DNA of 64,000 bases from Ignavibacteria bacterium (GTDB lineage: Bacteria; Bacteroidota; Ignavibacteria; Ignavibacteriales; Ignavibacteriaceae): positions 1 through 64,000 of the forward strand of contig JAJTBZ010000049.1 of NCBI GenBank assembly GCA_021286645.1, read 5' to 3'. The translations under genes were made by a program, and so were the position numbers. Shown here piece after piece: positions 1-64,000 of this stretch (within the stretch, counting starts at the first letter, position 1; each line of letters starts with the position of its first letter). The notes beneath the pieces are model-generated. The model was not told where the DNA came from. It made no database searches and worked only from the letters and a program-made list of their open reading frames with translations.

Positions 1-819
1 AAAGTCACCGTTATAGTTATCGGTTATCTTGTTGGGTATGTCACCTTTCGCTATACGATCAACGTATTCCGCTGCTACATTCAACGGACCTATTACCGAA
101 TCCAGCGTGTCATTAACTCCCTGAACAATCTTCCGGAAATCGCCCTGGTGTTTACTTGCATCGGCACGGGTGGCGAGTCTTCCTTCTACTGCTGCTTTCG
201 AGAGTACTCCTGCATCCGATACTAAAGTATTCACTGCATCTATACAGGTATTCAGATTATTCTTTATTTCGTTAAAGTCACCGTTATAGTTATCGGTTAT
301 CTTGTTGGGTATGTCACCTTTCGCTATACGATCAACGTACTCTGCGGCTACATTCAAAGGACCTATTACCGAATCCAGTGTGTCATTAACACCCTGAACA
401 ATCTTCCGGAAATCGCCCTGATGTTTGCTTGCATCGGCTCGGGTAGCAAGCTTGCCTTCTACTGCAGCTTTCGAGAGTACTCCTGCATCTGATACTAAGG
501 TATTTACTGCATCTATACAGGTGTTCAGGTTATTCTTTATTTCATTGAAATCGCCATTGTAATTATCCGTAATTTTCTTCGGAATATCACCCTTTGCAAT
601 CCGGTCAACGTACTCTGCTGCTACATTCAACGGACCGATTACTGAATCCAGAGTATCATTCATCCCCTGAACTATATCCCGGTATGCTCCATTAAATTTG
701 CTTACATTTCCTCTGGTAGCAAGTTTGCCATCAACGGCTGCCTTGGCAAGAATTTTAGTTTCCTGTGTCAACTCTGATAGAGTATTTACCATTCGCTTAA
801 GAGCCGGAGAAATTTCATC
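1..819 (-). repeat. 273-bp (91-codon) tandem repeat encoding HAMP pairs
   Basis: The segment starting at base 1 recurs at 274 and, more diverged, at 547, each time 273 bases apart and in frame. The first 60 bases of the copies at 1 and 274 are identical, and the following 120 bases differ at roughly a dozen sites. The copy at 547 is clearly more diverged. This is what stepwise tandem duplication within the gene would leave, with the youngest copies towards the left edge. More copies may lie outside the window. Confidence 0.9.
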
Positions 820-1677
820 CTTATCATCCTTCGACACAACATCAATATTAATATCTCCTTCAGAAATCTTGAGAAGATTTCTAACCACATTATTTTGCAG
901 ATCATCGGCAAAACTATCCATTGCCTTGGCCATTGTACCGACTTCATCATTAAACGTCATGCCTAACCGATTACCAAGATGCCCTTTCTGTAACTCAACA
1001 ATCATGTTTACAGTTTTATACAGAGGAGCACCGATTAGGCGAGTAAGTAAGATGGCTAAGCCACCGGATAAAAGAATACTAAGGATTAAAAATACCACCA
1101 TAAGATTCTTTGAATTACGGCCACTCACCGAATCATCCGTATAAATCCTCTTTGCTTCACTTGCATTAATATCTATAAGCTTAACAAGTGAAGTCTGTAA
1201 TGAAAGCATAGCGGCTCGTGCCGGTCCGTTAGAAATTACCAATGCCTGCTTATCTTCAAATTGTCGAACGTGTGGAACAATTTCATCCCTCAATTTCATA
1301 TACTCTGCATAGGCTTGCTTAAATATAGCCAGATTTTCTTCCTCAGCTTTAGTCATTTTTGTTTGCGAGTATATCTTCATTAATGAATCAACAAGAGCAA
1401 AATCTATATAGGTGTTAGAAATATACTTATTGCGTTCTGCCAACACATCGGTGAGCATAGCATTACGAATATCACCCCGCGCCCTTAACAGGGCAGCCTG
1501 GGCACGACCAAGATCCCGTAAAGGCTCAACTCTGCCAAAATAGAATTCAGATTCGCTGTCTATAAGATTCGATATGGATGTATAACCTTCGTATGCAATA
1601 AACACAGCTATAGCCATAAGTATGGTAAAGCTGACAAAAAGTTTGCTGCGAATTTTCAAGTTATTAAACCAGTTCAT
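1..1677 (-). CDS. Membrane chemoreceptor with tandem HAMP repeats (N-terminal part, runs off left edge)
   Basis: An open frame begins at ATG 1677 and is still open at base 1, giving 559 visible codons. It starts with LKIRSKL, typical of MCPs, and a membrane helix at about residues 12-29. A mostly helical extracytoplasmic domain of about 155 residues of four-helix-bundle type follows, then a second membrane helix at about 191-212, a HAMP domain, and a series of HAMP-like modules. The modules carry the recurring cores AAEYVDRIAKGDIP and DAGVLSKAAVEG in a 91-residue period. The signalling end lies outside the window, so it could be an MCP or a kinase. Its place as last visible gene of a cheA operon favours an MCP. 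GGAG lies about 9 bases before the ATG. The MBL gene stops 13 bases upstream. Confidence 0.88.
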   Translation of the reverse strand, partial: MNWFNNLKIRSKLFVSFTILMAIAVFIAYEGYTSISNLIDSESEFYFGRVEPLRDLGRAQAALLRARGDIRNAMLTDVLAERNKYISNTYIDFALVDSLMKIYSQTKMTKAEEENLAIFKQAYAEYMKLRDEIVPHVRQFEDKQALVISNGPARAAMLSLQTSLVKLIDINASEAKRIYTDDSVSGRNSKNLMVVFLILSILLSGGLAILLTRLIGAPLYKTVNMIVELQKGHLGNRLGMTFNDEVGTMAKAMDSFADDLQNNVVRNLLKISEGDINIDVVSKDDKDEISPALKRMVNTLSELTQETKILAKAAVDGKLATRGNVSKFNGAYRDIVQGMNDTLDSVIGPLNVAAEYVDRIAKGDIPKKITDNYNGDFNEIKNNLNTCIDAVNTLVSDAGVLSKAAVEGKLATRADASKHQGDFRKIVQGVNDTLDSVIGPLNVAAEYVDRIAKGDIPNKITDNYNGDFNEIKNNLNTCIDAVNTLVSDAGVLSKAAVEGRLATRADASKHQGDFRKIVQGVNDTLDSVIGPLNVAAEYVDRIAKGDIPNKITDNYNGDF

Positions 1678-1690
1678 AGGATGGACTCCA

Positions 1691-2290
1691 TTAAATTATT
1701 TGACTATCTTTCACAATTTTCAATGTGTTACGAATCATTTCAACGGGCTTATAAGTTATCGGATCACCATGCCCGGGATAGATTGTTTTTATTTCGAGTT
1801 TCGACAGAAGCTTAAGCGATTCAAGATACTCACGAGTAAACGCACCACCCGGAGTATTGATTTGCAATGTGGTATCCCCGGAAAACAATATTCCATCGGC
1901 GGGAGAGAAGATACAGATAGAATCAGATGAATGCCCCGGTGTTGAATATAACGTACACCATCTGTCGGCTAATCGAATCTCTTCTCCATGACGGACATTT
2001 TTATGTTCAATATTTTCAATTTTTGCGGCAGCAATTACTTTCGGTTGATAATTGGAAATCACTTCCTTCAGGCCGCCAATATGATCAAAATGATTATGGG
2101 TAAGTATAACGAGATCAACGGGTTTTTTCCCTAACCCTGTGTTAATTCGTTCTATTTCATTAATAATAGAGCTATCCGATCCGGTGTCAATTATCGTGTT
2201 AACATCATCCAGTGTATTCCAATCACCAAGTAGTAAATAGGAATTACATGAATATGTTAACGGATTAGCTTTTAACCGGAAAATCTTCAT
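1691..2290 (-). CDS. MBL-fold metallo-hydrolase in chemosensory operon
   Basis: This 199-residue protein has the full metal-ligand set of a glyoxalase-II-type metallo-beta-lactamase fold: the HNHFDH motif (H65, H67, D69, H70), H120 in TPGH, D139 in FSGDT and H174 in YPGHGD. No signal peptide is visible, so it should act in the cytoplasm. Its ATG overlaps the cheR stop by one base (TGATG), which implies translational coupling. The substrate cannot be told from sequence. MBL proteins have been recruited elsewhere as metal/oxygen sensors for chemotaxis (the spirochaete ODP protein), but those derive from flavo-diiron proteins. The HxHxDH motif here is the hydrolase type, so an enzyme is the simpler reading. 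Confidence 0.85.
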   Translation of the reverse strand: MKIFRLKANPLTYSCNSYLLLGDWNTLDDVNTIIDTGSDSSIINEIERINTGLGKKPVDLVILTHNHFDHIGGLKEVISNYQPKVIAAAKIENIEHKNVRHGEEIRLADRWCTLYSTPGHSSDSICIFSPADGILFSGDTTLQINTPGGAFTREYLESLKLLSKLEIKTIYPGHGDPITYKPVEMIRNTLKIVKDSQII

Positions 2291-2904
2291 CAGTTTCCAC
2301 CAATCTTTTCGTAAAGTTGTGCATCCGGCACTACCCGATTGAACATATGTTGCAACTCATCGGGCATTTTCTGTGTTTGTTCCATCGCGAGCAATCCTCC
2401 ATCTGCAAGGGATTTGTGAAACATTTTCAATACTTCAACCCGTTCAGGGTACTGGAAATGTAATAGCACATTTTTGCAGAGTATAAAACTGCAATTCGTT
2501 TCCGCCGGTTGATATGATAATAAATCACTCTTTATATAACGCACTTTCTCCCGAATCAACTCATCAATAATAAAATAGCCGGGTCTTTCCTGAAGAGGAC
2601 TAAAATATTTGGCAAAGATTTCCGGAGGGATACGTTTTAATTCTTCGTCAGAATAAATCCCGTCATGAATAATCGTTCCAAAATTCTGACTCTCATCTAT
2701 ATCACTCGCGGTTATCTGAACATTTTTAAATGCAAATTTACCCATGTGTTCTGCCAGCAAAATAGCGAGTGTATACGGTTCTGGACCATTGGCACAGCCT
2801 GCATCCCAAATTTTAATTCGACTACGCCCGCTAATAATTGGGACAAGTTTATTAACAGCGATTTCAAGTGTGTATAAGTCACGAAAAAAGAATGTAAATG
2901 CCAT
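2290..2904 (-). CDS. cheR: Short CheR-type methyltransferase lacking the N-terminal domain
   Basis: Only the SAM-binding catalytic domain of CheR is present (204 residues; usual CheR is about 270-290). The protein starts right at FFRD, normally found some 70 residues in. It then has the SAM motif WDAGCANGPEPYTLAI (33-48) and the CheR signature CKNVLLHF (143-150). The N-terminal helical domain that helps recognise receptor methylation helices is missing. It cannot lie upstream, because cheA ends 6 bases before this start. The start has no clear Shine-Dalgarno, so translation probably depends on cheA. It may be an active methyltransferase with altered receptor recognition, or a receptor-binding remnant. 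Confidence 0.85.
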   Translation of the reverse strand: MAFTFFFRDLYTLEIAVNKLVPIISGRSRIKIWDAGCANGPEPYTLAILLAEHMGKFAFKNVQITASDIDESQNFGTIIHDGIYSDEELKRIPPEIFAKYFSPLQERPGYFIIDELIREKVRYIKSDLLSYQPAETNCSFILCKNVLLHFQYPERVEVLKMFHKSLADGGLLAMEQTQKMPDELQHMFNRVVPDAQLYEKIGGN

Positions 2905-2910
2905 ATAATT

Positions 2911-4974
2911 TTATACTAATGTTGATTTTTCTTCAATTTCCTGTAATTCAGCTATTTTATTGATATCAAGTGTTAAGGCTACTCTACCATCACCTAAGAT
3001 TGTAGCACCACTTATACCTTCGACATTTTTATATAATGCTCCCAATGATTTTAACACTGTTTGATGCTGCCCTACAACAGTATCCACAACGAAACCTACC
3101 CTAATTCCGTTAATATCCACTACAACAACCTGCTCTATTTCCGGCCTCTCTCCCTTTATGAGAAAGAAATCCCTGAGGCGTATATAGGGTACAATTTCAC
3201 TACGTATATTTATCAGGTTTCTCTGATTACTCATAACGGTATCATGACGGGTTAGTTCAACACATTCCTCCACCGAAGAAAGCGGCAGAATATAAAACTG
3301 ATCCTGGACACGAATTAACAGTCCATCAATTATTGCAAGCGTCAGCGGTATCTTTAATGAAAGAGTACTTCCTTTCCCCTTTTCACTTTTTACCTCAATA
3401 GTTCCACGCAGATTATCGATAGCTTTTTTAACAACATCCATGCCCACACCTCTGCCTGAAACACTGGTCACCTGTTTGGCGGTTGATAAACCCGGATTAA
3501 ACATCAGAGCATAAGTATCCGCATCCGATAACAGAGTTTCCGGAGATAGTAACCCCAAATTAACAGCTTTAGTACGTAGAGCTTCTTTATCGATCCCGGC
3601 TCCATCATCAACGATCTGTATAACCACGTACCCACCGGATTGGAATGCTTTTAATGTAACTTTCCCGACCGGGTTTTTCCCTGCCAACTGCCGAACTTCC
3701 GGGGTTTCGATTCCGTGGTCCAAACTATTACGCAATAAATGTATAAGAGGATCGCTAATCTTTTCGATAACGGTTTTATCCAACTCCGTTTCAGCACCTA
3801 AAGTAATTAACTCTACTTCTTTTCCAAGTTCTTTACTCAGATCCCGGATTAACCGATTAAATTTTCCAAATGTTGTTCCTATAGGCAACATTCTAATATT
3901 CAGCGCTGAATCGCGTAAATCCCAGGTAATCCTTTCTACAGATTCTGCAATAGCCAGAAGAATCGCGCTCGATGTTTCATTCGCTACCTGAGTAAGTTGT
4001 GCCTGAAGTGTTACCAGTTCTCCTACCAGATTTACCAGTTGATCAATTTTCTCAGCACTTACCCGGATACTGGATACTACCTCGCCATCATGATGAATTT
4101 TGTGTCTGTCTGCTTCACGAATATGTTGCTCATCAACATTCTTTTTCTGTTGAGATTGTACATACAGGCTAATGATATCGTTATCAACTAATTTATTTAG
4201 TTTAGCAGTTTCCTTAAGGAATAATTCAACAGCATCCTCTGAAATAAGCACACCCTCTTTACTCAATACAGTAAAGCACAACGTGCTATCGTCTTCAACA
4301 AATATGAAAATATCTTTTATTGAATTGATATTTTTGTTCGACGAAAGAACGATATCCCATGCAGTATAACACTTTTCTGGATTCATCTCCGTAAATGCAG
4401 GAATAGCAATATCTCGCGAACGAATATAAAAGGGACCCATTTCTTCCAATTCATTCAAAAGTAATAACGGATTTGTTCCCGATAGAAAAATATCTTCGTT
4501 GGGTTTAAAGTGAATGTAATAGATCTGTGTTACCTGTGTATCAGCAACCTGTACAATTGTACCGGAGGTAACTGTTTCAGGCGTAGTACTTTTAGTAGAA
4601 TTTATCAGTGCCCTAAATGAGTGTAAGATTTCTTTTGTTTCGGTCAGCTCGGAAAATTTCTTGGAAGAACTGTCATCCAGCATCGCCTTAATATAATCGA
4701 GAGACTTAAATGTTAAATCGATGATTTGTTTTGAGACGGTTAATTTACCGGAACGAACGAGATCGAATATTGTTTCAATGTCATGAGTAAACATTGAAAT
4801 ATCATCATAACCAAACATACCGCTTGAGCCTTTAATCGTATGCAGCGCACGAAATATCGTCGCGATAAGAGCTTTATCCTCCGGGAATTTTTCCAGTTCA
4901 AGGAGTCCAGATTCAAGTTCTGCAAGAAGCTCGAGAGCCTCTTCTCGGAATGCCTGCTTATGCTGGTCTAACAT
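2911..4974 (-). CDS. cheA: Chemotaxis histidine kinase CheA
   Basis: The 687-residue protein has all CheA modules in order. The HPt domain carries the phospho-accepting H45 in LHTIKGSSG. A CheY-docking P2-like domain spans about 150-245. The dimerisation helices begin near 303 (LVNLVGELVTLQAQL). The ATPase domain has its N box at 412-420 (HLLRNSLDH), G1 at 456-462 (DDGAGID) and G2 at 507-513 (GRGVGMD). A CheW-like domain spans about 545-680. It phosphorylates CheY in response to receptor arrays. The start overlaps the end of cheY by 7 bases. No separate cheW is seen in the window, so the C-terminal CheW-like domain may be the main receptor coupler here. Confidence 0.97.
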   Translation of the reverse strand: MLDQHKQAFREEALELLAELESGLLELEKFPEDKALIATIFRALHTIKGSSGMFGYDDISMFTHDIETIFDLVRSGKLTVSKQIIDLTFKSLDYIKAMLDDSSSKKFSELTETKEILHSFRALINSTKSTTPETVTSGTIVQVADTQVTQIYYIHFKPNEDIFLSGTNPLLLLNELEEMGPFYIRSRDIAIPAFTEMNPEKCYTAWDIVLSSNKNINSIKDIFIFVEDDSTLCFTVLSKEGVLISEDAVELFLKETAKLNKLVDNDIISLYVQSQQKKNVDEQHIREADRHKIHHDGEVVSSIRVSAEKIDQLVNLVGELVTLQAQLTQVANETSSAILLAIAESVERITWDLRDSALNIRMLPIGTTFGKFNRLIRDLSKELGKEVELITLGAETELDKTVIEKISDPLIHLLRNSLDHGIETPEVRQLAGKNPVGKVTLKAFQSGGYVVIQIVDDGAGIDKEALRTKAVNLGLLSPETLLSDADTYALMFNPGLSTAKQVTSVSGRGVGMDVVKKAIDNLRGTIEVKSEKGKGSTLSLKIPLTLAIIDGLLIRVQDQFYILPLSSVEECVELTRHDTVMSNQRNLINIRSEIVPYIRLRDFFLIKGERPEIEQVVVVDINGIRVGFVVDTVVGQHQTVLKSLGALYKNVEGISGATILGDGRVALTLDINKIAELQEIEEKSTLV

Positions 4975-5336
4975 CCTAATACCTTTTTGGTTACTGATAA
5001 CAGTTGTTCCGGATTAAATGGTTTTACTATCCATCCTGTTGCGCCGGCAGCTTTTCCCTCAGCTTTCTTTTCAATCTGTGACTCCGTAGTAAGCATAATA
5101 ATGGGAATGAATCGATACTCTGTTTTTTTTCGCAGCTCTTTTATCAGTCCAATACCATCCATATTAGGCATATTAAGATCTGTCACTACCATATCTACTT
5201 TCTGATTACTTAGTTTCGCGAGAGCATCCTTGCCATCGCATGCTTCAATAACATTATAACCTGCCTCATGCAAAGTAAATGATATCATTTGCCGCACACT
5301 TGCCGAGTCATCAACTGTCATTATCCATTTATTCAT
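4968..5336 (-). CDS. cheY: Single-domain response regulator CheY
   Basis: A 122-residue stand-alone receiver with all active residues: acidic pair D9/D10, phospho-acceptor D53 in VVTDLNMP, T83/T84, and K105 in IVKPF. It has no output domain, so it acts by protein binding and is the expected phosphate acceptor of CheA next to it. It overlaps the STAS gene by 8 bases upstream and cheA by 7 bases downstream. Whether it acts on a flagellar switch, gliding motility or a non-motility target cannot be told, since no motility genes lie in the window. Confidence 0.95.
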   Translation of the reverse strand: MNKWIMTVDDSASVRQMISFTLHEAGYNVIEACDGKDALAKLSNQKVDMVVTDLNMPNMDGIGLIKELRKKTEYRFIPIIMLTTESQIEKKAEGKAAGATGWIVKPFNPEQLLSVTKKVLGC

Positions 5337-5676
5337 GTTTTTCCTCTGCTAACGATATAGCCATCTTATCTAACTGATTTTTGAAATCCGTAAATCCTGA
5401 TTTATTAATTATTACATAAAGGGGGGCTGCAAAGGAAGAATGGATTTTTATTTTCCATCCCTGCAACAGCGCAAAACGCCAAAAACTTACAAACAGTTGA
5501 ACAAATGAAAAGTCGATTTCCAGGTCACCATCAGCAGAAATTTCCAGGATTTCAGGTGCGAAGTCGGAAATTCTTTCCAATAAAGCTTTACACTCCCCTA
5601 TATTTTGAATAGTCAGCGATTTTTCAAGACTGATGGGTACGAGTAAATCATTTTTTTGAACTGTAAACTGAACCAT
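5329..5676 (-). CDS. STAS-domain protein of the chemosensory operon
   Basis: A 115-residue protein with the STAS alternating strand/helix pattern: LTIQNIGECKALLERI, then an LEISADGDLEID-like strand and loop, then FVQLFVSFWRFALLQG. In anti-sigma antagonists a Ser/Thr in the loop after the third strand is phosphorylated. Here that loop reads DGDLEIDFSFV and no clear conserved DSSG is present, so classical partner-switching control is uncertain. It lies 14 bases after the soluble receptor gene and overlaps cheY by 8 bases. STAS proteins occur in some chemosensory clusters, so a link between CheA signalling and a kinase/STAS pathway is a reasonable inference. Confidence 0.7.
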   Translation of the reverse strand: MVQFTVQKNDLLVPISLEKSLTIQNIGECKALLERISDFAPEILEISADGDLEIDFSFVQLFVSFWRFALLQGWKIKIHSSFAAPLYVIINKSGFTDFKNQLDKMAISLAEEKHE

Positions 5677-5690
5677 ATGTATCCCGATAA

Positions 5691-7469
5691 TTAAAACAAC
5701 TCTACATTGTCACCAAAGGACGTATCCTTCAGCGAAAGCCTGTCATGCCCGGGTCTCCTGGCGCTATCCTTTTTTCCTTCAAAACTGGCATGAATATCCC
5801 GCTCACTCTTCATAGTGTATTTTCCCCGTAAACTCATCAACTCCTTACCGGATGTTACGCCAGCTATGTGTTCCGTCCCGGTAAGTTCTTCCATGCTATG
5901 AATAGCTTCCTGAATGCTTTTGCTCACCGTGGCGTCGATAGTGATACGGGCAACTGCCTGGTTTAAAGACGAGCTAAGCGACTTCGATTCATTTTGTAAG
6001 TTTCGAATTTTTTTCATTATTTCTGTTTCGGAATCCTTGGCAGCTGCCAACTGTGATCCTAATTGATCATGAATGAGCGAAAGCTCTTCGAACAATTTAA
6101 TACGATAATTTGCTTCAATATTTGTTTGTATTCGCTCCGAGATATCAGTAATCTTCCGTAGTGAAACAGCCGTAGTTTCAGACTGGTTTGTTGCCTGCGC
6201 AGAAATTTTCTGAATTGTATCGGCGATTACTCCCAGGCCTGCCCCTTCTTTTCCTGTATGAGCAGCTTTTATACTCGCATTTAAAGCAATTAACTCTATC
6301 TCTGTCCCTATTTCTTCAATTTCAAAAATGAATGTGCTCAGTTTCTCGGCCGTGAGTAAAACATTCTTGATTGAATCAGATAGATCGATCGAAAGTGCAT
6401 TACTCTTTTCCAAATCGATGTTGACTTCTTTCAGGTATTCTCCAATATCTTCCAGAAACTTAATCGAAGAGGCATCCTTTGACCCGATGATTGATAGAGT
6501 ATGGTTAAAAACCTCATCTACCTGCCCGCCTATCGCAGAAAGATTTTGCTTAAGATCCGCCACAGCATTAATCAAAGTCTGCTGTGAATTTTCGAGTTGT
6601 GAAACTTGTAACCGGCAAACTTTATTTACATAAGCAATAAGGCCTTCCTTCTCTGATTTACCAGATCCTATTTGATCGGTAAGTTCGTGTACTTCAATCA
6701 GGACATGCTCTATTTGTTGCCGGGTTATATCATGGAATTGGATATTTGAAACTGCATAACTGGTATTACGAGTGATTAATTCACTATCATCTCGTATCAG
6801 GTTAATCTTCGAGCTAAAATTTCTATAGTTATCTTTTAACAATCCCATACAGTTTTCAATTTGAGCCATTATCTCCCTTGTACGCTCATCTTTACCCTTG
6901 TGGAAGCCTCTTATTTTATCATCAACTGTTTGGATAGATGCAGTTAACTGCTTAATATTTTCTTTAATTGCATTTACTTTGTCCTGAACAACACCGGAAA
7001 GTGAATCGACATTAGTTGCTATTACTTCAAAAGAATTATTCTCATGAAAAAGTCGAACGGATTCGATTCTGGTCGAAATTCCAAGCATCCTTAGATATTT
7101 AATTATCCTATCATAACCTTCGAGATCCGTCCTCAGCAAATCCAATATTCCACTAATAATCTTCAAAATATCGGTACTTTCGCTCAGTTCGTTTTCCAAA
7201 TGTTCTAAGTATGAATTAATCTTACTAAACATTTCTTCGAGGCGGGTATTACTTTGGGCAAGTATTTGGGAAGAAAAAACCTGTGCAATTTCTTCGCAGA
7301 TTTCTTTTACATGCTTTGAGTCAGCATAATGTGTTTGAAGAATATCCCCAATTATAACAAATTCTTTTTCTGCAATACTGTTTGCCTTTCGCAATACAGT
7401 ATCAATTTTGCTCAGATTCCCCTGAGCCACTTGAAGAAAATCAGTCGAACTATTTTTACTCATCATCAA
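5691..7469 (-). CDS. Soluble MCP-like receptor, two hairpin-like segments
   Basis: A 592-residue, largely coiled-coil protein without membrane helices or signal peptide. The MCP hairpin tip, which contacts CheA/CheW, is at about 392-430 (IELIALNASIKAAHTGKEG, then VIADTIQKIS). A second, weaker hairpin-like stretch at about 126-165 (LGISTRIESVRL, FEVIATNVDSLS) is followed by SNIQFHDITRQQIEHV (241-256), often seen in cytoplasmic MCP relatives. No ligand-binding domain is recognised. It is the first gene of the operon and is preceded by GAAGAG. The start may be any of the first three Met codons. The last 60 residues are polar and probably disordered. Confidence 0.88.
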   Translation of the reverse strand: MMMSKNSSTDFLQVAQGNLSKIDTVLRKANSIAEKEFVIIGDILQTHYADSKHVKEICEEIAQVFSSQILAQSNTRLEEMFSKINSYLEHLENELSESTDILKIISGILDLLRTDLEGYDRIIKYLRMLGISTRIESVRLFHENNSFEVIATNVDSLSGVVQDKVNAIKENIKQLTASIQTVDDKIRGFHKGKDERTREIMAQIENCMGLLKDNYRNFSSKINLIRDDSELITRNTSYAVSNIQFHDITRQQIEHVLIEVHELTDQIGSGKSEKEGLIAYVNKVCRLQVSQLENSQQTLINAVADLKQNLSAIGGQVDEVFNHTLSIIGSKDASSIKFLEDIGEYLKEVNIDLEKSNALSIDLSDSIKNVLLTAEKLSTFIFEIEEIGTEIELIALNASIKAAHTGKEGAGLGVIADTIQKISAQATNQSETTAVSLRKITDISERIQTNIEANYRIKLFEELSLIHDQLGSQLAAAKDSETEIMKKIRNLQNESKSLSSSLNQAVARITIDATVSKSIQEAIHSMEELTGTEHIAGVTSGKELMSLRGKYTMKSERDIHASFEGKKDSARRPGHDRLSLKDTSFGDNVELF

Positions 7470-7553
7470 GGAACTCTTCGTTAGTTACCATTCTAATCTA
7501 TACTTAAGCAAGTTTCGTAATTACCTGCTCATTTACCCTGTCTAAACTTATCC

Positions 7554-7565
7554 CCTGATATCAGG
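7554..7565. promoter_or_regulatory. 12-bp perfect palindrome upstream of the chemosensory operon
   Basis: CCTGATATCAGG is a perfect 12-base palindrome in the 245-bp gap between the response regulator stop (7715) and the first operon gene (start 7469). The symmetry continues imperfectly outwards to 16 of 18 positions. It sits about 85 bases before the start codon, a usual place for an operator. The NarL-type regulator encoded just upstream is a candidate binder by position only. Confidence 0.35.
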
Positions 7566-7714
7566 AGAAAGTGCACTTCCTTTCATTCCACTTTATTATC
7601 GAAATAGTCTGGTGGGTTTATATAACAAGAAATGGTAATTTTATGGTACTAGAAGTAGGTATATTTATAAAGGAGTCACTTGTTCAATTCCGGAAGGGAT
7701 AGGGTAGAATTCTG

Positions 7715-8374
7715 TTAATCGGGGCGAATTCCATGTCGTATAGCGTAGTTCACTAGTTCAGCGGTATTCTTGAGTTTCAGTTTTTTCAAAATGTTTTTTC
7801 TATGTTTGCTAACGGTAAAATAACTAATAAATAGCTTCTCAGCTATTTCCTGACTGGTAAGTCCATCGGCAATCAGCCCAAGAATTTCTGTTTCCCGGCT
7901 AGTCAGAATAACACCTTTAAGCACCGCTTTGCCTTCTGGTCCCCCGGGGGCTTTTCGTAATGTATTTAATAATGCATTAGAAGCCATTTCATTCACATAC
8001 TGGTTACCAGCCAAAATTGTTTGAAGGGCCTGGAAGAATTCGTCCATGCTGGCCATTTTGTTCAAATAGCCATTAGCTCCCGCGGTATACGCATCGATAA
8101 TCGATTTCTGGTCATCGAACATTGATAACACTAAAATTTTTACCGGTATTCCGGCACCTCTCAAATGCTTAATTACTTCGATGCCATTCTTCCGGGGCAT
8201 ATTCAAATCCAATATAAGCAACGAAGGCCGGTATTTGGTGGTCAGCTCGATGGCTTGTAAGCCATCCTCTGCCTCGGCGATAATATCATATCCCGGCTCA
8301 GTGAGAATAAGATTTTTTAACCCATCTCGCAGTATTGTATGGTCATCGGCCAGTATTAGCTGAATTTTGCTCAT
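7715..8374 (-). CDS. NarL/LuxR-type response regulator
   Basis: This 219-residue protein has an intact receiver (D10/D11, phospho-acceptor D56 in LLILDLNMP, S84 in LVLSMFDD, the lysine position in GYLNKMAS). A LuxR-type helix-turn-helix follows at about 155-215 (LTSRETEILGLIADGLTSQ, then EKLFISYFTVSKHRKNI). Such proteins bind DNA as dimers once phosphorylated. The gene overlaps the upstream kinase gene by 32 bases, so the kinase is almost certainly its partner. Confidence 0.95.
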   Translation of the reverse strand: MSKIQLILADDHTILRDGLKNLILTEPGYDIIAEAEDGLQAIELTTKYRPSLLILDLNMPRKNGIEVIKHLRGAGIPVKILVLSMFDDQKSIIDAYTAGANGYLNKMASMDEFFQALQTILAGNQYVNEMASNALLNTLRKAPGGPEGKAVLKGVILTSRETEILGLIADGLTSQEIAEKLFISYFTVSKHRKNILKKLKLKNTAELVNYAIRHGIRPD

Positions 8375-10232
8375 AAATCATAACATTTGGAAATGAAAAG
8401 TTGATTATAGTTCCCTTACCGGATTCGCTTGTAAACGCGAATGTTCCTTCAAATAGTTCCGCCCTTTGTTTCATATTCATCAGCCCATATGTGGGACCTT
8501 TTCCTGATTTGGAATTCATGTCAAATCCCTTGCCGTTGTCAGAAATCTGAATATAAAGATTTTCATCATCCTCACCGAAGCGAATGGTAATCTGAGTTGC
8601 TTCTGAATGTTTAGCGATATTGTTAATGGCTTCCTGCACCATTCTATACACATGAAAGCGGAATTCCTCAACAAATTCCTCGTTCTGTACCTCCTTCTCC
8701 CAATAAACTTCAATTTGTGTGGTTTTGGAGAATTGAGATAACAATGATTCAATAGCTTCAAAAAATTTGTCCACCGGTATAACTACGGGATGGATTGAAT
8801 ATATAATATTCCTAAGCTCAGTTCCGGCCGAGGTTATGAGCGATTTTGCTTTGGTAATAGAAGGAAAGGATTCTCTTTGAGTACGTTCAAATACTTCAAG
8901 AGTAAATTTTGCTGCAGAAAGAATCTGCCCCACACTATCGTGAAGTTCGGAAGAGATTCTAAGCCGTTCATCTTCCAGCTTGCTGAAGATTCCTGAAGCA
9001 AGTGTTCTTTTTTCAATCAGTTCCCGGCTAAATTCTTTGGCTTTATAATATTCCGTAAGATCTTCAACAATATTCACGATACTGAGAATTCTGCCGGATG
9101 TATCTTGAAGTGCATAATAACGAAATAAAAAGATTCTATCATCTACCAGGTTTTCTTCAAAACGTGGTGCATCAAAAAAGAGCGGCATAGTTGAAAAAGT
9201 ACCCCCTTCTGAAAGTAATGCATCCACTTTATCCCACAATTTATAATGTGCTATATAAGGATCGGAATAAATTGTTATTTCGGTATTTTCCTGAAGGCCG
9301 AGAAAAGGGAATAGAATTTTTTTTGCAACAGCGTTTTGATAATTTAAACGGCCCGTAGGATCGTAAATTCTTATCGCTAAAGGAGATTCATCGATAAGCG
9401 CCGTAAGCTCGGTAGTTCGTTCCTCTACTTGCTTCTCAAGTTGACTCTTTGCGGCAACCAATTCCAATTCAGCTTGCTTACGAGCAGTTATATCCCGAAT
9501 AATTAAAGTAAAAAAACGATCATTTTCTACATGCCATTGCGAGAATGAAATTTCTACAGGAAACAAAGCCCCGTCTTTTTTTCGTGCGTCCAATTCCAGA
9601 TGGTCGCTTAATAAAGGGCGACCCAGGTTAAGAAATCGCTTGGCACCCCGCTCAAGATGATTCACAAATGTATCGGGCATCAAAGTTTTAATACTCTTGC
9701 CGAGTATCTCTTCTTCATCGTACTGAAACAGGTCAATTGTTTTCGGATTAATTGAGGTAATAAGACCATTTTCATCAAGGGTAAGAACGCTGTCTGTCGC
9801 GGTGAAAATAAGAGTGCGGTATTTTAACTCACTTAACAACAGTGCTTTTTCCATCTGGTGACGATATAAAGCGATTTCAATTGTATTAAATAAGTCCTTA
9901 AAATCTATCGGTTTAACTATATACCCATACGGCTCGGTTATTTTTGCCCTCTGGAAGGTATCATCGTCTACGTGTGCGGTAATGAAGATTACAGGAATGT
10001 TATATAGTTCTTTAACTTGCCGGGCGGCCCTAATCCCATCAATATCGCCTTTGAGCATGATATCCATAAGAATAATATCAGGCAAGCCTTTTTTAAGCTG
10101 TAGGAACAGGGTATTTGCTTCTGATGCAACTCCAAGGACTTCATATCCAACTGACTGCAGCCGTTTTCGAATGTCCATGGCAACAATTGCTTCATCTTCT
10201 ACAATAAAAAGCTTCGCCCTGACACCATTCAT
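8343..10232 (-). CDS. Hybrid sensor histidine kinase: receiver-PAS-PAS-HisKA_3-HATPase
   Basis: A 629-residue soluble kinase. Domains in order: receiver (E12/D13, D57 in ILMDIML, K107 in IVKPID), PAS at about 135-250, coiled linker, second PAS-like domain at about 272-400, HisKA_3 dimerisation domain with H431 in SSELHDSVGQ, and an ATPase domain (N537 in QEAINNIAKH, DNGKGFD at 565-571, GLMNMKQRAELF). This is the NarX/DegS-type kinase fold that pairs with NarL-type regulators, and one is encoded next door with overlap. The receiver at the N-terminus lets it be an acceptor as well as a donor. GGGTGA lies 5 bases before the ATG. Confidence 0.95.
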   Translation of the reverse strand: MNGVRAKLFIVEDEAIVAMDIRKRLQSVGYEVLGVASEANTLFLQLKKGLPDIILMDIMLKGDIDGIRAARQVKELYNIPVIFITAHVDDDTFQRAKITEPYGYIVKPIDFKDLFNTIEIALYRHQMEKALLLSELKYRTLIFTATDSVLTLDENGLITSINPKTIDLFQYDEEEILGKSIKTLMPDTFVNHLERGAKRFLNLGRPLLSDHLELDARKKDGALFPVEISFSQWHVENDRFFTLIIRDITARKQAELELVAAKSQLEKQVEERTTELTALIDESPLAIRIYDPTGRLNYQNAVAKKILFPFLGLQENTEITIYSDPYIAHYKLWDKVDALLSEGGTFSTMPLFFDAPRFEENLVDDRIFLFRYYALQDTSGRILSIVNIVEDLTEYYKAKEFSRELIEKRTLASGIFSKLEDERLRISSELHDSVGQILSAAKFTLEVFERTQRESFPSITKAKSLITSAGTELRNIIYSIHPVVIPVDKFFEAIESLLSQFSKTTQIEVYWEKEVQNEEFVEEFRFHVYRMVQEAINNIAKHSEATQITIRFGEDDENLYIQISDNGKGFDMNSKSGKGPTYGLMNMKQRAELFEGTFAFTSESGKGTIINFSFPNVMIYEQNSANTGR

Positions 10233-10255
10233 AATGTCACCCGTTTTGTTTTCGG

Positions 10256-10654
10256 TTACGTAGGAATTTTCCTGATAATTTCAAGTAATTCGCTGCTGCT
10301 ATATGGTTTGGGCAGATAATGATAAAAACATTCTCCAATTTCCTTTTCCAGTTCATCGGTAAGCGAAAACGCGCTAATTCCAATGATCGGGATTTTATCA
10401 TATCCATCGAGTTTACGAATTTCGCGTGTTACTTCCAATCCATTCATTCCCCTGCCCAAATTAATATCCATCAGAATAACCGCATATTTTTTCGATTGTG
10501 CCAATGCCAAGGCAGTGGAACCATCCAATGCAGTTTCTACCTTATAATAATGCTTAAGATACATGCTGGTAAATTTGGCGTTAACAACATCGTCTTCAAC
10601 AATAAGAATAGCAGAATTCCCTACTGGTGCGGGAAATGATTGTGAAATATTCAT
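10256..10654 (-). CDS. Stand-alone receiver domain protein
   Basis: A 132-residue receiver with the acidic residues E20/D21/D22, phospho-acceptor D63 in VILMDINLGRGMNG, and a late lysine in LPKPYSS. There is no output domain. It lies 23 bases upstream of the hybrid kinase gene and is probably co-transcribed. The LGRGMNG loop after the Asp is of the type seen in receivers that act in phosphorelays with hybrid kinases. It is probably a phosphate acceptor or sink for the next gene's kinase. Confidence 0.9.
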   Translation of the reverse strand: MNISQSFPAPVGNSAILIVEDDVVNAKFTSMYLKHYYKVETALDGSTALALAQSKKYAVILMDINLGRGMNGLEVTREIRKLDGYDKIPIIGISAFSLTDELEKEIGECFYHYLPKPYSSSELLEIIRKIPT

Positions 10655-11077
10655 CTAAACTCTTTTACTGAAATAAACTATCCTCTCAGTCGCAACACAG
10701 AAAAAGATAACTTCTGAATGCCCCAAAGCATACTTCTAACTAAATATGAAAATACTGAAAAAAAACGTAATTATACAATTATACTCATAATTATTTGTCA
10801 ATCTCCGATAAGCGGCGATACAAACAACCGACCCGCATTATCTGTGATGTACATATCTATTTTGCAATTGAATTTGGGCAAGTAATTTTGTAATTTCTTA
10901 CGAAACAATCATGAGTTTAAATTAATTGTCTGTACTACCCGCTCGTTTCAGTGCAATTCGGGTATTATATGTATTGCAACTTATTACGCTGCCGCAAAGA
11001 TTTTATTACCGGTTCCCTTTTGTTGCAAATACAGTAACCAGACAGTTTAGTTTTCCCACTATCTAACAGGAGAAACT
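10655..11077. other. Divergent intergenic region, 423 bp
   Basis: This gap separates the minus-strand two-component genes from plus-strand tldD, so it must hold promoters for both. It is AT-rich with TTTG-type boxes (for example near 11029), but no pair with convincing spacing could be fixed by eye. No gene or strong hairpin was seen. Confidence 0.5.
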
Positions 11078-12628
11078 ATGGCTAAAAACATTTCAAGAAG
11101 AAAATTCCTTGAAAATGGGTCGAAAGGATTGTTCGCTGCCGCTGTATTGCCCTATTTGGGTACTTTTGGCAACCAACTCAACAAGAGTCCTATTTCAGGA
11201 GAACATATGAAATTAGCAGATTACTATCACCATTTTGGCGTCGATGAAAAAACTATTGCACAGGTAATAGCTGAAGGGCTTTCACGCGGCGGCGATTATT
11301 GTGATGTTTATTTTCAGCACTCTATAAATAATTATATCGGGCTGGAGGACAAAGAGGTTAATCGCGCCTATTCGAATATCGATTTTGGCGTTGGTATACG
11401 CGTAATAAAAGGAGAGCAAACAGGATTTTCTTTCACCGAAGAAATTACTCCCAAAGCCATGATGTTAGCCGCTAAAACAGCAGCGAATATAGCGAATCAA
11501 AATAAGAAAGTCGCCCCGGTTGGCTTTAGCCTGAAAGATATTCCCAATTACTACCCGATTCAAAACCCCTGGGAACAAATTGGCATTGATACAAAGATTC
11601 CTTATTTACAGCAAATCAATGAAAAAGTATTCAAAGAAGATTCCCGGGTGATAAAATCAAATGTCTGGTTCACCAATGAAACGTCGTATATATTAATAGT
11701 TACCTCCGAGGGTACAGTAACGTATGACTATCAGCCAATGGGCCAGATTTCTGTTTCCGTGACGGCTGAACAAAACGGTAAACGTGAGCAGAATTATTTC
11801 GATCTATCAGGAAGACGGGGCATTGAGTTCTTCACACCGGAAAATATAAATCGGCTTGGGGTAGAACCCGTGCGTCGCACGGTGGCTTTATTCGATGCAG
11901 TAAAACCGTCTGCCGGTGAAATGGAAGTTGTACTTGCAGCAGGCAGTTCAGGGATACTGCTTCACGAAGCAATTGGCCACGGTATGGAGGCAGATTTCAA
12001 CCGAAAAAAAGTATCCATTTTTTCCGATAAGATGAATCAAAAAGTTGCCGAGCCATTCGTAACAATCGTTGATGATGCCACAAATCCAAATGTGCGTGGG
12101 TCTATCAATATCGATGACGAAGGAAACTCAACAGAATGTACCTATCTGGTTCGCGATGGTATTCTGAGAAGTTATCTGCATGATAGAATCAGCGCTAAAC
12201 ATTACAATGTTAAGGCCACCGGAAGCGGGCGGCGCGAGTCTTTCCGGCATATTCCTTTACCTCGAATGAGAAACACCTATATGCTTCCCGGTCCGCATAA
12301 AAAAGATGAAATTATCGCCAGTGTTAAAAAAGGTATCTACGCAGAAACCTTTACCAATGGACAAGTTTTTATTGGAGCCGGAGATTTTACGTTTTATGTT
12401 AAATCAGGTTTCCTTATTGAAGACGGCAAACTGACAAAACCGATTAAAGATGTTAACATTATCGGCAATGGTCCGCAAGTGTTAAAAGATATCGTTATGG
12501 TTGGTGATGATATGCAAATGGCAGAAGGCGGTTGGACTTGTGGAAAAAACGGGCAAGGCGTGCCTGTTTCCATGGGGCTTCCTACTGTTAAAGTATGCAA
12601 AATCACTGTCGGCGGCGTAAAAAGCTGA
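11078..12628 (+). CDS. tldD: TldD-type metalloprotease with Tat signal
   Basis: The 516-residue protein matches TldD/U62 metalloproteases. The zinc motif HEAIGH lies at 296-301, and the C-terminal signature GGWTCGKNGQGVPV near the end. With TldE it forms a heterodimer that cleaves unfolded peptides; in E. coli it matures microcin B17 and CcdA and acts in the cytoplasm. Here the N-terminus has a twin-arginine signal, SRRKFLE at 6-12, followed by a hydrophobic stretch (GLFAAAVLPYLGTFG), so export to the periplasm is likely. AGGAG lies 6 bases before the ATG. tldE follows after 36 bases. Confidence 0.94.
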   Translation: MAKNISRRKFLENGSKGLFAAAVLPYLGTFGNQLNKSPISGEHMKLADYYHHFGVDEKTIAQVIAEGLSRGGDYCDVYFQHSINNYIGLEDKEVNRAYSNIDFGVGIRVIKGEQTGFSFTEEITPKAMMLAAKTAANIANQNKKVAPVGFSLKDIPNYYPIQNPWEQIGIDTKIPYLQQINEKVFKEDSRVIKSNVWFTNETSYILIVTSEGTVTYDYQPMGQISVSVTAEQNGKREQNYFDLSGRRGIEFFTPENINRLGVEPVRRTVALFDAVKPSAGEMEVVLAAGSSGILLHEAIGHGMEADFNRKKVSIFSDKMNQKVAEPFVTIVDDATNPNVRGSINIDDEGNSTECTYLVRDGILRSYLHDRISAKHYNVKATGSGRRESFRHIPLPRMRNTYMLPGPHKKDEIIASVKKGIYAETFTNGQVFIGAGDFTFYVKSGFLIEDGKLTKPIKDVNIIGNGPQVLKDIVMVGDDMQMAEGGWTCGKNGQGVPVSMGLPTVKVCKITVGGVKS

Positions 12629-12664
12629 CCATTTTAATTATGTAACGAATAATCGGATTTTATT

Positions 12665-13984
12665 ATGACAAACGAAAATTTAAACTTAGTTGAATGGGCA
12701 CTCGATTACGCGAAAAACGAGGGTGCCAAAGAAGTTGCAGTGAATTTTTCTCACGATCGAAGTGTTGAAATCGAGTTCCGTGATAAGAATATTGAAACTC
12801 TTAAAGAGTCAACACAAAACTCTCTATCATTGCAAATCTACATTGACAATAAATACTCAAGTCATTCTACCAATGACTTACGAAAAGATGAGCTGAAGAA
12901 ATTTATCTCCGAAGCGGTTGCTTCAACCAAATACCTGACGAAAGATAAATACCGGATGCTGCCCGACCCGAAATATTATTCCAATGCTTCCCCTGCCGAT
13001 CTTAAAATATTTGATCGCGGTTACGAAAAAATTGAACCGGAAATCCGTTTGAAACTCGTCTCAGAAGTTGAAAATGCTGCGAAAAGTCTGCCGGGAGAGA
13101 TTATTACTGCATATAGTTCCTACGGAGATGAATTTTATGAGAATATAAAACTGCACAGCAATGGTTTTAAGGGAACCAGCAGCGGAACATATTTTTCATT
13201 AGGCGGTGGTGTTACTGTTAAGGATAAAAATGATGGCAGACCGGAAGATGCGTATTACGCAACTTCCCGATTCTTTAATGAGCTCCCCTCCCCTGAACTC
13301 ATCGGTAAAGAGGCTGCCCGCCGGGCTTTGCGGAAAATTGGCCAGTCAAAAATTGAATCCGGGAAATATTCCATGCTTGTGGAAAATCAGGCTTGTGGAC
13401 GCTTATTAGGATTATTTTCAGGCGCCATTTCTGCTCGTGCTATTCAGCAAAAGGCATCGTATCTTGATGGTTTATTAAATAAAAAAATAGCCTCTGAAAG
13501 GCTTACGATAATAGATAACCCATTCCTCGAAAAGGGTCTTGCTTCAAGAACTTTTGACGGCGAAGGATTAGCCGTCAAAAAACGGTTTATTATTGAGAAG
13601 GGCGTCTTAAATACGTACCTTATCGATAACTACTATGGGAAAAAGCTAGGATGGGAGCCAAATTCAGGCTCGTTAACCAACATTATCGTTGAACCCGGTG
13701 AAAAATCGCAGGAAGAATTGATGAAGGATATTAAGAAAGGAATTTTAATAACCGGATTTATTGGGGGTAACTCCAATTCTACTACCGGAGACTTCTCTTT
13801 TGGTATTGTTGGTCAATTAGTTGAAAACGGTCAGATTGTAAAACCAATTAACGAAATGAATATTTCCGGTAATGCTAAGGAAATTTGGAATCAACTCGAA
13901 GCCATCGGCAATAACCCCAATGTCTATTCCAGTTTACGCTGCCCGTCGCTTTTATTCAACGATATCCAGTTCAGTGGTATCTAA
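12665..13984 (+). CDS. tldE: TldE/PmbA-type partner subunit
   Basis: A 439-residue member of the TldD/PmbA family lacking the HExxxH zinc motif, as expected of the non-catalytic TldE partner. It shares the family's C-terminal layout (GNSNSTTGDFSFGIVGQLVE and a final LLFNDIQFSG). No signal peptide is visible (MTNENLNLVEWALD), unlike its Tat-signalled partner, so it would have to be carried across with TldD or stay behind. It is co-transcribed with tldD and ends at a hairpin at 13995-14023. Confidence 0.92.
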   Translation: MTNENLNLVEWALDYAKNEGAKEVAVNFSHDRSVEIEFRDKNIETLKESTQNSLSLQIYIDNKYSSHSTNDLRKDELKKFISEAVASTKYLTKDKYRMLPDPKYYSNASPADLKIFDRGYEKIEPEIRLKLVSEVENAAKSLPGEIITAYSSYGDEFYENIKLHSNGFKGTSSGTYFSLGGGVTVKDKNDGRPEDAYYATSRFFNELPSPELIGKEAARRALRKIGQSKIESGKYSMLVENQACGRLLGLFSGAISARAIQQKASYLDGLLNKKIASERLTIIDNPFLEKGLASRTFDGEGLAVKKRFIIEKGVLNTYLIDNYYGKKLGWEPNSGSLTNIIVEPGEKSQEELMKDIKKGILITGFIGGNSNSTTGDFSFGIVGQLVENGQIVKPINEMNISGNAKEIWNQLEAIGNNPNVYSSLRCPSLLFNDIQFSGI

Positions 13985-13994
13985 ATTCTTAAAC

Positions 13995-14023
13995 GGCAGC
14001 CATTCACCTCGGTCATGGCTGCC
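13995..14023 (+). terminator. Hairpin terminator after tldE
   Basis: GGCAGCCAT (13995-14003) pairs perfectly with ATGGCTGCC (14015-14023) across an 11-base loop, starting 11 bases after the tldE stop. The tail has only a short weak T stretch, so termination may be partial. The right arm contains the first in-frame ATG of the next gene, which argues against that ATG being the start. Confidence 0.65.
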
Positions 14024-14041
14024 AATTCTATCTATCCGACA

Positions 14042-14917
14042 ATGAATGTGATACCACAATACCAAATGGATGACTTCTTTGAGTCTGACAATCATCATCA
14101 TTTTGATATTGATGTATTGAATTTACCTGAAACATATTCCTACCCGGATCTGGCTATTCCTCATAAGCACTCTTTCTACTCTATTCTCATTGTTTCAGAA
14201 GGTGAAGGAATGCAGGCAATCGATTTTACTTTCTATCCCCTTAAGGGTGGCAGGATTTTTTTTCTTTCACCACATCAATTGCATCAGTGGAAAAAAGTTA
14301 CGCGGTTAGAAGGATTCGCAATCAGCTTTAGCACGGATTTTCTTGACACCCTAATAACAGATCGTGAGATACACAAAGATTTTCGTTTTTTACATTCGCT
14401 TACCACTCTTCCTTTTATCGATATTCCACACGATAGTTTTATTCGAGTTTTGGAAATTATTAAGCATATTCAGTATATATATAGTGAATCTTCTCCTTTT
14501 AAGGAAAAAATTCTCGCAGCGAATCTTTGTGGTTTGCTCTATACGTTCATCGAATTTCTTTCTCCACGGTACAGATATCGAGGCAATAAAGATTTACATT
14601 TATTCACAAAACTTACAGATCTTGTTGAAGACAATTATAAACTCCATTTAGAGACCGGGTTTTATTCTTCAAGCCTTCATATCACCTATCAAAAACTTAA
14701 TCGGCTATGCCGTCATTTTTCCGAGAAACCTTTTAAACAGTTTTTAATTGACCGTTTAATGCTGGAAGCAAAAAGGATGATGCATGCCACCGCTTTGCCG
14801 GTAGCAGAAATTGCCTTTGCACTTGGCTATGATGATCCCGGTTATTTTGCACGCCTTTTCAAACAACATTATTCTGTCACCCCGACTGATTACAAAGAAT
14901 CGATAGATTTATCCTGA
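14042..14917 (+). CDS. AraC-family transcriptional regulator
   Basis: The protein has an N-terminal cupin-like sensing domain (HKHSFYSILIVSEGEG, FFLSPHQLHQW) and a C-terminal double helix-turn-helix (TYQKLNRLCRHFSEKPFKQF; AEIAFALGYDDPGYFARLFK). An in-frame ATG at 14015 lies inside the terminator hairpin arm, so the start is placed at ATG 14042, giving 291 residues. A carboxymuconolactone decarboxylase-like gene follows 80 bases later on the same strand and is a likely target. The ligand is unknown. Confidence 0.88.
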   Translation: MNVIPQYQMDDFFESDNHHHFDIDVLNLPETYSYPDLAIPHKHSFYSILIVSEGEGMQAIDFTFYPLKGGRIFFLSPHQLHQWKKVTRLEGFAISFSTDFLDTLITDREIHKDFRFLHSLTTLPFIDIPHDSFIRVLEIIKHIQYIYSESSPFKEKILAANLCGLLYTFIEFLSPRYRYRGNKDLHLFTKLTDLVEDNYKLHLETGFYSSSLHITYQKLNRLCRHFSEKPFKQFLIDRLMLEAKRMMHATALPVAEIAFALGYDDPGYFARLFKQHYSVTPTDYKESIDLS

Positions 14918-14997
14918 TCTTTTTCATATTTCTCCTCGCCTGATACCTGGTTAGCGCAATATTTTATACATATCCATAAAATAAAATTCAAGGAAGT

Positions 14998-15786
14998 ATG
15001 AATCAGAATTTATATAACGCCGGCATCAACAAGTTGCAGGAAATTGATGGTGCCGCAGGAGTTGAGGTTTTCGAAAAATATAAGAGATTTGCGCCTGAGT
15101 TAATGACAATGATAACTGAGATAGTTTTCGGCTCTTTATATCAAACAACGAAACTGAACAAACAGGAAATAGAGTTGTGTGTAGTTGCAGCTTTAGCATC
15201 CAAAGGTAGTCTTGCCCCCCAATTAAACGTCCATATACGTGCGGCCTTACATGTAGGTTGTACAGTACAACAAATAAAAGATACGGTCCTTCTTGTTTCA
15301 GCATATGCCGGCTACCCGGCCACGTTGAATGCTATGCGAATCTTGTTGGAAATAACCGGTACTGCAGAAGAATCGTTGAAAGAATGTGATCGGGAATTGG
15401 GAACGATTATACAATCAGGTAAAGATGCCCTCGCGAAACTGGATCCTGCACAGCCTACAAATTTACAGGATGAATATGCTAATTTCTGCCCGGATATTCT
15501 TCAGACTTTATTCATGACCTATGGTTACTTACACGAACTAACCAATTTTGATATACGCACCCGACAGCTCATCACAATCGCGGCGCTAAGCGCATTGGGT
15601 AACGCTACCCCTCAGTTGGCGTTCCATACAAAGGCTGCACTTGCAAATGAGGTTACGGTTGATGAGATAACAACCATGATTGCGTTGCTTTCTGCATATA
15701 TTGGATTTCCGGCTGTACTCAATTCGCTAAAAATCATCAAAGGAAGTATGAGCGAATTTAGCAGTCAAAATGATTCTAACGGATAA
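14998..15786 (+). CDS. Carboxymuconolactone decarboxylase-like protein, two domains
   Basis: A 262-residue protein made of two CMD/AhpD-fold repeats (about 20-125 and 140-250). Each has the family pattern of conserved helix followed by a YAGYPATLNAMRIL or YIGFPAVLNSLKII ending. The AhpD-type CxxC redox pair is absent, so it is unlikely to be a peroxidase. The fused-dimer form resembles gamma-carboxymuconolactone decarboxylase relatives that occur beside AraC genes and quinone or reductase enzymes. AAGGA lies 5 bases before the ATG. The substrate is unknown. Confidence 0.85.
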   Translation: MNQNLYNAGINKLQEIDGAAGVEVFEKYKRFAPELMTMITEIVFGSLYQTTKLNKQEIELCVVAALASKGSLAPQLNVHIRAALHVGCTVQQIKDTVLLVSAYAGYPATLNAMRILLEITGTAEESLKECDRELGTIIQSGKDALAKLDPAQPTNLQDEYANFCPDILQTLFMTYGYLHELTNFDIRTRQLITIAALSALGNATPQLAFHTKAALANEVTVDEITTMIALLSAYIGFPAVLNSLKIIKGSMSEFSSQNDSNG

Positions 15787-15798
15787 CAGATTTCCGAA

Positions 15799-15841
15799 TT
15801 TTTCCCGTAACCGTTTATATTTTAATGCGTTACGGGGAAAA
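15799..15841 (+). terminator. Hairpin terminator after CMD gene
   Basis: TTTTCCCGTAAC and GTTACGGGGAAAA pair with one bulged base, about 12 bases after the stop at 15786. It looks like a transcription stop for the AraC/CMD pair. Confidence 0.6.
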
Positions 15842-16034
15842 TCCGTCTTAGCTTTTCCAGGTGCGCTTTGAGATTTTTTATTTACATCTCCGCGTGCAGC
15901 CGCTCATGAATAAATTAGCTCATTCCATCCTGATAAATTGCCGTTAATCACTCAATAAAAAAAACACTTGACTTATGTAGGTAAAATGTGGCAATTTTAC
16001 TTTATAAATTAAAGCACTTTATGAAAGGCGTTTT

Positions 16035-16643
16035 ATGTCAGATGAACAACAAGCATTAGATGAACTCGTATTTATCCGAAAAGTCATAGTTGACAGCCGC
16101 AAATCGCTTGGCGACAATGGCATGGGATACATCGTTTGGGGTGTTATCGTTGTGTTGGGTTTAATTTATACCTATTTAAATATAAGCCTAAAATGGTATT
16201 TTCATATCAATATTTTTTGGACTTTACTCATGGCAGCCGGCTGGCTTTGGTCTATCACCTATTTCAAAGGTAGAATAAGATCGTTAAAAGTTAGCACATT
16301 TGCGGGTCGGATCATAGGTTCAATTTGGCTTTCAGCCGGTGTTGGTATGACAATGGTTGCGTTTCTGGCAACTTTTATTGGAGGAGTAAGCGGAGATTAT
16401 GTAAGCCCCTTCATTGCAATAATATTAATGATGGCATATTATATAAGTGGAGTTGTTTCCGGGTCAAAAATCCTTAAGCTTGCAGCTTTGGGTTGGTTTT
16501 TTGGGGCAATTATTTTGTTTATTTTTTCGCATCAGATTATCAATATACTGCTTATGGCTATACTAATGATCTGTTTCCAGTTAATTCCCGGATTGATTCT
16601 CAATATACAGTACAAGAAAGAAATGGCAAAGTATAATGCCTGA
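16035..16643 (+). CDS. Multi-pass membrane protein paired with winged-helix regulator
   Basis: A 202-residue protein with a soluble 30-residue start and about five hydrophobic helices (YIVWGVIVVLGLIYTYL, IFWTLLMAAGWLWSI, IWLSAGVGMTMVAFLATF, then two more). It matches no enzyme family I can name. It overlaps the winged-helix regulator gene by 8 bases, a pairing in which the membrane protein may sense a signal or anchor the regulator. AAAGG lies 8 bases before the ATG. The role is unknown. Confidence 0.8.
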   Translation: MSDEQQALDELVFIRKVIVDSRKSLGDNGMGYIVWGVIVVLGLIYTYLNISLKWYFHINIFWTLLMAAGWLWSITYFKGRIRSLKVSTFAGRIIGSIWLSAGVGMTMVAFLATFIGGVSGDYVSPFIAIILMMAYYISGVVSGSKILKLAALGWFFGAIILFIFSHQIINILLMAILMICFQLIPGLILNIQYKKEMAKYNA

Positions 16644-16932
16644 ATTCGATTACCAAGCCATTGATGAGTTAATTCATTCCCGCATCCGCACAGCAATAAT
16701 GGCTGTTCTGATTTCGGTTGAGCGGGCTGATTTTAATTTCATCAAAGAAAAAGTTAATACTACCGATGGTAACCTGAGCGTACATCTTAAAAAGCTTGAA
16801 GATGCCGGTTACCTCGAGATTTCAAAAGAATTCATTGATCGGAAGCCGAAAACCAATTGCAGGATCACAGAAAAAGGTACGCGAGCTTTTGATGCGTATA
16901 TCCGTCACTTGGAAAGTTTGCTCATGAAATAA
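16636..16932 (+). CDS. Winged-helix transcriptional regulator (HTH_34 type)
   Basis: This 98-residue protein is a single winged-helix DNA-binding domain (HSRIRTAIMAVLISVERAD, TTDGNLSVHLKKLEDAGYLE, then the wing FIDRKPKTNCRITEKG). It matches the short MarR/PadR-like regulators of the HTH_34 family. With no sensing domain, control probably comes through the overlapping membrane protein. The next genes, a periplasmic TPR-like protein and a TonB receptor, are on the same strand and are candidate targets. Confidence 0.88.
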   Translation: MPEFDYQAIDELIHSRIRTAIMAVLISVERADFNFIKEKVNTTDGNLSVHLKKLEDAGYLEISKEFIDRKPKTNCRITEKGTRAFDAYIRHLESLLMK

Positions 16933-16996
16933 TTTTTTTGCTTTTTTACTTTATTTTTTAAAGTTCTTTATCACACAAATATAAAGGTATATTACC

Positions 16997-17758
16997 ATGA
17001 AACCATTTTTTCGCTATTCACTTTTTTTATTCGCTCTGTTATCGGTAACAGTCAGGGCCGGATCCAACGATTCATTATTGAATCTGTACAGTAAAGATGT
17101 TTATACTGCCGCCTACACATATAATACCAAGCTAATGATATCCTTACACGATAAACTTGCTGAATTATATGCTGCTGACACTACGAATGCAGGTACGCTT
17201 TATCTTTTAGCGTATACAGAGAATTCATTGTTGACTATGTCAATGAATCCGAAACAGACTGAACTATACGAACTATATCAGGAATCAGCGGTTTTACATG
17301 CTAAAACTGTAATCTCTTTTGGAAAATTTTCTGTTGAAGGTAAGGCTCTTTTAGCATCAACATATATGATGATGATCTCGCATAATTGGTCCAATGCAGT
17401 TGCTCTATCTCCCAAAATAAACGCTTTGTTAGACCAGGCAGCCGCCGTTGAGCCGGAAAATCCCCGTATTCTTTATATGAAAGGTGTTATGAAATTTAAT
17501 ACACCGGAGATGTTCGGAGGCAGTAAAGAAGCTGGTCTGCAATTGCTTTTACAGGCAAACGGGGCTTTCGAGAAAGCACCTGAAACTCAACCTGTAATTC
17601 GTTGGGGCCAATTGGAGACATTGGCGTGGATAGGTCAGGCATATATGGCGCATGAGGACCCTGAGACAGCCATGTTTTATTATCAAAAAGCTCTCAGTAT
17701 TGAACCGAATTTCGGATGGGTAAAATATCAATTGATTCCCCAGGCAAAAAAGAAATAA
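16997..17758 (+). CDS. Exported TPR-like protein
   Basis: A 253-residue protein with a Sec signal peptide (hydrophobic residues about 7-20, likely cleavage after VRAG). Helical repeats follow, with TPR-like signatures near the end (GQAYMAHEDPETAMFYYQKALSIEPNFG). It lies 21 bases before a TonB-dependent receptor gene and is probably co-transcribed, so it may help in uptake through that receptor. AAAGG precedes the start. Confidence 0.8.
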   Translation: MKPFFRYSLFLFALLSVTVRAGSNDSLLNLYSKDVYTAAYTYNTKLMISLHDKLAELYAADTTNAGTLYLLAYTENSLLTMSMNPKQTELYELYQESAVLHAKTVISFGKFSVEGKALLASTYMMMISHNWSNAVALSPKINALLDQAAAVEPENPRILYMKGVMKFNTPEMFGGSKEAGLQLLLQANGAFEKAPETQPVIRWGQLETLAWIGQAYMAHEDPETAMFYYQKALSIEPNFGWVKYQLIPQAKKK

Positions 17759-17779
17759 CTTATTAAGGATATACATTCA

Positions 17780-19981
17780 ATGAAATCAGCAATTATATTT
17801 ATCCTGGTAATCGCCGCGAGTACGTTTATATTTGGACGGGATACTGTTTGGGTGAAAGGAAGAGTTGTGGATGAATCGAAACATCCATTAGCTTTTGTAA
17901 CCGCATATATTGCCGAAACAAAAGAAGGTACGGTAACAAACAATGATGGATATTTTCGCTTCCCGACAAAAGCCCGCGAACAAAGCATACTGACATGTTC
18001 GCTAATTGGTTACACAAAGGAAGAGATTTCATTTAACCCGTTACAGTCAAAAGAACTGCTAATTACATTAAGAGAAAAAGTTCTTACAATGAAAGAAATG
18101 GTTATCTCGGCCAGTTCTTTCTCAAATGTTAAGGAAAAAGGTGTAGTTCTGAATAAAATCGATGTACTTATGACACCCGGTGGAGCTGCTGATGTATATC
18201 AATCCCTCAAAACGATGCCTGGAATTACTCAGGTTTCAGAAAGCGCTGAATTATATGTGCGTGGTGGTGATGCTTTAGAAACTATTACTATAATAGACGG
18301 AGCAGTGATGTATCACCCTTTTACATTTGAATCCACTACGGGAGGGTTATTTTCGAATCTTAAAACAAATTTTGTCAAAAATCTGTTCTTTTCAAGCGGT
18401 GGGTTTTCGGCTAAATATGGAAACGCGTTAAGCGGAGTTTTAGATATAGAAACTAAAGGCATTCCCGAACGGGAAGCCGCAACAGTTGGCGTTTCCATGG
18501 CAAATTCTTCTGTCTCTCTCGATTTACCCTTTCTTATGAATGCCGCCGCATTCATGGTAGATTTTGAAAAAAGCTATACGGCCCCTATCTTTTGGCTAAA
18601 CGGGGGTAAAGAGCGCTTTTCACAAGAACCTTTCTCAACAAATTGCACGTCATCATTGGCTTTAAACTATTCCAGGAGCGGGAAAATAAAATTCTTCGGT
18701 ATGTATGCCGATGATAATAATGGAGTTACAGTTGACAGAGCCGAGTATACCGGGAATTTCATCGGGAACACGACAAATAAACTTTTCAATTTCAATTGGA
18801 GCGATATCCTGCCGGGGAATGTTATTGGGAAAATAAATGCTTCTTTCAATCGATATACTAATAAATGGCATCTGGGCGTATTGAATATAACCCGCACCGA
18901 TGATAATTACTCGATAAAGGGCGACTTTACCAAAGCCCTTTCTAACTACACATGCATTAATACAGGAATCGAATCAGAGAATAGAGAAGTTCACTATCTG
19001 GGGCAAGTTCCCAGCAGCGATTACAATCTTCGGCCGGACGCGCAATTTGATAAGCTAGATGCAACATTTACAGGTAATCGTTTTGGTGCGTATATAGAGT
19101 ATGAGGCAGCACGACTGGCCTTTGCCGAAAAGATTTATGGTACAGTGGGACTTCGGTATGATAACTTCTCCTCCGTGAAAGTATCCTGGTGGGATCCACG
19201 AATGAGTTTTGGCATTCATCTCAGCGAGTCAGATAATTTAATGTTTGCAGGAGGTATATTTCATCAATTACCTGATCCTCGTTTATTCAGCCCCTCGGAT
19301 GGGAATCCTAATTTACACTCAATGTATGCCAGACATATTATTGCTGCATTTGAGCACTCATACAACTCGCTCAATTCGCTACGAATTGAATTGTACTCTA
19401 AAAAATACGAGCACCTGCCCCTGGAGGATAAAGTACTGAACTATACAAACGATGGATATGGAAGCGCGAATGGTATAGATATTATTGCCAAATGCGCCCT
19501 GGAATGCGGCCTGGAAGGTTGGTTTTCATACGGTTATATTTCAAGTAAACGATACTGGATGGACTATTCCAATGAAGTAAGCAGCAACACCGATATTACT
19601 CATAACATATCAGTTATTGCAAAATACCCTATAACCCCTACTCTTCAATTAGGTCTAAGCATTAAATTAGCAACCGGCCAACCATATACTCCTTATTTAG
19701 GAGCCACGTATAATAGCAATATTCAGGCGTATGAACCGATAAAGGGACAAACAAACAGCGAGCGCCTGCCGGATTATAAAAGATTTGATATAAGGTTAAC
19801 GCACTTCACAAATCTGGCCGGAAAATATCCTGTAGTTTTATACATGGAAGGGTTAAATATTCTTAATATTCAAAACATATTCGGGTATTCATATACACAG
19901 GATTATTCGGATAGAATGAAAGTGAAAAGTTATTTTGGACAACGCATGATAGTAATAGGCGGGCAGATAACATTTAGCTAA
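17780..19981 (+). CDS. TonB-dependent outer-membrane receptor
   Basis: A 733-residue protein. It has a signal peptide (1-19), a carboxypeptidase-regulatory-like beta-sandwich (about 25-100: VKGRVVDESKHPLAFV, GYFRFPTKA), a plug domain (about 110-230: PGGAADVYQSLKTMPGITQV, ELYVRGGDALETITIIDG) and a C-terminal barrel ending in aromatic-rich strands. It imports a ligand too large for porins using TonB energy. No SusD-like partner is adjacent, so the polysaccharide-uptake type is not supported. The ligand is unknown. Confidence 0.93.
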   Translation: MKSAIIFILVIAASTFIFGRDTVWVKGRVVDESKHPLAFVTAYIAETKEGTVTNNDGYFRFPTKAREQSILTCSLIGYTKEEISFNPLQSKELLITLREKVLTMKEMVISASSFSNVKEKGVVLNKIDVLMTPGGAADVYQSLKTMPGITQVSESAELYVRGGDALETITIIDGAVMYHPFTFESTTGGLFSNLKTNFVKNLFFSSGGFSAKYGNALSGVLDIETKGIPEREAATVGVSMANSSVSLDLPFLMNAAAFMVDFEKSYTAPIFWLNGGKERFSQEPFSTNCTSSLALNYSRSGKIKFFGMYADDNNGVTVDRAEYTGNFIGNTTNKLFNFNWSDILPGNVIGKINASFNRYTNKWHLGVLNITRTDDNYSIKGDFTKALSNYTCINTGIESENREVHYLGQVPSSDYNLRPDAQFDKLDATFTGNRFGAYIEYEAARLAFAEKIYGTVGLRYDNFSSVKVSWWDPRMSFGIHLSESDNLMFAGGIFHQLPDPRLFSPSDGNPNLHSMYARHIIAAFEHSYNSLNSLRIELYSKKYEHLPLEDKVLNYTNDGYGSANGIDIIAKCALECGLEGWFSYGYISSKRYWMDYSNEVSSNTDITHNISVIAKYPITPTLQLGLSIKLATGQPYTPYLGATYNSNIQAYEPIKGQTNSERLPDYKRFDIRLTHFTNLAGKYPVVLYMEGLNILNIQNIFGYSYTQDYSDRMKVKSYFGQRMIVIGGQITFS

Positions 19982-20043
19982 TTTTCTCATCAATGAGGTA
20001 ATAAGAGCGAAACCCGGAACGATAACTGTTTGTGGTAAAAAGA

Positions 20044-20078
20044 AAAACCCCTTGCACGTATTATGTTCAAGGGGTTTT
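20044..20078. terminator. Bidirectional terminator between TonB receptor and DHOD-like gene
   Basis: AAAACCCCTTG (20044-20054) pairs perfectly with CAAGGGGTTTT (20068-20078) over a 13-base loop. A/T runs on each side let it work for both converging genes. Confidence 0.85.
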
Positions 20079-20127
20079 AGATTTCAGACTTTTCATGCAG
20101 ATAAACAAATTATCTGAAGTTTATCTG

Positions 20128-21117
20128 TTATTTATATGAATGAAGAACTTTCATATAATTTGCGCGCTCAAATTGTGCAGGATCAGCAACGTTTTTATAG
20201 CTCATGCTACCACGCATTTGATCTAACGATTCATATTCATTTGCTTCTAGCCAGTAGTTAAGTCTGGTTAACATATCAGCAATATGACCGACGCCGAATT
20301 TCAACAGACAGCTAAGAACTTGAGTTACCTGAGCGCCTGCCATAACCATTTTCACTACATCCTTTTCGTTGTAGATACCACTTGTAGCCGCGAGATCAAC
20401 ATTTACGCGACCATACAGCATAGCGATCCAACGAAGAGGTAATCTCATTGCCATCGGTGTAGATAACAATACGTTTGGTACAACTTCCAGTGTATCGAGA
20501 TCTATATCCGGCTGATAGAATCGGTTAAACAGTACTAAACCGTTTGCACCTGCTTTTTCCAATTCTTTTGCCATCCATGCAACAGAGCTAAAGAATGGCC
20601 CTAACTTAACAGAAATAGGTAAAGTCACTTCATTGCGTACTGCACGAACGATATCAAGATATGTTTTTTCGATATCGAGGCTTGACTGATTAAAATCTGT
20701 AGCAAGGCGATATATATTTAACTCTAACGCATCTGCACCGGCCTGTTGAATCTGTTTTGCATATTCTGTCCAGCCACCTAACGATTTACCATTTAAGCTT
20801 GCAATTACCGGTAAGTTAGTGGTTTCTTTAATTTTCTGAATGTGTTTCAGATAATCTTCCGGACCCGCTTTGTAATCTATCGGCTCAGCAAAATAGCTGG
20901 TTGCTTCGGCGCTGCTATCAGCAACTTTTGAGGTATGGTGATATATCTCAAGTGCTTCATGCTCAATTTGTTCTTCAAATAATGAGTACAGAACCACGGC
21001 AGCCGCACCGGCATCTTCCATCTGTTTGATGGTGTTGATATCGGCTGAAAGCGGACCTGCAGAGGGAATAATTGGGTTCTTTAATTCCAATCCTAAATAT
21101 TTTGTTTTAAGATCCAT
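20128..21117 (-). CDS. Dihydroorotate dehydrogenase-like FMN protein
   Basis: A 329-residue TIM-barrel protein of the DHOD/PreA family. The start MDLKTKYLGLELKNPIIPSA and the stretches PVIASLNGKSLGGW and LPISVKLGPFFSSV fit the FMN-binding core. It differs from true PyrD, and family members beside pyruvate:ferredoxin oxidoreductase genes are annotated only as DHOD-like. The substrate is not known; NAD(P)H or ferredoxin-linked reduction is possible. It lies 72 bases downstream of nifJ on the same strand. AAGGA lies 6 bases before the ATG. Confidence 0.88.
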   Translation of the reverse strand: MDLKTKYLGLELKNPIIPSAGPLSADINTIKQMEDAGAAAVVLYSLFEEQIEHEALEIYHHTSKVADSSAEATSYFAEPIDYKAGPEDYLKHIQKIKETTNLPVIASLNGKSLGGWTEYAKQIQQAGADALELNIYRLATDFNQSSLDIEKTYLDIVRAVRNEVTLPISVKLGPFFSSVAWMAKELEKAGANGLVLFNRFYQPDIDLDTLEVVPNVLLSTPMAMRLPLRWIAMLYGRVNVDLAATSGIYNEKDVVKMVMAGAQVTQVLSCLLKFGVGHIADMLTRLNYWLEANEYESLDQMRGSMSYKNVADPAQFERANYMKVLHSYK

Positions 21118-21189
21118 GTATGTCCTTATAATCTTACGTTATGGATTAAGAGAGTCCCGATTAAGAAAAACCTAACCGGGACGTATTAA

Positions 21190-24100
21190 TTATTCAGCTT
21201 TATCAGAAGCCATTTGTTCGTACATTTTGTAACGATCTGTTACATCTTTCTGAGCTTCTTCAATCAATCTGGCTGCCATTTCCGGATGCGATTTGGTCAA
21301 CATCTTGTATCTGGTTTCCAGATAAGCATAATCTTTAAATGGAATCTTTATACCCTTCGAATCGAGGCGGAAAGGATTTTTGCCTTCACGTGCTGTATCG
21401 GGGTTATAACGGTATAACTGCCAGTGGCCTGAATCAACAGCTGCCTTCTGGTTCTTCATACCAGTTTCCATGTTAATACCATGAGCAATACAGTGGCTAT
21501 AAGCAATAATGAGCGATGGTCCATCATAAGCTTCTGCTTCAAGGAAAGTTTTCACTGTATGAGCATCATTAGCACCCATTGCAACTTTAGCAACATATAC
21601 ATTGCCGTAAGTCATAGCCATAAGGCCAAGATCTTTTTTACCCATCGGTTTACCGCCAGCAGCAAATTTAGCTACGGCACCACGAGGAGTTGATTTCGAG
21701 CACTGTCCACCGGTATTCGAATAAACTTCGGTATCGAGTACGAGAACGTTTACGTTTTTACCTGAAGCAAGAACGTGATCCAATCCACCGTAACCGATAT
21801 CATAAGCCCAACCGTCACCACCCATGATCCAAACTGATTTTTTAACCAAATAATCAGCAAGGCTTAAAAGGTGTTCAAGATCAGCCTTCTTATCTGAACC
21901 GGCCTGTAATAATTCTTCTATCTTGCTCTTTAAGGCAACTACTCTCTGACGCTGTTCGTAGATACCTGCTTCGTCTATCTGCTGAGCATTTACAAGATCC
22001 AGAACAAGGCGATCGCCTAATTCAGCGCTTAATTTCATCAGAATAGTTTTAGCCTGTTCGTTGTGCTTGTCTATAGCAAGGCGGAATCCAAATCCAAATT
22101 CAGCATTATCTTCAAATAAAGAGTTTGACCAGGCTGGTCCTCTACCATCTTTATTTTTTGCCCATGGAGTTGTAGGAAGGTTACCACCGTAAATTGAAGA
22201 ACAACCCGTTGCGTTAGCAACAATTGCTCTATCACCAAATAACTGGCTGACCAATTTAACATATGGAGTTTCGCCGCAACCTGAACAAGCTCCTGAGAAC
22301 TCGAAGAGAGGTTGTAAGAATTGAGAGTCTTTTACAGCGCCAACATTTAATTTCGTACGATCGAATTCAGGCAGATTAAGGAAGAATTCCCAATTAGCTG
22401 CTTCTGATTCACGAATTGGCAACTGATCTGCCATGTTAATAGCTTTCAGACGTGTTTCCTGTTTGTTCTTTGCAGGACATACATCAACGCAAAGACCACA
22501 GCCGGTACAATCTTCAACTGCAACCTGTAATGAATAGCTTAAATTATCGCCAAAATCTTTAGCTTTAAATTTAACTGCTTTGAATGTAGCAGGAGCGCCT
22601 GAAGTAAGACCTTCGTCATAGATTTTTGCACGAATAGCAGCGTGGGGGCAAACCAGAACGCACTTGTTACACTGAATACAAACTGCCGGATCCCAAACAG
22701 GAACTTCGAGAGCAATATTTCTCTTTTCCCATTTAGCTGTATCTGTAGGATAGGTACCATCGATAGGCATCTTTGATACAGGTATAGAATCGCCAAAACC
22801 GCCAATGATTTGACCGGTAACTTCCTGAATAAATTCAGGAGCTTCTGCCGGAACGAACGGTTTAAGAACGGTAGTGCTGGTAACTTCTGCAGGCACTTCA
22901 ATTTCAAATAAGTTTGCTAAAGTTTTATCAACCGCGTCAAAGTTCATCTGAACGATCTTATCGCCTTTGGCGCCGTAGGTTTTCTTTATAGCGGTCTTAA
23001 TCATGCCAATTGCTTCTTCTTTCGGCAAAATCTTCGAAATTGCAAAGAAACAGGTTTGCATAATTGAGTTGATACGTCCACCGAGTCCAACTTCATCAGC
23101 AACTTTATAAGCATCAATAATATAGAATTTCATTTTTTTCTGGATGAGGTCTTTCTGAACCGTCATCGGTAATGAATTCCATACATCATCTTTTGTAGCT
23201 TTGGTATTCAACAAGAAAGTTGCACCTTCTACAGCATCTTTCAACATATCCATTTTTTCGAGGAATACCTGCACATGGCAAGCAATAAACTGCGCTCTAT
23301 TTACCAGATAGGTTGAGCGGAGTTTTTTAGGTCCAAAACGTAAATGTGATACAGTAGTTGAGCCGGATTTCTTTGAATCGTACACAAAGTAACCCTGCGC
23401 GTAGAAATCAGTACCTTCACCAATAATTTTAATAGAATTCTTATTAGCACCAACAGTACCATCGGCGCCGAGTCCATAAAACATACCACAGAAAGTTGAA
23501 GGATCTTCAACAGAGAAATTCGGATCGAATTCAAGACTGCTGTGTGTTACGTCATCATTAATACCAACGGTATAATGATTTTTCGGTTTATCTTTTTTAG
23601 CTTCGTCATAAACCGCTTTAATCATGGCCGGTGTAAATTCTTTTGAGGAGAGACCATAACGTCCGCCAACAATTTTCGGATAAGCAAAAGGCAAGGTACC
23701 TTCGTTATATCTTTCAGAGATTGCATTCACAACATCAAGATATAAAGGTTCGCCGGCTGCGCCCGGTTCTTTTGTTCTATCTAAGATAGAGAGAATTTTA
23801 ACGGTCTTTGGTAAAGCATCGATGAAGTGGTTGATAGAGAACGGACGATAGAGGTGTACTTTTAAGAGACCAACTTTTTCGCCCTGAGCCATCAAATATT
23901 CTACAGTTTCTTCAGCAGCTTCCGCGCCCGAACCCATCATAATAACAACGCGTTCAGCATCGGGAGCACCAAAATAATCGAATAAGTGATATTGTCTGCC
24001 GGTTAACTGAGCAAATTTATCCATCTGAGCCTGAACGATATCGGGACAGACATTATAGAACGGATTAACGGTTTCGCGACCCTGGAAATAAACGTCAGGG

Positions 24101-24762
24101 TTCTGGGCTGTACCACGAAGTACCGGAGCATCAGGAGTAAGGGCACGCTGACGATGAGCAAAAACCATCTCATCGGTAACCATTGCGCGCATATCGTCTT
24201 CGGTCAACTGTTCGATTTTCATAACTTCATGTGAAGTTCTGAAGCCATCGAAAAAGTGAAGGAAAGGAACGCGGGCTTCTAATGTAGCTGCCTGCGATAT
24301 AAGAGCAAAATCCATTACTTCCTGAACTGAGTTCGAGGAAAGCATTGCAAAACCAGTAGAACGGGTAGACATTACGTCACTGTGATCACCGAAGATTGAG
24401 AGAGCCTGTGCAGCTATTGCACGTGCCGAAACATGAAAAACGGTTGATGTAAGTTCACCAGCAATTTTAAACATGTTCGGAATCATCAGCAGTAAACCCT
24501 GAGAAGCCGTAAAAGTGGTGGTTAAGGCACCGGTCTGTAAGGCACCATGAACCGCACCCGAAGCGCCACCCTCACTCTGTAATTCTGCTACAGACGGAGT
24601 TTCGCCCCAGATATTCTTTTTGTTTTCAGCTGCCCATGCATCACACCACTCTCCCATATTGGAAGAAGGAGTAATTGGGTAAATCGCAATTACTTCATTC
24701 GTGCGAAACGCAACGTACGCAGCCGCTTCATTACCATCAATTGTTACTTTTTTTCTTATCAT
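21190..24762 (-). CDS. nifJ: Pyruvate:ferredoxin (flavodoxin) oxidoreductase
   Basis: At 1190 residues this is the full-length homodimeric PFOR. The N-terminal domain starts with IDGNEAAAYVAFRTNEVIAI and ITPSSNMGEW. Two 4Fe-4S clusters are in CIQCNKCVLVCPHAA and CTGCGLCVDVCPA. The C-terminal thiamine diphosphate domain has CSGCGETPYVKL and GDGWAYDIGYGGLDHVL. It oxidises pyruvate with CoA to acetyl-CoA and CO2, passing electrons to ferredoxin or flavodoxin, in the cytoplasm. A 2x4Fe-4S ferredoxin gene lies at 47370. AGGA precedes the ATG by 6 bases. It is oxygen-sensitive in most species, so it fits anaerobic or microaerobic growth. Confidence 0.98.
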   Translation of the reverse strand: MIRKKVTIDGNEAAAYVAFRTNEVIAIYPITPSSNMGEWCDAWAAENKKNIWGETPSVAELQSEGGASGAVHGALQTGALTTTFTASQGLLLMIPNMFKIAGELTSTVFHVSARAIAAQALSIFGDHSDVMSTRSTGFAMLSSNSVQEVMDFALISQAATLEARVPFLHFFDGFRTSHEVMKIEQLTEDDMRAMVTDEMVFAHRQRALTPDAPVLRGTAQNPDVYFQGRETVNPFYNVCPDIVQAQMDKFAQLTGRQYHLFDYFGAPDAERVVIMMGSGAEAAEETVEYLMAQGEKVGLLKVHLYRPFSINHFIDALPKTVKILSILDRTKEPGAAGEPLYLDVVNAISERYNEGTLPFAYPKIVGGRYGLSSKEFTPAMIKAVYDEAKKDKPKNHYTVGINDDVTHSSLEFDPNFSVEDPSTFCGMFYGLGADGTVGANKNSIKIIGEGTDFYAQGYFVYDSKKSGSTTVSHLRFGPKKLRSTYLVNRAQFIACHVQVFLEKMDMLKDAVEGATFLLNTKATKDDVWNSLPMTVQKDLIQKKMKFYIIDAYKVADEVGLGGRINSIMQTCFFAISKILPKEEAIGMIKTAIKKTYGAKGDKIVQMNFDAVDKTLANLFEIEVPAEVTSTTVLKPFVPAEAPEFIQEVTGQIIGGFGDSIPVSKMPIDGTYPTDTAKWEKRNIALEVPVWDPAVCIQCNKCVLVCPHAAIRAKIYDEGLTSGAPATFKAVKFKAKDFGDNLSYSLQVAVEDCTGCGLCVDVCPAKNKQETRLKAINMADQLPIRESEAANWEFFLNLPEFDRTKLNVGAVKDSQFLQPLFEFSGACSGCGETPYVKLVSQLFGDRAIVANATGCSSIYGGNLPTTPWAKNKDGRGPAWSNSLFEDNAEFGFGFRLAIDKHNEQAKTILMKLSAELGDRLVLDLVNAQQIDEAGIYEQRQRVVALKSKIEELLQAGSDKKADLEHLLSLADYLVKKSVWIMGGDGWAYDIGYGGLDHVLASGKNVNVLVLDTEVYSNTGGQCSKSTPRGAVAKFAAGGKPMGKKDLGLMAMTYGNVYVAKVAMGANDAHTVKTFLEAEAYDGPSLIIAYSHCIAHGINMETGMKNQKAAVDSGHWQLYRYNPDTAREGKNPFRLDSKGIKIPFKDYAYLETRYKMLTKSHPEMAARLIEEAQKDVTDRYKMYEQMASDKAE

Positions 24763-25433
24763 TGTTTTCCTGGTATATATTAATTAGTAGTTGAATTAAC
24801 AATTTTAACCAGTCCGTACTCGCAAAAATTATACCAATACTCTCCCCCATTTTGGCGTATTTTTTTAGCTTTCTGAGCCCGCATATCCTACATTTCTCAA
24901 TATTTTAGATTTTTTTCTTAATTTTTAGAAATATATGCCCCTCCAGCCCGCCATTTTGTATCACTTCTTTCACGCCTGAATACGTCCGGTTTTACTGAAT
25001 TGAAATGTACAGAAATTCGATGTAAATTGCATATTAACTATTGAGCTACATATATATATCGTTAACTCTTTGTGTTTCTAATACTTAGTCATTATAAACC
25101 ACAGTTTGCGAAACTCTTTTCTATGAAAGTAAATGTACCCCTCACCTCTTTACCCGTGCTGCTATTGTTAATAAATAACCGTATTCCCGCTTTCGATAAA
25201 TAATTTTATCTATTTTAACATTGCCATAACCCATTAATATACAAGGCCTTACGGGCTATACATTCGCAATGTGACTTTTCGCATTTCTCAAGTTCCCTAA
25301 AAAAATGTAATTTTGCATAGTTAAATCGGAATGTTTGTTTAATTATTTAAGAAGCTTTCGGTATTTTTTACATTATTTTATTTTGCTTACTGATATATTT
25401 ACACCGGAAGCAGATTAAGGAACTAGTTCATAC
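24763..25433. other. Divergent intergenic region, 671 bp
   Basis: This is a long AT-rich gap between nifJ (minus) and the helicase (plus). Short AT palindromes (for example around 25050) and several TTTG boxes occur. No open frame with coding character, no tRNA and no convincing riboswitch fold was seen. Confidence 0.5.
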
Positions 25434-26699
25434 ATGTTATTTGAAGATTTAAACCTTCTTCCCCCGCTACTTAAGGCAGTTACAGAAGAAGGCTACACAA
25501 CCCCTACACCAATTCAAACACAGGCCATTCCTGTTATTCTTGAGCAAAAAGATGTTATTGGTTGCGCGAAAACCGGCACGGGAAAAACCGCTGCATTCGC
25601 TATACCAATTTTACAATTACTTTATCCCAACCGTATTACCGGGAAGGGATACCGTCATATAAAAGCACTAATTCTTACCCCGACACGCGAACTGGCAATT
25701 CAGATCGCGGATAGTTTCACCGCGTATGGCAGGCACACCGGAGTTAAGAATACCGTAGTTTTTGGCGGCGTCAGTCAGAAAAGCCAGGTTGATAAACTTA
25801 AATTTGGCGTTGACGTTCTAATAGCTACACCAGGCAGATTAATCGATTTGGTTAATCAAAACATACTTTCACTCAATCAGGTTGAAACTTTTGTTCTGGA
25901 TGAGGCAGACAGGATGCTGGACATGGGCTTTATCCATGATATAAAGAAAGTTGTTTCTTTTATCCCCGCCAAAAGACAAACCCTTTTATTCTCTGCCACT
26001 ATGCCGGCAGAAATTATTAATTTGGCAAACTCCTTACTCCACAACCCTGTTCATATTTCTGTTTCTCCCGATAAACCAACTGTTGAGGCAATTAATCAAC
26101 AAGTGTATTACGTAGCGAAATCAGATAAGCGCTCTCTGTTAGTGGATGTACTTAAAGATAAAGAAATTGAATCGGCTCTGGTATTTACCAGAACTAAATA
26201 CGGTGCCGATAAAGTTGCCCGTATCCTTAGCCGGGCAAAAATCAATGCACTTTCAATTCATGGCGATAAAACTCAAGGTGCACGGCAAAACGCTCTGGAC
26301 CAGTTTAAAAGACGAAAAATTCGTGTACTTGTCGCGACTGATATTGCTGCCCGCGGCTTGGATATCGATGAACTTTCGCACGTAATTAATTATGAAATTC
26401 CTCCAGTACCTGAAACATACGTACATAGAATTGGAAGAACAGGCAGAGCCGGCGCCAGCGGAGTTGCCATATCCTTTTGCGATACCGAAGAGAAATCGTA
26501 CTTGCAGTTGATCCAAAAAACCCTGTCGCAAAAGATACCAGTTATTGCAGGGCATAAATACGCCAGTGCTGACTCGCATACTGAAGTAATTTCACCGGCA
26601 ACAGTTAAAGAAAAAATGAAAACCCCGGCAGCATCCCCTGCGTCGCCGAAAAAAATAAAAAAATTCAAGTTTAGGAAACATGCTAAGCCAACCAGATAA
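25434..26699 (+). CDS. DEAD-box RNA helicase (RhlE-like)
   Basis: A 421-residue helicase with all motifs: Q motif (TPTPIQTQAIP), Walker A AKTGTGKT, PTRELAIQ, TPGRLIDL, VLDEADRMLDMGF, SATMP, then ARGLDIDELSHVINYEIP and HRIGRTGRAG in the second lobe. A lysine-rich tail of about 50 residues follows, as in RhlE-type proteins working on ribosomes or mRNA. The last 20 bases overlap the next gene, ywbE, in another frame, so the two are co-expressed. Confidence 0.96.
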   Translation: MLFEDLNLLPPLLKAVTEEGYTTPTPIQTQAIPVILEQKDVIGCAKTGTGKTAAFAIPILQLLYPNRITGKGYRHIKALILTPTRELAIQIADSFTAYGRHTGVKNTVVFGGVSQKSQVDKLKFGVDVLIATPGRLIDLVNQNILSLNQVETFVLDEADRMLDMGFIHDIKKVVSFIPAKRQTLLFSATMPAEIINLANSLLHNPVHISVSPDKPTVEAINQQVYYVAKSDKRSLLVDVLKDKEIESALVFTRTKYGADKVARILSRAKINALSIHGDKTQGARQNALDQFKRRKIRVLVATDIAARGLDIDELSHVINYEIPPVPETYVHRIGRTGRAGASGVAISFCDTEEKSYLQLIQKTLSQKIPVIAGHKYASADSHTEVISPATVKEKMKTPAASPASPKKIKKFKFRKHAKPTR

Positions 26700-26895
26700 T
26701 ATTTTATCCGGGAAACTCCGGAAAAACATAAAAACCGGTTTACACGTTGCCATTATTTTAAAAGAGCATCAAAGAACTGGTGAATTAACCGAAGGCTACG
26801 TAAAAGATATTCTAACGAACTCTCCAACCCACCCTCATGGAATAAAAGTGCGGCTGGAAACTGGCGAAGTTGGACGAGTGCAAAAAATTTTCTAA
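26680..26895 (+). CDS. YwbE family small protein
   Basis: A 71-residue protein matching the YwbE/DUF2196 family (GLHVAIILKEHQRTGELTEG, HPHGIKVRLETGEVGRVQKI), which has a small beta-barrel fold of unknown role. It overlaps the helicase end by 20 bases and ends at a strong terminator. The combination suggests an RNA-related function, by inference only. Confidence 0.88.
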   Translation: MLSQPDNILSGKLRKNIKTGLHVAIILKEHQRTGELTEGYVKDILTNSPTHPHGIKVRLETGEVGRVQKIF

Positions 26896-26898
26896 GCC

Positions 26899-26934
26899 AA
26901 TCCCCTCAAAAATTTTGCGAGGGGATTATTTTTC
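26899..26934 (+). terminator. Rho-independent terminator after ywbE
   Basis: AATCCCCTC (26899-26907) pairs with GAGGGGATT (26919-26927) around an A/T loop and is followed by ATTATTTTTCTC. It starts four bases after the ywbE stop. Confidence 0.85.
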
Positions 26935-26936
26935 TC

Positions 26937-26967
26937 TTGCATGTAAATGAATGATCATTTATTTTTG
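26937..26967 (+). promoter_or_regulatory. Bacteroidota-type promoter of the TetR gene
   Basis: TTG at 26937-26939 and TATTTTTG at 26960-26967 (exact fit to TAnnTTTG) are 20 bases apart, as in the Bacteroidota -33/-7 pattern. Transcription would start close to the ATG at 26972, so the message may be leaderless. The operator at 26943-26962 lies between the two boxes. Confidence 0.5.
26943..26962. promoter_or_regulatory. TetR operator O1
   Basis: GTAAATGAATGATCATTTAT is a near-palindrome matching 18 of 20 bases of the palindrome at 27561-27580. It lies just before the TetR gene and inside its apparent promoter, so it probably serves self-repression. Confidence 0.75.
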
Positions 26968-26971
26968 ACGT

Positions 26972-27544
26972 ATGAGATTCAAAGATGAAGCGAAACAAGA
27001 AGCAATAATAAATGCAACGGTTAAGCTGGTAAATGAAATTGGTTTTGTTTACAGTTCGGTTGCAAAAATAGCAAAGGAAGCGAACGTTTCCCCTGCTACA
27101 CTGTATATTTATTATAAAAACAAAGAGGACCTTCTCGTTTCAACCTATATTGAAATAAAAAAGAGCCTGGCTATGGCGTTAGCCCGTAAACTTAATACGT
27201 CACTGCCATTACGAGATATATTCGAACAAATGTGGATAGAGGGTTTCAATTTTGTAAAAGAAAACCCGGACTATTTCCGGTATACTGAGCAGTTTGCAAA
27301 TTCCCCGTATTCCGATTTAGTTAACAATAAAGAGCTCGAAGCGCATTTTGCACCGATTCATAGGCTACTTGCACAGGGTATGGAACAAAAGGTGATAAAA
27401 AATGTTCACCCCGACATACTTACTGTTTTTATCTTTTTCCCGATAATGACACTCGCGAATCCAAAATTGTGTAAAGCAATTGTTCTGGATGAGAAAACAA
27501 TAAAGCAGGCTTTTAGTTTAGCTTGGGATGCAATTAAATATTAA
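26972..27544 (+). CDS. TetR-family transcriptional regulator
   Basis: A 190-residue repressor with the TetR N-terminal helix-turn-helix (AIINATVKLVNEIGFVYSSV, AKEANVSPATLYIYYKNKED) and a helical ligand domain. Palindromic operators sharing one consensus lie just before it and just after it, ahead of the MBL/SDR/epimerase genes. It therefore most likely represses itself and that operon until an unknown, probably hydrophobic, ligand binds. No Shine-Dalgarno is seen; the start lies about 4 bases after the -7 box. Confidence 0.93.
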   Translation: MRFKDEAKQEAIINATVKLVNEIGFVYSSVAKIAKEANVSPATLYIYYKNKEDLLVSTYIEIKKSLAMALARKLNTSLPLRDIFEQMWIEGFNFVKENPDYFRYTEQFANSPYSDLVNNKELEAHFAPIHRLLAQGMEQKVIKNVHPDILTVFIFFPIMTLANPKLCKAIVLDEKTIKQAFSLAWDAIKY

Positions 27545-27560
27545 TTTTTTTTCACATTTA

Positions 27561-27580
27561 ATAAATGAATGTTCATTTAT
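27561..27580. promoter_or_regulatory. TetR operator O2
   Basis: ATAAATGAATGTTCATTTAT has perfect 9-base arms around a 2-base centre. It lies between the TetR stop and the first ATG of the downstream enzymes, and even covers an alternative ATG at 27569. It matches operator O1 at 18 of 20 positions. Confidence 0.8.
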
Positions 27581-28696
27581 ATGCACAATATATTTTTATT
27601 AGCCTTAATTGGCTTTCTGGTCCTTTCTGCAATGGGAATTCTCTATGCAATGAAAACGAATGGAAATGATACTCTTACCGCGGCAACAGGTACTGCAACT
27701 AAAGAGAGCTTTACAAGTATTCACAAGGGGAATCGATTTTTTAATCAAGTCCCCTGGGTTCAACCCCCTATCTTCTTAAATATAAAAGTAATCTGGGAGT
27801 TTTTCTTCAGTGGAAAAGATCTAAAACCAGATTACCCGATTCCCACTACCAGGGTTAATCTTGAAACATTTTTGAATCCGGTTAATGATCAACTATCTGC
27901 ATTTTGGCTGGGACATTCTACCATAATGCTCAATATTGATGGTACGAGAATCATTACCGATCCGGTTTTCGAAAGGAGCATTTCCTTCTTCGGACCAACC
28001 CGATTCAATAAATCCTACCCGCTGGATGAGAAGAATGTTCCCGAGTTTGATATTGCAATTATATCCCACAATCACTATGATCATCTAAACCGATACTCAA
28101 TCGAAATATTACAGAACAAAGTCAGGCATTTTATTGTGCCTCTGGGTGTAGGCGAATATTTACGTGGTTGGGGTGTACCGGAAAATAAAATCCATGAACT
28201 CGATTGGGGAGAAACATTTATTTCCTCTACAGGAACAAGAATAACTGCTACTCCGGCTCAGCATTTTTCAGGCAGAGGTATTTTTGACAGAGACGAAACT
28301 CTTTGGGCCTCCTGGGTAATTGCCGGACCAAAACACAATGTATTCTTTAGCGGTGATGGTGGATATTTTAGTGGTTTTAAGCAAATTGGCGAAACTTTTG
28401 GACCGTTTGATTTATCTTTTATTGAGTGCGGCGCATATAATGAGAATTGGCATCACATACACATGTACCCGGAGGAATCAGTTCAGGCAAATATAGATGT
28501 AAAAGGGAAAATAATGATTCCGATTCATAATTCTTCGTTTAAACTGGCAATGCATCCCTGGTATGAACCAATGGAAAGAGCACAAAAGAAAGCTCACGAT
28601 CTGAACGTTACTATTGCTTTCCCAATATTAGGGCAGTTGGTTTCGCCCGATTCAATTCTTCCTACTGATAGTTGGTGGAAAAATTTACAAAAATAA
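27581..28696 (+). CDS. MBL-fold hydrolase, NAPE-PLD/UlaG-like, membrane-anchored
   Basis: From ATG 27581 the protein has 371 residues. It begins with a membrane anchor (FLLALIGFLVLSAMGILYAM), then has an MBL domain with WLGHSTIMLNIDGTRIITDP, the metal motif SHNHYDH (H163, H165, D167, H168) and later SGDGGYFSGF. The pattern resembles N-acyl-phosphatidylethanolamine phospholipase D-like proteins, so a lipid-like phosphoester is a possible substrate. An in-frame ATG at 27569 lies inside the TetR operator and is less likely to be used. The stop lies 14 bases before the SDR start. Confidence 0.85.
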   Translation: MHNIFLLALIGFLVLSAMGILYAMKTNGNDTLTAATGTATKESFTSIHKGNRFFNQVPWVQPPIFLNIKVIWEFFFSGKDLKPDYPIPTTRVNLETFLNPVNDQLSAFWLGHSTIMLNIDGTRIITDPVFERSISFFGPTRFNKSYPLDEKNVPEFDIAIISHNHYDHLNRYSIEILQNKVRHFIVPLGVGEYLRGWGVPENKIHELDWGETFISSTGTRITATPAQHFSGRGIFDRDETLWASWVIAGPKHNVFFSGDGGYFSGFKQIGETFGPFDLSFIECGAYNENWHHIHMYPEESVQANIDVKGKIMIPIHNSSFKLAMHPWYEPMERAQKKAHDLNVTIAFPILGQLVSPDSILPTDSWWKNLQK

Positions 28697-28710
28697 GTAA
28701 AGGAGTTTAT

Positions 28711-29616
28711 ATGAAAATTACCCCTTGGAATAGTGATCAGATTACTGATCAAAATAATAAAAAAGTAATTGTAACCGGAGCAAGCAGCGGTATTGGCCTG
28801 GAAGCTGCTAAGGTATTAGCGGGCAAAAATGCTCAGGTGATACTCGCGGTGCGAAATTCCCAAAAAGGTGAGGATGCTAAAAAGCGCATACTACAGGTTT
28901 TTCCCCGTGCCGATGTTACAGTAATGGAAATTGATCTCTCAAACCTAAAGTCCATAAAAGCATTCGCGAAATCGTTTGCTGCGCAGCATAGCAGGCTTGA
29001 TATCCTTATCAACAATGCGGGAGTTATGGCTCCTCCTCCATCTCGCACAACGGATGGATTCGAACTTCAGATTGGGACTAATCACTTTGGGCATTTTGCC
29101 CTGACAGGATTACTAATGCCTGTTATTGCAGCAACTCCCGATTCATCAATCGTTAATCTTTCAAGTATGGCACATAAGATGGGTAATATTGATTTTACCG
29201 ATATCAATTGGGAGAAACGGAAATATAAAAAATGGAATGCGTATGGCGACAGTAAAATAGCAAATTTATATTTCACCTATGAGTTAGATCGTCGACTGAA
29301 GAAAAATGCAATAGATACAAAAGCCGTGGCAGCACATCCTGGTTATACTGACACCGATCTTCAACGGCATACATCTTTTTTTACTTTTCTTAATAAGATA
29401 CTGGCTCAAAGTATACCCATGGGGGTGCTGCCTACTCTCTACGCGGCTACTCACCCTAATATCCCGAGCGGTAGTTTTGCCGGTCCGTTATCGATGGGAG
29501 GTTGGAGAGGATACCCGGGAGTTGTTTCCTCAAATGCCCTTTCATACGACAAAAATAATGCAAATAAACTATGGGAGATATCGGAAAAGTTAACGGGAAT
29601 TACATATCTTGGATAA
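28711..29616 (+). CDS. Short-chain dehydrogenase/reductase (retinol dehydrogenase-like)
   Basis: A Rossmann enzyme with the SDR marks TGASSGIG (nucleotide binding), NNAGVMAPPP, a catalytic serine region (IVNLSSMAHKMG) and YGDSK (catalytic Tyr/Lys). Total length is 301 residues. The start is fixed at ATG 28711 by AAGGAG seven bases upstream; an in-frame upstream ATG at 28672 lies within the previous gene. It probably acts on a lipophilic alcohol or ketone with NAD(P). It belongs to the TetR-controlled operon. Confidence 0.92.
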   Translation: MKITPWNSDQITDQNNKKVIVTGASSGIGLEAAKVLAGKNAQVILAVRNSQKGEDAKKRILQVFPRADVTVMEIDLSNLKSIKAFAKSFAAQHSRLDILINNAGVMAPPPSRTTDGFELQIGTNHFGHFALTGLLMPVIAATPDSSIVNLSSMAHKMGNIDFTDINWEKRKYKKWNAYGDSKIANLYFTYELDRRLKKNAIDTKAVAAHPGYTDTDLQRHTSFFTFLNKILAQSIPMGVLPTLYAATHPNIPSGSFAGPLSMGGWRGYPGVVSSNALSYDKNNANKLWEISEKLTGITYLG

Positions 29617-29634
29617 AATAGAAATGAGAAACTT

Positions 29635-30291
29635 ATGATACGAGCTATTATTACCGGCTCTACGGGTATGGTCGGTGAAGGCGTTTTACATGTCTGTTTG
29701 AATGATAAACGAGTGGAAAAAATTCTCCTTATTAACAGAAAATCTCTCGGAATTGTACACCCGAAAGTAAAGGAACTGGTAATCAATTCTTATGAAGCTC
29801 TTTCTGAACATAAAGATGAATTTAATGGCTACAACGCGTGTTACCATTGCATGGGGGTAACTTCTGTAGGGAAAACCGAACAGCAATACTCATATATCAC
29901 GTATGATCTGACTATGCTTCTGGGAAGGCTTTTAAGTTCGATAAGCAACGATATGGTTTTCTGTTATGTAACAGGAGCCGGGACAGATAATACGGGGTCA
30001 GGGAAATCGATGTGGGCACGAATAAAAGGGAAAACAGAGAATGAACTACTGAAGCTTCCATTTAATGCTGCATATATGTTTAGACCCGCGTATATTCAAC
30101 CAATTAAAGGTTTGAAGAATACCTATAAGTTTTATAAAATTCTCATTCCTTTGTACCCGATAATTCAGAAGCTAATGCCTAATTATACCTGTTCACTTGA
30201 AGAGATTGGTAAAGCGATGATTAACGTTACGAGTACCCCATATACCACAAATATTCTTGAATGTTCTGATATCCGGCAGGTAACCAAATAA
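29635..30291 (+). CDS. NAD(P)-binding epimerase-like protein
   Basis: A 218-residue atypical SDR with the nucleotide-binding start IITGSTGMVGEGVLHVCL and a CYHCMGVTSVG segment. It resembles the NAD(P)H-binding oxidoreductases related to HTATIP2 and nucleoside-sugar epimerases. The usual YxxxK is not clear, so catalysis is uncertain. It lies 18 bases after the SDR and ends at a strong terminator, so it is the last gene of the operon. Confidence 0.82.
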   Translation: MIRAIITGSTGMVGEGVLHVCLNDKRVEKILLINRKSLGIVHPKVKELVINSYEALSEHKDEFNGYNACYHCMGVTSVGKTEQQYSYITYDLTMLLGRLLSSISNDMVFCYVTGAGTDNTGSGKSMWARIKGKTENELLKLPFNAAYMFRPAYIQPIKGLKNTYKFYKILIPLYPIIQKLMPNYTCSLEEIGKAMINVTSTPYTTNILECSDIRQVTK

Positions 30292-30294
30292 TTC

Positions 30295-30331
30295 TTAAGG
30301 CTCATTCCGGATTTTTCGGAATGAGCCTTAA
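30295..30331. terminator. Bidirectional terminator, 15-bp stem
   Basis: TTAAGGCTCATTCCG (30295-30309) pairs perfectly with CGGAATGAGCCTTAA (30317-30331) over a 7-base GATTTTT loop. It serves the epimerase-like gene and the converging LuxR gene, whose stop is adjacent. Confidence 0.9.
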
Positions 30332-30922
30332 TTAAAAGCCTGATACGTTTATGAGATTTTTCACCACCGCGAAAATTGTCAGGCCACTGACAGATTTAAT
30401 ACCTGTTTTTACTGAGATGTTTTTTCGGTGAGATATAACAGTATGGACACTAATATTCAATGCGTCCGCTATTTCCTTGTTAGATTTACCGGCAACCAAT
30501 AACCGGAGCACATCAATTTCTCTGTCACTTAATGCATGTTGGGATGAGTTTTCAGCCTGTCGGGAATAATTTGCAGCTTGCAAAATGGTATCGACAATCA
30601 CGTTTGGCTCATCTGTGATATGTAACAAAAAATTAAATTGGGAAAGTAACCTCGGATCATAATATGAATAGACTATACCACCCCAGCTGGCTGCTTCCAT
30701 AGAACTGCGGAGACGTGATATTTGCTCCGGAGCCTGTAATACTATCCCCGGGTTAATGCATACAACATCAATAGTATGCCTTTGCTGTAAATCCCATATT
30801 TGTTCAAGTGAATCAACTTTATGGATATAAAACTGATGTGCTGTCGCTTTTAAAACTTGCATAAGTCCTTCACGAATAAGAGTTGAAGGCTCTGCAATGA
30901 TTATTCGAATTACATCTCCCAT
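30332..30922 (-). CDS. LuxR-type regulator with Asp-less pseudo-receiver
   Basis: The 196-residue protein has a clear LuxR helix-turn-helix at about 128-190 (ALSDREIDVLRLLVAGKSNK, DALNISVHTVISHRKNI). A receiver-like N-terminal domain has AEPS instead of the acidic pair and N57 (VVCINPG) in place of the phospho-acceptor Asp. It therefore cannot be phosphorylated in the usual way and probably responds through protein contact. The hemerythrin gene ends one base before its start, so the two are translated together and the hemerythrin is the likely signal input. Confidence 0.9.
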   Translation of the reverse strand: MGDVIRIIIAEPSTLIREGLMQVLKATAHQFYIHKVDSLEQIWDLQQRHTIDVVCINPGIVLQAPEQISRLRSSMEAASWGGIVYSYYDPRLLSQFNFLLHITDEPNVIVDTILQAANYSRQAENSSQHALSDREIDVLRLLVAGKSNKEIADALNISVHTVISHRKNISVKTGIKSVSGLTIFAVVKNLINVSGF

Positions 30923-30923
30923 A

Positions 30924-31649
30924 TTATCGTTTCTTCAATTGTTTTTCCAATTCTTCAACAAGAGGAATCAGAATGGAATCCTCAATCTGCGAATGTACAT
31001 GTAAGTCATATTCAAATTCAAAAAGACTAAATAACAGACGTCTGCGAATCTGACGATCATTTTGCTGTGGCATGTATTTGATAAGCAGGTTCTTGAGGTC
31101 AGTTAGTTTTTCTTCAATATCCTTATGCTGGTTCTTATACTCGGTAACCGAGTAATTTCTGGGTTCCGGTGTAACTATCGTTTCCCTGGATTTACTGAAA
31201 AGTTCAAGCATATAAGGAAATACAATAGAGTTTTCATAATTCAAATGTTCGGTTACTTCCTGAACATATTCTTCAAAGAAAGTATCGAGCATTTTTATTT
31301 CCGGAGTATTATTCACTTCAGAAAGTTGTTTAATAAAGTCATAGATCCCCGGGCACTTCTCTTCCAGGTAATATTGATGGCTCCTGCGCAAATACTTAAT
31401 AATTGTATCTAAATCACCTGCAGAGTAAACATTAATTGGCCTGTAACCAAAACCATTAAATAAATTTGCAAAAGCGAGAAACACTTCAACATTTATATTA
31501 TTTTCCTGACAGATTTCTTTGATTGTCTTTTCCTGCACAACCAGGCTCATATCAAAATGTTCAAGCATTATCAATAAATAATAATTATGCAGAATGACAT
31601 CGGACATTTTCATATCCTCTGAAACCAACATTCCTTTTTCTCTATACAT
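30924..31649 (-). CDS. Hemerythrin-domain protein (RIC/YtfE-like)
   Basis: A 241-residue helical protein with the His/Glu pattern of a diiron hemerythrin: H25 region VILHNYY, RRSHQYY, VTEHLNYENSIVFPYMLELF, KNQHKDIEE and DLHVHSQIEDSILIPLVEELE. Such proteins bind oxygen or nitric oxide or repair iron-sulfur clusters under nitrosative stress. AGGGA lies seven bases before the ATG. The following gene encodes a LuxR regulator without a phosphorylatable receiver, so the pair may form an O2/NO-responsive switch. Confidence 0.9.
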   Translation of the reverse strand: MYREKGMLVSEDMKMSDVILHNYYLLIMLEHFDMSLVVQEKTIKEICQENNINVEVFLAFANLFNGFGYRPINVYSAGDLDTIIKYLRRSHQYYLEEKCPGIYDFIKQLSEVNNTPEIKMLDTFFEEYVQEVTEHLNYENSIVFPYMLELFSKSRETIVTPEPRNYSVTEYKNQHKDIEEKLTDLKNLLIKYMPQQNDRQIRRRLLFSLFEFEYDLHVHSQIEDSILIPLVEELEKQLKKR

Positions 31650-31726
31650 TCAATTTCCCTAATGCTTTAAGAAATTATTAATCCAATTTTTACCAATAAG
31701 GTTCCCATACGAACATTAAAAGAAGT

Positions 31727-33154
31727 TTACTTCAGCAATGCAATTTTATGGCATACTGTAACTGAGCCGGCGATAGCGCGAACAAAGTAGATGCCAGAGC
31801 TAAGCTGATCTGCTGTAAGCGCATATTTATACGATCCTGCATCCATTTCCTTATCAATAAGAACGGCAACCTCTCTGCCAGTACAGTCGTATAAACGTAA
31901 TGATACTTTGGAGCGTACCGGAACATTATATTGAAGTATTGTAGTTGCATTAAACGGATTAGGATAATTCGACATTGTAAAATTCTTACTTTGGAGCACG
32001 CCGGAATGTTCCTGAACATTACTGCCCGCAACGAACATATTATATAGTTTATTCCACAACTCGTTCCTGCTGCCATCATATCCCAAGGCCCACATACCAA
32101 CTCCCCGCAATGAACGGTACTGAGCGAGAGCATATTTAATTGAAAGGCTGGAATCATTTTCGAACCAGGTTTGATGATATCCTGTATCAGCAGCGAAAGA
32201 ATAATAAGGCACCTGATCATCTGTAGCCCATTGAGTTCCATAATTTGCCGAGAGTGTAACATCATCCCTGAAAAATGTATGTTTCTCATACTGAATAACC
32301 TGAGCATGAGGCCCGGTAGTTTTAGCCTTCCAACGATTACCATAATATGGAACACCGAGTATAAGTTTCTTGGGATTATTCCGAATAACATTGGCATAAT
32401 TATTCTGAATTACTGATGCAATAGATGGAAATGGCGCACTGGCTCCGGTTGTTGAGCTCCAGGAGCCATAAAAATCATAACCCATGATAAATATATAATC
32501 CAGAGAGTTGGCGAGCTCAGCAACATTCCACGTACCAGTTAACGCCGGACCGGCAAAAGATATTTCGTAGGCAGTTGAAAAAGATTTTAGATATGTGGTA
32601 AGATCTGCCATAAATGAATTAATAACAGTGGTACGATCCGAAGGATTGAGGGCTTCAAAATCGATGTTCACGCCATCCATCTGGTACGATTGAATCATCT
32701 GTTTAACATTAGCAAAAAAATTCGCTTTTGCAGTTGTATTTATAAAAAGTTTATGCGTCTGAACACTATCAAAACCGGTAACACACATTATCACTTTAAC
32801 ACCATTGCTATGTGCAGCGTTAATAACATCAGTCCAGGGCCACCATGAAGGGGAAGAAACATTACCGGCAGCATCAACTCCAAAATCGAACATGGCGATA
32901 TGCGTTAGTATATCATATCTCAGGTATTGTCGATCCGCGCTATATTCCCAATATGGTAAGTAACCAAAAATAGCTGCGCGATCAGCTTTCCCGGGCTTCA
33001 CTTGCAAGGGGATAATCTTTTGGTTTGACGAGAGTTGATTGGGTGTAAAAGTAAGATTAGAACCAAATATTTGCTTGTGGTACGCGTGTACAGAAGTAGT
33101 ATTTTGGGCAAAAGCAATAAAACTTGCCAGAAAGAGTAAGATAGAGTATTTCAT
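31727..33154 (-). CDS. Secreted GH18 glycosidase with T9SS sorting domain
   Basis: The protein starts with a Sec signal peptide (MKYSILLFLASFIAFAQ). It has the GH18 barrel motif DGVNIDFE (160-167) with E167 as catalytic acid, FGYLPYWEY at the first strand and YDFYGSWS. It ends in a type A T9SS sorting domain (NYPNPFNATTILQYNVP, SSGIYFVRAI). Domain layout fits chitinase or spore-coat-hydrolase-like GH18 enzymes. It would be exported by T9SS and act outside the cell on chitin or N-acetylglucosamine polymers. The start is placed at ATG 33154; a TTG at 33169 is in frame but a poor signal start. Confidence 0.92.
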   Translation of the reverse strand: MKYSILLFLASFIAFAQNTTSVHAYHKQIFGSNLTFTPNQLSSNQKIIPLQVKPGKADRAAIFGYLPYWEYSADRQYLRYDILTHIAMFDFGVDAAGNVSSPSWWPWTDVINAAHSNGVKVIMCVTGFDSVQTHKLFINTTAKANFFANVKQMIQSYQMDGVNIDFEALNPSDRTTVINSFMADLTTYLKSFSTAYEISFAGPALTGTWNVAELANSLDYIFIMGYDFYGSWSSTTGASAPFPSIASVIQNNYANVIRNNPKKLILGVPYYGNRWKAKTTGPHAQVIQYEKHTFFRDDVTLSANYGTQWATDDQVPYYSFAADTGYHQTWFENDSSLSIKYALAQYRSLRGVGMWALGYDGSRNELWNKLYNMFVAGSNVQEHSGVLQSKNFTMSNYPNPFNATTILQYNVPVRSKVSLRLYDCTGREVAVLIDKEMDAGSYKYALTADQLSSGIYFVRAIAGSVTVCHKIALLK

Positions 33155-33193
33155 AAGCCATTTTGTCAATAATTAATTGATGTTCTAAAATAA

Positions 33194-33652
33194 TCATTCC
33201 TCCCCAAAAAGTTTAATAAATCGTTGTGCTTCCGATGATAAATCATGTATTTTCATGGCTTCATCATCGCTTGCCCGTGCCATTTTCATCTGGACAACAA
33301 ATTCTTCTGATGGAATGACTGTACAAGAGCATTTTCGTGCAAAATTTAATAAAGCCAGATCAGAGGTTACAACACAAAGTAATTTCGGATTAGTTGAATG
33401 TTCGATAAATTTACGTATGAGGGAATCGGCCTCATGAAGGTTGGAATAATGAATTTTGAAACGTGATAACGCGATGGGATCTTTCTCGAATCCATCAAAA
33501 AATACGCTAACCCGATTTTTTTTCTCACGAAAATATACATCCAATACTCTAATTAAACCTTCACGTGAACCTTGGGGGTTAGAGCTTTTTAATCGTTGCA
33601 AATCAGGAATTTTCCCGATAAGATTATTTCCATCAACGATGTAATGGATCAC
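33194..33652 (-). CDS. NYN-domain protein (YacP-like nuclease fold)
   Basis: It contains the PIN-like NYN fold: VDGNNLIG with the first acidic residue, SVFFDGFEK, and TSDLALLNFARKCSCTVI with later acids. Related YacP/Rae1 proteins cleave RNA at ribosomes. The start is taken as GTG 33652, preceded by GAGG five bases upstream and overlapping the MFS gene end by 20 bases. This gives 152 residues. ATG 33682 is the alternative, with 50 bases of overlap and no ribosome site. Confidence 0.8.
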   Translation of the reverse strand: MIHYIVDGNNLIGKIPDLQRLKSSNPQGSREGLIRVLDVYFREKKNRVSVFFDGFEKDPIALSRFKIHYSNLHEADSLIRKFIEHSTNPKLLCVVTSDLALLNFARKCSCTVIPSEEFVVQMKMARASDDEAMKIHDLSSEAQRFIKLFGEE

Positions 33653-34940
33653 CTTGTCCTCGCTTATTAAAAATTTTCCCATAAATAATGAGCGCGATGG
33701 CAGCCGTTGAACCGATTGCAGCAAAATAGTACCAGATTACATGCGCATGCTGATAGGCAAAAGGCAACTGGGCTGTTGGAACTGTAGCCGGATCGGGGCA
33801 GTAAGCAGAAAGCAGGTACCCCGAGAGCCCAAAACCGAGTATTGATGCAAAGAACGAGTGTATCTGTGCAAAACCCAAGTACAGCCCTTCCTCCCCTTTT
33901 GGAGCCTGTAGTGAAAAATACTCAAGGTACCGTGGAGAGATAAAACATTCCGCCAATGCCTGAAAAATTATTCCCGCTATCAGGGCAAGAGTCACCGGGT
34001 GGAAATGAGATGATTGAACAGAATCTCCCATGAAACGAGCTAAAACCGGGCTTAACGACATGCACAATGCGGATACAGGCATAAGCAGCATACCAAATGT
34101 AATTGATGAAAGCGCGCTGCGATGTTTCATCAATCTAGTTATAAATACAACAGCTACAACCACAATAAATGGATTAATGTTCGCAATCCATTCCGGGGAT
34201 GCGTTTTTCCCTACCGTTCGAATTATATATTTTGGCATAGTAGCATAGAGTTGCTGCTGAATCATCCAAAATCCTGTTACAATTAGAATCAGTACAAAAA
34301 GACGCACATTAGTTAATACACGCACAAAAGCATTCCAAACATCTCGCAAACTACTCTTCCTTGTTGCGAAGTTGTTGCTTTTATATAAAAAGAACACTAC
34401 AATAAGCGCTGTGCCGGTACATGCAGCGGAGAAGAAATTAATATATTCCACTCCCAATTGCAGTCGTAAGGGATAGGCGATTGATTTTCCTGCGAAAGCA
34501 CCAATATTCACAATTGCATAGAATATCGAATACCCCCTTGCACGGTTACTTTCAGATGTAGTTTTTGCAACTGTACCGGTAATAACTGATTTAATAAAGG
34601 ATCCGCCGATCATACAAAGTATCAGCGCAGGCAGCACAATGCTCTTTACCGGCAAAATAGCGAGGGAAATATATCCGATGGTAAGTAGAGTAAAAGCAAG
34701 CAATAATGCCATTCTAAACCCGATGCGATCAGCCACGGCTCCGCTGAAGGGAGGAAGAAAGTACAAGCCGGCTGAATAAAAACCGCTAATCCATGCCGCC
34801 TGTATATCGTTAAACCCGACAACATTTGTAAGGTATAATGTAATTGAAATGAATAACGCGTAATGCGCGGCTCGTTCAAATAGCTCAACTGTATTTGCCG
34901 ACCAAAAGGAGGCCGGGAATTTTTCTTTACCGGTAACCAT
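33633..34940 (-). CDS. MFS transporter, POT-like
   Basis: A 435-residue membrane protein with about 12 helices. The start ANTVELFERAAHYALFI resembles the NxxExxERxxYYG motif of proton-coupled oligopeptide transporters. FSGAVADRIGFRMALLLAF is the conserved loop after the second helix. The substrate cannot be told. Its end overlaps the NYN gene. AGGA lies a few bases before the ATG. Confidence 0.88.
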   Translation of the reverse strand: MVTGKEKFPASFWSANTVELFERAAHYALFISITLYLTNVVGFNDIQAAWISGFYSAGLYFLPPFSGAVADRIGFRMALLLAFTLLTIGYISLAILPVKSIVLPALILCMIGGSFIKSVITGTVAKTTSESNRARGYSIFYAIVNIGAFAGKSIAYPLRLQLGVEYINFFSAACTGTALIVVFFLYKSNNFATRKSSLRDVWNAFVRVLTNVRLFVLILIVTGFWMIQQQLYATMPKYIIRTVGKNASPEWIANINPFIVVVAVVFITRLMKHRSALSSITFGMLLMPVSALCMSLSPVLARFMGDSVQSSHFHPVTLALIAGIIFQALAECFISPRYLEYFSLQAPKGEEGLYLGFAQIHSFFASILGFGLSGYLLSAYCPDPATVPTAQLPFAYQHAHVIWYYFAAIGSTAAIALIIYGKIFNKRGQGDPLHR

Positions 34941-35129
34941 AAATCCTGTTTTTTTTACTATTGCAAGATATTATAAATATCGAAGTTATCTACATATCGA
35001 ATATTCCCATTTTTCAATTTGGTATTTTTTTGCACCTGTGTTCTCTATTAACATCTCAATAAAATAATTTTCATTCTGGAAATTGTATACTATATTTATA
35101 ACTCCACATATAATATTTCAGGTCATTTT

Positions 35130-35630
35130 ATGAACAAAAATTTAATGAAGAAATGGTCACCGGCAGATTTCGAAAATGTTCGATCTATTCTACGTGATAC
35201 ATGGTTGGCAACATACACTGCCCTGATTCCCCGGGAAGATATTCTGGAATACTTAGATAAGACATACAGCACCGATAAACTGAATGATTTATATTCAAAA
35301 GATGGTTGTTCAGGTCTACTTCTTTTTGTAAACGAAAAGGCCGCCGCCTTTATGCGTACGCAAATATCAGCCACGGAAAACCGTTTCTATATTTCATCGC
35401 TATACGTGCTGCCTGAATTTCAGGGATATGGCCTGGGTAATGAACTACTTCAGGAGGCGGTTAAAGAAGCAAAGCTTAATGGATTTAAAAAGATTCATCT
35501 GGGAGTAATGTCAGGGAATATCAAGTCAGTAGAATGGTACAGGAAGCGTGGATTTATTTTTGAAACAGAAGAGCCATTTACAATGGTAAATACAACTGTA
35601 TTACATTTAATAGGCTACCTGGAAGTTTAA
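35130..35630 (+). CDS. GNAT-family N-acetyltransferase
   Basis: A 166-residue GNAT protein. The acetyl-CoA binding motif A is in SSLYVLPEFQGYGLGNELLQ (conserved Q/RxxGxG/A as QGYGLG), and motif B in NIKSVEWYRKRGFIFETEE. The substrate is unknown. It stands alone, in a divergent arrangement with the MFS gene. Confidence 0.92.
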   Translation: MNKNLMKKWSPADFENVRSILRDTWLATYTALIPREDILEYLDKTYSTDKLNDLYSKDGCSGLLLFVNEKAAAFMRTQISATENRFYISSLYVLPEFQGYGLGNELLQEAVKEAKLNGFKKIHLGVMSGNIKSVEWYRKRGFIFETEEPFTMVNTTVLHLIGYLEV

Positions 35631-35672
35631 AGGATTGTAAAAATGGAAGAGTTCGAAATGAAGAACTAATTA

Positions 35673-35897
35673 CTAATCGTCCTCTTCCATAAAAGTATCT
35701 TCGTTCTCTTTTACGATAAACATTTTAGAGCACATTTCGCCGTTAAATTTACCGGTATCGCGACATTTTTGGTGACGCTTTTGAACGCGTTTTGTATTTT
35801 TCGATTTTTTCGAAAAAGTAAACTCATCGAGTTCATCTCCGCACTCTGTGCAGAATTTTATATCAAGCCGATCTACTTTATCTGTCAATTTGTTCAT
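35673..35897 (-). CDS. Small four-Cys protein, zinc-ribbon candidate
   Basis: A 74-residue protein from ATG 35897 (an in-frame GTG at 35906 is less likely). Four cysteines, C16/C19 (CTECG) and C45/C56, are arranged as a possible zinc ribbon. The middle is very lysine-rich and the tail acidic (EDTFMEEDD). I do not recognise the family. Nucleic-acid binding is a guess from composition. Confidence 0.6.
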   Translation of the reverse strand: MNKLTDKVDRLDIKFCTECGDELDEFTFSKKSKNTKRVQKRHQKCRDTGKFNGEMCSKMFIVKENEDTFMEEDD

Positions 35898-36062
35898 TTT
35901 TCTCACTTCAGTACCTAATAACTAGCAACTATAAACAAAGAATTTGTGAATTACTACTGTCCCGCATCCTGCCAAAGAACTAAGAGACGAAACACCTGTT
36001 TTATTCAATCCCAACAAAAGAATTAATCCGAAAGTTCCTGAATTACTATCTCAACAAGAACA

Positions 36063-36563
36063 TTATTTCGGGGATTCCTGGCCAAAATCTGCCCACTCTT
36101 CCCTGGAAGGGCCATACACACCAGGTACTTTTAACCCGGCTTGGCGCATCAGGATTGTCATTTGCCCACGATGGTGAATCGTGTGTGCCAATACAGCTTT
36201 TAACAGGCCTCCTTTGGGCCAGCTTTCACCATATACCGGAATCATTTGAACTAAATCTGCATCGGTCCAGCCAGTTTGAATGACCTGCTCCAATTTTTGC
36301 CCAAATCTTTCAAGGTCTGATATAATGGATTGTAAATCATGCGATTTATCAGCATGCTCGTCAAAATCAGCAAATTCTATACCTGCCAATTGCATCATTT
36401 CGCCGATACTAGCCACTATATGCCATGCAATAAATCCTAATTCCCTACCTTCGTTGGTGACCTTCACGGATAACGATTCCGGAGTGAGATTATTAAACAT
36501 CTTTAAAGTAGCTTCCTTTTCATAGCTCCAGTCGGTAATGAAATCTTCTACTTTTCTATACAT
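36063..36563 (-). CDS. DinB-family protein
   Basis: A 166-residue four-helix-bundle protein of the DinB/YfiT superfamily. The three metal-binding histidines are in FIAWHIVASIGE (H48) and AHTIHHRGQM (H127 and H131). Such proteins include thiol-dependent S-transferases (bacillithiol or mycothiol) and many of unknown role. It stands alone on the minus strand. Confidence 0.9.
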   Translation of the reverse strand: MYRKVEDFITDWSYEKEATLKMFNNLTPESLSVKVTNEGRELGFIAWHIVASIGEMMQLAGIEFADFDEHADKSHDLQSIISDLERFGQKLEQVIQTGWTDADLVQMIPVYGESWPKGGLLKAVLAHTIHHRGQMTILMRQAGLKVPGVYGPSREEWADFGQESPK

Positions 36564-36682
36564 GGGAATGCCTTAATATTTTATTAATTGAATCGTTTAA
36601 GGGAATACGTAATTTCTGCTTCATAAAAGTAACTAATTTACGTATTTTGAGAAATATGTTTGTTCAATTAATTATGACATCA

Positions 36683-38065
36683 ATGAAAAGATTTGCATTT
36701 ATCCTACTCTTTTGGGCAATTGCCATGCCACTGTATTCTCAGAGCGCACAGTCATTAAGCAAACTTCTACCGGAATCATCTAATCTCGGATCCATTAATG
36801 TTACTATTGGTGGTAACTTTGTGATGAATGGCTCTTTTTCTGTTTTTGGCGCAGAACGATTCGATCAGTTTATTACGCGTTTATACGAGAATTACAAAGC
36901 CGAACGGCTAAAAGCTACAAATGGGAAGACTACATTTATAGAAAATAATATTACTGATTTGGATATCGCTTTACGCGACATTACTCTGAAACATTCCAAT
37001 GGCTCAGTAGAAAAAATTGATCTGGCTAAATTTAGAATTACCGGAGATATGAAGTATAACCCGTATTTACGGTTAGATGATTTTATATATTTCCCAAAAC
37101 TTGAACTTAATCGAAATTTCTTCGCCATTGACGGGGCAGTGTACGCACCCGGGAAATTTCAGTTTGTTGATGGAGACAAATTACAGGATGCAATTCTACT
37201 TGCACAAGGTTTTGATAAATCTTTCGATAAAATTGATAATATAGTCATAAGTCGCTTGAGCGCAGATGGAGATACTGAAACACTGATAAAATGCTCCCCG
37301 GACGACAATCCGGAATTAAAACGCGGTGACCGTATAGAAGTAGTAGCTTCTGAAGTATATCGAAAAGATTTCAAAGTGACGATTAATGGTGAAGTGAATA
37401 ATCCTGGCAGGATTTATATAACGAAAGGTAAAACTACGTTACGTGAAGTGATTCAGAAAGCAGGTGGATTTACATCGAAAGCCGATCTCTCAAAAGCAGA
37501 ACTGCTTCGAGGGGGCAACGTATTCAAATCAAACTTCTTTTCAGAAGAATTTGAAAAATTGATGATGAGTCGTATGGCCGAAATCGCACCAGATGATTCC
37601 ATAACTTTTTTTGTCGATAACAGGCTCCGTTTTGCACGCGCTAACGGGGTTATTGATTTTTCAAGAATAAATAGCGACACAGCTTCATCCGGTGGTTTCC
37701 TCGTACAAGATGGAGACTATATTTCAGTTCCCGAAAAAATTGATCTGGTTTATGTGTTCGGACATGTTTACAATCCGGGTTATTTGAAGTTTGAACAGGG
37801 AAAATCTTATACATACTATATTGAGAAAGTCGGCGGTATTGGTCAAAACCCCAAAGGAGAAATCTATTTAATTAAAGGGAAAACAAGAAGCTGGATTAAA
37901 ATTGATGAAAAAAATCCCCCGGTTATTGAGGCTGGTGATTACATTTGGGTACCCAAACAACCAACCAGAACATTTGATTATTATTTGACAAGAGTAACAG
38001 CAGTCGCCGGCGTAGTTGCTGCTGTGGCTACAACCATTCTCCTTATCGTTCAACTCAATAAATAA
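36683..38065 (+). CDS. Exported SLBB-domain polysaccharide-export-like protein
   Basis: It has a Sec signal peptide (MKRFAFILLFWAIAMPLYSQ) and three SLBB/SLBB-like beta-grasp modules with YAPGKFQFVDGDKLQDAILL, VNNPGRIYITKGKTTLREV and YNPGYLKFEQGKSYTYYIE. A C-terminal membrane helix follows (VAGVVAAVATTILLIV), as in Wza-type export proteins. No glycosyltransferase or Wzc partner is adjacent, so its role in capsule export is by family only. The start is placed at ATG 36683, where the signal peptide is best; ATG 36656 is also possible. Confidence 0.85.
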   Translation: MKRFAFILLFWAIAMPLYSQSAQSLSKLLPESSNLGSINVTIGGNFVMNGSFSVFGAERFDQFITRLYENYKAERLKATNGKTTFIENNITDLDIALRDITLKHSNGSVEKIDLAKFRITGDMKYNPYLRLDDFIYFPKLELNRNFFAIDGAVYAPGKFQFVDGDKLQDAILLAQGFDKSFDKIDNIVISRLSADGDTETLIKCSPDDNPELKRGDRIEVVASEVYRKDFKVTINGEVNNPGRIYITKGKTTLREVIQKAGGFTSKADLSKAELLRGGNVFKSNFFSEEFEKLMMSRMAEIAPDDSITFFVDNRLRFARANGVIDFSRINSDTASSGGFLVQDGDYISVPEKIDLVYVFGHVYNPGYLKFEQGKSYTYYIEKVGGIGQNPKGEIYLIKGKTRSWIKIDEKNPPVIEAGDYIWVPKQPTRTFDYYLTRVTAVAGVVAAVATTILLIVQLNK

Positions 38066-38072
38066 TTTTTAC

Positions 38073-38106
38073 TATCAGGGGCAGGACTTATATTCTGCCC
38101 CTGATA
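38073..38106 (+). terminator. Hairpin after SLBB gene
   Basis: TATCAGGGGCAG (38073-38084) pairs perfectly with CTGCCCCTGATA (38095-38106) across 10 bases, 7 bases after the stop. It has no T run after it on the plus strand. Confidence 0.65.
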
Positions 38107-38233
38107 CAATTCCCGAAGTCGTATCTTAAGACCTCACTGATAACAAACATAAACATACAACGATCCTATATCGCAGAATACCTGCATATACGACCCGTTA
38201 ATTTGTACAGGATTAAGTCAGAAGAGCAGAAAT

Positions 38234-38261
38234 AAAAGGTCCGGGCATAGCCCGGACCTTT
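38234..38261 (-). terminator. Terminator of the peptidase operon
   Basis: AAAGGTCCGGGC (38235-38246) pairs perfectly with GCCCGGACCTTT (38250-38261) around a 3-base loop. Read on the minus strand it is followed by TTTTATTTC, just after the M49 peptidase stop. Confidence 0.88.
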
Positions 38262-38267
38262 GGGGAA

Positions 38268-40307
38268 TTAATTTATCGCTGGTAAAAATGAGTATTTTTT
38301 CGAGTAATCTAACATTTGTCCGGGAAAATCATCAATATATTCTATTTTCACATCGACTATTTTACCATTCTTTGTAACCGGTTTCAGCACAGGGTTTACA
38401 AAACCTTTATAGGGGGCAATGTGTAAGTTCTCGAATCTTTTTAACACCTCAGCATGTAATTCTTTATCTACCTTCACACCGTAGGTTTCAACCAGATTTT
38501 GAGCGGCAGCAAAATCGCCCTCGGAAGTTACTCTTTGAATTTCACGAAGCATTTCGCCAAATATTACCCGTAATTTTGCATAATCCCGAATCACAAAAAA
38601 TGTTTTACCATCTTTCTTAACTCTCTCGATAACATTGGAAGCCTTTCCTTTTTCATACGCCCACTGTGCAATCAATTGACGGTTACGCATATGTGCTTCT
38701 TCAATATTCTCACCCGGTTTAACACGATTTAATTGCGTCATAATTCCGTTACGGATATACTTATCGTATTCGGCTTTACCTGCTTCTACTGAAGGTAATA
38801 CACCTATTTCAACAAGTTTCGGATCAATTATATAATATAATGCAACTAAATCCGCCCGTGCTTCTTCAATAGTTGAGGCATAATTTTTCAGGCTTTCCCG
38901 TGGTGTACCGACTCCCGGTTTAATCTGTCCTGATGCATGGCCAATAACTTCATGCATATCTGTATGCAGATCATCGGAAAGGTTGGCATATTTCTTAGCC
39001 AATTCAATTTCCTCATTACTGAATGCGAATTCATTGAGCATTCCTTCTGAAGCGGCTTGGTTATATGAGTGAACAATATTACCAAGGTTAACTGACTTGG
39101 ACCCATGTTCCTTACGTATCCAGTTAGCATTAGGTAAGTTAATACCTATAGGTGTGGATGGAGAAGCATCACCCGCCTCGGCAACAACGGTAATTACTTT
39201 AGCAGATATTCCCTTTACATTTTTCTTTTTATGTTCGGTGCTAATAGGAGAATTATCTTCGAACCATTGAGCGCACTTGCTTATCGCATCAATTCGTTTG
39301 GACGCCTCAAAATCTTTGAAGGAAACTATTGATTCATACGTAGCTTTATAATTTAGAGGATCGCCGTAAGTTTCTATATAACCATTCGTTAAATCAACAA
39401 CAGATTCTACGTCCTTTACCCATTCAATACAGTATTCATCGAAAACCCTCAAGTCACCGGTTTGGTAGTATTTAATCAGCAGCCCGAGTGTCTTTTTCTG
39501 TTGTTCATTTTCTGCAACCGGTAATGCTTTCTTTAACCAATACACAATTTTCTCGATTGCCGGTGAATACATCCCCCCTACTTTCCAAACTCTTTCAACG
39601 AGTTGCCCGTCCTTTTTAATAAGTTTCGAATTCAGTCCAATAGAAACGGGATGCGGGTCTTTTGCATCAATCTTAGATTTATAATAATCTTCGACTTCTT
39701 TCTGTGTTACGCCCTCATAAAAATTATTTGCCGAACCTGTAACGACATCAACATTAGCAGCCTGATTAACCTTTATAGGCATTATTTCGGGATTAAACAT
39801 AACCGGTATTATTGTTTCAAGTACCGATTTCCCATTCTCTCCTTTTAAAGCCGATAAGTATTTAGCAGGTGTGTTGCCAAACAAATCCCTAAAATAAGTT
39901 TCGCTAAACTGAGGAAGAATTTTTGCTGATGAATAATGATGATGAATACCATTGGCAAACCATATTTGCTTACAATACTGCACGAATGCAGCATAATCCT
40001 TTGTATCGCGCTGCGCTTTACCATGAGTATAAATAGCTTCCAGACTCCGTCTGATCAAGAGATTGTATTTACAATTCTGATCCTGAAAAATCTCTCTGCC
40101 GGCATATGCTGCCTGAGAAAGATAATACGCGAGCTCTTTTTGTTTCGGTGAAAGTTTATCGAAACCAGGCACTTCGTATTTCAATACGGAGATATCTGCG
40201 AAACGATCTACTTCAACGTTATCTGTCTTTTCCTTTTTAATTTTTTGTGCATCCATTCCTATTGTTCCTGCTACTATAAGGCAGAATAATAAAATAATAT
40301 TTTTCAT
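38268..40307 (-). CDS. Secreted M49 (dipeptidyl-peptidase III-like) peptidase
   Basis: From ATG 40307 (AAAGG nine bases upstream) the protein has 679 residues. A Sec signal peptide (MKNIILLFCLIVAGTIGMDA) is followed by the M49 zinc motif HEVIGH, at about residue 452, and the downstream zinc-ligand segment EEARADLVALYY. DPP III releases dipeptides from peptide N-termini. This family is sometimes misannotated as dihydrofolate reductase. It follows the S9 peptidase gene by 10 bases, so the two probably act together on peptides in the periplasm. Confidence 0.93.
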   Translation of the reverse strand: MKNIILLFCLIVAGTIGMDAQKIKKEKTDNVEVDRFADISVLKYEVPGFDKLSPKQKELAYYLSQAAYAGREIFQDQNCKYNLLIRRSLEAIYTHGKAQRDTKDYAAFVQYCKQIWFANGIHHHYSSAKILPQFSETYFRDLFGNTPAKYLSALKGENGKSVLETIIPVMFNPEIMPIKVNQAANVDVVTGSANNFYEGVTQKEVEDYYKSKIDAKDPHPVSIGLNSKLIKKDGQLVERVWKVGGMYSPAIEKIVYWLKKALPVAENEQQKKTLGLLIKYYQTGDLRVFDEYCIEWVKDVESVVDLTNGYIETYGDPLNYKATYESIVSFKDFEASKRIDAISKCAQWFEDNSPISTEHKKKNVKGISAKVITVVAEAGDASPSTPIGINLPNANWIRKEHGSKSVNLGNIVHSYNQAASEGMLNEFAFSNEEIELAKKYANLSDDLHTDMHEVIGHASGQIKPGVGTPRESLKNYASTIEEARADLVALYYIIDPKLVEIGVLPSVEAGKAEYDKYIRNGIMTQLNRVKPGENIEEAHMRNRQLIAQWAYEKGKASNVIERVKKDGKTFFVIRDYAKLRVIFGEMLREIQRVTSEGDFAAAQNLVETYGVKVDKELHAEVLKRFENLHIAPYKGFVNPVLKPVTKNGKIVDVKIEYIDDFPGQMLDYSKKYSFLPAIN

Positions 40308-40317
40308 GATTTTACCT

Positions 40318-42342
40318 TTATTTTCTATGTTTTGCAAACCATTCAGCGACAGTGTTCCACCACAATTTTGCATTTTGTGGTTTTACAACAAAGTGGGTTT
40401 CATCGGGGAAATATAAAAACTTGCTTTCGACACCGAGACACTGCAAAGAAGTAAACAACTGCATTGCCTGCTCTTCGCAGACTCTGAAATCATTGGCTCC
40501 CTGTACAATCAGCATCGGAGTCTTACAGTTTTTTATAAATTTATTCGGTGAAAATTTTGCATAAGATTGTGGATTGCTCCACGGTGTACCCTTATTTTCC
40601 CAAATCGGGAACCAAAGTTCTTCCGTAGTGCCAAACATACTTTCGAGATTAAAAACCCCATCGTGAGAAACCAGCGCGTTAAATCGATTTGAATGTCCTG
40701 CAATCCAATCAATCATGTAACCGCCGTAAGATGCTCCCGCGGCAAAAGTATTATTTTTATCGAGAAATTTAAAATTCTTTAATGCATAATCGGTTGCATT
40801 CATTATATCTACATAAGGTTTACCACCCCAGTCACCATTTATCTGGTCAGTGAATTTCTGCCCGTATCCGGTACTACCCCGAGGATTTGGAGCTATAACA
40901 ACATAGCCAAGCGCCGCAAACATTTGTACATTCCACCGGTAGTGAAAATCATCAGACCAATGCCCCTGCGGGCCGCCATGAATGAGAACCAACAGAGGAT
41001 ATTTCTTATTTGCATCAAAAAATGGTGGTTTAATTAATAACGATTGAACCGGAGTACCTTCTGCACCCTTGCACCAGAATGTCTCCGTAGCGCACATTTC
41101 AAGTTTATCCAGACGCTGCTTATTTAATGTAGTCAGCTGATCAAGTTTCTTTTCAGTAAGCGAGTACGAGAACAGTTCGTACGGTAAATTTGTACGCTGA
41201 ATCCGGAAGTATAACTTTTTCCCATCAGGACTGATCATCAGGTTACTATGATCGTCTTCCTTTATTACTGTTTCAATTTTACGAGTTGTGAGATCGACTT
41301 TATATAAGGTTTCGAAAATTTCATTAGAGCAGACAAAATAAATTGATTTGCTATCCGGCGACCAGATTAACTCACCAACTGAGCGATCGAAACCAACAGT
41401 ATAATCAATAGTTTTGCCAGTTTTTCTATCATAAATCATCAAGCGCTGCCTGTCAGCTTCATAACCGGCTCTTTCCATTGAACAGAATGCAAGGTATTTT
41501 CCATCGGGTGAATAGACCGGCTGTACATCTGCACCTTTGCTGACGGAAATTCTTGTCGCGGGAGCCGCGGCCCCACCGGTAATATCAGCCACTTTAACGG
41601 TATATATCTCGTTATTTGTACTGGTTGCAATCACCTTTTCCGGGTTCATTGAATATGCTATTTCCAATCCATCGGGCGAGAAACTGAAATCATTCGCGCT
41701 TCCGGTCGCAAGCGGGGGCACATCTGCCTTTGAGAAAAGGTTAACATCTTTATAGGTTTTTCCGGCAATATCAAAAAGGAATAAATGGCTGCGTTTTTCA
41801 CCTCGCCATGCATTCCAATGCCTATACATTAATTCCGTAAAAATACTCGCTTTAACTTTTGAGCTTTCTTTTCTGGTATCTCTTTCTTTATTGCATTCGT
41901 CACCACTGCAATCGGGATAAACAGCAGAACTAAATAACAAGTATTTACCGTCGGGCGACCATACATACTGATCCACTTCAGAATAAATATCGGTTAGTTT
42001 CTGTTGATTACTCCCATCGGTATTGCACGTCCAAACCTGTCCACCGGCCAAGTAACTAATTTTCTTGCCGTCCTTAGTGAATTGGGGAGCTGTCTCTTTC
42101 ACTTCCGAAGCAACTATTTTCTTTACATTGCTGCCATCAGAATTCATGATATAGATATCAGTATTTCCCTTATTTAAATCCATACTATACGTGGTTGCAG
42201 CAAATACTATTTGTGAACCGTCGGGAGATAATGCAGCACTTTCTAATCTTTCCATAAGCCACATATCTTCAACCAGCATAGCCCGCTTCTGTCCATAGCA
42301 CATGCCTGCAACAATGAGCAGTAGAAACAACGTATTTCTCAT
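40318..42342 (-). CDS. Secreted S9-family (prolyl oligopeptidase/DPP IV-like) peptidase
   Basis: The start at ATG 42342 is supported by GAGG seven bases upstream; an ATG at 42354 is also in frame. The 674-residue protein has a signal peptide (MRNTLFLLLIVAGMCYG), a WD40-like beta-propeller (repeats such as SPDGKYLLFSS, SPDGLEIAYS, SPDGKKLYF) and an alpha/beta-hydrolase domain. Catalytic residues are Ser in GASYGGYM (about residue 537), Asp in QGANDFRV and His in DETHFV. It cleaves small peptides, often after proline. It forms an operon with the M49 peptidase downstream. Confidence 0.95.
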   Translation of the reverse strand: MRNTLFLLLIVAGMCYGQKRAMLVEDMWLMERLESAALSPDGSQIVFAATTYSMDLNKGNTDIYIMNSDGSNVKKIVASEVKETAPQFTKDGKKISYLAGGQVWTCNTDGSNQQKLTDIYSEVDQYVWSPDGKYLLFSSAVYPDCSGDECNKERDTRKESSKVKASIFTELMYRHWNAWRGEKRSHLFLFDIAGKTYKDVNLFSKADVPPLATGSANDFSFSPDGLEIAYSMNPEKVIATSTNNEIYTVKVADITGGAAAPATRISVSKGADVQPVYSPDGKYLAFCSMERAGYEADRQRLMIYDRKTGKTIDYTVGFDRSVGELIWSPDSKSIYFVCSNEIFETLYKVDLTTRKIETVIKEDDHSNLMISPDGKKLYFRIQRTNLPYELFSYSLTEKKLDQLTTLNKQRLDKLEMCATETFWCKGAEGTPVQSLLIKPPFFDANKKYPLLVLIHGGPQGHWSDDFHYRWNVQMFAALGYVVIAPNPRGSTGYGQKFTDQINGDWGGKPYVDIMNATDYALKNFKFLDKNNTFAAGASYGGYMIDWIAGHSNRFNALVSHDGVFNLESMFGTTEELWFPIWENKGTPWSNPQSYAKFSPNKFIKNCKTPMLIVQGANDFRVCEEQAMQLFTSLQCLGVESKFLYFPDETHFVVKPQNAKLWWNTVAEWFAKHRK

Positions 42343-42549
42343 ATTTTTCCTCATCTATAATTAAATTTATATAGTTCAATCCCGGAGAACTATGGTTTCG
42401 CAATATGGAAAAATAAATATATCCCCTGTAGGAACGAAATTATATTCGATAAAAGGCATGAGTAAGCGCCGAAAAATTGATTTGATAAATGCCTTGCTCA
42501 GTAATTACATTTACCGGAAATTAGTTTATCCGTATTTTACAGGATAACT

Positions 42550-43953
42550 ATGAATTTCTTTATGCGACATACAATAATTCACTTTATTACACTACTCATT
42601 ATTACTGTTCTATTAAGCACCCTGCTCCCCGCGCAACAATTTGTTTCCGGGGTTGATGTATCTTTTTTGCCGCAAATTGAAATGAACGGAGGTAGTTTTC
42701 GCGTTAACGGAATTATTTCTGAACCATTAAGTATTTATAAATCACACGGAATAACTTATGCGCGATTACGATTATGGAAAAATCCGGCAGATCATGTAAA
42801 TGATCTGACCTCAACGGTGGCACTTGCGCAACGTATACGTGCGGCAGGTATGCTATTGTTACTCGACCTTCATTATTCCGACACATGGGCCGATCCGGCA
42901 CATCAAACAAAACCGCTTGAATGGACCTCCACGTTTGGCCAAGCACTCCAAGACAGTGTGTATACATATACGAAATTGGTTATGGGCCGACTGAAAAATG
43001 AGGGCTGTGTTCCATCTATCGTTCAAATAGGAAATGAAATATCCTGTGGTTTCCTTTGGGATGACGCGAAAGTATGCGGTGCCCAAAATACCCCGGCGCA
43101 ATGGCAAAAACTTGGATCCCTCATTCAGGCAGGGGTCCGGGGTGTACGCGATGTTTTTCCCGATTCTACTGCAGTAAAGTTAATGATACATATCGATAGA
43201 GGTGGCAACCTGGCAGATGCTACATGGTTCTACGATAATTTATTGCAATATACCGCTTCCTTTGATTACATCGGTCTTTCATTTTACCCCTGGTGGCATG
43301 GTTCATTATCTGATGCCCGGAACACTGTCAGCGGTCTCATCCAAAAATATCATAAAGGCGTTTTTATTGTTGAGACCGCGTATCCATGGACTCTTTCATG
43401 GAAAGATTCTTTTACCAACATAGTCGGGACGTCCGATCAGTTGTTATCTGGTTATCCGGCTACTCCGGATGGCCAGGCAGCTTATATACATGAGTTAATT
43501 AATACAATAAAAAACTGTCCCGAAAATCTTGGGAAGGGTGTTTTTTATTGGGCGCCCGATTGGATCAGTCTGCCCTCATTTGCTTCTGCATGGGAAAATC
43601 TTACCCTTTTCGATTTTTCCGGCAACGCACTTCCGGCATTGGATGCATTGGGTACAACTAATTCGGTAATAAAAGCATCGCAGAGCGCGAGTGAAAGAAT
43701 TACCATCGGGTGTTTTCCAAATCCTTGCAATGCAGGAACAGAAATTGTATATACACTTCCCGGAGCCGGATTTACTACTATTAAGATTTATTCACTTTTG
43801 GGCGAAGAAATTAGAACGCTGGTAAATGGCTTTCAGCAAATGGGCAGGTATAAAGTAATATTCAGCGCGTTAAGCCTGCCTTCCGGAGTATATTTCTGTT
43901 CTATTCAAAGTAACTCATACTCCTCAATGCATAAGATTTGCCTGATAAAGTAG
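42550..43953 (+). CDS. Secreted GH53 endo-beta-1,4-galactanase with T9SS sorting domain
   Basis: A 467-residue protein with a signal peptide (hydrophobic residues 8-28) and a GH53 barrel. FVSGVDVSFLPQIE is at the first strand, the acid/base E163 is in VQIGNEIS, the nucleophile E275 is in FIVETAYPW, and YIGLSFYPWWHG lies between them. The C-terminal T9SS domain (CFPNPCNAGTEIVYTLP, SGVYFCSIQ) is a variant with CNAGT instead of FNPxT. GH53 enzymes cut arabinogalactan side chains of pectin, so plant polysaccharide is the likely substrate. AGGA precedes the ATG. Confidence 0.93.
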   Translation: MNFFMRHTIIHFITLLIITVLLSTLLPAQQFVSGVDVSFLPQIEMNGGSFRVNGIISEPLSIYKSHGITYARLRLWKNPADHVNDLTSTVALAQRIRAAGMLLLLDLHYSDTWADPAHQTKPLEWTSTFGQALQDSVYTYTKLVMGRLKNEGCVPSIVQIGNEISCGFLWDDAKVCGAQNTPAQWQKLGSLIQAGVRGVRDVFPDSTAVKLMIHIDRGGNLADATWFYDNLLQYTASFDYIGLSFYPWWHGSLSDARNTVSGLIQKYHKGVFIVETAYPWTLSWKDSFTNIVGTSDQLLSGYPATPDGQAAYIHELINTIKNCPENLGKGVFYWAPDWISLPSFASAWENLTLFDFSGNALPALDALGTTNSVIKASQSASERITIGCFPNPCNAGTEIVYTLPGAGFTTIKIYSLLGEEIRTLVNGFQQMGRYKVIFSALSLPSGVYFCSIQSNSYSSMHKICLIK

Positions 43954-44105
43954 CAATTAACTCATCATTACAGAGAAAATTAGTTATTTTCAGAATTTGC
44001 GCTTCATTATTCCTGCCTTTAACCGTCATTTTTAGTAATTTTACAGTTCATCAAATTATGATTATTAAGTTTTGATCTATAAGCAAGATTTGTAGCATTT
44101 ACATT

Positions 44106-46577
44106 ATGACCCGATTTCAAATACATCGCAGCGTTTTATTAAAAAGCGGAATCTTTATCTGTATCACCGTAGTTTTTCTCATAATTGTTGGTTGGGTAGT
44201 ACGCAGAACTTTATTGCACACCCTACCCGATTATGACGGGAAACTCAGTGCTTCGGAAATTTCGGCACCAATTGATATTTATCGTGATGAATGGGCGATC
44301 CCCACGATACTCGCGGCTAACGAATCCGACGGAGCGTTTGCTCTGGGATATGTTCATGCACAGGAACGGTTCTTTCAGATGGACCTTATGAGGCGCGCTG
44401 CCGAAGGGCGGCTTTCTGAAATATTCGGAAGTAAAGTTTTGGCATTCGACCGTATGTTTCTTACTATCGGGATTGACAGAACAGCTCAGGCAATTTGGGC
44501 TGCAGCTCGCCCGGAAACCAAACATATACTGACCGCTTATGCAGCCGGGGTTAATGAATATTTACATACACATAAAAATACGCTTAGTATTGAATTCGAT
44601 GTTGCGGAATACCAGCCTGCCGACTGGCAGCCGGTGAATAGTATTGAAATAATAAGGCTTATGGCCTGGGAATTAAATATTGCCTGGTGGGAAGATATGA
44701 TTTTCACCAATATCGCCAATAAAGTCGGGCGTGAAAAGGCCGAGAAAATCTTCCCGTTCTATGATGAAAATGGCAGCACGCGCGAGATTCCCAAGGATAT
44801 ACCGCAGGTCAACCCGAAGGATTTATCATTTTATAAAACAGACCGTGATTTCCGACAATTTGCCGGCATGTCAGGAACGCATATAGGCTCAAATAACTGG
44901 GTACTAAGCGGAAAGAAAACGTACTCGGGTAAGGTTATAATGGCCAATGACCCGCACCTTGCTCACCAGGCTCCCGCGAAGTGGTATATAGCCAATATTC
45001 ACGCCGGCAACTATGATGCTTGCGGTGTTACCCTGCCCGGCATACCCTGCGTTGTAATTGGCCATAACAGAAACATTACATGGTCGTTAACCAATGTTAT
45101 GGCTGATGATGCTGATTTTTATGTCGAAAAGATCAGTCAGGACAAAACACAATATATGCTGGATAATGAATGGAAACCATTAAAAAAGCTTGTGTACAAT
45201 CGAAAAGTAAAGGACTCTTCCGATGTGAAGATTGAAGTATTTCTCAATCATCGGGGACCAATAATTTCGGATATTCATCCAGCCAACCTGTTGTATCCTC
45301 AACAAAAATCAGTACAAACGGCAGTAAGTATGCGCTGGACAGGTAACGATATCAGCGACGAGTTTTTCGGATTTTATTCTATTAATATGGCAAATAACTG
45401 GGATGATTTTCGACGTGCCGTCAGTCATTTTGCAGTTCCAGGACAGAATTTTCTCTACGGGGATAAACAGGGAAACATTGGATATATTTGCGGGGCAAAA
45501 CTGCCAATACGAAACGGCGGTAATGCGGGCTTTGCATTGGATGGCACAACCAGCGCGCACGATTGGAAAGGATATCTGCCTTACGATCAAATGCCGACAA
45601 TATACAATCCTGAACAGGGATATATAGCCACGGCGAACAATAAGGTAGTAAAAAGCTTTTCCACTTATATTAGCAACCTTTGGGAACCTTCTTCACGTAT
45701 TACAAGGATTAACCAGTTAATACAATCAAAAGAAAAGCTTACTGTTCAGGATGTAAAAAATATGCAGATGGATGTAAATTCACCCTATGCATATAACCTG
45801 ACACAATATATACTTGATGCTTTCAAAAACGTAAAAATTACCGATGCTCAGCTTCAGGAAGCAGTAACGGTGCTTAGTACATGGGATGGTGAATTCGATG
45901 GAACCAGTCAGGCGCCGGCTATATATGCTATGTGGTTTAAATATATGCTCCGTAATACATTAATGGATGATTTGGGTAAGGACTTATTTAATGAATTCTG
46001 CTTTGTCGCCAATGTACCATATAGGGTTATGGAAAGACTATTAAAAGAAAACCCTGTTGATATATTTGATAATATATCAACACCGCAGGTAGAAACAAGA
46101 AATGACATAATACGGAAAAGCCTTTCCAATGCCGTTTCCGAGTTGGAGAGCACCATGGGAAAAGATTTAAAGACCTGGCAATGGAACAGATTACATACGG
46201 TAACATTTCGTCATACATTTCACGGCACTTCCCGTTTCATCGATAAAATTGTTGATATTGGTCCTTTCCCTATTGGCGGTGACGGCACTACTATATTTAA
46301 TACCGAATACCCATTTTATGAATATCATGGCGAAATGAGTCAGTTTATTACAAAGCCATTTGATAATGTACTTGGGCCTTCAATTCGGTTTATATATGAC
46401 TATGACAAACCGGAAGAAGTGAGTTTAATATTGCCCACGGGGCAATCGGGTCATTTCTTCAGCGCGCATTATTCCGATATGACAAAGAACTGGTTATATG
46501 GAGGGTATTGTTCGCTAATAACAAATGGTGACCCGGAAAAATACCAGAAATACCATATAAAATTTATACGGAGATAA
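44106..46577 (+). CDS. Penicillin acylase-family (Ntn) amidohydrolase
   Basis: An 823-residue protein with an N-terminal hydrophobic segment (about 12-32, signal or anchor) and the Ntn-hydrolase layout. The alpha-chain starts with IDIYRDEWAIPTILA and FALGYVHAQERFFQMDLMRR. The autocleavage site GSNNWVLSG makes S262 the new N-terminal nucleophile, and NDPHL follows. The family hydrolyses amides such as beta-lactams and acyl-homoserine lactones. The true substrate is unknown. It lies in a region of extracellular hydrolases and seems to be transcribed alone. Confidence 0.93.
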   Translation: MTRFQIHRSVLLKSGIFICITVVFLIIVGWVVRRTLLHTLPDYDGKLSASEISAPIDIYRDEWAIPTILAANESDGAFALGYVHAQERFFQMDLMRRAAEGRLSEIFGSKVLAFDRMFLTIGIDRTAQAIWAAARPETKHILTAYAAGVNEYLHTHKNTLSIEFDVAEYQPADWQPVNSIEIIRLMAWELNIAWWEDMIFTNIANKVGREKAEKIFPFYDENGSTREIPKDIPQVNPKDLSFYKTDRDFRQFAGMSGTHIGSNNWVLSGKKTYSGKVIMANDPHLAHQAPAKWYIANIHAGNYDACGVTLPGIPCVVIGHNRNITWSLTNVMADDADFYVEKISQDKTQYMLDNEWKPLKKLVYNRKVKDSSDVKIEVFLNHRGPIISDIHPANLLYPQQKSVQTAVSMRWTGNDISDEFFGFYSINMANNWDDFRRAVSHFAVPGQNFLYGDKQGNIGYICGAKLPIRNGGNAGFALDGTTSAHDWKGYLPYDQMPTIYNPEQGYIATANNKVVKSFSTYISNLWEPSSRITRINQLIQSKEKLTVQDVKNMQMDVNSPYAYNLTQYILDAFKNVKITDAQLQEAVTVLSTWDGEFDGTSQAPAIYAMWFKYMLRNTLMDDLGKDLFNEFCFVANVPYRVMERLLKENPVDIFDNISTPQVETRNDIIRKSLSNAVSELESTMGKDLKTWQWNRLHTVTFRHTFHGTSRFIDKIVDIGPFPIGGDGTTIFNTEYPFYEYHGEMSQFITKPFDNVLGPSIRFIYDYDKPEEVSLILPTGQSGHFFSAHYSDMTKNWLYGGYCSLITNGDPEKYQKYHIKFIRR

Positions 46578-46661
46578 AAGCGGGGCTTCTATCTGTTAAA
46601 TATTTATCGTATATTCAGAATACCTATTTATCAAAAAAACATAACCCGGAGGTACGATTTA

Positions 46662-47267
46662 ATGAAAAAAGGATGGATTATAGGGCTATCTATAGTCGGG
46701 GTGATACTTCTGACACTCATCATTTTCATTTCGATGGGCGTGAAAATGTATAACAATTTTGTTACATTAAACGAAGATGTTAATACATCCTGGGCACAGG
46801 TACAGAGTGATTACCAGCGCAGAGCCGATTTAATCCCGAATCTGGTGAATACCGTAAAAGGGTATGCAAACTTCGAGCAAAAGACCATTACCGATGTAAC
46901 AGAAGCACGCAGTCGGGTTGGTTCGCTAAATATGACAAAAGAAGTACTCAACGATCCTGCTGCATTCCAACGATTCCAGCACGCGCAATCTGAGTTAGGT
47001 GGAGCAATCAGTCGTTTACTTGTTACTGTAGAAAACTACCCTAACCTAAAAGCGAATGAGAATTTCTTAAGCCTGCAGGCGCAACTTGAAGGAACAGAAA
47101 ACCGGATTAAGGTAGCCAGAAATAAATTCAACGAAACCGTGAGGACTTATAATACATATATAAAGAAGTTTCCGGAAGTAGTATTAGCAGGTATTTTTGG
47201 TTTTAGAGATAAGGCTTATTTTCAGGCCGCAGCCGGTTCTGAGAATGCTCCCAAAGTAGAGTTTTAA
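46662..47267 (+). CDS. lemA: LemA family protein
   Basis: A 201-residue protein with an N-terminal membrane helix (IIGLSIVGVILLTLIIFISMG) followed by the LemA helical bundle (YNNFVTLNEDVNTSWAQVQ, YQRRADLIPNLVNTVKGYA). The function is unclear; LemA is often encoded with TPM-domain proteins, none of which is seen here. GGAGG lies 10 bases before the ATG. A strong terminator follows. Confidence 0.95.
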   Translation: MKKGWIIGLSIVGVILLTLIIFISMGVKMYNNFVTLNEDVNTSWAQVQSDYQRRADLIPNLVNTVKGYANFEQKTITDVTEARSRVGSLNMTKEVLNDPAAFQRFQHAQSELGGAISRLLVTVENYPNLKANENFLSLQAQLEGTENRIKVARNKFNETVRTYNTYIKKFPEVVLAGIFGFRDKAYFQAAAGSENAPKVEF

Positions 47268-47328
47268 GGTTGTTCTGCCGTAAGGCAGCATGCAACTATA
47301 TAAGTAATTTTTCCCAGTTTTTACCGAA

Positions 47329-47369
47329 GCCGTTATGGAACCCGAACAGGTTCCATAACGGCAATTTTT
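47329..47369. terminator. Strong terminator between lemA and ferredoxin
   Basis: GCCGTTATGGAACC (47329-47342) pairs perfectly with GGTTCCATAACGGC (47349-47362) over a 6-base loop, followed by AATTTTTTT on the plus strand. It lies just past the converging ferredoxin stop. Confidence 0.92.
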
Positions 47370-47582
47370 TTATTCATTCGGGGTAATAGCTTCAACAGGG
47401 CATACTTCGGTGCAGCTTTTACAATCGTCGCATAATTCAGCAACAACGAAAGGATGGTCCTCTGATAACGCAGCGAATGTCTGTCCGTTTACTTCATATT
47501 CAGAGCCGGCATTCTGGATTGCGCCACTTGGGCATTCATCGATACAAGCTGAGCAAGCAATGCATTCATCACTAATCTTCAT
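47370..47582 (-). CDS. 2[4Fe-4S] ferredoxin
   Basis: A 70-residue ferredoxin with two cluster motifs, CIACSACIDECP (7-18) and CDDCKSCTEVCP (51-62). The 32-residue loop between them is longer than in clostridial types. It carries electrons in the cytoplasm and is a likely acceptor for the PFOR at 21190. AAGGAAG precedes the ATG. Confidence 0.96.
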   Translation of the reverse strand: MKISDECIACSACIDECPSGAIQNAGSEYEVNGQTFAALSEDHPFVVAELCDDCKSCTEVCPVEAITPNE

Positions 47583-47759
47583 GTGTCTTCCTTTTGTGTT
47601 AATATTGTCGCCTAATATCTACAAGAATAATGCCACAAAAGTTGTTGCATTTTTAAACATTTTGCCCGGTAATTCTATTTTTTGAGAAAAATGCCATTCT
47701 AATCATTGGCAAAGGTTCGTTATGCTGCATTTTTCTCTGCACCGGCGCAGCAGTACAAT

Positions 47760-48374
47760 TTACTCAGAATATGGCTGTCTGATAATCGTTTTAAGGTTTT
47801 CAGCGGCAACCCGGCGTGGGTCGTTCAAATATATTTCATGGTGCTTACCGGTGAGGTTGCATCCTTTTCCTAAAATACAACTGTGCAGTTGAGCAATGGT
47901 TTCTGCTTCGCCTGAATATGGCCCCCGGTATAGCACCTGCACGCACTGCCCTTCTTCCAGCTTCTCAAGCCGTACTTGTGGTCTAAAGTTAAACTTTTTC
48001 TTTGCCAGCAACTTTGCACAAGCCTCTTCTACATCCGCGGGAGATATAAAATCCGGCTGCATTATCATCAGTGTCCACTTCCAGTCATTTTTATTATCCA
48101 GGCTAAAATCTTCCATTTTCTCACACCACCATAGCCCCTCTAACGCCGGCACGGAATAGTCATGTGTCCCTTTATCTTTGGAATACATAAACTTTATGGT
48201 GTACGCCACGCTATATAATTGCTCAAGTTTCGCCCCGAATAACTTCTCGTCATTCGGGTTTCCTTCACCATCGATCATTAAATAGAGTAATGGTGGAACA
48301 ATAACCTCGTTAAAGACACCTTCTCTACCTGAAAAAAGGGTTTTATACTGTTTCTTTAAATCAACTTTCTGCAT
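47760..48374 (-). CDS. Stand-alone GyrI-like small-molecule-binding protein
   Basis: A 204-residue protein of the GyrI-like (SOUL/effector-binding) superfamily (YKTLFSGREGVFNEV, PPLLYLMIDGEGNP, EGQCVQVLYRGPYSGEA). Its ATG at 48374 falls inside the last codons of the AraC-GyrI gene, in another frame. It has no DNA-binding part. It may compete for or deliver the ligand sensed by the upstream regulator. Confidence 0.85.
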   Translation of the reverse strand: MQKVDLKKQYKTLFSGREGVFNEVIVPPLLYLMIDGEGNPNDEKLFGAKLEQLYSVAYTIKFMYSKDKGTHDYSVPALEGLWWCEKMEDFSLDNKNDWKWTLMIMQPDFISPADVEEACAKLLAKKKFNFRPQVRLEKLEEGQCVQVLYRGPYSGEAETIAQLHSCILGKGCNLTGKHHEIYLNDPRRVAAENLKTIIRQPYSE

Positions 48375-48378
48375 GTTT

Positions 48379-49284
48379 TTATCTTTCAATTTTTTCTATT
48401 GGAATAAAAATATCCATTACAAAATGTCGATCAGGTGTACTTTCCGGTGACTGGTAGTAATATTCAAACCGGCAACTATCAGCCGGGATTACATTACTTT
48501 CGAGCAGGTATGTACCGTAAAGATAGCTATATGCCTCCGAAATGCCGCTTTCGGGACCATTGTACGAAAGCACCGCGTACTGCATAGCCGGAATTTCAAA
48601 AATCTCTATGGGGCCTTCGGCATTTGCAATCCCGGGAACGGGAACGCAGGCCTTATAACGGCAGCGCTCAGAATTGGTTATATCCGGGTTATCGAGCGGG
48701 ATTCCGAGGCACCGGGTTTCCGGGCCAACAAATCCATTTTTCCCTGCCCAATGCATCAGGATACTAAATGCCTCTCCTACGCTTTTGTTATACCCGGTTG
48801 CAGAAGTAACCGCCGCGACCCTGCACCCTTGAAAGAATCGAACTTCAACGGTGTAGCTGTTCTTTATTGAATCGACTGTACCAAAATCGGCTTTTTTAGG
48901 AGGGAAAACTTGATGATTCTTGCTGTTTTTTCTATAACGGGATGGAGAAATACCAAAATACTGCCGAAAGGCCCTGCTGAATATTTCAGGAGCAGTAAAC
49001 CCATTGTCAAACCCGATAGATTGTACTGTAGTATGAGGCCGGAGCAGAATATCCTGAGCAGCTTTTTCTAACCGCAGCCTCTGAATGTACCCCGCCGGAG
49101 TTTCACCGGTAAATGCATGGAACAATCGATGGAAATGATATTTGGAGATACAGGAGCAGGCCGCGAGATCATCCAACTGAATTGGTTCGGCTAAATTATT
49201 CTCAATATATCGTATCGCGGCATGCAACCGATTATTGTAATAATCGCGTGTTTCCTGTAGTGGTTCCTTAATAACACCTGCCAT
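48379..49284 (-). CDS. AraC-family regulator with GyrI-like effector domain (Rob-like)
   Basis: From ATG 49284 the protein has 301 residues. It has an N-terminal AraC double helix-turn-helix (AAIRYIENNLAEPIQLDDLA, KYHFHRLFHAFTGETP, SIGFDNGFTAPEIFSRAFR) and a C-terminal GyrI-like effector domain starting near YTVEVRFFQGCRVAAV. This Rob/BmrR-like layout binds hydrophobic drugs or metabolites. It starts 7 bases after the alpha/beta-hydrolase stop and overlaps the stand-alone GyrI gene, so the three form an operon. Confidence 0.92.
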   Translation of the reverse strand: MAGVIKEPLQETRDYYNNRLHAAIRYIENNLAEPIQLDDLAACSCISKYHFHRLFHAFTGETPAGYIQRLRLEKAAQDILLRPHTTVQSIGFDNGFTAPEIFSRAFRQYFGISPSRYRKNSKNHQVFPPKKADFGTVDSIKNSYTVEVRFFQGCRVAAVTSATGYNKSVGEAFSILMHWAGKNGFVGPETRCLGIPLDNPDITNSERCRYKACVPVPGIANAEGPIEIFEIPAMQYAVLSYNGPESGISEAYSYLYGTYLLESNVIPADSCRFEYYYQSPESTPDRHFVMDIFIPIEKIER

Positions 49285-49291
49285 AGCTGAT

Positions 49292-50296
49292 TCACTTATT
49301 GGATGTAAACAGGGCAAGCATTTTGGCTAATAATTCATCGCCGCCTTTGGAAATGATGTCGTTGTGTGATGCATTTTTTATTACCATGAATTCAGCCTGA
49401 GAACTCGCGAGGTTCTTAAAATTGGTAACACCATGATACAGTGGTATCCGGTCATCTATTTCGCCATGTACCATAAGGATCGGCTGAGTAATGAGCTTCG
49501 CAGCGTCTTTCGGATCAAGGGCATTTTCCGGAAAACGGGCAATACCGGCTGCTTTTGTAAGGGCATACTCGGATGGGTACCTGAATCCAATATGAAACAT
49601 TCGTTTCCCGTATTCATAAATTGTTTCGTGCAAATCCGAAAAAGCGCTCATAATGACGCCTTTTTTAATTCTCTGGTCATGCGCCAGCGCCTGCATTGAT
49701 ACCACAGCGCCCAAAGAATGCCCCACGATGTAAATGCTGTTGCAATCAACACCTTTCCCGATAAGCGTGTCCACCAATCGCTTTATATCCCCGGCTTCGT
49801 AAAACCCAAAAGTGGTATATTGCCCGCCGCTTAAACCATGCGCGCGAAGATCGGTAAGAACTACACGGAAACCCTTTTTTTGAAAAGAGGAGGAAAGCTT
49901 AATCTGTGATGCAGATGAAGATGCTATACCATGCACGAATATAATTGTGCCTAAACATGATTTGTGTTTATCAATCGGTTCGCCGATAAAGCCTTTCAGA
50001 ATAACCCCGTCAGCTGCTTTAACATCTACGGGCGTGTAGCCTGTAAGGAGCGTTGTTATCCCCTGCCTGTCAAGTACACGGTACGGTTTTATAATGCTGT
50101 ACGGCAGCACGTAGTTTAACTCGTAATAGCTGCCGGCTATGCATAATATAATGATACTGCCAAATAGCCAGATGAGTATGGTAAATAATTTTGATTTCTT
50201 TTTTTCTCCCGCCCCATTCCTGTTTAGCTGCATGAAGTGTATCCATTTCGTATATTTTGATATTGACAAAGCAAAAATCCTGAAAGCATGCTTCAT
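49292..50296 (-). CDS. Membrane-anchored alpha/beta hydrolase
   Basis: A 334-residue protein with a membrane helix at about 37-58 (LFTILIWLFGSIIILCIAG) and an alpha/beta-hydrolase domain: FVHGIASSS oxyanion region, nucleophile Ser in VGHSLGAV, Asp in MVHGEIDDRIPL and His in NASHNDI. The active site probably faces the periplasm. The start could be ATG 50296 or ATG 50233; neither has a clear ribosome site. It shares an operon with the AraC-GyrI regulator, and hydrolysis of the sensed compound is possible. Confidence 0.88.
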   Translation of the reverse strand: MKHAFRIFALSISKYTKWIHFMQLNRNGAGEKKKSKLFTILIWLFGSIIILCIAGSYYELNYVLPYSIIKPYRVLDRQGITTLLTGYTPVDVKAADGVILKGFIGEPIDKHKSCLGTIIFVHGIASSSASQIKLSSSFQKKGFRVVLTDLRAHGLSGGQYTTFGFYEAGDIKRLVDTLIGKGVDCNSIYIVGHSLGAVVSMQALAHDQRIKKGVIMSAFSDLHETIYEYGKRMFHIGFRYPSEYALTKAAGIARFPENALDPKDAAKLITQPILMVHGEIDDRIPLYHGVTNFKNLASSQAEFMVIKNASHNDIISKGGDELLAKMLALFTSNK

Positions 50297-50323
50297 TTAC
50301 AATAAGAAAAACCGGTTGGCAAT

Positions 50324-50347
50324 AAAAAAAGCCGGCTTGAAGCCGGC
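50324..50347 (-). terminator. Terminator of the T9SS cargo gene
   Basis: On the minus strand GCCGGC, a 5-base loop and GCCGGC are followed by TTTTTTT. It lies 33 bases after the stop at 50380 and before the hydrolase gene. Confidence 0.85.
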
Positions 50348-50379
50348 CCGGGTTGTATAAATATTAATTTAATTATCGT

Positions 50380-51677
50380 TTATTTAATCAGATTCATTTT
50401 TTTATTTAGTACCTGTCCGTTTACCCTGAGCGAATATATATAAACTCCCGAAGGCAACTTTGAGGCATCAAATTGGACTTCATACGTACCAGGGCTTTTT
50501 ACATTGTTTACCAACGTTGCCACTTCTTTCCCTAGTATATCAAATACTTTTAGTGTTACCTGCCCGGCGCTTGGAACCTGGTAACTTATCTTGGTGACCG
50601 GGTTGAACGGATTAGGATAGTTTTGTAACAGAGTATACCGAAGTGGTGTTATTGGTACCGGCTTCTTTACACTACTGCTGCTGCGATAGTAACCGGTAAA
50701 AGAACTACCGTACATGCAGACTACCTCCATTCCCGGGTTAAATAATGTTATTATGTCATTAATCGGCTGCCACTGCTGATTAGTCCACTCATGAACCTGC
50801 GTTGAAAGCACGTACCCGGCGGGGTTATAAGCCCAGCGGCACTTTAAGGATGGTACTAAATCTGAACCGGAATACAGATATCTTACCATTGATTCAGGCC
50901 GATCCAGGGTAACCGCATAATACTCATCCTCACAGAAGGGTTGCCATTCATCATTCGCCATGGTGAAAATATCGATCATCACTTTATTCTCGGACGAGCG
51001 TTTCCAAATATATTTCCTCCATGGCAACATACGATCATTCTGGAACGTATGAATTATCATCGAGTCAATTCCTTCCGAGAAGTAGCGGAGAGTTTTCGAA
51101 TCATTTACATACTGATTGTTGATAACAACCTGATATAACGTAGAAATTTCATTCCCTGACTCATCAAATTCATGTATTTCCCGGTCGAACCCGACCCAGG
51201 AAACCTCTGCTTTCACCTGATGTTCGGTCATGGTTCGCCTGCCGTTTGTATAAGAATGATAATCGATTGCCACCGAATCATACTGATTTGTATATGGATT
51301 CCATTTCATTAACAGTTCGGCTTTCACGGTGTTATCGGCGTTATACACGTAATAGGTTATTAAGGAATGGTAGGTAACGGTATCCTCTACCTGTGTATAA
51401 TAGAGAACTGACGGCAGCCCCTGCTCGTTGTATTTAAACGTGCATGTACCCCGGATACCTTCCGTGGTAATGGTTACTAAACTATCAACATAATAAGCCG
51501 GTTTATCGGTTGCACGGGGAATGTAATACTTTAGCGCCCCGGCGTATTCTTTGGATAAAGTATGCTTTTTTCTGCCGCGCTTTTACCGGCGGCTCCCGGA
51601 TAGAACAACGTTTGTCCATAGCCATTGATACAGGCAAGGTACAGCAGTGTTACAAAACAACAGATGGATTTTTTCAT
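50380..51677 (-). pseudogene. Frameshifted secreted protein with T9SS sorting domain
   Basis: From ATG 51677 a signal peptide is read (KKSICCFVTLLYLACINGYG) and the frame ends at TAA 51533-51531 after 48 codons. The shifted frame is open from about 51280 upstream-side codons through the stop at 50380. It encodes YD/RHS-like sequence (TFKYNEQGLPSVLYY, EFDESGNEISTLY) and a perfect type A T9SS domain (QNYPNPFNPVTKISYQVP, SGVYIYSLRVNG). The two frames join if one G is added to the G4 run at 51537-51540. It may be a real mutation, slippage-dependent expression or a sequencing error. The intact product would be about 430 residues. Confidence 0.75.
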
Positions 51678-51891
51678 TTACAGCCACGAAGGTTAATTGT
51701 TATTACAAACTTACCGATTATCATTGAAAATAAAAGTGCATTTCTGCTTCCCGTAAAAAGCTCTGTACAACGTGCCAACAGCAGCTGCAATGCATAACCA
51801 ATGGGCTATAACAGCGCATTGCAATGAGCTATATTAACCCGTAGTTATTGCCGGGAGAGATTAAAACTGGGATAGAAATAGCAGGCATATA

Positions 51892-51926
51892 AAAAAGGGG
51901 CTGCTCATAAAAAAAAGAACAGCCCC
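51892..51926 (-). terminator. Terminator of maeB
   Basis: On the minus strand GGGGCTG and CAGCCCC pair around a T-rich loop and are followed by TTTTTTATAT. It lies about 25 bases after the maeB stop. Confidence 0.85.
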
Positions 51927-51950
51927 GGGGATAAAAAGCGATACGTTTAA

Positions 51951-54206
51951 TTATTTCTTTTCCTGTGCTTCCACAACTGCAATAGCGGTCATGTTAACGA
52001 CATCGTTCACTTCGGCACCTTTTTGCAGCACGTGAACTGCCTTGCTTAAGCCCATAAGGATCGGGCCGATAACTTCTGCGCCGCCAATGCGGGCCATCAG
52101 TTTATAAGCAATATTACCGGAAGCGAGATCAGGGAAAATCAGCACATTCGCTGGACCTTTAAATGCAACGAATGGAAATTGCTGCGCTAATATTTCGGGT
52201 ACAACCGCGGTATCAGCCTGCATTTCACCATCAATTGCCAATTCAGGCCATTGCTTCTTAACCAGTTCAGTTGCTTTAGCAACTTTAACCGATTGAGGAT
52301 AGGGCGCGCTGCCAAAATTACTAAACGAGAGCATGGCAACCTTGGGTTCAACGCCAAATCGTTTTGCTGTTTTTGCAGTCTGAATAGCAATCTCGGCCAA
52401 CTCTTCAGCATTCGGATCAACATTTACTGAAGTATCGGCAAAGAAGAATAATTTATTCTTAACAATTACCATATAGCAACCCGACACTTTTTTTACGTCA
52501 TCAGCGAGTTTTACGACGTGTAAAGCGGGTTTAATTGTATTCGGGTATGAGCTGGTCATACCGGAGATCATACCGTCTGCATGCCCCATGTGCACCATCA
52601 TAGAGCCGAAGTAGTTCGTATTCTTTAACAGAGCATAAACTTCATGACGCAACAGGCCGCGACGGCGGCGGAGTTTATAGAGTTCTTCTGCATAGCTTTC
52701 CAGCTCGGGGAAGTTCTCATGATCAACGAATTCAAAACCTTCCGTGTTAATGTGATGTTCTTCAACCAATTTATCGATGCGGGCTTTGTTACCAACAATA
52801 ATAGGTTTGGCAATACCTTCATCGACCAGTATATGTGCTGCTTTTAGAATTTTAACCTGCTCGCCTTCGGGGAATACGATTCGTTTGGGATTCAATTTTG
52901 CCTTATCGATAATACGGCGAACGATTTCTTTCGAGATTCCGAGACGCGCGAGTAACTCTTCACGATATGCTTCAAAATCTTCAATTGGTTTTGTAGCAAC
53001 GCCGGTATCCATAGCCGCTTTGGCTATTGCCGGAGCCACATGGGTAAGCACGCGGGGATCGAAAGGTTTCGGTACGATGTATTCTTTACCGAATTCAATT
53101 TCCTGTCCGCCATACGCCTTTTTTACCATTTCAGGAACTTCTTCTTTCGCAAGGGCAGCAAGAGCATACGAGGCAGCAATTTTCATTTCTTCATTTATCG
53201 CGCTGGCGCGAACATCAAGCGCACCACGGAATATGAACGGGAAACCAAGCACGTTATTAATCTGATTTGGATAATCAGAACGGCCTGTAGCCATAATAAC
53301 ATCAGGACGAGCGTCAACTGCATCCTCATAGCTTATTTCCGGTGTCGGATTAGCCATGGCAAACACGATTGGATCTTTTGCCATCGAGCGCACCATGTCT
53401 TTTGTTACAACATTTCCTACCGAAAGGCCGACAAAAACATCAGCGCCTACAAGCGCTTCAGCCAAAGTACGTCTGTCGGTTTCAACAGCGAAAGCTTCTT
53501 TAAACTCATTCATATGAGCAGTACGACCGAGGTAGATAACTCCCTTGGTATCGCACATAAGTATGTTTTCTTTTTTAACGCCCAAGCGTATATACAGGTT
53601 TGCACACGCGTTCGCGGAAGCGCCTGCACCATTAAAGACAACCTTAATCTTGGAGATATCTTTACCGGAAATTTCACATGCATTTAACATAGCTGCACCG
53701 CTGATAATTGCTGTCCCATGCTGATCATCATGGAAAACAGGAATCTTCATCGATTTTTTCAAGGCTTCTTCAATATAGAAGCATTCCGGGGCTTTAATAT
53801 CTTCGAGGTTAATGCCGCCAAAAGTTGGTTCAAGCATTTCAACGCAACGAATAATTTCGTTAATATCCTTACTACGTAATTCGATATCAAACACGTCAAT
53901 ATCGGCAAACCTTTTAAAGAGAACGCCCTTTCCTTCCATAACGGGTTTGCCAGCCTCCGGGCCAATATCGCCCAAACCAAGAACTGCGGTACCATTGGAA
54001 ATAACTGCTACAAGATTTCCTTTTGCAGTATATTCATAAACGGTCTCGGGGTTATCATGGATTTCAAGGCAAGGATCGGCAACGCCGGGGGTATATGCGA
54101 GCGACAAATCGCGCTGTGTGAGACAGGGTTTCGTGGGAACAACTTCAATTTTCCCTTTTCGGCCGGTACTGTGGTACTCCAGGGCCTCTTTTTTGGTAAG
54201 TTTCAT
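51951..54206 (-). CDS. maeB: NADP-type malic enzyme fused to phosphotransacetylase-like domain
   Basis: A 751-residue two-domain protein. The malic enzyme part (1-430) has [20 protein letters not shown], the catalytic and NAD(P) region [16 protein letters not shown], and [10 protein letters not shown]. The C-terminal part (about 430-751) resembles phosphate acetyltransferase ([38 protein letters not shown]) and is usually regulatory, responding to acetyl-CoA, rather than catalytic. It turns malate into pyruvate, which could feed the PFOR. GAGG lies five bases before the ATG. Confidence 0.97.
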
Positions 54207-54283
54207 GACGCCTCAAATAATTATTGATAAAGTATGGGTTCTGTTTACTCTATAGAAAAAGCACTAATTAACTCAGTCATTTA

Positions 54284-54303
54284 CCGGCTCTAACCCGAGC
54301 CGG
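54284..54303 (-). terminator. Weak hairpin after mlaE
   Basis: CCGGCTC and GAGCCGG (7 bp) with a 6-base loop lie between the mlaE stop and maeB. No T run follows, so it could be an attenuator or just a pause. Confidence 0.4.
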
Positions 54304-54359
54304 AACGGGCTTCAGTCACTTAATCAATTTATATGTCAAAAATCATTCCGGAAATTTGC

Positions 54360-55133
54360 CTAAAAGACAAATGACCAGAGGAGGTAATCAAGTATTAAAA
54401 TCATGGCGGAAGAAAGTACAAAAGAACGTATGGTAGATATACCAACTCCTTCTGCCCCGCCTTCTGTACGCAGCCCGATATGGCAGCCCATTAACGATGT
54501 TACACCGCCAAAGAAAACTGTTTTTATGAGCCCGTAGAAAAAGTCATTTAATACAAAATATCGCTTTACCGAAGTAAAGAATACGGCAAACGATACATTT
54601 AAGAAATAGTTTGATACAACAAATGAGCCGGCCACGGCAATAAGATTTGCAAATACAAGAATGAGCGGCATCATGGTAACGGCCGCCAGAAAACGGGGCA
54701 TTGCCAAAAAACGCACGGGACTAATAGCCATTGTTTCAAGAGCATCGATCTGTTCGGTAACTTTCATTGTACCCAGTTCAGCAGCAATCGATGCACCTAC
54801 TCGGCCGGCAATAACAATACCGGTAAGCACGGGTCCTAATTCAGTAATAATAGCCCGGGTAGTGGCACCACCCAGAAATGAAAGCGGGGCAAGTCCTTTC
54901 AGTTGGTATGCCGCCTGCCAGGCGGCAACCGCGCCGGTAAAACTGGCAATTATCAGAACAAGCGGCAAAGAATTAACTCCGATATGCTCCATCTGATAGA
55001 GCACGAGGCGACGGCTGCGGGCAACATACCGCAACTGCTTCAGTATATCCAGGAAGAGAAGGCCGATTTGCCCCACTTCCTGGATTAATTGTAACACGAT
55101 ACGACCGATTTTCGATAGTGCTCTTGTTAACAC
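54360..55133 (-). CDS. mlaE: MlaE-type ABC transporter permease
   Basis: A 257-residue membrane permease of the MlaE family (GVNSLPLVLIIASFTGAVAA, ATTRAIITELGPVLTGIVIAGRVGASIAAELGTM split over the hallmark loop, VTEQIDALETMAISPVRFL). It moves phospholipid between membranes with an MlaF ATPase and MCE protein. These partners are not in the window and may be encoded beyond the cluster elsewhere. The start is GTG 55133. It follows the zinc-ribbon gene by 10 bases. Confidence 0.94.
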   Translation of the reverse strand: MLTRALSKIGRIVLQLIQEVGQIGLLFLDILKQLRYVARSRRLVLYQMEHIGVNSLPLVLIIASFTGAVAAWQAAYQLKGLAPLSFLGGATTRAIITELGPVLTGIVIAGRVGASIAAELGTMKVTEQIDALETMAISPVRFLAMPRFLAAVTMMPLILVFANLIAVAGSFVVSNYFLNVSFAVFFTSVKRYFVLNDFFYGLIKTVFFGGVTSLMGCHIGLRTEGGAEGVGISTIRSFVLSSAMILILDYLLWSFVF

Positions 55134-55143
55134 GGCACACCGT

Positions 55144-55869
55144 TTATTGTTTTACTTCGTCAGCCACATCAGTCGGAACGATAAAGCGACCGCAGGATTC
55201 ACAGGTAAATAATTTATCCATTCTGCGAATTTCCAGCTGGCGCTGCGGAGGAATTACATAGTGGCAACCGGTACACGCTTTACGATCGATGGTTACCACG
55301 GCTTTACCGCCTTTGGCTTTGCGAATATGCAGGTACTTTGAAAGATCTGCTTTTTTCACTTTAGCTTCAACTCTTACTCTATCCTCACGAATTTTTAATT
55401 CTTCACGTTCGCTGGATTTAATAATTGTCTTTAAATCGGCTTCTTTTGCTTTTAATTCTTCCTTAATTTCATCGCATTGCGGGGCAACAGATTCAATATC
55501 GGCTTTCATTGCAAGTTCACGTTCAAGAAGAGCCGCATTTTCCATTTCGCGCTTTTTAATTTCTTCATCCGCCTGATCGATAGATTTAGTAAGGGCATCA
55601 TATTCTTTGTTATTTTTAACAGAATATAATTGGGCTTTATATTTCTTCTGATTCTCAAGGAATTTTTCCATATCCGCTTCATTGAGTGCCCTTTTAGCGG
55701 CCGATTCATCGATTTCGGCTTGTTTGGCGTCAACGGATGATTCGAGTTGAGAAAGTTTTAACTGTAATTCTTTCACGTTATTTGGTAAATCACCACGCAA
55801 CGCTTCCAGTTCGTCTAACTGGTCATCAATTAATTGAAGTTCATATAATGCTTTTAATCGATCTCTCAC
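55144..55869 (-). CDS. Coiled-coil C4-type zinc-ribbon protein
   Basis: A 241-residue protein with a long coiled coil (about 10-180) and a C-terminal zinc ribbon, CTGCH and CESCG (the four-Cys pattern of the CdsZ/DUF164 family). The GTG start at 55869 is backed by AAGGAA eight bases upstream. Such proteins sit beside Nif3 genes in many bacteria, as here (16 bases). The function is unsettled; nucleic-acid binding is suggested for the family. Confidence 0.92.
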   Translation of the reverse strand: MRDRLKALYELQLIDDQLDELEALRGDLPNNVKELQLKLSQLESSVDAKQAEIDESAAKRALNEADMEKFLENQKKYKAQLYSVKNNKEYDALTKSIDQADEEIKKREMENAALLERELAMKADIESVAPQCDEIKEELKAKEADLKTIIKSSEREELKIREDRVRVEAKVKKADLSKYLHIRKAKGGKAVVTIDRKACTGCHYVIPPQRQLEIRRMDKLFTCESCGRFIVPTDVADEVKQ

Positions 55870-55885
55870 TGTATTATTCCTTATA

Positions 55886-56998
55886 TTATTTAAAATACTT
55901 TATTGGATTGGTGGAGTATTCTGTTATAAGAACCTGATTTTCCGCTTCAGTCAGTTTGAGGAACGCGGTAAGTTCACGCGCGATCGCATCAGTAATAAAA
56001 ATTTCGGTTTCAAAATGCCCCGCGTCGATAAGGTATATTTTACGTTTCGCGTCATGGAACGCGTGGTAACTAATATCGGCGGTAATAAAGGCATCAGCTT
56101 TTTGCTGAACCGCGGAAGGCAGAAGGTCGCTGCCGGCTCCACCACACAGAGCGACTTTCTGAATCTTGTCGGCAGCCCCTTCGGCATACCGGAAGCAAGT
56201 CAGGTTTAACTGTTCTTTAATAAACTTTAGGAATTCCCCGGCAGGCATGGGTTCGGGTAAAGCACCAATAACACCGGCACCATAATTTTTTGCCGCATTC
56301 TTCATCGGATACACATCAAAAGCGGGCTCTTCGTAAGGATGGGCCCTGTATAAAGCCTGAGTAACCCTGGTAAGCTGCCATTTCGGCAATATTACTTCAA
56401 GGCGTACTTCCTCAACCTCTTCATAGCTGCCCCGTTTACCGGCGGCAGGGTTTGAATTTTCGGAACCCAAAAAAGAGCCTGTTCCGGATGATCGGAAGCT
56501 GCATTTCGAATAGTCACCAATAGTGCCCGCGCCGGCTTCATAAAGGGCTGCAGCTACTAATTCCCTATGATCTTCAGGCACAAAGACACTCAGTTTGTAT
56601 TGGTTGTCTTCGAAACCGCGTAAAAAGCGAACTGATTGTAACCCCAGCCTGTACGCTAGTTGGTGGCTGACACCATTTCGGGAAAAATCAATATTCGTAT
56701 GCCAGGAACAAAGCGTAATATTATGTTGCAGCAGGGCGCTGATGATCGCTGAGGTTGTATCGGAATCTGGGGTGATGCGTTTGATGCTATGGTACAGTAG
56801 CGGATGATGCGAAATGATGAAGTTGCAGTTCCTTGTTATGGCTTCCTTGACGACCTCGACGGTAACGTCCAGACAGATAAGGATATTTGTCAGTTCCTTA
56901 TCTAAACTGCCAACCTGAAGGCCGGGATTATCTTTCTCCCACGCCGCTCCAGGAGGCGCCCAGTCATCTAAAAAATGAACGATTTCTTTTATTCTCAT
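55886..56998 (-). CDS. Nif3-like dinuclear metal-centre protein
   Basis: A 370-residue protein from ATG 56998. It has the Nif3/YbgI metal-site segments ISHHPLLYHSIKRI and CSWHTNIDFSRNGVSH near the start and KVALCGGAGSDLLP and DAGHFETE near the end. About 100 central residues form the PII-like insertion (HPYEEPAFDVYP) found in longer members. The family forms a hexameric ring with a two-metal site; its reaction is not settled (GTP cyclohydrolase I type 2 is a doubtful annotation). It is first in the Nif3/zinc-ribbon/mlaE operon. Confidence 0.94.
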   Translation of the reverse strand: MRIKEIVHFLDDWAPPGAAWEKDNPGLQVGSLDKELTNILICLDVTVEVVKEAITRNCNFIISHHPLLYHSIKRITPDSDTTSAIISALLQHNITLCSWHTNIDFSRNGVSHQLAYRLGLQSVRFLRGFEDNQYKLSVFVPEDHRELVAAALYEAGAGTIGDYSKCSFRSSGTGSFLGSENSNPAAGKRGSYEEVEEVRLEVILPKWQLTRVTQALYRAHPYEEPAFDVYPMKNAAKNYGAGVIGALPEPMPAGEFLKFIKEQLNLTCFRYAEGAADKIQKVALCGGAGSDLLPSAVQQKADAFITADISYHAFHDAKRKIYLIDAGHFETEIFITDAIARELTAFLKLTEAENQVLITEYSTNPIKYFK

Positions 56999-57459
56999 AA
57001 CAAAAAAAAAGCACTTCACGTTTAAACATCGAAGTGCGTAGTCACATCAAACTAAAAAATATTATCCGAATTTAATTTTCTTTTAATCAACCTGTTATTC
57101 ATAACTCCTGAAAAGTACAATTTCTCAGATTCTTTTCAAATAAGTAATAATTGCTAACATTAAAATATTAAATATTTACACGGCAAGCAAATTTAATTGG
57201 AAAAAGTACGGTTATATAAAAATCGCCTCCAGAATTAAGCATCCCAGGTCCTCTTCAAGTCATCCAAATAAAAAAAATCAAAAAATTCTATTAAATTCTA
57301 TAACAAAAGGAACTCCATCCATTTGATATGAGGGAAACGTCCAATTATATCAAGTGCACCAACGAAAATTATGAATAAAAAAAATGCAAGACAACCTGGT
57401 TTTTCAAGGCATCCAAATCTTTTTGAACGAATAGAGCTTTTTTGTTCACTTAATAAAAC
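56999..57459. other. AT-rich gap upstream of the Nif3 operon
   Basis: It holds no coding frame I would trust. Near 57255-57269 and 57404-57418 the 15-mers TCAAGTCATCCAAAT and TCAAGGCATCCAAAT differ by one base. A 21-base sequence at 57190-57210 recurs exactly at 61508-61528. It must contain the Nif3 operon promoter. Confidence 0.5.
57190..57210 (+). repeat. 21-bp direct repeat, copy 1
   Basis: AATTTAATTGGAAAAAGTAC plus G. It is identical to 61508-61528 in the same orientation, and the next 25 bases are also partly alike. The two copies bracket the large T9SS gene and the transposase remnant. Confidence 0.75.
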
Positions 57460-57489
57460 GGCCATCTCAGATTGTCTTTTGAGATGGCC
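57460..57489 (-). terminator. Terminator of the large T9SS gene
   Basis: GGCCATCTCA (57460-57469) pairs with TGAGATGGCC (57480-57489) over 10 bases. On the minus strand it is followed by GTTTTATTAAG, 8 bases after the stop at 57497. Confidence 0.82.
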
Positions 57490-57496
57490 TCATATT

Positions 57497-60211
57497 TCAT
57501 TTTATAAATAACATTTTTTTCGTGGTTGAGTATGTTCCAGATTGTAACTTATAAAAATACACGCCACTGGATAATGATGAAGCATTGAATTGCAATTCAT
57601 GAATACCTGCAGATTGGTACTCATTTACCAAAGTTTTTATTTCACGGCCCATTATATCGTATATTTTGAGTGTAGTATTGGCACTAGATGGTATTGAATA
57701 AACGATTTTTGTTGAAGGGTTAAAAGGATTTGGATAGTTTTGTTCTAAACTAAATATCCTTGCTAAACCATTGTTTTTTTCGTGAATACCAAGAGGTTCC
57801 TTAGGAAAATTAGCAAGAAATAGCTTCCTTGCGTATTGAACCTTCTTTTTAACCTCATTAACAGAGTACAATGCACTATAATTGCTTTGTCCAACACAAT
57901 AAGCCGTTAAAATATCAACAGGTTGATTTTTTACTAACTGAAACGGACCACAATTGAGGAGCATTCGTTGATCAATTGGATTATTGTTAAGCCATCCGGT
58001 ACCGGTTACAGGATCACCCGAATACATATATTTAGGGTTGATTTGCGAACAATTTTGCAATGTGTTACCGTTGCCATATAAAAAAGTACACGCAGAAATG
58101 GGAGTCCCCATCTTTGTTAGTCCGCCAAGTTGGTAGTTTCTTAATTCTTCTGCAGTAGAAGGATCACCGTGAGTAGGATGATTTTGCATATATTCAGTAA
58201 ATGAAGACATCGGTAAATTTCTAGCTCCAGGGTATTTTTTTGTTCCTAAAGTTGGACCATTTCTTTCAAATGCAGTATCAAGTGCGATATCACCAGTATC
58301 ATAAATGCCGTTATTATTCTTATCAATGAATGTCACCCCAGGAATATAAGAGACTGGTCCCTGCAAAAATGTAGCAGCAAAGCTTGGTGGACATGAACCA
58401 AAAAGTGCATCAGGTCCATTATTATAACAAAAACCCGTTTGTAATAAGGTATCACATCCAACCAGATCGTCTGAATAACTTCCTAAATCCGGATCGCAAG
58501 CAATGGAAAAATATACTGAATCAAGAGTATTCGCTGTTGTCCCTGTATTCGTTAAGCTATATTTTACGAAAATAATATTAGCTGCATCCAAATTCGGCTG
58601 GTACGCAAATACTGTTTGGCGAATATCAATACCAATTGGTGATATGTCCTTAAATCGACGACTGGCTGCCGGAACACAATCGTTAAATATACACCAGGTG
58701 GTTGTATTTCCCAAAATGTCTGGCTTATCTTCATTTAAATCCCACACTCCATTATGATTCTTATCAATAGGAGAATAGATATTATCATTATCTCCATCAT
58801 AGAAATGGGCTCCAAACGTTACCGCCTTTTTCCATGTAAGCCATGATGAATGGAAATCCTCAAAATACGAATTGAGTTGATAAAGTGGCAGGTTATCGGT
58901 AAAGCCGCCAGATCCGGATATATAATCCATAACTAAGGACGCTCCCATCATGCCATTAGCCCAAATCTTGCCATTTGCAGTTCCACTAAGAAAAAAACCA
59001 GCACTAAACAAAACAGGGACACCATTATACGTAGCGCCTTTTGCCCCAGAACCCATATCGATTTCTGCAAGGATTCCACTATTGTCAATTGGTAGACAAA
59101 AACTACCTGATTGGATTATTGCCGTTCGATTGCCCGAGGTATCTAACGATGCAGAATTGAATGAAAAATTACCAAGATTGTCAATAAATACCGTACTATC
59201 GATGATACCCTGTATTCTAAGTTTGCACGTTATTGACCTTATCGATTGTGTTGTAGAAAAAACACTTGAGGAATTGACTGAATCTGAAAAAACTTCTGCA
59301 AAACTCATCCATGAAGTTCCATTATCTGTAGAAAATTTCAAACGGAGTTTCTGTTCCCCTGCGAAAATCCAATTAATAGGAATTGTTTTTGTATATACGC
59401 CATTCTGAACAGGAGAAAACATAAATAATGCTTTGGGATTATCAACCTGACTAAATACTTCTTTATAGTTTAATTGCCAACTTGCATTTAAGAGTTGTTC
59501 CTGAAAATGGACAGATATTTCACCATTCCCGGCATAAATAAAGCTGTCCCTTACACACAGAGTATCGGGTGATAATATACCTTTCCGAACGTATGAAACC
59601 AATTGACCGGTGGCATTATATGAATAATATGTTACACCCGAATTTTTATATTGAATTAATGCATTTTTGGCTTCAACCATTTTGGAAAGTTTACCATCTG
59701 GGAAATATTCGTAATAAAAGCGAACAGAATCTTTCCCTAAATTGTAAGAGGGGACTCGTACATGAAGTTCGATTAACTGGTTTTGTGGATTGTAAAAGAA
59801 AGAATCTATTCTGTGAATTGTAGTATCCCCAACGTAATTATATTTCACCACCTGAATTTGTTTGCTTGAATTATAAGATAATACTGCTGTATATTTTCCA
59901 ATTGCTATTGTTTTAGTTTCAAGCGAATCGGTGTACTCGTGTAGAATTATATTTGACGATGTACTTACATTTTCCTTTACTAAAAGATGGTTTTTATAAA
60001 TTCTAACATGGTTCCCCAGAAAGACATCGAAGCTATTATATAGTTTCCCTAGCAGGCAAACGTTTGAAGGGAGCTTAACTGTTTTGTTTACTAGCTGCCC
60101 CAAAGGATCCATATTTAAGTTTTTAATTTCTAAAGTATTTTGTGCAATCAAGTTACAAGATACCAGCATTAAAAAGCCTAAAATGTAAATTACACTTAGT
60201 TTTCTATTCAT
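57497..60211 (-). CDS. Large secreted protein with T9SS sorting domain
   Basis: From ATG 60211 (GGGTGA just upstream; ATG 60223 is an in-frame alternative) it has 904 residues. A signal peptide (LSVIYILGFLMLVSCNLIAQ) is followed by repeat-like beta segments, then two Ca2+-binding Asp/Asn loops, DKNHNGVWDLNEDKPD and DKNNNGIYDTGD. It ends in a type A T9SS domain (QNYPNPFNPSTKIVYSIP, SGVYFYKLQSG). No catalytic domain is recognised, so it is probably a surface or adhesion protein. It is bracketed by 21-bp repeats and by a decayed transposase upstream. Confidence 0.9.
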   Translation of the reverse strand: MNRKLSVIYILGFLMLVSCNLIAQNTLEIKNLNMDPLGQLVNKTVKLPSNVCLLGKLYNSFDVFLGNHVRIYKNHLLVKENVSTSSNIILHEYTDSLETKTIAIGKYTAVLSYNSSKQIQVVKYNYVGDTTIHRIDSFFYNPQNQLIELHVRVPSYNLGKDSVRFYYEYFPDGKLSKMVEAKNALIQYKNSGVTYYSYNATGQLVSYVRKGILSPDTLCVRDSFIYAGNGEISVHFQEQLLNASWQLNYKEVFSQVDNPKALFMFSPVQNGVYTKTIPINWIFAGEQKLRLKFSTDNGTSWMSFAEVFSDSVNSSSVFSTTQSIRSITCKLRIQGIIDSTVFIDNLGNFSFNSASLDTSGNRTAIIQSGSFCLPIDNSGILAEIDMGSGAKGATYNGVPVLFSAGFFLSGTANGKIWANGMMGASLVMDYISGSGGFTDNLPLYQLNSYFEDFHSSWLTWKKAVTFGAHFYDGDNDNIYSPIDKNHNGVWDLNEDKPDILGNTTTWCIFNDCVPAASRRFKDISPIGIDIRQTVFAYQPNLDAANIIFVKYSLTNTGTTANTLDSVYFSIACDPDLGSYSDDLVGCDTLLQTGFCYNNGPDALFGSCPPSFAATFLQGPVSYIPGVTFIDKNNNGIYDTGDIALDTAFERNGPTLGTKKYPGARNLPMSSFTEYMQNHPTHGDPSTAEELRNYQLGGLTKMGTPISACTFLYGNGNTLQNCSQINPKYMYSGDPVTGTGWLNNNPIDQRMLLNCGPFQLVKNQPVDILTAYCVGQSNYSALYSVNEVKKKVQYARKLFLANFPKEPLGIHEKNNGLARIFSLEQNYPNPFNPSTKIVYSIPSSANTTLKIYDIMGREIKTLVNEYQSAGIHELQFNASSLSSGVYFYKLQSGTYSTTKKMLFIK

Positions 60212-60223
60212 ATTGTCACCCAT

Positions 60224-60529
60224 TTGTTAGTTTTAACTACCTTTTGCGCTAATTATTTCGGACTGTTTTGTTCCCATTAATTTCGATACTCTATTTTCCT
60301 GCTCCGTATCAATAGAGTTTTCTTATAATATCGGTAACTTTTTGTAAAAAACAACTAGGAAATACTATTCATTTCTCGCATTTTTTATTGTAAATTTTCA
60401 ATAACCGAGGAAAATTCTCCAAGCTATTCATAAGGTTTTAAATAATACTTCAGAAAGCAAAAGGATTGATTTTCTTTTGAGCTTAAGCGGAAATATTGTT
60501 TTTGAGATCTAAATCAAACAAACCACAAT
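60224..60529. other. Gap upstream of the large T9SS gene
   Basis: AT-rich sequence without a credible open frame. It should hold the promoter of the T9SS gene (minus strand). It passes into transposase-like sequence near 60530. Confidence 0.4.
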
Positions 60530-61475
60530 AGGTATGGCGGACCACAAATATACCCTAGTATTTTTTCAATTCCTTTGATTAAACAATTAACAATGATTTT
60601 TATATGACCACATTGAAATATAGCTAATTCTTAATGGATTTCAAATAATTTCCACCAGGAGTTTACCCTGTTTTTTATCAAGAGAGATCAGCGGAGATGC
60701 GGTAATCTTAGCAATCAAAAGTCCTTCTATACAATAGAGTAAAACAATCCGTCATCTCGTAGACCTTTATCTTATTCATTGACTTCTTTAGTTATAACCG
60801 TATATTATTTCTAACTGTATAGATAATTTTACTGACCAAGAATAGACCGCCATCATCACAGCGAAATCATTTGTCATTCGTATATAATTCATCACCCGGA
60901 TATCTTCAATATTAAATTTTTCTTTTATTACACGATAAACTTTCGCCCTCAATTGTAATTTACGATTACTACTCAAATGAACGATGTACCAAAATCAATG
61001 CAAATGGAATTAACGAAACAGTTTCTCATCATCATATCCACGATCGACTACATGGGAAATACCCTTTGTCTTTCTGCCACCAACAACTCATCCGGAGCTT
61101 TGTTTTCTATTGTGTGAGAATTCATATAGGCGGGATCGGCTAATGAATAAGACTCTCAGTTCAACGGCCATATATTTTCTTTTCCTTTGGCGTCCACACA
61201 AAACACTGATATTCTTTTGCTTATTCCTTACGGCTCCCATCATAATATTATGAAGAATCCCATCTCTTGCACAAAATTCTTTTGAATATCGCCCCCTCAT
61301 TGGCGATAATTTCTTCTTCTTTTTCGCTGATAGTTATTTCACAAACTTCCTTTATCATTGTACTTTCTATTTGGTGTTATTCCTTCACTTGTTTAAGTCG
61401 ATTTAGTAATCAAGGAAAAAAACCAATTTCATTTTTTTACTTTTTCTAATCCCTTTTCTTCTTAACACATACAGA
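60530..61475 (-). pseudogene. Decayed IS4-like transposase
   Basis: Read on the minus strand in shifting frames, the sequence gives pieces of a DDE transposase of the IS4 group. Pieces in order are a KGIRKSKKMK-like start, FCARDGILHNIM (61240-61290), ISVFCVDAKGKENIWPLN, YSLADPAYMNSHTIENK (about 61090-61150), KGISHVVDRGYDDEKLFR (about 61015-61068) with the DRGYDD catalytic-Asp signature, FWYIVHLSSNRKLQL, and KEKFNIEDIRVMNYIR (about 60870-60925) matching the conserved Glu-region of the family. Many stops and frameshifts show it is dead. The 3' limit near 60530 rests on a weaker KGIEKILGYI match. Confidence 0.7.
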
Positions 61476-61507
61476 TCTTCCTTTTTCTATTTTGGTGTCA
61501 TATACTG

Positions 61508-61528
61508 AATTTAATTGGAAAAAGTACG
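61508..61528 (+). repeat. 21-bp direct repeat, copy 2
   Basis: Identical to 57190-57210. It lies about 35 bases beyond the presumed 5' end of the transposase remnant, where an IS terminal region would be expected. Confidence 0.75.
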
Positions 61529-61989
61529 CTATAGTAAAATCTTCAGAAATGATTATATAAATTCGATATCCATCGGTAAAAAAAATAATTTTTCTAATAG
61601 TAGCCAGGCTCTTTACTTTTTAAATTTTTGCCCGTACATTATGACTGGTTACTTAATTTATTAAAGAATTCCTGGCATTGGTAGGGGTAACAAATGCGAA
61701 AGTGGAATCAGCAAAGAATGGACATCGAGCCACTCTGGCAAAGAGAAGGGTCGTCTGATTTACGATCAGAGCCGATTAGTTTTTTGTGCATTATATTCAA
61801 CCCGTCACACACATCATCCGCAAAACGATCAAACTGCATTACTATCAGGCGTACAATTTATAGGAGTCAAAAGAAATTAAACCCGATGTGGTTTCCGGTT
61901 GTTATATATGAATTTTCAAAAATAACCGACAGTTGCAATAGCGAAAATCATTTTACAAAAAATTTCCTATATTTTACGAAAGGATGAAC
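61529..61989. other. Gap between IS remnant and last gene
   Basis: No trusted gene. A possible 97-codon frame at 61694-61987 has no family likeness, no ribosome site and overlaps the likely promoter of the next gene. A 5-bp stem with a 7-base loop at 61754-61770 looks like a tRNA-Val anticodon arm, but no other tRNA arms fit. Confidence 0.4.
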
Positions 61990-64000
61990 ATGGGTCAAAA
62001 CTCAGTCAGTCGAGTGCTGTGGCTGATATTGGTAATGGCATGCAGCCTTTTTTCTCAGGATTTTATTCTTGATGCCAAAGACACCATAATGTATGGTACG
62101 TACTATTTTAATAACTTTACCATGAAGAATGGAGCTACAATAATCATTGCACAATTTGAAGCAGGAACGCAAAAGGGGAAGCTAACCATTTATGCGCAAA
62201 ATATTACGATAGGTGCCGGATGCACAATTCAAGGAGTAGGGAAAGGCAATGCCGGATTGTCAAACGTTTCTTGGATCAACGGCGCAGGGCACGGTGGCTG
62301 GGGTGGTCCGGGATCTTGTGGCGCAACTTCCAGCGCAAACACTTATGGTGACAGCTATAGCAACTTTGTAAACATGGGTTCGAAAGGTCAGGACGGAAAC
62401 AGTTATGGAGGTTATGGTGGCGCGGCAGTATGCCTATGGGCTCAAAACTGTATTCTGCTCAATGGCGAAATTAATGCGTCAGGGGGATCAGGCGGATCTG
62501 TTGGATATAATAGTGCCAGTGGAGGAGGCGGAAGTGGTGGCGGCATTCTTTTGAACGCAAATCAAATAATTATCTGTGGATCGTTGACTGCCAATGGTGG
62601 TTCGCCCGGTGGATCTGACAGAGGTTGCCCTGGAGGAGGTGGAGGCGGTGGGCGAATTAAAATCTTCTCAAACTACAAGAACATTCTTGGTCAGATTACA
62701 GTTAACGTGTCTTATTCGGGAGGAAACGGAACTATAAACTTTGACAGATATCCGTTAGAGCCACAATTAATATCACCTAGAAACAATGTACTACTTAATT
62801 CAACCCCAATTTTCCGTTTAATGGGAAGCGATCCGGATTCTACGAACCGGTTACAATATAAAATTCAAGTGAGTCGGTATTATGACTTTCATGAAATTAG
62901 TTACACTTATGATCAAACGAATCAACTTATTGGATGGACTGCAAATATATACAATCAAAATGATACCGCTAAATTTATCCCGCCCGATCCACTTCCGGCC
63001 GGTCATTATTACTGGCGGGCTTCTACATTTGACGGCAGCGTTTGGAGTAACGGATGGAATTGGCAAAACCCGGCTTCAACAACATATGGCGAATTTACTG
63101 TTACGGGTAATGCATCTTCAGTGCTTTGGCAACAAACCATAACAGCAACCAATAATCAGGGTTTGATTAAAACTCTGGAATTTGGAATGGCCCCGGGAGC
63201 GACAAATGGAATTGATCCGACTCTTGGCGAATATGAACTACCGCCCCTTCCCCCATCAGATATTTTTGACGCGCGTTTTATATTGCAGGTTCCAACACAA
63301 TTATATGCAAATATCGATATCAGGGACAGTTCTTCTACCAGTAAAAAGTGGAAAATCCTTGTACAGCCCGGAGGTTCCGGACTGCCCGTTACGCTCTCTT
63401 GGGATCGCACAATGCTCCCGGCCGGTATTTTTTTCTTGCAGGATACTAGTGGCGGAACTACAGTTAACATAAATATGAAGCAGATTGGCGCTTTTACGAT
63501 AACAGCCGGGACGATGACGAGTTTACAAATAGTTTATACGCCCCCACGTTGGATGAGTATACCGGCGAAACAGAACTGGAGTCTCTACTCATTATCCATA
63601 AATCCTTCGAATCCAGCCGCCATTACTGTCTTTCCTCAGTCTACTGCTCCGGTTTTCTGGTTCAATGGCACGAATGGCTATATTATCCAGAACACCGTTA
63701 CTCCCGGCCAGGGTTATTGGGTTAAATATCCGAATGATGCAATGATTAATATATTGGGGGATAATGTAACGGATCGGTCTATTCCGGTTAAGGCTGGCTG
63801 GAATCTGGTCGGACCTTTCGCGGATAGTGTAAGGACCGATAGCATAACAACAACAGGGACTGTATTAAGCTCGCCATTCTATGGTTATTCCAATGGATAT
63901 GCCAATGCCAGTTCTTTGTATAGTGGAAAGGGTTACTGGGTAAAAGTAAGTGCTGATGGATCAATAATTCTTTATCATCAGGCAGGGCTTGCAAAACACG
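61990..64000 (+). CDS. Secreted Gly-rich surface protein (C-terminus beyond right edge)
   Basis: The open frame is unbroken from ATG 61990 to the window end, giving 670 codons. AAAGG sits six bases before this ATG; ATG 61984 touches the ribosome site and is unlikely. A signal peptide (VLWLILVMACSLFSQ) is followed by beta-helix-like sequence. A glycine-rich zone lies at about 100-225 (GAGHGGWGGPGSCG, SGGGGSGGGILLNANQIIIC, PGGGGGGGRIKIF). A fibronectin-like segment follows (SPRNNVLLNSTPIFRL, HYYWRASTFDGSVWS). Paired GxGYWVK modules end the visible part (GQGYWVKYPND, GWNLVGPF, GKGYWVKVSADG). A sorting domain would be expected past the edge. It is probably an adhesin or surface coat protein. Confidence 0.88.
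   Translation, partial: MGQNSVSRVLWLILVMACSLFSQDFILDAKDTIMYGTYYFNNFTMKNGATIIIAQFEAGTQKGKLTIYAQNITIGAGCTIQGVGKGNAGLSNVSWINGAGHGGWGGPGSCGATSSANTYGDSYSNFVNMGSKGQDGNSYGGYGGAAVCLWAQNCILLNGEINASGGSGGSVGYNSASGGGGSGGGILLNANQIIICGSLTANGGSPGGSDRGCPGGGGGGGRIKIFSNYKNILGQITVNVSYSGGNGTINFDRYPLEPQLISPRNNVLLNSTPIFRLMGSDPDSTNRLQYKIQVSRYYDFHEISYTYDQTNQLIGWTANIYNQNDTAKFIPPDPLPAGHYYWRASTFDGSVWSNGWNWQNPASTTYGEFTVTGNASSVLWQQTITATNNQGLIKTLEFGMAPGATNGIDPTLGEYELPPLPPSDIFDARFILQVPTQLYANIDIRDSSSTSKKWKILVQPGGSGLPVTLSWDRTMLPAGIFFLQDTSGGTTVNINMKQIGAFTITAGTMTSLQIVYTPPRWMSIPAKQNWSLYSLSINPSNPAAITVFPQSTAPVFWFNGTNGYIIQNTVTPGQGYWVKYPNDAMINILGDNVTDRSIPVKAGWNLVGPFADSVRTDSITTTGTVLSSPFYGYSNGYANASSLYSGKGYWVKVSADGSIILYHQAGLAKH

Follow-up and report, generated by a model that had tools for sequence, protein, structure and literature searches.

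The seven tightly packed genes at positions 1-7469 (minus strand) of the window, by which we mean the whole 64,000-nucleotide stretch of Ignavibacteria DNA under analysis, are best explained as the 5' part of a complete chemosensory operon that is apparently mobile, that probably acts on an output other than the flagellum, and whose accessory proteins would have the roles proposed below; we give this reading as a whole a probability of about 0.6. Its core, namely the completeness of the operon and the conservation of the operon type, is practically certain: the system is a real one, with its full set of genes and a wide distribution, and the STAS and MBL genes are recurrent components of it.

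A complete operon divided by a contig end

The order and the tight packing of the seven genes were verified, and the intergenic distances (read from position 1: +13, -1, +6, -7, -8 and +14 bases) agree with the overlaps or gaps of at most 14 bases described in the sequence-only reading. In the direction of transcription, all on the minus strand, the genes encode a soluble MCP-like protein (5691..7469; 592 aa, no transmembrane segment, two degenerate MCP hairpins); a STAS-domain protein (5329..5676; 115 aa); a CheY with one receiver domain (4968..5336; PF00072, E 2.4e-29), whose TDLNMP block is kept in 33 relatives; a CheA histidine kinase with Hpt, dimerisation, ATPase and CheW-like domains (2911..4974); a short CheR-like protein (2290..2904; 204 aa); a glyoxalase-II-like MBL-fold metallohydrolase (1691..2290); and the 5' half of a membrane chemoreceptor with a 4HB sensor, a HAMP domain and tandem HAMP_2 repeats of 91 aa (1..1677). 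Pfam backs the assignments of the 4HB/HAMP/HAMP_2 receptor, the MBL protein, the CheR domain, CheA, CheY and the MCP signal. Upstream, at a distance of 245 bp, lie two-component genes on the same strand (7715..10654), which encode a LuxR-type response regulator (7715-8374), an RR-PAS-HisKA_3 kinase (8343-10232) and a further response regulator (10256-10654).

Base 1 of the window is base 1 of its contig, C56, that is to say a contig end, and C56 breaks off within the 273-bp HAMP repeats (91 aa each) of the tandem-HAMP receptor gene. The sole other match to this repeat in the genome is at the right end of C43, where that contig breaks off in the same repeat and in a compatible frame. The receptor gene of 1..1677 continues there with its 3' half (L013:6923-8527, minus strand), followed in order by genes for CheW (174 aa), CheR with a CheR_N domain (278 aa), CheB (357 aa), a hybrid histidine kinase, a response regulator and a PAS histidine kinase. 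Moreover, in another Ignavibacteriales contig (L078) both halves of the operon are colinear on a single contig, where ten window genes (1 to 10654) find their counterparts along with seven from C43, the upstream two-component genes stand in the same order 5' of the operon, and the receptor bridging the break point has 1272 aa. The full order would then be soluble MCP-STAS-CheY-CheA-short CheR-MBL-poly-HAMP MCP and, beyond the contig break within the receptor gene, CheW-CheR-CheB-hybrid HK-RR-PAS HK. CheA, CheW, CheY, MCP, CheR and CheB are all encoded, which makes a complete chemosensory operon.

The sequence-only reading had found neither cheB nor cheW, because contig C56 ends inside the HAMP repeats; it had also allowed that genes may continue past the left edge, and this is what they do. 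Leftward extension, named beforehand as the refuting test, leads across an unread gap of HAMP repeats to the remainder of the receptor and to cheW, cheR and cheB on C43, a conserved arrangement that lies on one contig in L078. The apparent lack of both genes is an assembly artefact. That the system is truly reduced and dispenses with CheB and CheW, for which nothing more speaks than their absence from the window itself, has a negligible probability, since the adjoining contig carries cheW, cheR and cheB and relatives show the same order. A false oddity is removed in this way, since a che operon said to lack CheB or CheW would misguide annotation. As for signal flow, the membrane 4HB/poly-HAMP receptor would act through CheW on CheA, leading to phosphorylation of CheY, and judging from homology the full-length CheR and CheB would provide ordinary adaptation.

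Conservation of the operon type across phyla

The short CheR served as the query of the conservation scan, which found 135 relatives; the loci of the best 80 of them were examined, and being picked by the short CheR they are silent on how often the other genes occur without it. These best 80 of the 135 are spread over Ignavibacteria, other Bacteroidota, Geobacteraceae, Desulfobacteraceae and Acidobacteria, and also over Nitrospirae, Riflebacteria, Wallbacteria, Firmicutes and methanogenic archaea. The recurrent order, or a near permutation of it, is soluble MCP-STAS-CheY-CheA-short CheR/MBL-poly-HAMP MCP-CheW-CheR-CheB, and gene orders of the operon type recur in Ignavibacteria, Geobacteraceae, Desulfobacteraceae, Acidobacteria and Nitrospirae. 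Of the 79 loci with space for an MBL gene, 58 have it next to the short CheR gene, and in 63 of 77 the short CheR has a poly-HAMP receptor no more than 3.5 kb away; certain loci have the short CheR, with or without the MBL gene, and no CheA inside about 10 kb. The gene-order search thus shows conservation outside this strain, with the operon type shared by distant phyla and three accessory parts recurring across them.

Close copies are scarce, being found in 3 of 198 genomes of the phylum besides its own (E below 1e-60). Because few relatives in its own class carry close copies, a patchy, horizontal spread is suggested, and the operon appears to be mobile. The system had been called little-described, and a limited literature search bears this out in that it found no description of the gene set, and nothing directly describing it in Ignavibacteria. 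In those parts of the Geobacter chemotaxis literature reached by a term search, no STAS or MBL gene is named within che clusters.

The short CheR-like protein and the MBL protein

The short CheR-like protein matches CheR structures and consists of the SAM-binding domain (PF01739) alone, without the CheR_N domain that the full-length CheR of the operon on C43 does have. In T. denticola an Arg and a Tyr are stated to be essential to CheR activity (PMC7666581). The Tyr has become His (His149) in all 84 relatives of the short CheR, and is retained in 19 of 20 full-length CheRs of the same loci; the Arg of FFR and the Glu and Asp of the SAM site are kept in 84/84, and the Arg of CRN is replaced by Lys in the same 84/84. 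Since one of the two essential residues is lost together with the N-terminal domain, we rejected filing this protein as CheR. These losses make it fairly likely that it is not an ordinary receptor methylase, and it is probably a SAM-binding regulator or an atypical methyltransferase. A precedent is the CheR-like domain of T. denticola in which both residues are changed, and which binds SAM as a chemotaxis sensor (PMC7666581, PMC10653840). Like this CheW-CheRlike sensor, CheWS, the short CheR has altered essential residues and is encoded with CheA; unlike CheWS, it is a stand-alone protein without the N-terminal subdomain, keeps the Arg, and has His where CheWS has Phe in place of the Tyr.

It could also be an active methyltransferase rather than a regulator, with a special substrate such as the poly-HAMP receptor, the STAS protein or the soluble protein. 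The invariance of the FFR Arg and of the SAM residues would suit this, as would the conserved link to poly-HAMP receptors; the uniform His in place of Tyr, the missing N-terminal domain and the complete CheR often encoded by the same operon speak against it, and on balance we hold it to be on the unlikely side. In either case the uniform Tyr-to-His change delimits a clean family of short CheRs, candidates for SAM sensing or for new chemistry.

The MBL protein has an HxHxDH motif plus H, D and H and so retains the full set of seven metal ligands, as do 64 of 64 sequences. Its closest named families are glyoxalase II-like. In Pfam it scores 98.9 bits with Lactamase_B and 27.4 bits with PF19583 (ODP), whose cut-off is 27.2, and naming it ODP was rejected on account of this borderline score versus a far stronger general match. 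The linkage of the MBL gene with the short CheR suggests that the two proteins share a role. The short CheR-like protein would bind SAM and, together with the MBL hydrolase, make up an input module linked to the poly-HAMP receptor.

Instead of a metabolic hydrolase, the MBL protein may be a ligand or redox sensor docked to the receptor. The model for this is ODP of Treponema denticola, an MBL-fold diiron protein that acts as an oxygen sensor and is coupled genetically to an MCP homologue (PMC7666581). The operon's protein resembles it in its fold and in its genetic coupling to a chemoreceptor, with a conserved position beside a receptor and the weak PF19583 match as further points in favour; however, glyoxalase II and generic Lactamase_B proteins are far nearer to it, and it has the standard HxHxDH dinuclear site, which leaves the sensor reading doubtful. 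A bolder view is that the short CheR and the MBL protein run a modification cycle of their own on poly-HAMP receptors, a second one parallel to CheR/CheB, in which the CheR-like enzyme would add an ester, methyl or other, for the metallohydrolase to take off. It is prompted by the linkage of short CheR, MBL and poly-HAMP receptors across bacteria and archaea, including loci with no CheB or CheA detected nearby, and we regard it as quite improbable.

The soluble MCP-like protein as a candidate CheY-P phosphatase

The first gene had been called a soluble MCP. The MCP likeness stands, with MCP-like segments and a Pfam MCP signal, but an ordinary receptor it is not, as it has degenerate tips and a CheZ-like motif. 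Alignment reveals two MCP-hairpin-like segments, with tips near residues 139-146 and 404-409, and in neither is the canonical chemoreceptor tip with N, E and R (LNAAIEAARAGE) preserved: hairpin 1 keeps the Glu and mostly the Arg and has lost the Asn, whereas hairpin 2 keeps the Asn and has K, H or R at the Glu position in 26/26 sequences. In standard receptor tips this Glu makes trimer contacts.

The CheZ-like motif of the protein is QFHDITRQQIEHV, with D247 and Q251. It belongs to a pattern QxHDxxRQxxxH on the helix after hairpin 1, among the best-conserved columns of the family, and QxHDxxRQ is invariant in 24 sequences despite a mean column identity of 29%. In its strict form the motif occurs in 26 of 3,421 ORFs, every one of them in the slot of the soluble protein. 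In five of six relatives its D and Q fall on positions 129/133 of the Pfam CheZ profile, the sixth having them at 130/134. E. coli CheZ has its catalytic D143/Q147 at the same positions 129/133, which puts the catalytic pair in register, as mapped without gaps by counting from the start of each below-cut-off Pfam match. In fact the Pfam cut-off for CheZ is not reached, the best relative scoring 19.9 bits versus 30.7, and the window copy gives no CheZ match. In two Nitrospirae the same slot holds a single-hairpin receptor with canonical tips and the sequence FQDITRQ, and these two proteins match CheZ with E-values of 7e-4 and 4e-3. Moreover, the protein ends in a DNVELF tail whose final F is invariant, and the C-terminus of CheZ, its CheY-binding tail, reads DDLLxSLGF. 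Family searches of the genome gave no match for CheZ or CheC.

The alignment of the invariant D and Q with D143/Q147 of CheZ, the tail ending in F, and the absence of CheZ and CheC lead us to propose, at about even odds, that the soluble MCP-like protein is an array-linked CheY-P phosphatase. It would be a phosphatase on an MCP-like rod able to dock on the array, and its DxxxQ motif would stand in for the CheZ absent from the genome. CheT of Sinorhizobium is a precedent of such a hidden DXXXQ phosphatase (PMC12654446). The protein shares with CheZ of E. coli and CheT a helical-bundle DxxxQ that lines up with CheZ D143/Q147, an acidic C-terminal tail ending in F, and a place beside CheY; it differs in its 592 aa and two MCP-like hairpins, in a sequence match confined to the motif, and in having HD..RQ where the CheZ/CheT type has QD..GQ. 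Full-length homology with CheZ was rejected, since a profile-profile comparison with E. coli CheZ gave E 0.17 and a six-species CheZ profile stays near chance outside the motif region. A model of the protein reaches a modest pTM of 0.56, and with it Foldseek returns MCPs and long coiled coils with poor TM-scores and no CheZ, so the fold search is neutral on the phosphatase reading. If the phosphatase reading is true, a receptor-like scaffold can itself house the means of ending the signal, which would help explain the switch-off in systems without CheZ or CheC.

Another explanation, which we consider unlikely, is that the protein is a double-hairpin receptor like DosM, scaffolding an array in the cytoplasm with a CheA/CheW layer on either side, with the HDITRQ motif being structural. 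DosM of V. cholerae is built without a membrane part and carries two signalling domains (PMC7534058); by description the operon's protein is alike in being soluble, as it lacks a transmembrane segment, and in having two MCP-hairpin-like segments. Compared with DosM of the F9 system, however, its tips are degenerate, with the basic residue in hairpin 2 and no Asn in hairpin 1, it carries the DxxxQ motif, and its operon includes a membrane receptor; besides, the motif is conserved as strongly as the tips and persists in the single-hairpin membrane versions.

The STAS protein and the output of the pathway

The STAS protein of the window is a diverged copy: Pfam on this copy alone gives no match, and a family profile is required. 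At the family level the STAS call is confirmed, as 26 of 28 members match STAS_2, the family profile matches solved anti-sigma-factor antagonists in the PDB, and an AF2 model (pLDDT 82.6) resembles TM1442/RsbV. The Ser position of the SpoIIAA type is Ser in certain members and Ala or Thr/Gly in others, and regulation through phosphorylation at this position is for that reason not general in the family. A single-STAS protein, CheS of Sinorhizobium, binds CheA and alters the choice of CheY (PMC12654446). By analogy, the operon's protein may tune the CheA/CheY phosphotransfer in the manner of CheS, a role we advance tentatively: the likeness, drawn by description and not by sequence, is a single STAS domain within a che operon, and CheS of Sinorhizobium meliloti differs in phylum and in CheA context.

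From the STAS and MBL members it had been surmised that the pathway reaches beyond motility. These members are indeed recurrent, and the output is probably not the flagellum, since protein-family searches of the genome, rated 99% complete, gave no match for FliG; the surmise holds in this part. Matches to the PilT family (pilus ATPase) lie just under the curated cut-off and make a type IV pilus a possible output.

Receptors and regulators around the chemosensory operon

At the Nitrospirae loci L120 (342-1505) and L131 (2695-3876), the place of the soluble MCP-like protein (592 aa), which is encoded by the first gene of the che operon, is taken by a membrane-anchored canonical receptor. Both receptors bear MQFQDITRQRIEHV together with a YTMExER tail, and they are the simplest form of the fusion between a receptor and the CheZ motif. 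Three regulatory genes (7715-10654) are found upstream of the che operon and are separated from it by 245 bp: one for a response regulator of the LuxR type, one for a kinase of RR-PAS-HisKA_3 architecture and one for a single receiver. A matching trio precedes the operon in the Ignavibacteriales contig L078, where the order is kept and the identities to the window genes are 59, 54 and 48%, respectively.

Elsewhere in the same genome, a second che cluster (C98:85000-94500, L015) comprises CheA (788 aa), an MCP, two CheW, a CheR-like protein of 519 aa and CheB. Contigs C65 (L016) and C22 (L017) carry paired MCP-CheW genes with no CheA near either.

Occurrence in archaeal records

The short CheR is also found in four methanogen/ANME records (L113, L133, L141 and L153), and in all of these except L153 it is adjoined by MCP and CheW, which suggests that a module with the short CheR was transferred into archaea. 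Contig L106, which is labelled Nanohalarchaeota and carries the genes for short CheR, the MBL-fold hydrolase, CheW and CheA, is probably mis-binned.
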